DNA from: Alphaproteobacteria bacterium
GTDB taxonomy: Bacteria; Pseudomonadota; Alphaproteobacteria; RF32; CAG-239
Length of the DNA: 15,747 nucleotides
Direction of reading: 5' to 3'
Assembly (NCBI GenBank): GCA_017645485.1
Contig: JAGCOI010000071.1
Coordinates: 1 to 15,747, forward strand
The notes under the pieces are model-generated. The model saw only the letters and a list, made by a program, of their open reading frames with translations. It was not told the origin of the DNA and made no database searches. The translations under genes and the position numbers were made by a program. Shown here in pieces: positions 1 through 15,747 of the stretch (position 1 is the first letter of the stretch; every line of letters begins with the position of its first letter).

Positions 1-338
1 TATGAAAGTCCGCGTTGAGCAGCATTCATATAGTCACTACCGTTTAAGTATGCTTGTTTTAAACCTGAATACGGATTCATCATATATGTATTAGAATTTC
101 CAAAACCATAGTTATTGGCAGCATTTCCCCAGAAGTTGGTACCATATTGAGGATAGTTTTTGGTAATGCCTTGGTTGTTATACTGCTGCATCAGTTGGTT
201 TTCGCGTTTTTCGCGTGCATATTGATATTCTATTTCATCACGCAGACTAAAGTTGTTATGATTGACACCATAAGTGTCAATACCGCCCACACCTGTTTGA
301 TACCCAAACGGTGAGATATATTTCGGATACATATCCAT
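1..338 (-). CDS. Paralogous accessory protein, N-terminal part only (cut by window edge)
   Basis: An open frame starts at the ATG ending at 338 and stays open for 112 codons to the left edge, so the C-terminus lies outside the window. An AAGGAG ribosome-binding site sits 6 nt upstream, which fixes the start. Residues 1-80 match the head of the complete gene at 1373-2185 at 64 of 80 positions, including FSLRDEIEYQYAREKREN and the block ending NNYGFG. After residue 80 the two proteins share nothing. The visible tail here is Tyr/Asn/Met-rich (NSNTYMMNPYSGLKQ). There is no signal peptide or membrane segment in the visible part. It has the same promoter and palindrome as its paralogue, so the two are likely co-regulated. 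Function is not recognised; a constant head with a variable tail would fit an effector family, but that is inference. Confidence 0.85.
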   Translation of the reverse strand, partial: MDMYPKYISPFGYQTGVGGIDTYGVNHNNFSLRDEIEYQYAREKRENQLMQQYNNQGITKNYPQYGTNFWGNAANNYGFGNSNTYMMNPYSGLKQAYLNGSDYMNAAQRGLS

Positions 339-360
339 TTTTTACTCCTTGTTAAATTAT

Positions 361-374
361 TGCAAAATTTTGCA
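361..374. promoter_or_regulatory. Perfect 14-bp palindrome at the predicted transcription start (copy 1)
   Basis: TGCAAAATTTTGCA is its own reverse complement. It lies 6 nt downstream of the -10 box of the minus-strand promoter, so it covers roughly +1 to +14. The same palindrome is at the same place in copy 2 (2216-2229). Its position is typical of a repressor operator; the binding protein is unknown. Confidence 0.55.
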
Positions 375-380
375 TCACTT

Positions 381-409
381 ATTTTAACAAAGAGCAAAAC
401 CCTTGTCTA
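381..409 (-). promoter_or_regulatory. Sigma-70-type promoter of the partial paralogue (copy 1)
   Basis: On the minus strand, a -35 box TAGACA (404-409, 5 of 6 to consensus), a 17-nt spacer and a -10 box TAAAAT (381-386, 5 of 6) lie upstream of the ATG at 338. The arrangement is repeated in copy 2 with the same 17-nt spacing, which supports it. Confidence 0.65.
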
Positions 410-666
410 TCCGTCACAGAATGCAAGAATCCCCTTTTGCTTTCTATGACTGATTTTTCTTTAACTCACGATTGTTTTCTTCCGCTAATTTTATCAGTTT
501 ATTATATTGATTGCTTGGCTTATATGGAATTATAACATCAAATTGCAACATTTTCGGGCAAAAAAGGATGTAAAATCCACGATTCACCCAAAATAAAAAA
601 TATATTTTGATTTCTGATTTTTTATCATCTTATCCTATCTGTTTTATCACAGATTTAAATTGAATA

Positions 667-1290
667 TTATTTTTGTTCATATTCTTCTTTGAGATATGTG
701 CTATTATCACGCTTAGAAATGTATATTATGTTACCATTATCTATTTTTACAATTTCCATCTTTACGGCCTGCTCGCATTTTCCTTCTGCACAACTCTGTA
801 ATGCGGTTATCTCTTCATATTCCGGAATAAAATATATGTGCGAAAGCCCTAAAACACCTAAAAGAAATAAACATACTTTTCCTTTACGTATATTCGACAT
901 ACTAATAACTAACAAAAGAAGTAAATTAGCATACAACAACCATTCAATATACACAAACTTGTTATCTTTGTACATTTGTATAATAGATGGAAGTTGATGC
1001 AACATATACGGGATAAACAAACACAAAACAATCCATACCCCACTTTCTATATAGACAACCTTGCAATATTTGGTTTTTAATAAAAATAAAAGAATCAAAG
1101 TCGCTAAAAGTAAAGAATAATACCGCATGAATTTGTATGCAATCTTAATTCCATTATCATAATTATCCGCATTAATAGAAAAAAAATCAAAGTCTAGTAT
1201 TATGCCAAACGCCATAAAAAGCAAAAGACAATAAGAAACTCTATCAAGTATATTCAAAAATTTGAAAAAAGCATTGCGTAATTTCTGCAT
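667..1290 (-). CDS. Small polytopic membrane protein of unknown function
   Basis: A 207-residue protein I do not recognise. Five hydrophobic stretches look like membrane spans, at about residues 18-35, 56-72, 82-101, 115-132 and 139-155. They are followed by a polar C-terminal domain of about 50 residues with two close cysteines (Cys167, Cys172), which could form a disulfide if the domain faces the periplasm. The start is the ATG ending at 1290, preceded by GAGAT 5 nt upstream, a modest ribosome-binding site. It follows the 270-residue accessory protein by 82 bp on the same strand, and no convincing terminator lies between, so the two may be co-transcribed; it also has its own promoter-like site. 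The gene looks more AT-rich than its neighbours, consistent with acquisition by transfer. Being small, membrane-bound and next to a variable-tailed protein, it could be a protective or anchoring partner; that is inference. Confidence 0.8.
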   Translation of the reverse strand: MQKLRNAFFKFLNILDRVSYCLLLFMAFGIILDFDFFSINADNYDNGIKIAYKFMRYYSLLLATLILLFLLKTKYCKVVYIESGVWIVLCLFIPYMLHQLPSIIQMYKDNKFVYIEWLLYANLLLLLVISMSNIRKGKVCLFLLGVLGLSHIYFIPEYEEITALQSCAEGKCEQAVKMEIVKIDNGNIIYISKRDNSTYLKEEYEQK

Positions 1291-1317
1291 ACTTTATCTC
1301 TTTAAAATTATTTATTC

Positions 1318-1346
1318 ATGTAACCAAAGAATAACTGATTTGTCAA
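1318..1346 (-). promoter_or_regulatory. Possible promoter of the 207-residue membrane protein
   Basis: On the minus strand a perfect -35 box TTGACA (1341-1346) is followed 17 nt later by a poor -10 box TTACAT (1318-1323, 3 of 6). The start codon is about 27 nt further on. The weak -10 makes this a moderate call. The -35 box lies inside the loop of the inverted repeat at 1326-1359. Confidence 0.45.
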
Positions 1347-1359
1347 GCGGTTATTCTTT
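1326..1359. promoter_or_regulatory. Inverted repeat with 10-bp perfect arms around a -35 box
   Basis: AAAGAATAAC (1326-1335) and GTTATTCTTT (1350-1359) are exact reverse complements separated by 14 nt. There is no T-tract on either side, so it is a poor terminator. The -35 box of the candidate promoter falls between the arms and one arm lies in the spacer, which would suit an operator. An RNA hairpin acting on the downstream gene is the alternative. Confidence 0.5.
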
Positions 1360-1372
1360 AGTCTTATATTTA

Positions 1373-2185
1373 TTATCTTCTACGAGTATGCAGAGGTAAC
1401 AAATAGCTGCATTCATTCATATCATTTGTTGACAATCCTCTTGATATACCTATGGCATCATTAACTAAATCCTTAAAACTATCTTGAAGAATTTGCCAAT
1501 TGCTGCCATATTTGGGATGATTCCACTTTTTATATAAATCAGCTCCTTCTTTATATAATCCCGCTGCTGCTGTTACTCCTGCAGATACAGGTCCATCAAA
1601 AGCTCCTATGCAACTTACGTATCGATGTTTATTAACATCCGATATATCTATAGGTGTTAATCTTTGGGCTTCTGCCTGAGCTTTGGCTAATGAAGACCTA
1701 TTTTCATAATTTTGAGCGTTATGTTGAGGATAAGTTAATCTCTCCGTAACATCATATCCTAGATTATAAATATTTTCAGTCAATTTATCTATTCCTGTTT
1801 TTCTAGCTATATTACTTAGGTTATCGCTAAATTGACTAACCATACTTTTATTGTTTTGCACTGGCTGTTGCGGCACAACCGTCGCTTGTGGTATTGGCGA
1901 GAAATTGTTTTTCATATTGGCGATGTTGCCGGCAATATTTGTCCTGCCAAAGCCATAGTTATTGGCAGCATTTCCCCAGAAGTTGATACCATATTGAGGA
2001 TAGTTTTTGGTAATGCCTTGAGCCTTGTAGTGTTCTTTCAATTCGTTTTCGCGTTTTTCGCGCGCATATTGATATTCTATTTCATCACGCAGACTAAAAT
2101 CGCTATGATCCACGCCATAGCTGTCTATTTTACCCTCACCCGCTTCATACCCGAACGGTGAGGTATATTTCGGATACATATCCAT
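1373..2185 (-). CDS. Accessory protein with duplicated head and unique C-terminal domain
   Basis: A complete 270-residue protein, not recognised. Residues 1-80 are the constant head shared with the partial gene at the left edge, rich in Tyr, Asn and charged residues, with no signal peptide. Residues 81-165 form a low-complexity Asn/Gln/Ser/Pro-rich linker. Residues 186-260 look like a separate folded domain with the pattern HRYVSC.GAF.G, then G.YKEG.DLYKK, then DSFKDL..DAIGISRG. The start is the ATG ending at 2185, with AGGAG 8 nt upstream. It lies just downstream of the rpsI terminator and has its own promoter and palindrome. The next gene, 82 bp on, is a small membrane protein. Constant head, linker and variable tail is the arrangement of polymorphic secreted effectors, but no catalytic motif was identified; a phage-like structural or accessory protein is equally possible. 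Confidence 0.85.
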   Translation of the reverse strand: MDMYPKYTSPFGYEAGEGKIDSYGVDHSDFSLRDEIEYQYAREKRENELKEHYKAQGITKNYPQYGINFWGNAANNYGFGRTNIAGNIANMKNNFSPIPQATVVPQQPVQNNKSMVSQFSDNLSNIARKTGIDKLTENIYNLGYDVTERLTYPQHNAQNYENRSSLAKAQAEAQRLTPIDISDVNKHRYVSCIGAFDGPVSAGVTAAAGLYKEGADLYKKWNHPKYGSNWQILQDSFKDLVNDAIGISRGLSTNDMNECSYLLPLHTRRR

Positions 2186-2215
2186 TTCTTTTACTCCTAA
2201 TTAAAATAAAACTAT

Positions 2216-2229
2216 TGCAAAATTTTGCA
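2216..2229. promoter_or_regulatory. Perfect 14-bp palindrome at the predicted transcription start (copy 2)
   Basis: Identical to the palindrome at 361-374 and again placed 6 nt downstream of the -10 box. Flanking bases differ between the copies, including a small insertion toward the start codon, while the palindrome is unchanged. That favours a functional operator. Confidence 0.55.
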
Positions 2230-2235
2230 TCACTT

Positions 2236-2264
2236 ATTGTAACAAAGAGCAAAACAACTGTCTA
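2236..2264 (-). promoter_or_regulatory. Sigma-70-type promoter of the 270-residue protein (copy 2)
   Basis: On the minus strand, -35 TAGACA (2259-2264) and -10 TACAAT (2236-2241), each 5 of 6 to consensus, are separated by 17 nt. The -10 differs by one base from copy 1 yet keeps five matches, so both promoters are probably active. Confidence 0.65.
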
Positions 2265-2367
2265 TCCGTCACAGAATGCAAGAATCCCCTTTTGCTTTCT
2301 ATGGGTGATTTTTCTTTAACTCACGATTGTTTCCTTCCGCTAATTTTATCAGTTTATTATTCTGCCA

Positions 2368-2398
2368 ATAAAAAATGGGCCACAATTTCTTGCAACCC
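2368..2398 (-). terminator. Intrinsic terminator of the rplM-rpsI operon
   Basis: On the minus strand GGGTTGCAA pairs with TTGTGGCCC (2377-2398) in a 9-bp stem with three G-U pairs, closed by a GAAA tetraloop and followed by ATTTTTTATT. It starts 33 bp after the rpsI stop codon and insulates the ribosomal operon from the accessory genes. Confidence 0.8.
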
Positions 2399-2431
2399 AC
2401 CCGAAAATACAGTATATTTTCTTTTTGCCAA

Positions 2432-2926
2432 TTAACGTTTTGAAAATTGGTAAGAACGACGAGCTTTCGCTTTACCATATTTTTTACGTTCAACCGTTCT
2501 GTCATCACGCGTTAAGAATCCGGCTTGTTTCAAAGCTGAACGAAGTTCCGGTTCATATTCGTTCAATGCACGTGAAATACCATGCTTAATAGCACCGGCC
2601 TGACCGGACAAACCACCGCCTTTTACGGTACAAACAACATCAAATTCATTGACGCGATTCGTCACTTCAAACGGTTGATTGATAATCATTTTCAACACGG
2701 GACGTGAAAAATATTCATCCATTGATTTTTCATTAATGGTAATTTTACCGTGTCCGGGCATAACCCACACGCGAGCTACGGCATCTTTTCTGCGACCTGT
2801 CGCATAAGCTCTGCCCTGCTTATCTTTTTCTGATTTGCGCGTTGCTTTTACGGGTTCGGCAACTTGTTTAACTTCTTTTGTTGCTGCCTTTAAATCTTGT
2901 AAAGAATCAATTTTTTTTGTAGCCAT
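2432..2926 (-). CDS. rpsI: 30S ribosomal protein S9
   Basis: A 164-residue S9 of the small ribosomal subunit, whose C-terminal tail reaches toward the P-site tRNA. Diagnostic features are [10 protein letters not shown] (residues 44-53), the glycine-rich block [19 protein letters not shown] (103-121) and the conserved basic end SYQFSKR. About 35 N-terminal residues, Lys- and Ala-rich, precede the core; E. coli S9 has 130 residues, and such extensions are common in alphaproteobacteria. The start ATG overlaps the rplM stop by one base (TAATG), with AGAGGAG upstream inside rplM, so the two are translationally coupled. This is the normal rplM-rpsI order. Confidence 0.97.
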
Positions 2927-3393
2927 TACAATGCACTCCTCTTATTTTTTTCGTTTTGTGAAGCAATATCCAAAACTTCCGGATTTTGAGCCGTATGCGG
3001 ATGCGATGCGCCGGCATAAACCTTCAATTTCGTCATTTGCTGACGTCCCATCGGATTACGCGAAATCATGCGTTCTACAGCTTTTTTCACAACATCTTCA
3101 GGATGAAAACCCGTCAAAATACGTGCCGGATTCGTTTCTTTAATGCCGCCGATATAAGCTGTGTGTTTAAAATATTTTTTATCCGTTAATTTCTTACCGG
3201 TTAATCTTACTTTATCAGCATTGATAACAACAACGTAGTCGCCGCAATCCAAATTTGCCGTAAAATAAGGTTTGTGTTTACCGCGTAAAATCTTGGCAAC
3301 TTGAGCTGCCAAACGCCCCAAAACAACACCTTCGGCATCAACGACATACCATTTTCTCTCAATGTCTGAGGGTTTTGTAGCATATGTAGTCAT
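2926..3393 (-). CDS. rplM: 50S ribosomal protein L13
   Basis: L13 of the large subunit, 155 residues from the chosen start. Family signatures are [16 protein letters not shown] near the N-terminus, [28 protein letters not shown], and the late [15 protein letters not shown]. The frame could extend to a TTG at 3408, but the ATG at 3393 gives the usual L13 beginning ([15 protein letters not shown]) and is preferred; the ribosome-binding site there is weak (GAAAG). It leads the two-gene operon with rpsI and has a strong promoter 40 bp upstream. Confidence 0.97.
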
Positions 3394-3432
3394 TATGTTT
3401 TCTTTCAAAAAGTTAAATTAAAATTCTGCCTT

Positions 3433-3460
3433 ACTATATTCAAAAAAACTTTATTGTCAA
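3433..3460 (-). promoter_or_regulatory. Strong sigma-70-type promoter of rplM-rpsI
   Basis: On the minus strand a perfect -35 TTGACA (3455-3460), 16-nt spacer and -10 TATAGT (3433-3438, 5 of 6) lie about 40 bp before the rplM start. Predicted leader is about 33 nt. Strength suits a ribosomal operon. Confidence 0.8.
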
Positions 3461-3479
3461 GAAGAAAATTTCTTTGTTT

Positions 3480-3511
3480 TTCAAATACTTATTTCAAGGT
3501 ATTATAATACC
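3480..3511 (+). promoter_or_regulatory. Distal promoter candidate with embedded 14-bp palindrome
   Basis: GGTATTATAATACC (3498-3511) is a perfect palindrome containing a consensus TATAAT (3503-3508). A TTCAAA (3480-3485, 4 of 6) lies 17 nt upstream. It would give a leader of about 150 nt before the gene at 3664. The palindrome may be an operator or just a symmetric -10 region. Confidence 0.35.
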
Positions 3512-3600
3512 GTTTACTAATTCATTGTTTTTACGTCATTTTGATATTTTCTGAAAAACTTAATTTTATCTTAAATACCGAAAAATTTTTGATGTATCCG

Positions 3601-3628
3601 TTTAAATCAACGCTTTACTTGCTATATT
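3601..3628 (+). promoter_or_regulatory. Proximal promoter candidate of the glycan cassette
   Basis: An extended -10 (TGC then TATATT, 3620-3628) has a TTTAAA (3601-3606, 4 of 6) 16 nt before the hexamer. It gives a leader of about 29 nt with AGGAG just before the ATG at 3664, a more usual arrangement than the distal candidate. Confidence 0.45.
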
Positions 3629-3663
3629 TTTGAAACACAACATCATTTTTTTAGGAGAACATA

Positions 3664-4488
3664 ATGAGCAAACGCATTTGCCTGTTGGCCGGATACGATA
3701 AAAAAAACATAGTGCAGGATTATGTTCTGTATTTAGCGCGCAAGCTGTCAAAATTCAGTGATGTTTACTATTTTGCAGACGGCTCTTTCGGCCCGAAAGA
3801 ACTTTATAAACTTTCCTCATACGTTAAATATGCATCTTCTTACCCGCACCACACATACGATTTCGGCTCTTGGCAATGTCTTATCCATCATATAGGTTGG
3901 CAAACCATTATGACTTATGATGAAATGATTATTTGCAACGACAGCATTTACGGTCCGATGAGCAACATGGAAGATATTTTTGATTACATGGATTTGCGTG
4001 ATTACGATTTTTGGGGCTTAACCGAAAATTATAACAGCAATTATCATCTTGACAGCTATTTTATGGTTTTCAAAAAAGATATCTTAACCCATCCGAAATT
4101 TCATGAATTTTGGAACAGTATAACCCCGTCATCAAATCGAAAAGTATATGAAAGCATCTTAACTCCGTTTTTAACCGAACTCGGTTTTACGGGAAACAGT
4201 TATATCAAAAACTACAAAAAAGAAGATCAACTTGCATATCCCCTGCGCTTATTTAAAACAAACCGCATGCCTTTTATCAGGGTAAACACCTTAAAATATC
4301 CGACACGTAACCTGAAAGAGCCCCTGTTGTATATTGACACACGCATTGAAAACGAAACGGGATATAAAGCTGATTTAATACGCGATCATTTAAAAGGCGA
4401 GCCCTCATTTTTAGGATTCGGCCTTTCATATTATGCGCAAAAAGGTATGCGCAGCATCAAACACAAATTATCCGATTGGTTATCTTAA
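3664..4488 (+). CDS. Rhamnan synthesis protein F (RgpF)-family protein
   Basis: A 274-residue protein with the pattern of the rhamnan-synthesis F family, found in gene clusters for rhamnose-containing and related surface polysaccharides. Visible landmarks are a Rossmann-like start KRICLLAGYDKKN with DYVLYLARKL, YDFGSW (residues 65-70), YDEMIICNDSIYGP (85-98), DFWGLT (115-120) and HLDSYFMVF (128-136). The family is thought to act in the cytoplasm as a glycosyltransferase or glycan-modifying protein; the exact reaction is not shown by the sequence. No membrane segments are seen, and the C-terminus is basic and amphipathic, possibly membrane-touching. The start has a clear AGGAG 7 nt upstream. 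It is separated by 117 bp from the following four tightly packed genes, so it may be expressed at a different level. Confidence 0.8.
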   Translation: MSKRICLLAGYDKKNIVQDYVLYLARKLSKFSDVYYFADGSFGPKELYKLSSYVKYASSYPHHTYDFGSWQCLIHHIGWQTIMTYDEMIICNDSIYGPMSNMEDIFDYMDLRDYDFWGLTENYNSNYHLDSYFMVFKKDILTHPKFHEFWNSITPSSNRKVYESILTPFLTELGFTGNSYIKNYKKEDQLAYPLRLFKTNRMPFIRVNTLKYPTRNLKEPLLYIDTRIENETGYKADLIRDHLKGEPSFLGFGLSYYAQKGMRSIKHKLSDWLS

Positions 4489-4605
4489 ACCTTTCTTACC
4501 GTCAATTTTTAATACGCATTTCATATCTTGTGTTGAAAAAAACAATGATAAAGCTTGATATTTTACCGATAATCGTCTTAAAATGCTTTAAGAGGTTTTG
4601 TGTTA

Positions 4606-5967
4606 ATGCGATTAAACAATGTATTTTTATCATCTTTAAAATGGCTTTTGATTTTACTGCCGACCTGTGTTTTGATATATCTCATTTCACTTTACGGTAT
4701 CAACACGCTGTATATTGATGATTTTAAGCCGTTATTTGATTTGATAGATATCAAAACAAGCGGGCATGTCGATTTATCTCTTCTGGTCAAACCCGTTAAC
4801 GAACACCGCATTTTTTTCCCTAAATTATTGATATTTGCCATTTCTTCTTTTACCCACTACAATACAAAAGCGATGATGATCGGCTCGGCGGTCCTGATTT
4901 GTTTAAGTTACCTTATCATAGCGCGTATCACCGCTCAAAAAAAATTTACTCAATTTAATTTTTACGATTGTTTATACACATGTATCCTCGGTTTTTGCTT
5001 AACATCTGTCGTTCAATACGAAAATTTATTCTGGGGCTTTCAAATTGCATGGTTTTTAATTGAATTTTGTGTTGTTGCAGGCCTCGCCTTTATCACTTTA
5101 TATCTTCGAAACAACCAAACAAAATACCTTATTTACGCCGTTGTTTCGGGGTTTATTGCTTCATTTTCTTCATTACACGGATTGGCCGTATGGCCGTGCT
5201 ACATTTTAACCGCAATCATGTATCAATTATCCGATAAAAAATTTGATAAAAAACTGTGTCTTTACCTGATATGCGGTACTTTCGTTACATATTGTTTATA
5301 TTTTCACGGATACAGTGAAAATGCCCACAGCTTAATGAAAATGACATCTTCCGTAAAACACATTATCCTTTTTACGGTTAACACCATCGGACGTGTTTTA
5401 ATGTTTCATCCGCTTGTCAAATGCTTAAAATGTGACGACACAATCAATATGACATATCTGTTTGAAGGTACGTTTTTAACACTTCTTGCGGGCATTCTGA
5501 TTTTATATTTATTCATTACAAAAAAAACAAAAGAAAACTTTTTACCTATCGGACTTATCATTTTCGGTTTTTGTTTTGCATTTATGGTCGGCATCGGACG
5601 CGGCGTACAAATTACATGGGGTACACCTTCGCGCTATACAACATATTCTCTTTTGGTGCTCGGCGGTGTTTTTGCAATTTTGAGACCATATATGTCGCTT
5701 CACAAATTTAAGGGGCAGATAACCGCTCTTTTGTTTATCGCTTTAACGGGACTGCTGGCCTATTCAAGCGTTAAAAACGCCATATACTTACCTGAATTTG
5801 CCGCCTATCGTCTCACTTGGCGCGACAAATTGCTGAATTATCAACAGGAACCTCTTTTTTATTTACAAGTGCTTCACTCTTCTTTTCACAATCGTGATTC
5901 CATGGTCAAAAGAGTAAAGCAAATAGAAGACGCCAACTTGTCCGTATTTTACAGGAGAGATAAATGA
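4606..5967 (+). CDS. Polytopic membrane protein, probable GT-C-type glycosyltransferase
   Basis: A 453-residue protein with about ten hydrophobic spans. After the first span (about residues 11-30) a loop carries the acidic pair YIDDF (Asp38-Asp39) and then NEHRIFFPK (from 65). An acidic pair in the first external loop is a hallmark of GT-C enzymes, which use polyprenyl-phosphate sugars on the outer face of the inner membrane. The ATG at 4606 is preferred, with AAGAGG 10 nt upstream; a GTG at 4600 in the same frame is only 4 nt from that site. A small inverted repeat (4577-4592, CTTAAA/TTTAAG) ends at the ribosome-binding site and might modulate it. The stop overlaps the next gene by 4 nt (ATGA). 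A flippase or polymerase is the alternative; no specific family was fixed. Confidence 0.65.
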   Translation: MRLNNVFLSSLKWLLILLPTCVLIYLISLYGINTLYIDDFKPLFDLIDIKTSGHVDLSLLVKPVNEHRIFFPKLLIFAISSFTHYNTKAMMIGSAVLICLSYLIIARITAQKKFTQFNFYDCLYTCILGFCLTSVVQYENLFWGFQIAWFLIEFCVVAGLAFITLYLRNNQTKYLIYAVVSGFIASFSSLHGLAVWPCYILTAIMYQLSDKKFDKKLCLYLICGTFVTYCLYFHGYSENAHSLMKMTSSVKHIILFTVNTIGRVLMFHPLVKCLKCDDTINMTYLFEGTFLTLLAGILILYLFITKKTKENFLPIGLIIFGFCFAFMVGIGRGVQITWGTPSRYTTYSLLVLGGVFAILRPYMSLHKFKGQITALLFIALTGLLAYSSVKNAIYLPEFAAYRLTWRDKLLNYQQEPLFYLQVLHSSFHNRDSMVKRVKQIEDANLSVFYRRDK

Positions 5968-7280
5968 TTATCGGTATTATCGGTTTGGGTTATGTCGGTT
6001 TAACGCTCGCACTTGTTGCCGCAAGCAAAGGCATAACCGTATACGGCATTGAAATTGATGAACACATCAAAGATTTACTTAAACAAAATAAATCTCATTT
6101 TTACGAAAAAGGAATCAACGAATTACTTCAAACGCATAACAACAAAACATTCCATGTGGTTGAAAACTTTCCGAAAAATGTACCTTTTGATGCGTTTATC
6201 GTTACCGTCGGCACACCGCTTACGCAAAGCGACGCCAAAACACCGAATTTTGATTATATTCTTTCGGCCGTTTCTTCTCTTAAAGGTATATACGACGGTT
6301 CTCAGATGGTTATACTTCGAAGCACCGTTTCTGTCGGCACAACCCGCAATTTTGTTTTACCTCTTTTAGAAAAAATGAGCTCAAAAAATAAAGAAGATAT
6401 TTTGGTCGGTATGTGTCCCGAGCGCACGATTGAAGGCAGAGCCTTGGTTGAACTCACATCTTTGCCTCAAATTATTTCGGGCAATAATATCGGCAGTATA
6501 AATGCCGCCAAAACCTTATTTTCAAAAATCACACCAAACATCGTTATAGCCGACAGCTTGGAAGAAGCCGAACTGGCAAAACTATATTGCAATGTTTATC
6601 GAGACATGACCTTTGCCATCGGCAACGCCTTTTGTTTAGCGGCCCAATCTTTCGGCATAGACGGCGTTAAAGTTATCGACCGTGCCAATGAAGGTTATCC
6701 GCGTTCCAATATTGCAAAACCGGGTTTTGTACGCGGACCGTGCCTTGAAAAAGACGCACATATTTTGCTCAACAACATGCCCGAATGTTTAAGCAAACAT
6801 TTGATTTTATCTGCCAGACAGCTCAATGAAAGTATTGAAAATTTAGTTTGCTCTTGGGTCAAAAAAACGATAGGACCTGCCGATTCACATGGTTTTATTA
6901 CCTTATCCGGCATGGCCTTTAAGGGCAATCCGGAAACCTCTGATTTGCGCGGTTCATCTGCCGTGTGTATTGCACAAAAACTTGCCTCTGCCGGTTATAA
7001 GCTTTACCTTCACGATTTTGTCGTCAACCCTGAGGATTTGCAAAAATTGAATGTGGGACAAGCCGTTTCTGCCGATAAACTTTTTGAGGCATGTGCTCAA
7101 TCTAAGGGTTTACTTATTTTAAACAATCATCAAAGATATGCCTCTTTAAATCCGAAAGATTTGCTTTCTTTGAACAAAGATTTTCATATTTTAGATATTT
7201 GGAATATCTGCCGAAACCGGTGCACACATCATAATATTCTTATCGACACCATCGGTACAATGAACATAAAGGAGAAGTAA
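5964..7280 (+). CDS. Nucleotide-sugar (UDP-glucose/GDP-mannose family) dehydrogenase
   Basis: A 438-residue NAD-dependent enzyme that oxidises an NDP-sugar at C6 to the uronic acid in two steps in the cytosol. The N-terminus is a Rossmann fold with GLGYVGL (Gly7, Gly9, Gly12). The central domain has the pattern AELAKLYCNVYRD, and the catalytic cysteine is Cys260 in RGPCLEKD. The C-terminal domain contains GMAFKGNPETSDLRGS, typical of the UDP-binding part. The N-terminal and middle motifs look more like UDP-N-acetylmannosaminuronate dehydrogenases (WecC type) than UDP-glucose dehydrogenases, so the substrate may be an N-acetylated sugar; the sequence alone does not settle this. It is translationally coupled to the upstream membrane protein and lies 1 nt before the epimerase gene, a common pair in capsule and O-antigen clusters. 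Confidence 0.88.
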   Translation: MIIGIIGLGYVGLTLALVAASKGITVYGIEIDEHIKDLLKQNKSHFYEKGINELLQTHNNKTFHVVENFPKNVPFDAFIVTVGTPLTQSDAKTPNFDYILSAVSSLKGIYDGSQMVILRSTVSVGTTRNFVLPLLEKMSSKNKEDILVGMCPERTIEGRALVELTSLPQIISGNNIGSINAAKTLFSKITPNIVIADSLEEAELAKLYCNVYRDMTFAIGNAFCLAAQSFGIDGVKVIDRANEGYPRSNIAKPGFVRGPCLEKDAHILLNNMPECLSKHLILSARQLNESIENLVCSWVKKTIGPADSHGFITLSGMAFKGNPETSDLRGSSAVCIAQKLASAGYKLYLHDFVVNPEDLQKLNVGQAVSADKLFEACAQSKGLLILNNHQRYASLNPKDLLSLNKDFHILDIWNICRNRCTHHNILIDTIGTMNIKEK

Positions 7281-7281
7281 A

Positions 7282-8301
7282 ATGAAAATACTCGTTACCG
7301 GTTCGGCCGGTTTTATTGCCGGTTACCTCGTTGAAGATTTGTTAAAGCGCGGACATCAGGTTGTCGGCATAGACAACTACAGCAAATACGGTGTCATTGA
7401 AAAAAGTTATGACCATCACCCGAACTACACTTTCGTAAAAGGTGATGTCAAAGATACGCCCCTTGTTAAAGAATTGATTGAAGATTGCGATCAGGTTGTT
7501 GCTGTTGCTGCAATGATTGGCGGTATCACTTATTTTCACACATACGCCTATGATTTGCTTGCCGAAAACGATCGTATTACCGCTTCAACATTTGACGCGG
7601 CCATTTGGGCACATCAAAACAAACACTTACAAAAAATCAACGTTCTTTCATCTTCCATGGCTTATGAGTGTACAACAACATATCCGAGCGTTGAAGGCGA
7701 CCAAAAAAATTGCCCGCCCCCGCAATCCACATACGGATTTCAAAAACTCGCGACCGAATACTATGCCAAAGGCGCTTTTGAACAATATAAACTGCCTTAT
7801 ACCGTTATTCGTCCGTTTAACTGCGTCGGCACGGGTGAAACACGAGCCAAAAACGAAAAACAAATTATGTCCGGCAACATTAAATTGGCCATGAGTCATG
7901 TTGTGCCCGATATCATACAAAAAGTATTAAAAGGGCAGAACCCGTTACATATTTTGGGTTCCGGCAATCAAATCAGACACTATACATACGGTGGTGATTT
8001 AGCCAAAGGTATCCGCATGTGCATTGAAAGCGACAAATCGATAAACGAAGACTTCAATCTGTCAACGCCCGTATCGACAACCGTTATAGAATTGGCAACA
8101 ATGATTTGGCAAAAAATCAACAAAGACATTCCGTTTTCTTTTGTATCGGATGAAGCTTATCCTTATGATGTTCAAAAACGTGTTCCATCTGTTGAAAAAG
8201 CAAAACGACTTCTCGGTTTTGAAGCCACAACCGATTTATCGACCATTCTTGATGAAGTCATTCCGTGGGTAAAAAATCAAGTAGAGATGGGAAACATTTA
8301 A
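7282..8301 (+). CDS. NAD-dependent epimerase/dehydratase (extended SDR)
   Basis: A 339-residue extended short-chain dehydrogenase acting on an NDP-sugar. The nucleotide-binding motif is TGSAGFIAG (residues 6-14), where the third glycine of the usual TGxxGxxG is Ala13. The active site has the SSS run at 123-125 and Tyr151-x3-Lys155 (YGFQK). Further family blocks are RPFNCVG, SHVVPDIIQKVLKGQNPL, RHYTYGGDLA and the YDVQKRVPS substrate-binding end. Probable role is epimerisation or dehydration of the sugar made or used by the adjacent dehydrogenase; the substrate is unknown. AAGGAG lies inside the end of the preceding gene. The following gene starts directly at the stop codon. Confidence 0.87.
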   Translation: MKILVTGSAGFIAGYLVEDLLKRGHQVVGIDNYSKYGVIEKSYDHHPNYTFVKGDVKDTPLVKELIEDCDQVVAVAAMIGGITYFHTYAYDLLAENDRITASTFDAAIWAHQNKHLQKINVLSSSMAYECTTTYPSVEGDQKNCPPPQSTYGFQKLATEYYAKGAFEQYKLPYTVIRPFNCVGTGETRAKNEKQIMSGNIKLAMSHVVPDIIQKVLKGQNPLHILGSGNQIRHYTYGGDLAKGIRMCIESDKSINEDFNLSTPVSTTVIELATMIWQKINKDIPFSFVSDEAYPYDVQKRVPSVEKAKRLLGFEATTDLSTILDEVIPWVKNQVEMGNI

Positions 8302-9021
8302 ATGCTCAGTATTATCATTCCCGTATATAACGAAGCGGATTACATCAAGGCAACACTTGATGAAATTAAGCGGTGCATTCATTCACCGATTAACGTATAT
8401 ATCGTTTACGACAACAAAAATGATAACACGTTACCCGTCATCGAAACATGTATTCAAAGTCATGATTATCCTTTTGAAATCAAAACACTTCAAAACGCAT
8501 ACGGGAAAGGCGCCTTAAATGCCATACGAACGGGGCTTTACAAAACAGACGCCTATCACAAATTGGTCGTTATGGCTGATTTGAGTGATAATTTACAAGT
8601 CGTTGATGCCATGATTAAAAAAGCGCAACAGGGATATGATGTTGTTTGCGGCTCACGCTATATCAAAGGCGGCAGCCAAAAAGGCGGCGGTAAAATCAAA
8701 AGTTTTTTAGCCAGATGTGCGGGACTGTCTTTACATTTTTTAACACACATTCCTACCCATGATTGCACAAACAGTTTCAAGCTTTATTCTCAAAAACTTT
8801 TGCAAAATATCACCATAGAAAGCTCAGGCGGGTTTGAAATCGGTCTTGAAATTGTCACAAAAGCATGGCTCGGGGGTTATCAAATTACGGAAGTACCTTC
8901 TCAATGGCAGGAAGATCCTAAAAGACAATCTCACTTTCACTTATTCAAATGGCTGCCTTACTATTTAAAATGGTATTGTTTATGTATTGTTAAAACTTGG
9001 ACAGGCAAAAAAATCCCTTAA
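8302..9021 (+). CDS. GT2 glycosyltransferase, polyprenyl-phosphate sugar synthase-like
   Basis: A 239-residue family-2 glycosyltransferase resembling dolichyl-phosphate mannose synthases. Motifs are SIIIPVYNEADYI at the N-terminus, VYDNKNDNT (35-43), GKGALNAIRTG (68-78), the metal/nucleotide site MADLSD (91-96), GSRYIKGG (117-124) and a TNSFKLY block near 156. The first Asp of the usual DADL is absent, but a DLSD form is seen in relatives. There is one hydrophobic patch (about 138-150) and no C-terminal membrane pair, so it is probably a peripheral membrane enzyme transferring a sugar to polyprenyl phosphate. That product is what a GT-C enzyme uses, which fits the membrane protein three genes upstream. 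Start and preceding stop abut, and the ribosome-binding site is weak, so coupling is likely. It ends the cassette; no clear terminator follows. Confidence 0.85.
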   Translation: MLSIIIPVYNEADYIKATLDEIKRCIHSPINVYIVYDNKNDNTLPVIETCIQSHDYPFEIKTLQNAYGKGALNAIRTGLYKTDAYHKLVVMADLSDNLQVVDAMIKKAQQGYDVVCGSRYIKGGSQKGGGKIKSFLARCAGLSLHFLTHIPTHDCTNSFKLYSQKLLQNITIESSGGFEIGLEIVTKAWLGGYQITEVPSQWQEDPKRQSHFHLFKWLPYYLKWYCLCIVKTWTGKKIP

Positions 9022-9056
9022 AATTTTTGAGATATTATGTATTTCAAATTTATCTC

Positions 9057-9085
9057 TTGAATTTTTAGAAGATTATCATTATTGT
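9057..9085 (+). promoter_or_regulatory. Possible adhE promoter
   Basis: TTGAAT (9057-9062), 17-nt spacer and TATTGT (9080-9085), each 4 of 6 to consensus, lie about 42 bp before the adhE start in a 106-bp gap. No Rex-type operator for redox control was visible. Read-through from the glycan cassette remains possible. Confidence 0.3.
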
Positions 9086-9127
9086 TTTTGTAAAGCCGAA
9101 ATTTAAGGCATAAATGAAAGGAAAACA

Positions 9128-11737
9128 ATGGCACACTCAGATAATAAAACAGTCTCAACCGCCAAAGACCTGGATGACTTAATCAACCGTGTTGCAAAAG
9201 CACAAGAAAAATATGCAACATTTTCCGAAGAAAAAGTTGATTTTATTTTTAAGGCCGCTGCCACGGCCGCTAATAAAATGCGTATTGAACTTGCACAGAT
9301 GGCTGTTGATGAAACACAAATGGGCGTTATGGAAGACAAGGTCATTAAAAATCATTTTGCAAGCGAATATATTTATAACAAACATAAAGGTGTTAAAACA
9401 TGCGGCATTATTTCTGAAGATAAAATAGGCGGCACAAAAATTGTTGCCGCACCGCTCGGTATTTTAGCCGGTATTGTGCCCACAACAAATCCGACATCCA
9501 CGGCTGTTTTCAAATCTCTTCTTGCACTCAAAACCCGAAACGCCATGATTTTTTCACCGCATCCGAAAGCAAAGAAATGTACCGTTGCCGCCGCAAAAGT
9601 TGTATTAGATGCAGCCGTTAAAGCCGGTGCACCGGAAGATATTATCGCATGGATAGATGAACCGACCGTTGAATTGTCCGGCGCTTTAATGACACACCCA
9701 AAAATTCAAGGCATCTTGGCAACCGGCGGTCCCTCCATGGTCAAAGCCGCATACACCAGCGGCAAACCGGCTCTCGGTGTCGGCCCCGGAAACACACCTG
9801 CCATCATTGATGAAACGGCAGATATTAATTTGGCTGTTTCTTCCGTTATCTTATCCAAAACTTTCGATAACGGCATGATTTGCGCATCCGAACAATCGGT
9901 TATTGTTATTGATGAAGTATATGAACAAACAAAAGCCGAATTTATTCACCGCGGCGCATATGTCCTAAGTTCCAAACAAGCCGATATGCTTTCTCAAATT
10001 ATCCTAACACCTAAAGGTGTTAATGCTTCAATCGTCGGTCAACCGGCATATAAAATTGCCGCACTTGCCGGTTTTGACGTACCTTTTGACACAAAGATTT
10101 TACTTGCCGAACAAACGGACTATACCGCAAACAATCCCTATGCTTATGAAAAATTATCCCCGATTTTAACAATGTATCATGCACAAAATTTCGAAGAGGC
10201 AACGGATATTGCGCTCGAGCTTATCAAACTCGGCGGTTTGGGGCACACCTCTGTTTTATATACGGATGAACGTAAAAGCGACCGCATTGATTTTTATGCA
10301 AACAAAATGCCGACAGGTCGTATTTTGATTAATTCTCCCTCATCTCACGGCGGTATCGGAGATTTATATAATTTCAGACTTGAACCTTCACTCACCTTAG
10401 GTTGCGGTTCTTGGGGGGGCAACTCGGTCAGTGAAAATGTCGGCGTCAAACATTTATTAAATTATAAAACTGTTGCTCAAAGGAGAGAAAATATGCTTTG
10501 GTTTAAAGTACCGCCCAAAATTTACTTCAAACGCGGCTCAACACAAGAAGCTTTGCGCGAATTTCAAGGTAAAAAACGTGCTTTTATCGTTACCGACAGA
10601 TTTGTTTTTGACAGCGGTATGGCAGACATGGTTACAGATGTCTTAAAAAAGCTTGATATCGATTTTCAGATTTTCTTTGATATTTTGCCTGAACCGACTT
10701 TGGAATCAATTCAAACCGCTGCCGCCATGGCAACAAAATATGCACCTGATGTCATTATCGCCTTAGGCGGCGGTTCACCGATGGATGCGGCCAAAATGAT
10801 TTGGCTTTTATATGAACAACCAAACATCTCATTTGAAGATATTGCCATGCGTTTTATGGACATCAGAAAACGTATTTGTTCACTGCCGGAACTTGGTCAA
10901 AAAGCCCGTCTTGTTTGCATTCCGACAACCTCCGGTACCGGTTCCGAAGTCACACCTTTTGCCGTTGTAACCGATGAAAAGACCCACATCAAGTACCCTG
11001 TGGCCGACTATGCCTTAACACCTTCCATGGCAGTTATTGATGCCAATTTCGTTGACAATATGCCCAAATCCCTCACAGCGGCAGGCGGCATAGATACTTT
11101 GGTTCATGCTTTGGAAGCTTATGTTTCCGTTATGGCTACAAACTATACAAATTCACTTGCTTTGGAAGCCATCAAACAAATTTTCCGCTATTTGCCGAGT
11201 GCTTATCACAACGGCGCAAAAGATCCGAAAGCCAGAGAAAAAGTGCATAATGCCGCAACCATTGCCGGCATGGCTTTTGCAAATGCCTTTTTGGGCCTGT
11301 GTCATTCCATGGCTCACAAATTGGGTGCCATGTATAACATTCCGCACGGCATCGCCAACGCATTGCTTATTTGCCAAATTATTCGTTATAATGCCAACGA
11401 TAAACCCACGCGTCAGGCGGCTTTTCCGCAATATGAACTGCCCGAAGCCAAAACGCGCTATGCTCAAATTGCACACACGCTTTATTTAGGCGACGAACAT
11501 ACGTCCGAAGACGAGCGTGTTCAGCTTTTGATTGAGGCAATTGTTAAATTAAAAACGGATATCAACATTCCCAATTCCATTAAAGAATACGGCATAGATG
11601 AAAAAACCTTCAAAGACAATTTGGATAAACTTGCGTTAATGGCTTTTGATGATCAATGCACCGGCGCAAATCCCGTCTATCCGATGATAGACGAGATTAA
11701 ACAAATTTACCTTAACGCTTACGAAGGCAAATATTAA
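9128..11737 (+). CDS. adhE: Bifunctional acetaldehyde-CoA/alcohol dehydrogenase
   Basis: Full-length AdhE, 869 residues, which reduces acetyl-CoA through acetaldehyde to ethanol and regenerates NAD in anaerobic fermentation. The N-terminal aldehyde dehydrogenase half (about 1-440) has PTTNPTSTAVFKSL and the catalytic Cys252 in NGMICASEQS. A linker with ENMLWFKVP follows. The C-terminal iron-dependent alcohol dehydrogenase half has GGGSPMDAAK (547-556) and PTTSGTGSEVTPF. Its four metal ligands are Asp656, His660, His726 and His740; each lies exactly 3 residues after the E. coli AdhE ligands (653, 657, 723, 737), and no residue is missing. AAAGGA lies upstream of the ATG. It is probably a cytosolic spirosome-forming enzyme as in relatives. 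It is monocistronic by position and converges with gpsA. Confidence 0.96.
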   Translation: MAHSDNKTVSTAKDLDDLINRVAKAQEKYATFSEEKVDFIFKAAATAANKMRIELAQMAVDETQMGVMEDKVIKNHFASEYIYNKHKGVKTCGIISEDKIGGTKIVAAPLGILAGIVPTTNPTSTAVFKSLLALKTRNAMIFSPHPKAKKCTVAAAKVVLDAAVKAGAPEDIIAWIDEPTVELSGALMTHPKIQGILATGGPSMVKAAYTSGKPALGVGPGNTPAIIDETADINLAVSSVILSKTFDNGMICASEQSVIVIDEVYEQTKAEFIHRGAYVLSSKQADMLSQIILTPKGVNASIVGQPAYKIAALAGFDVPFDTKILLAEQTDYTANNPYAYEKLSPILTMYHAQNFEEATDIALELIKLGGLGHTSVLYTDERKSDRIDFYANKMPTGRILINSPSSHGGIGDLYNFRLEPSLTLGCGSWGGNSVSENVGVKHLLNYKTVAQRRENMLWFKVPPKIYFKRGSTQEALREFQGKKRAFIVTDRFVFDSGMADMVTDVLKKLDIDFQIFFDILPEPTLESIQTAAAMATKYAPDVIIALGGGSPMDAAKMIWLLYEQPNISFEDIAMRFMDIRKRICSLPELGQKARLVCIPTTSGTGSEVTPFAVVTDEKTHIKYPVADYALTPSMAVIDANFVDNMPKSLTAAGGIDTLVHALEAYVSVMATNYTNSLALEAIKQIFRYLPSAYHNGAKDPKAREKVHNAATIAGMAFANAFLGLCHSMAHKLGAMYNIPHGIANALLICQIIRYNANDKPTRQAAFPQYELPEAKTRYAQIAHTLYLGDEHTSEDERVQLLIEAIVKLKTDINIPNSIKEYGIDEKTFKDNLDKLALMAFDDQCTGANPVYPMIDEIKQIYLNAYEGKY

Positions 11738-11742
11738 AAAGC

Positions 11743-12708
11743 TTAAAACTCGCGTTTTATTTCACGCTCAAACATGGCACGAATCGCCGGTTTGATAGGC
11801 GCATTTTCAAAAACAACCGTATATAAAGCTTGGCAAATCGGCATTTCGATACCTTCTTTATCGGCAATATTTTTAACCGCTTTTAAGGTCATCGGCCCTT
11901 CTGCCGTTTTGGAAGATTGCTCACCTTTGGCAAGTAATTCGCCATACAATCTGTTATGACTGTTGCGCGAAAACAGTGTTGCCTCATAGTCACCCAAATG
12001 AGCCAACCCATAGGCACTCATCGGATTACCGCCGAAATGTTTAATCAAACGCCCGACTTCAACGGGGGCTCTGGCCATTAAAGCACCTTTTAAGCCGTAC
12101 CATTCAAGCCCGTCCAAAATACCGGCCGCAATACCTATCACATTTTTCAAGGCTGCACCTATTTGATTACCGACAACATCATTACCCAAATAAAAACGAA
12201 TAAGGTCGCTTTGCATCAACTTAATCCAATAACCTTTTTCAGCTTCTTCGCGACTGTCTATCACTGCACATGACGGCACTTTTTTCAAATAATCCTGAAC
12301 ATGTCCCGGACCGCCCAAACAAGCAAAATGCACATCATCTTGTTTAATTTCTTCAGCCATCACATCAACCAAAATTTTGGCACTCGGTTCTTCAAGTCCT
12401 TTCATAGCAAGCAAAAAGTGTTTTCCTTTAAGATTATATTGATTAATCTGCTTAGCCAGTTCTCTTAAATGCTGACAACCGATTGAAATAATGATGTTAT
12501 CGTTTTTAAATCTTTCGTTTAAGTCCGGTGTTAAAAACATATTATCGCTCAGCGTTAAATATGAATTCTTGCGTGTTTCTTTAAGTTCCACAAAATTCGG
12601 CGATGTCGGAATATCATAAAGCGTTACTTTATCAACGCAATAATTGGCTGCATACCAACCCAAAAACGTACCCCATCTGCCACAACCGATAACCGATAAT
12701 TCTTTCAT
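11743..12708 (-). CDS. gpsA: NAD(P)-dependent glycerol-3-phosphate dehydrogenase, divergent
   Basis: A 321-residue enzyme of the GpsA family, which interconverts dihydroxyacetone phosphate and sn-glycerol 3-phosphate for phospholipid synthesis. Visible are the dinucleotide site IGCGRWG (7-13), Lys103 in AMKGLE, the hallmark GAALKNVIGIAAGILDGL with Lys188, and Asp240 in AHLGDYEATLFSRNSHNR. It departs from the norm in two places: the usual SGPSFA motif is GGPGHVQ, and the usual GLGDLVLTC is HLGDYEATLF. It may be a separate subfamily or act on a related substrate. The ATG has GAGG 7 nt upstream. Its 3' end lies 5 bp from that of adhE with no obvious hairpin between, so the two transcripts probably overlap. 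Confidence 0.8.
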   Translation of the reverse strand: MKELSVIGCGRWGTFLGWYAANYCVDKVTLYDIPTSPNFVELKETRKNSYLTLSDNMFLTPDLNERFKNDNIIISIGCQHLRELAKQINQYNLKGKHFLLAMKGLEEPSAKILVDVMAEEIKQDDVHFACLGGPGHVQDYLKKVPSCAVIDSREEAEKGYWIKLMQSDLIRFYLGNDVVGNQIGAALKNVIGIAAGILDGLEWYGLKGALMARAPVEVGRLIKHFGGNPMSAYGLAHLGDYEATLFSRNSHNRLYGELLAKGEQSSKTAEGPMTLKAVKNIADKEGIEMPICQALYTVVFENAPIKPAIRAMFEREIKREF

Positions 12709-12743
12709 AACAAACCTCGCCTAAAAATTAAATGATTGTTTCT

Positions 12744-12771
12744 AGTTTATCCTTAAAAACAGACTTTGCAA
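12744..12771 (-). promoter_or_regulatory. Possible gpsA promoter
   Basis: On the minus strand TTGCAA (12766-12771), 16-nt spacer and TAAACT (12744-12749), each 4 of 6 to consensus, lie directly downstream of the preceding gene's terminator and 36 bp before the gpsA ATG. Position is good, match is modest. Confidence 0.35.
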
Positions 12772-12772
12772 T

Positions 12773-12809
12773 AAATAAAACAAAGAATGAACAGGCAAGT
12801 TCATTCTTT
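12773..12809 (-). terminator. Intrinsic terminator of the 119-residue gene
   Basis: AAAGAATGAAC pairs perfectly with GTTCATTCTTT (11-bp stem, 12782-12809, 6-nt loop). On the minus strand it is followed by GTTTTATTTATT. It lies 19 bp after the stop codon at 12828 and separates that gene from gpsA. Confidence 0.75.
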
Positions 12810-12827
12810 TCATCTGCTGATGAAACA

Positions 12828-13187
12828 TTATTTTTCTTTGTTTTTGAAACGTTCACGATCTAAAATCGCGTTAATATAATCAAAATCGGCAAAAGCCGCA
12901 TAGGCCACATCAAAACTTTTGGTGTCATGATGATAAAAAACCTGATTGGCAATATCTTTAATAGCTTTATCAATGCGTGCAAATGCTTCGTTATAATCTT
13001 TGCTGTAGTTATTTTTTGTTTTTTTCTGAACAAGTGCATGATAAGCCCTAATGGCATTGGCTGTCTCATCTGCCGCATTGCGATAACCTTTTTTCTCACA
13101 GTCACGCATAATCTGTGCCATTGTCAAATAAAAGCACTTATTTGTTAAAATATGTCTTTGCAGCGGGTTATTGGTGTTGATAATCAT
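12828..13187 (-). CDS. Uncharacterised 119-residue protein
   Basis: Not recognised. The protein is mostly helical by composition, with regular Ala, Lys, Tyr and Asp residues, no signal peptide and no membrane span. Landmarks are MAQIMRDCEKKGYRNAADET (about 23-42), ARIDKAIKDIANQVF and a C-terminal basic end RERFKNKEK. It could be a small cytosolic structural or regulatory protein. The start is well supported: AAGGAAGG lies 9 nt before the ATG, a promoter with TATATT lies upstream, and a perfect-stem terminator follows. This complete transcription unit argues that the gene is real rather than a chance open frame. Confidence 0.75.
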   Translation of the reverse strand: MIINTNNPLQRHILTNKCFYLTMAQIMRDCEKKGYRNAADETANAIRAYHALVQKKTKNNYSKDYNEAFARIDKAIKDIANQVFYHHDTKSFDVAYAAFADFDYINAILDRERFKNKEK

Positions 13188-13213
13188 GCTTCAAAAACCT
13201 TCCTTGTTGTGGT

Positions 13214-13242
13214 AATATACCCTGATTTGAAGAAAAAAGCAA
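13214..13242 (-). promoter_or_regulatory. Promoter of the 119-residue gene
   Basis: On the minus strand TTGCTT (13237-13242), 17-nt spacer and TATATT (13214-13219, 5 of 6) precede a short leader with AAGGAAGG. The -35 is poor but spacing and -10 are good. Confidence 0.55.
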
Positions 13243-13305
13243 GTTCCTTTTTATCAAAGGGTTACTTCTTTTATCATCTTAACCTTATGACCTAAAACTA
13301 AGACT

Positions 13306-13343
13306 AAAAAAACAACGCCCGAAATTGCTTTCAGACGTTGTTT
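13306..13343 (-). terminator. Intrinsic terminator of the FadL-family gene
   Basis: On the minus strand AAACAACG pairs with CGTTGTTT, continued by three pairs including two G-U and then GAAA with TTTC, closed by a GCAA tetraloop: a 15-bp stem (13310-13343). A run of T follows the stem. It begins 16 bp after the stop codon at 13360. Confidence 0.88.
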
Positions 13344-13359
13344 CTTTTATAAAGGAGAT

Positions 13360-14583
13360 TTAAAACTTATATTGGAAGTTCAAACCAAGCATATTGGAAT
13401 AGCTGTGATATTTTGCATCAACATCTGTTCCAGCCGAATCCAATGTACGTCCGTGCGTAAAGAACAAATGCGCATAACCGAAGTCAACTTGGTAATTTCC
13501 TTTAATATAGCTTGCGCCCAATGATGCCCAAACGCGGTCTGTATCAGGAATTCTGTTTGTACGATACACATTGTTGCGTGAAGGAGATTGGTCGTATGCA
13601 ACACCGGCACGGAGTGTCCAATTATCATTTAAGTAATAATCTTCACCCAAAGCCACATTCCAAGAATCTTTCCAACGATATTGAACGTCTAAATTTCCAA
13701 GCAATGATTGCGTTGTTTTACCCGGGAAAACACCGAAACGATGCCATAATGTATATTTCACGGTCGCTGTTGTTGCCCATTGTTCAGCCGTTTTGAAATA
13801 ACCGGATAAAATAATGCTTGCAGGCAACTCCGGATCCGAAGATGAATGGAATTTACCGTTCAAAGCAGGAATGGAATTTTCGATATAGTGCTTACCGCTT
13901 GTCTTTTGAATGCTCTTATGACGATATGATAAACCGACACGTGCATTTTCATTAAATTCATACATAGCACCGATATTAAATGTTCCGGTATAACCTTTCA
14001 CGCGAAAATCGCTGTAACCGCCTAAAGGCATATTAGATGTCAAAGCACCTGTAATACGACGGAAAATCGCACTCGCACCCAAAGACCAGTTATTGTTGAA
14101 TTTATATGCACCTGAGAAGTTAAAATCAATCACCTCAAGTTCCGATCTGCGGGGACCCGTTCCGCCTGCGCCGCCTGTTGCAACAAAGCTGTCATGTTTG
14201 TAACGCGTTGCCAAACCGAACGGAATGTAAACACCGGCACCTAAGAAAACTTTGTCATTTACATTGTATTGACCGAAAGCACTCGGCAACGGAATCATAA
14301 AGTCCATATCTGTTTTTTCACCTGCCAAAGCACCTTGACCGTGAACCTTAGAGCGAACTTGTGTTAAAGTTGTTCCGAGTTGAACACCTGATTTTTTGAC
14401 CAACGTCATACCTGCCGGATTATAAGCCAAAGCGGAATAGTCATTACCTGCAACACCGACACCGGCAAAAGAACGGCCCAAGTTCGTCACGGAATATTCG
14501 TTTAATTGATAACCTGCCGCATGTGCATTGGCTGCAGCCAAAGTCATGAGCGACACGGTCGCTAATTTATATATGTTTTTCAT
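13360..14583 (-). CDS. Outer-membrane beta-barrel transporter, OmpP1/FadL/TodX family
   Basis: A 407-residue outer-membrane protein of the family that carries long-chain fatty acids or other hydrophobic compounds across the outer membrane. A signal peptide covers residues 1-22, with cleavage after AHA. The mature N-terminus has the family's plug pattern and the NPAG motif at 55-58. The rest alternates polar and hydrophobic residues as beta strands do, with repeated GLSYRHKS- and GYFKTAEQW-like segments, and the protein ends in Phe (NFQYKF), the usual outer-membrane assembly signal. Length is slightly under the typical 420-450. AAGGAC lies 9 nt before the ATG. It is transcribed divergently from an HxlR-type regulator, which may control it, and ends in a strong terminator. 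The substrate is not evident. Confidence 0.9.
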   Translation of the reverse strand: MKNIYKLATVSLMTLAAANAHAAGYQLNEYSVTNLGRSFAGVGVAGNDYSALAYNPAGMTLVKKSGVQLGTTLTQVRSKVHGQGALAGEKTDMDFMIPLPSAFGQYNVNDKVFLGAGVYIPFGLATRYKHDSFVATGGAGGTGPRRSELEVIDFNFSGAYKFNNNWSLGASAIFRRITGALTSNMPLGGYSDFRVKGYTGTFNIGAMYEFNENARVGLSYRHKSIQKTSGKHYIENSIPALNGKFHSSSDPELPASIILSGYFKTAEQWATTATVKYTLWHRFGVFPGKTTQSLLGNLDVQYRWKDSWNVALGEDYYLNDNWTLRAGVAYDQSPSRNNVYRTNRIPDTDRVWASLGASYIKGNYQVDFGYAHLFFTHGRTLDSAGTDVDAKYHSYSNMLGLNFQYKF

Positions 14584-14656
14584 AAGTTTCTTGTCCTTAT
14601 TTGTTAGTAAATTGAAATAAAATTCTTGCCAAAGCTAGCATTTTGTTATAAAGGTG

Positions 14657-14672
14657 TAAAGTAGGCACTTTA
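14657..14672. promoter_or_regulatory. Inverted repeat TAAAGT-N4-ACTTTA, candidate HxlR-family operator
   Basis: Perfect 6-bp arms around AGGC lie in the 149-bp divergent region between the FadL-family gene and the HxlR-type regulator. A minus-strand -10-like TATAAC (14645-14650) lies just beside it without a recognisable -35, so a protein bound here would sit in the -35/spacer region of that promoter. On the plus strand TACAAT (14696-14701) is a possible -10 for the regulator. HxlR proteins bind short dyads as dimers and often autoregulate. Confidence 0.5.
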
Positions 14673-14732
14673 GAGACGGATAGTTTCTTAAAAGATACAA
14701 TTTTTTATTTTGAAGCATTACAGGAGAAAAAA

Positions 14733-15089
14733 ATGTCTGAATATCTTCCGGATAAATTGGCTGAAGTTACCGTTAAAATGCTCTGCGACAGATGGAAGGT
14801 TTTAATCATTCAAAATTTGCTTGACGGCACAAAGCGTTTCGGCGAACTTAAACGCGAGCTTGGCAATATCACGCAAAAGGTTTTAACTTCCAACCTGCGC
14901 CTGCTCGAAGAAAAAGGCATTTTGGTTCGCAAGGTTTATGCTCAAATCCCGCCTCGTGTCGACTATACCTTAACACAACTCGGTTATGAGTTAAAACCCG
15001 TCATCGATTCGATGATTGCTTGGGCGGAAGAATACCGTAAAAATATGGCAAAAGTTTTAAATATCAGCTTATCCGATTGTGCGCAATAG
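14733..15089 (+). CDS. HxlR-family winged-helix transcriptional regulator
   Basis: A 118-residue DNA-binding protein of the HxlR (DUF24/MarR-like) family. Visible features are the N-terminal Cys18 in MLCDRWKVLII, FGELKRELGNITQKVLTSNLRLLEEKGI covering the recognition helix, and RVDYTLTQLGYELKPVI for the wing and start of the dimerisation helix. Several relatives use the N-terminal cysteine to sense electrophiles or oxidants; Cys18 is in that position, and a second Cys lies near the end (SDCAQ). AGGAG precedes the ATG. It is divergent from the FadL-family gene, so control of that transporter plus autoregulation is the simplest guess. A plus-strand terminator follows. Confidence 0.9.
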   Translation: MSEYLPDKLAEVTVKMLCDRWKVLIIQNLLDGTKRFGELKRELGNITQKVLTSNLRLLEEKGILVRKVYAQIPPRVDYTLTQLGYELKPVIDSMIAWAEEYRKNMAKVLNISLSDCAQ

Positions 15090-15129
15090 TTGATTAAAGC
15101 ATTTTAAAGATAAAACACTCAATACGAAT

Positions 15130-15158
15130 AATCGATTTTTATCGGTTAATTTATTTTT
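15130..15158 (+). terminator. Intrinsic terminator of the HxlR-type gene
   Basis: AATCGAT pairs with ATCGGTT (7 bp with one U-G pair, TTTT loop, 15130-15147), followed by AATTTATTTTT. It lies about 40 bp after the stop codon. On the other strand the U-G pair becomes an A-C mismatch, so it works better in the plus direction. Confidence 0.6.
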
Positions 15159-15167
15159 GACGCCTGC

Positions 15168-15747
15168 TTATATGCATCTGACGCATGTTTCATGACAACC
15201 GTTTTCAATAACCGGATATCTGTCATCAAGTGTTTTACCTTCCGGACATGTACTGCCGATAATATACTTATCATCTTCAGGATCACACGTCTTTTGGCAA
15301 CATTCCGTTTCAGTGTCGTTTTTAGCATATTCAATACCGTTAACGCGTGCATCACATCTAACCAGCTTACGTGTTGTCACGCCTGCACTCGTACATGTAT
15401 CGCAATGTCCGTGTGTCGGACACTGACCGGCAATTTTATAATCGGTACAATCGTTCGGTTCACAAGATAAACCGTTTGCCGCGAGCGTATAGCCTTTATT
15501 ACAGCCTTGAATCTTGAAATATGTCTCACCACAGATTTTAAAAGGCGCAAAATGCGTACCGACAGCCTCATTAAAATCAATTTGTAAACTATCGTATTTT
15601 AACATGCTTAACCCGTCAATCGTCGGATCACAGTGTTGATATTTACCGTTACACCCTAAATCCCTATATACGGCGTGCGATGAGTTGTCTGTATCCGATA
15701 AAGCATACTTATACCCGTTCGGTCCGTCTTCTATACTACGCGGACAA
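15168..15747 (-). CDS. Cysteine-rich protein, C-terminal part (cut by window edge)
   Basis: The frame is open from the right edge to the stop at 15168, 192 codons visible; the start lies beyond the window. The first internal ATG, at 15605, is not the start because the frame continues upstream with the same composition. There are 18 cysteines in 192 residues, spaced as in disulfide-rich extracellular modules: GCNKGYTLAANGLSC, NDCTDY, GQCPTHGHCDTC, ECCQKTC and the ending GCHETCVRC. Glycine, asparagine and aspartate fill the loops. No enzyme motif was seen. Such proteins are usually secreted or on the cell surface; a signal peptide would be expected in the missing part. The spacing suggests an irregular tandem of small modules. 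Function unknown. Confidence 0.85.
   Translation of the reverse strand, partial: CPRSIEDGPNGYKYALSDTDNSSHAVYRDLGCNGKYQHCDPTIDGLSMLKYDSLQIDFNEAVGTHFAPFKICGETYFKIQGCNKGYTLAANGLSCEPNDCTDYKIAGQCPTHGHCDTCTSAGVTTRKLVRCDARVNGIEYAKNDTETECCQKTCDPEDDKYIIGSTCPEGKTLDDRYPVIENGCHETCVRCI

Follow-up and report, generated by a model that had tools for sequence, protein, structure and literature searches.

The window, a 15,747-nucleotide stretch of DNA from an uncultured member of the Alphaproteobacteria with a 1.16 Mb draft genome, very probably carries a polymorphic antibacterial toxin–immunity system. Comparative computation establishes its modularity, the diversity of its tails, their association with partner genes and their sharing by unrelated heads. 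Each effector would be sequentially composed of a head of about 80 residues lacking a hydrophobic signal, a disordered linker, and a C-terminal toxin domain of one of many kinds. Often, the effector gene would have next to it a cognate immunity gene for a membrane or periplasmic protein. The effectors appear to be exchangeable weapons directed at competing bacteria.

The complete effector gene occupies positions 1373–2185 of the minus strand. Its head (residues 1–80; 1946–2185) is followed by a low-complexity linker rich in N, P and Q (residues 81–115; 1841–1945) and, at the C terminus, by a helical tail (residues 160–270 plus stop; 1373–1708). In the structure model of this protein, pLDDT is below 50 across residues 103–158. 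The second effector gene, on the same strand, has its head at 99–338. The contig ends at its residue 112, which leaves 32 residues of the tail readable (3–98); these have no relative among the sequences compared. The two heads are identical at 64 of 80 residues and 205 of 240 nucleotides. Because dN is 0.105 and dS 0.472 (dN/dS about 0.22), the heads have been under constraint at the protein level. Two direct repeats underlie the pair, one of 255 nt (89–343 and 1936–2190, 84% identical) and one of 152 nt (354–505 and 2209–2360, 95% identical), and similarity stops about three codons past residue 80. The initial annotation had described a repeated head with its promoter, palindrome and ribosome-binding site; the repeat is real, and all these elements are common to both copies. 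The protein of the complete gene is also present on seven longer contigs, the longest of 64,799 b. A third head copy in the same genome carries a Tlde1 tail (E 4.9e-9) together with a 107-residue membrane ORF. A Glycoamylase match on the second head (E 0.0038) fell under the cut-off and was dismissed as chance.

The 152-nt repeats lie upstream of the two genes on the minus strand, 2209–2360 belonging to the complete gene and 354–505 to the second. A ribosome-binding site, AGGAGT, is located at 2193–2198 and 344–349, respectively. Both copies contain a promoter-like element with TG before the second hexamer (2236–2264 and 381–409, minus strand), composed of TAGACA, a 17-nt spacing and TAAAAT or TACAAT, with 10 of 12 consensus matches. 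A promoter scan of 2.5 kb returned 16 promoter-like sites, compared with 13.1 (sd 3.9) in shuffled sequence; it is therefore the sharing of the element that counts, and not the motif itself. Just downstream of each element sits an operator-like 14-bp palindrome, TGCAAAATTTTGCA (2216–2229 and 361–374). Beyond these two sites the palindrome was found nowhere in the 1.16 Mb assembly, where a control pattern occurred 0 times, and its use as a regulon marker was dropped because the search returned the two window sites only. Of 87 full heads, two of which have no upstream sequence, six are preceded by the palindrome or its 12-nt core. Upstream identity in other within-genome head pairs ranges from about 46–50%, as between unrelated sequences, up to 100%, which rules out that promoter and head always move together. 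The shared promoter is local to close relatives and does not belong to the constant portion of the module.

The head is not confined to two copies. A profile search in related genomes found matches in 65 of 153 genomes of the host's order and 26 of 82 of its family, a single genome having as many as 14 matches, full or partial; among 289 genomes sampled across the class, the only match was in the host's own genome. The head is absent from the family libraries searched: it gave no match above cut-off in Pfam, NCBIfam, PHROGs or PADLOC, and the heads found nothing in PHROGs below E 0.05. Neither window effector matched NCBIfam, and none of five proteins matched PADLOC. A hydrophobic stretch at the protein start was found in none of the 87 full-head proteins. 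On the head tree, heads cluster by genome (33 changes, compared with 51–60 in 300 shuffles) and tails hardly cluster (37 changes, with a shuffle mean of 41.3). Partial heads with tails number 19; among the 14 that are clear of a locus edge, ten lie downstream and four upstream of a full head; as the loci had been selected for containing a full head, the idea of a downstream excess over expectation was dropped. A 25,213-residue open frame in one genome (G055) was discarded as an artefact caused by runs of N.

Nor is one tail common to every homologue of the head, so that both conditions named at the outset as refuting the module idea fail. The tails of 107 clustered head-bearing ORFs fall into 27 BLASTP classes, 13 with at least two members, and no C-terminal similarity between classes was detected at E 1e-4. 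In 109 head-bearing proteins, 16 Pfam families were matched, including SAA (22), GH108 (13), Tlde1 (6), YkuD (4), Pesticin (3), SLT (3), phage lysozyme (3) and PBECR2 (2); the MuF domain, PF04233, was not among them. The proposal of a polymorphic effector family with a constant N terminus and variable C termini is supported, with known toxin domains in many of the 109 proteins, the window tail itself matching none. Support for tail swapping, also proposed at the outset, comes from both sides. Inside one genome, heads with a DNA identity of up to 94% carry unrelated tails, and one syntenic site bears different tails in two genomes. Conversely, the window tail occurs at 59–81% identity behind the window-type head (head A), behind a second head (head B) and behind a third, and heads A and B have no similarity to each other.

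The best reading of the window tail, as judged from profile and model comparisons, is a remote serum-amyloid-A (SAA)/lipocone domain. In the alignment A3, its residues D183, H187, E213 and D239 are invariant; on the lipocone reading they would belong to the active site. Alignment by hhalign with the SAA-group tails gave a probability of 97 and an E value of 9e-11, compared with 0.04–0.45 for seven other tail classes used as controls. SAA structures also ranked top for both models of the tail. None of 37 window-type proteins matched the Pfam SAA family (PF00277), and the clade motif sNxxGR is not present in the window tail, which has NDAIG where protein P0003 has ANMIGR. One tail of class 3 closely resembles human SAA1 (E 2.7e-13).

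Downstream of the complete gene, a 207-residue hydrophobic ORF (667–1290, minus strand) with five hydrophobic windows corresponds to the small membrane protein noted initially. It is predicted to be the cognate immunity protein of the window effector. Homologues of this gene lie downstream of the tail at all eight loci whose tails are at least 45.9% identical to the window tail. More generally, the partner gene goes with the tail type: downstream ORFs are homologous in 59 of 212 pairs of homologous tails versus 19 of 2851 pairs of tails without detectable similarity, and 200 shuffles gave at most 12. This agrees with the membrane partner being part of the module. A convergent ORF follows 11 of 13 GH108-type tails, and ten of these ORFs start with a hydrophobic stretch. 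The same holds for 6 of 8 lysozyme-type tails, where four of the ORFs have such a start and a fifth (L038) has one if read from an internal Met. Among 13 ORFs of four other tail classes, a convergent ORF was found in four cases, and the single hydrophobic start is antisense to a head.

The head may plausibly serve as a signal for export or targeting, and the conserved VirB/VirD4 type IV secretion system (T4SS) of the family is the best candidate for the predicted vehicle. That the head is an N-terminal signal for this machine, which would inject the effectors into neighbours as in Xanthomonas-type killing, is a reasonable possibility, though somewhat less likely than not. VirD4 was found in 78 and VirB10 in 70 of 82 family genomes; each of the 26 head-bearing genomes has one or both, and the host's own has both. 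Dispersed effector genes, wall- or lipid-attacking tails and periplasmic partners fit the pattern described in the available text of PMC6536674. In addition, a head gene lies about 4–5 kb from virB11/virB10 in two genomes (G077 and G070), but housekeeping genes lie in between and both genomes belong to one genus. Against this reading, nearly all of the family possesses the T4SS whether heads are present or absent, and co-occurrence of the two gave no discrimination. The VirD4 profile PF02534 also picks up conjugation proteins, and killing T4SS effectors carry a C-terminal signal, as far as the same source extends (PMC6536674). Separately, the VirB10 homologue of these gut Alphaproteobacteria is enlarged with beta-flower repeats.

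Export of the head by another route, such as a type I system, outer-membrane vesicles (OMV) or an undescribed secretion system, is a substantial possibility. A type VI secretion system (T6SS) was rejected as the vehicle, VipB being found in none of the 82 family genomes. Loading and delivery by phage-like particles (a prophage, gene transfer agent or tailocin) is unlikely. Related tails do occur behind MuF phage-head domains in five proteins (PF04233, E 3.4e-11 to 2.1e-8), and the short head B is similar to the stretch at the N terminus of these, but heads A and B show no similarity. Moreover, an HK97/GTA-type portal was found in none of the 82 family genomes and a contractile sheath in five, one of them among the 26 head-bearing genomes, and both were set aside as general vehicles. 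IMG/VR yielded 13 pattern matches, none confirmed; the one candidate among phages is an unverified faecal scaffold, and inspection of three MuF loci by eye recognised no phage structural gene.

It is quite improbable that the effectors are aimed at an animal host or protozoa, for example as SAA mimics. The likeness of the class 3 tail to human SAA1 and the gut habitat of these organisms would suit such a target, but many tails have bacterial wall hydrolase domains and the tail-specific partner genes resemble self-protection. Ordinary gene duplication with one copy decaying and no tail exchange is hardly credible: there are remnants of decayed heads (L005:2001-2078 and several short heads), but the constraint on the window heads speaks against it, and the tail diversity and the sharing of tails between heads contradict it as a general account.

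In the favoured reading of an antibacterial toxin–immunity system, the toxin domains would mostly hit the envelope, at peptidoglycan or lipid head groups. Membrane lipid or lipid-linked wall precursors are the predicted targets of the SAA/lipocone-type tail of the window, which the 207-residue membrane protein is predicted to neutralise. New toxins may arise when recombination in the conserved head, and among close relatives also in the promoter, brings in another tail-plus-immunity cassette. Possible donors are cassettes in which no more than the 3' part of a head is kept. The head would act as the export signal, most likely for the VirB/VirD4 T4SS of the family. A more far-reaching proposal is offered as doubtful: the 80-residue head would be the first N-terminal recruitment domain to define a whole polymorphic antibacterial effector class for a T4SS, and toxin cassettes would move between head A, head B and the MuF phage head, so that a common pool of toxins, SAA-like lipid toxins among them, would supply both injected and phage-type weapons.

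With one short head as a sequence handle, predicted effectors can be retrieved by the hundred, along with the genes likely to be their partners, from an uncultured lineage of the gut and rumen where no T6SS was found. Should the head be a T4SS signal, it would illustrate the way in which a swappable arsenal is operated by a T4SS. The SAA-like tails are relevant to the proposal that an animal acute-phase protein originated in bacteria.

Several known systems resemble the one described here. WHIX effectors of the T6SS reportedly combine a short constant N-terminal domain with diverse toxic domains. RIX effectors, also T6SS substrates, have a short constant N-terminal domain before diverse toxic domains and are widespread in one bacterial family, according to the accessible part of PMC10435454. 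The present family shares this layout of a short N-terminal head and diverse toxic tails with both, but VipB was found in none of the 82 family genomes, and the head had no match above cut-off in the libraries searched. Orphan toxin–immunity modules of CDI and Rhs systems are said to include additional cassettes that are partly homologous to the constant part, and the partial heads with tails found here may be comparable; however, the proteins here are much smaller and no Rhs or filamentous repeats were seen. The prok-SAA lipocone toxins are described, in the portion of the survey at hand, as SAA-like tips with membrane or periplasmic immunity, predicted to act on lipid head groups (PMC12419801). 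The window effector would likewise combine an SAA-like tip with membrane immunity, but its tail is more divergent, and that portion of the survey does not name the window-type head. The MuF polymorphic toxins (partial text of PMC3482391) are similar in that related toxin tails are joined to MuF heads within this bacterial family. MuF toxins are encoded exclusively in temperate phages and their prophages, by the account in the available section of PMC5576092, whereas head A proteins lack the MuF domain and the three MuF loci here have no recognised phage genes. The X-Tfe/X-Tfi pairs of Xanthomonas comprise dispersed effector genes for muramidase- or lipase-type toxins with periplasmic immunity proteins, and the X-Tfes have a common C-terminal XVIPCD, in the text available of PMC6536674. 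The constant part here is N-terminal instead, and the tail classes have no common C terminus in tail-versus-tail BLASTP. In its dispersed genes, predicted wall and lipid toxins, putative periplasmic immunity partners and the presence of a VirB/VirD4 machine, the family is like the Xanthomonas-type killing T4SS.

The two head copies, each of about 80 residues, lie on the minus strand of the window at positions 1946–2185, in the complete gene (1373–2185), and at 99–338, in a second gene cut by the contig end. The window sequence confirms the repeat and the sharp boundaries that the initial annotation described as a duplicated module. Between the two heads, 16 of 80 residues are different and dN/dS is about 0.22; they therefore are not a recent copy in free drift. 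A 14-bp palindrome directly follows the promoter-like element. In its own assembly, a draft genome of 1,160,115 bases in 251 contigs (92% complete) in which the window is one entire contig (C144, 15,747 bases), the palindrome occurs only at the two window sites, and this confinement suggests that both genes may be under one operator. The first 32 tail residues of the second gene match none of the sequences compared. Elsewhere in the window, a 119-residue ORF (12828–13187) has no family match above cut-off, and a partial cysteine-rich ORF at the contig end (15168–15746) has a weak EGF-like match below cut-off.

A third head is present in the same genome on contig C132 (locus L005), which ends within the head and retains residues 56–80. 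Next come a linker of similar type, a tail matching Tlde1 (PF10908, E 4.9e-9), and a membrane ORF of 107 residues. The genome contains at least three heads; one has an SAA-like tail, another a Tlde1 tail, and the tail of the other gene is unread. Beyond the Tlde1-tail gene and the membrane ORF, a copy of the window upstream region adjoins a head fragment (residues 8–33) at L005 1871–2078, apparently the scar of another module.

The loci compared comprise 78 from the best 80 of 140 relatives kept, plus those of earlier genome searches. From them come 109 different ORFs with a head and a length of 110 residues or more; the head is full in 87 and partial in 22. When the C-termini are compared by BLASTP at E 1e-4, 107 of these ORFs sort into 27 tail classes (sizes 28, 13, 9, 9, 8, 6, 4, 4, 3, 3, 2, 2, and 2, plus 14 singletons); because ten ORFs are cut at the locus edge (the whole of class 7, four ORFs, and three singletons among them), others appear broken, and class 0 and class 3 are each related to SAA, at least 12 finished tail types is the safer count. 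The proposed variable C-termini behind a constant head are thus borne out. The main Pfam matches among all 109 are SAA (22), GH108 (13), PG_binding_3 (7), Tlde1 (6), and YkuD (4); rarer ones are Pesticin (3), SLT (3), phage lysozyme (3), and PBECR2 (2), plus weak or single matches. Except for PBECR2, a nuclease, and chance-like matches, these tails are predicted to target peptidoglycan or, by the lipocone prediction, lipid head groups. The tail at L022:1501–2256 closely resembles serum amyloid A1 of humans (single-sequence search, E 2.7e-13).

The tails behave as swapped modules, as first proposed. In one and the same genome, tails as different as unrelated sequence follow heads whose DNA identity reaches 94%. 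The window tail occurs in 25 proteins, behind the window-type head (head A) in 7, a second head (head B) in 14, a third head in one, and a head stub in one, while two start in the linker. A comparison by hhalign detects no similarity between head A and head B. At one syntenic site, from rnpA to a gene starting MFETKEIAQ, two genomes of the same genus each hold a head-A gene, whose tail is of class 0 in G077 and of the lysozyme-type class 4 in G070. On a tree of 87 heads, built from short sequences by a quick method, genome labels require 33 changes versus 51–60 in 300 shuffles, and tail classes require 37 (mean 41.3 in the shuffles, of which 7 in 300 were as low). Heads thus appear to track the genome, and tails to track the head barely. 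In addition, 19 ORFs combine the 3′ part of the head alone with a tail of at least 60 residues. Five are edge-cut; of the remaining 14, 10 lie downstream of a full head at less than 4.5 kb and four upstream of one, a nearness that is no evidence since loci were picked for holding a full head. By their existence rather than their position, these stubs recall orphan toxin cassettes.

The predicted membrane partner is also upheld and is tied to tail type. The comparison covered 79 effectors that have an ORF downstream on the same strand (taken as the longest with a start at −60 to +400 nt; composition correction off). Downstream ORFs are homologous in 59 of 212 pairs whose tails share 30% identity or more, versus 19 of 2851 pairs without detectable tail similarity; 200 shuffles gave a mean of 5.3 and a maximum of 12. 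A homolog of the 207-residue membrane protein (667–1290, minus strand) is present at all eight loci whose tails are 45.9–55.3% identical to the window tail, and absent from three with tails 39–43% identical. A convergent ORF instead follows 11 of 13 GH108-type (class 1) tails, 10 with a clear hydrophobic start, and six of eight lysozyme-type (class 4) tails, four with such a start and a fifth (L038) from an internal Met. Four other classes (13 ORFs) have four convergent ORFs, one with a hydrophobic start and antisense to a head. Protection against periplasmic toxins would fit both the membrane partners that accompany Tlde1 and lipid-type tails and the secreted ones that accompany muramidases.

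Head B is found in 16 of 82 family genomes. Five longer relatives contain a Phage_Mu_F domain (PF04233, E 3.4e-11 to 2.1e-8), and tails of head-B or MuF proteins match classes 0, 1, 2, 4, 8, 9, and 12. Different head types share a common toxin pool. MuF domains occur in 15 of the 82 genomes and 5 of the 26 head-bearing ones. No phage structural genes were recognized by eye around three MuF toxin genes (L145:6397–7527, L146:8296–9795, and L147:5721–6824). L145 is laid out as toxin genes in alternation with convergent genes that encode signal peptides.

By single-sequence search, head A is present in 26 of 82 family genomes and 6 of 16 genera, and a single genome can have as many as 14 matches, full or partial. 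It is rare in its own genus, where the own genome is the sole match among eight members. A profile search finds it in 65 of 153 order genomes (6 of 17 genera) and, among 289 class genomes, of which at least three others are family members, in the own genome alone. A protein-database search gave 475 candidates, of which 473 align with the head region at E 1e-3; the 120 matches listed include Tlde1 (22), SAA (19), Pesticin (7), GH108 (4), and VgrG3-like (2) domains. Those relatives that have a name are MAGs of uncultured proteobacteria or Alphaproteobacteria; in many, the record title mentions rumen or gut. Such a setting agrees with GTDB order RF32. None of 13 pattern matches in viral contigs was confirmed, and none was found in the plasmids searched. 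The phage search gave three short, weak matches within DNA polymerase genes and one other, MT838567.1 (L144), an unverified, unannotated 5.1-kb faecal scaffold (‘Bacteriophage sp.’) with head A followed by an ORF similar to class 0 tails; it is probably a bacterial contig.

The interesting part of the family is its delivery route. No hydrophobic stretch is present in the first 31 residues of the 87 full-head proteins (best 10-residue mean 0.58); the corresponding values for candidate secreted partners are 2 to 3.7. Neither T6SS VipB nor an HK97/GTA-type portal, whose control was detected in Caulobacter, is found in the 82 family genomes, and a contractile sheath is found in five, one of them head-bearing. 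VirB10/TrbI occurs in 70 (22 of 26 head-bearing, 48 of 56 others), and VirD4 in 78 (24 of 26 and 54 of 56); all 26 head-bearing genomes and 55 of the 56 others have VirB10, VirD4, or both. Head-bearing species thus have access to a T4SS, yet its presence does not set them apart. In one annotated T4SS locus, VirB8 (two copies), VirB9, VirB10, and VirB11 are encoded; beta-flower repeats occur in VirB10 and the adjacent gene product. Family VirB10 open frames are mostly about 1,400–1,600 residues. An unusually long VirB10 is encoded among the T4SS genes at L039:3104–10985, where VirB10 and its neighbor match beta-flower repeats PF21785 and PF21784, and at L037:717–10102, with similar repeats judged by eye. 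In G077 and G070, the head gene is about 4–5 kb from virB11/virB10, with housekeeping genes in between.

The head has no match above cut-off in Pfam, NCBIfam, PHROGs, or PADLOC. In the literature searched, titles and abstract starts reveal no paper on this head or on effectors of this order; preprints and most subscription papers lie outside that scope, hence its unpublished status is unproven. The head defines a real and large polymorphic toxin–immunity family, its toxicity and immunity being predicted from sequence.
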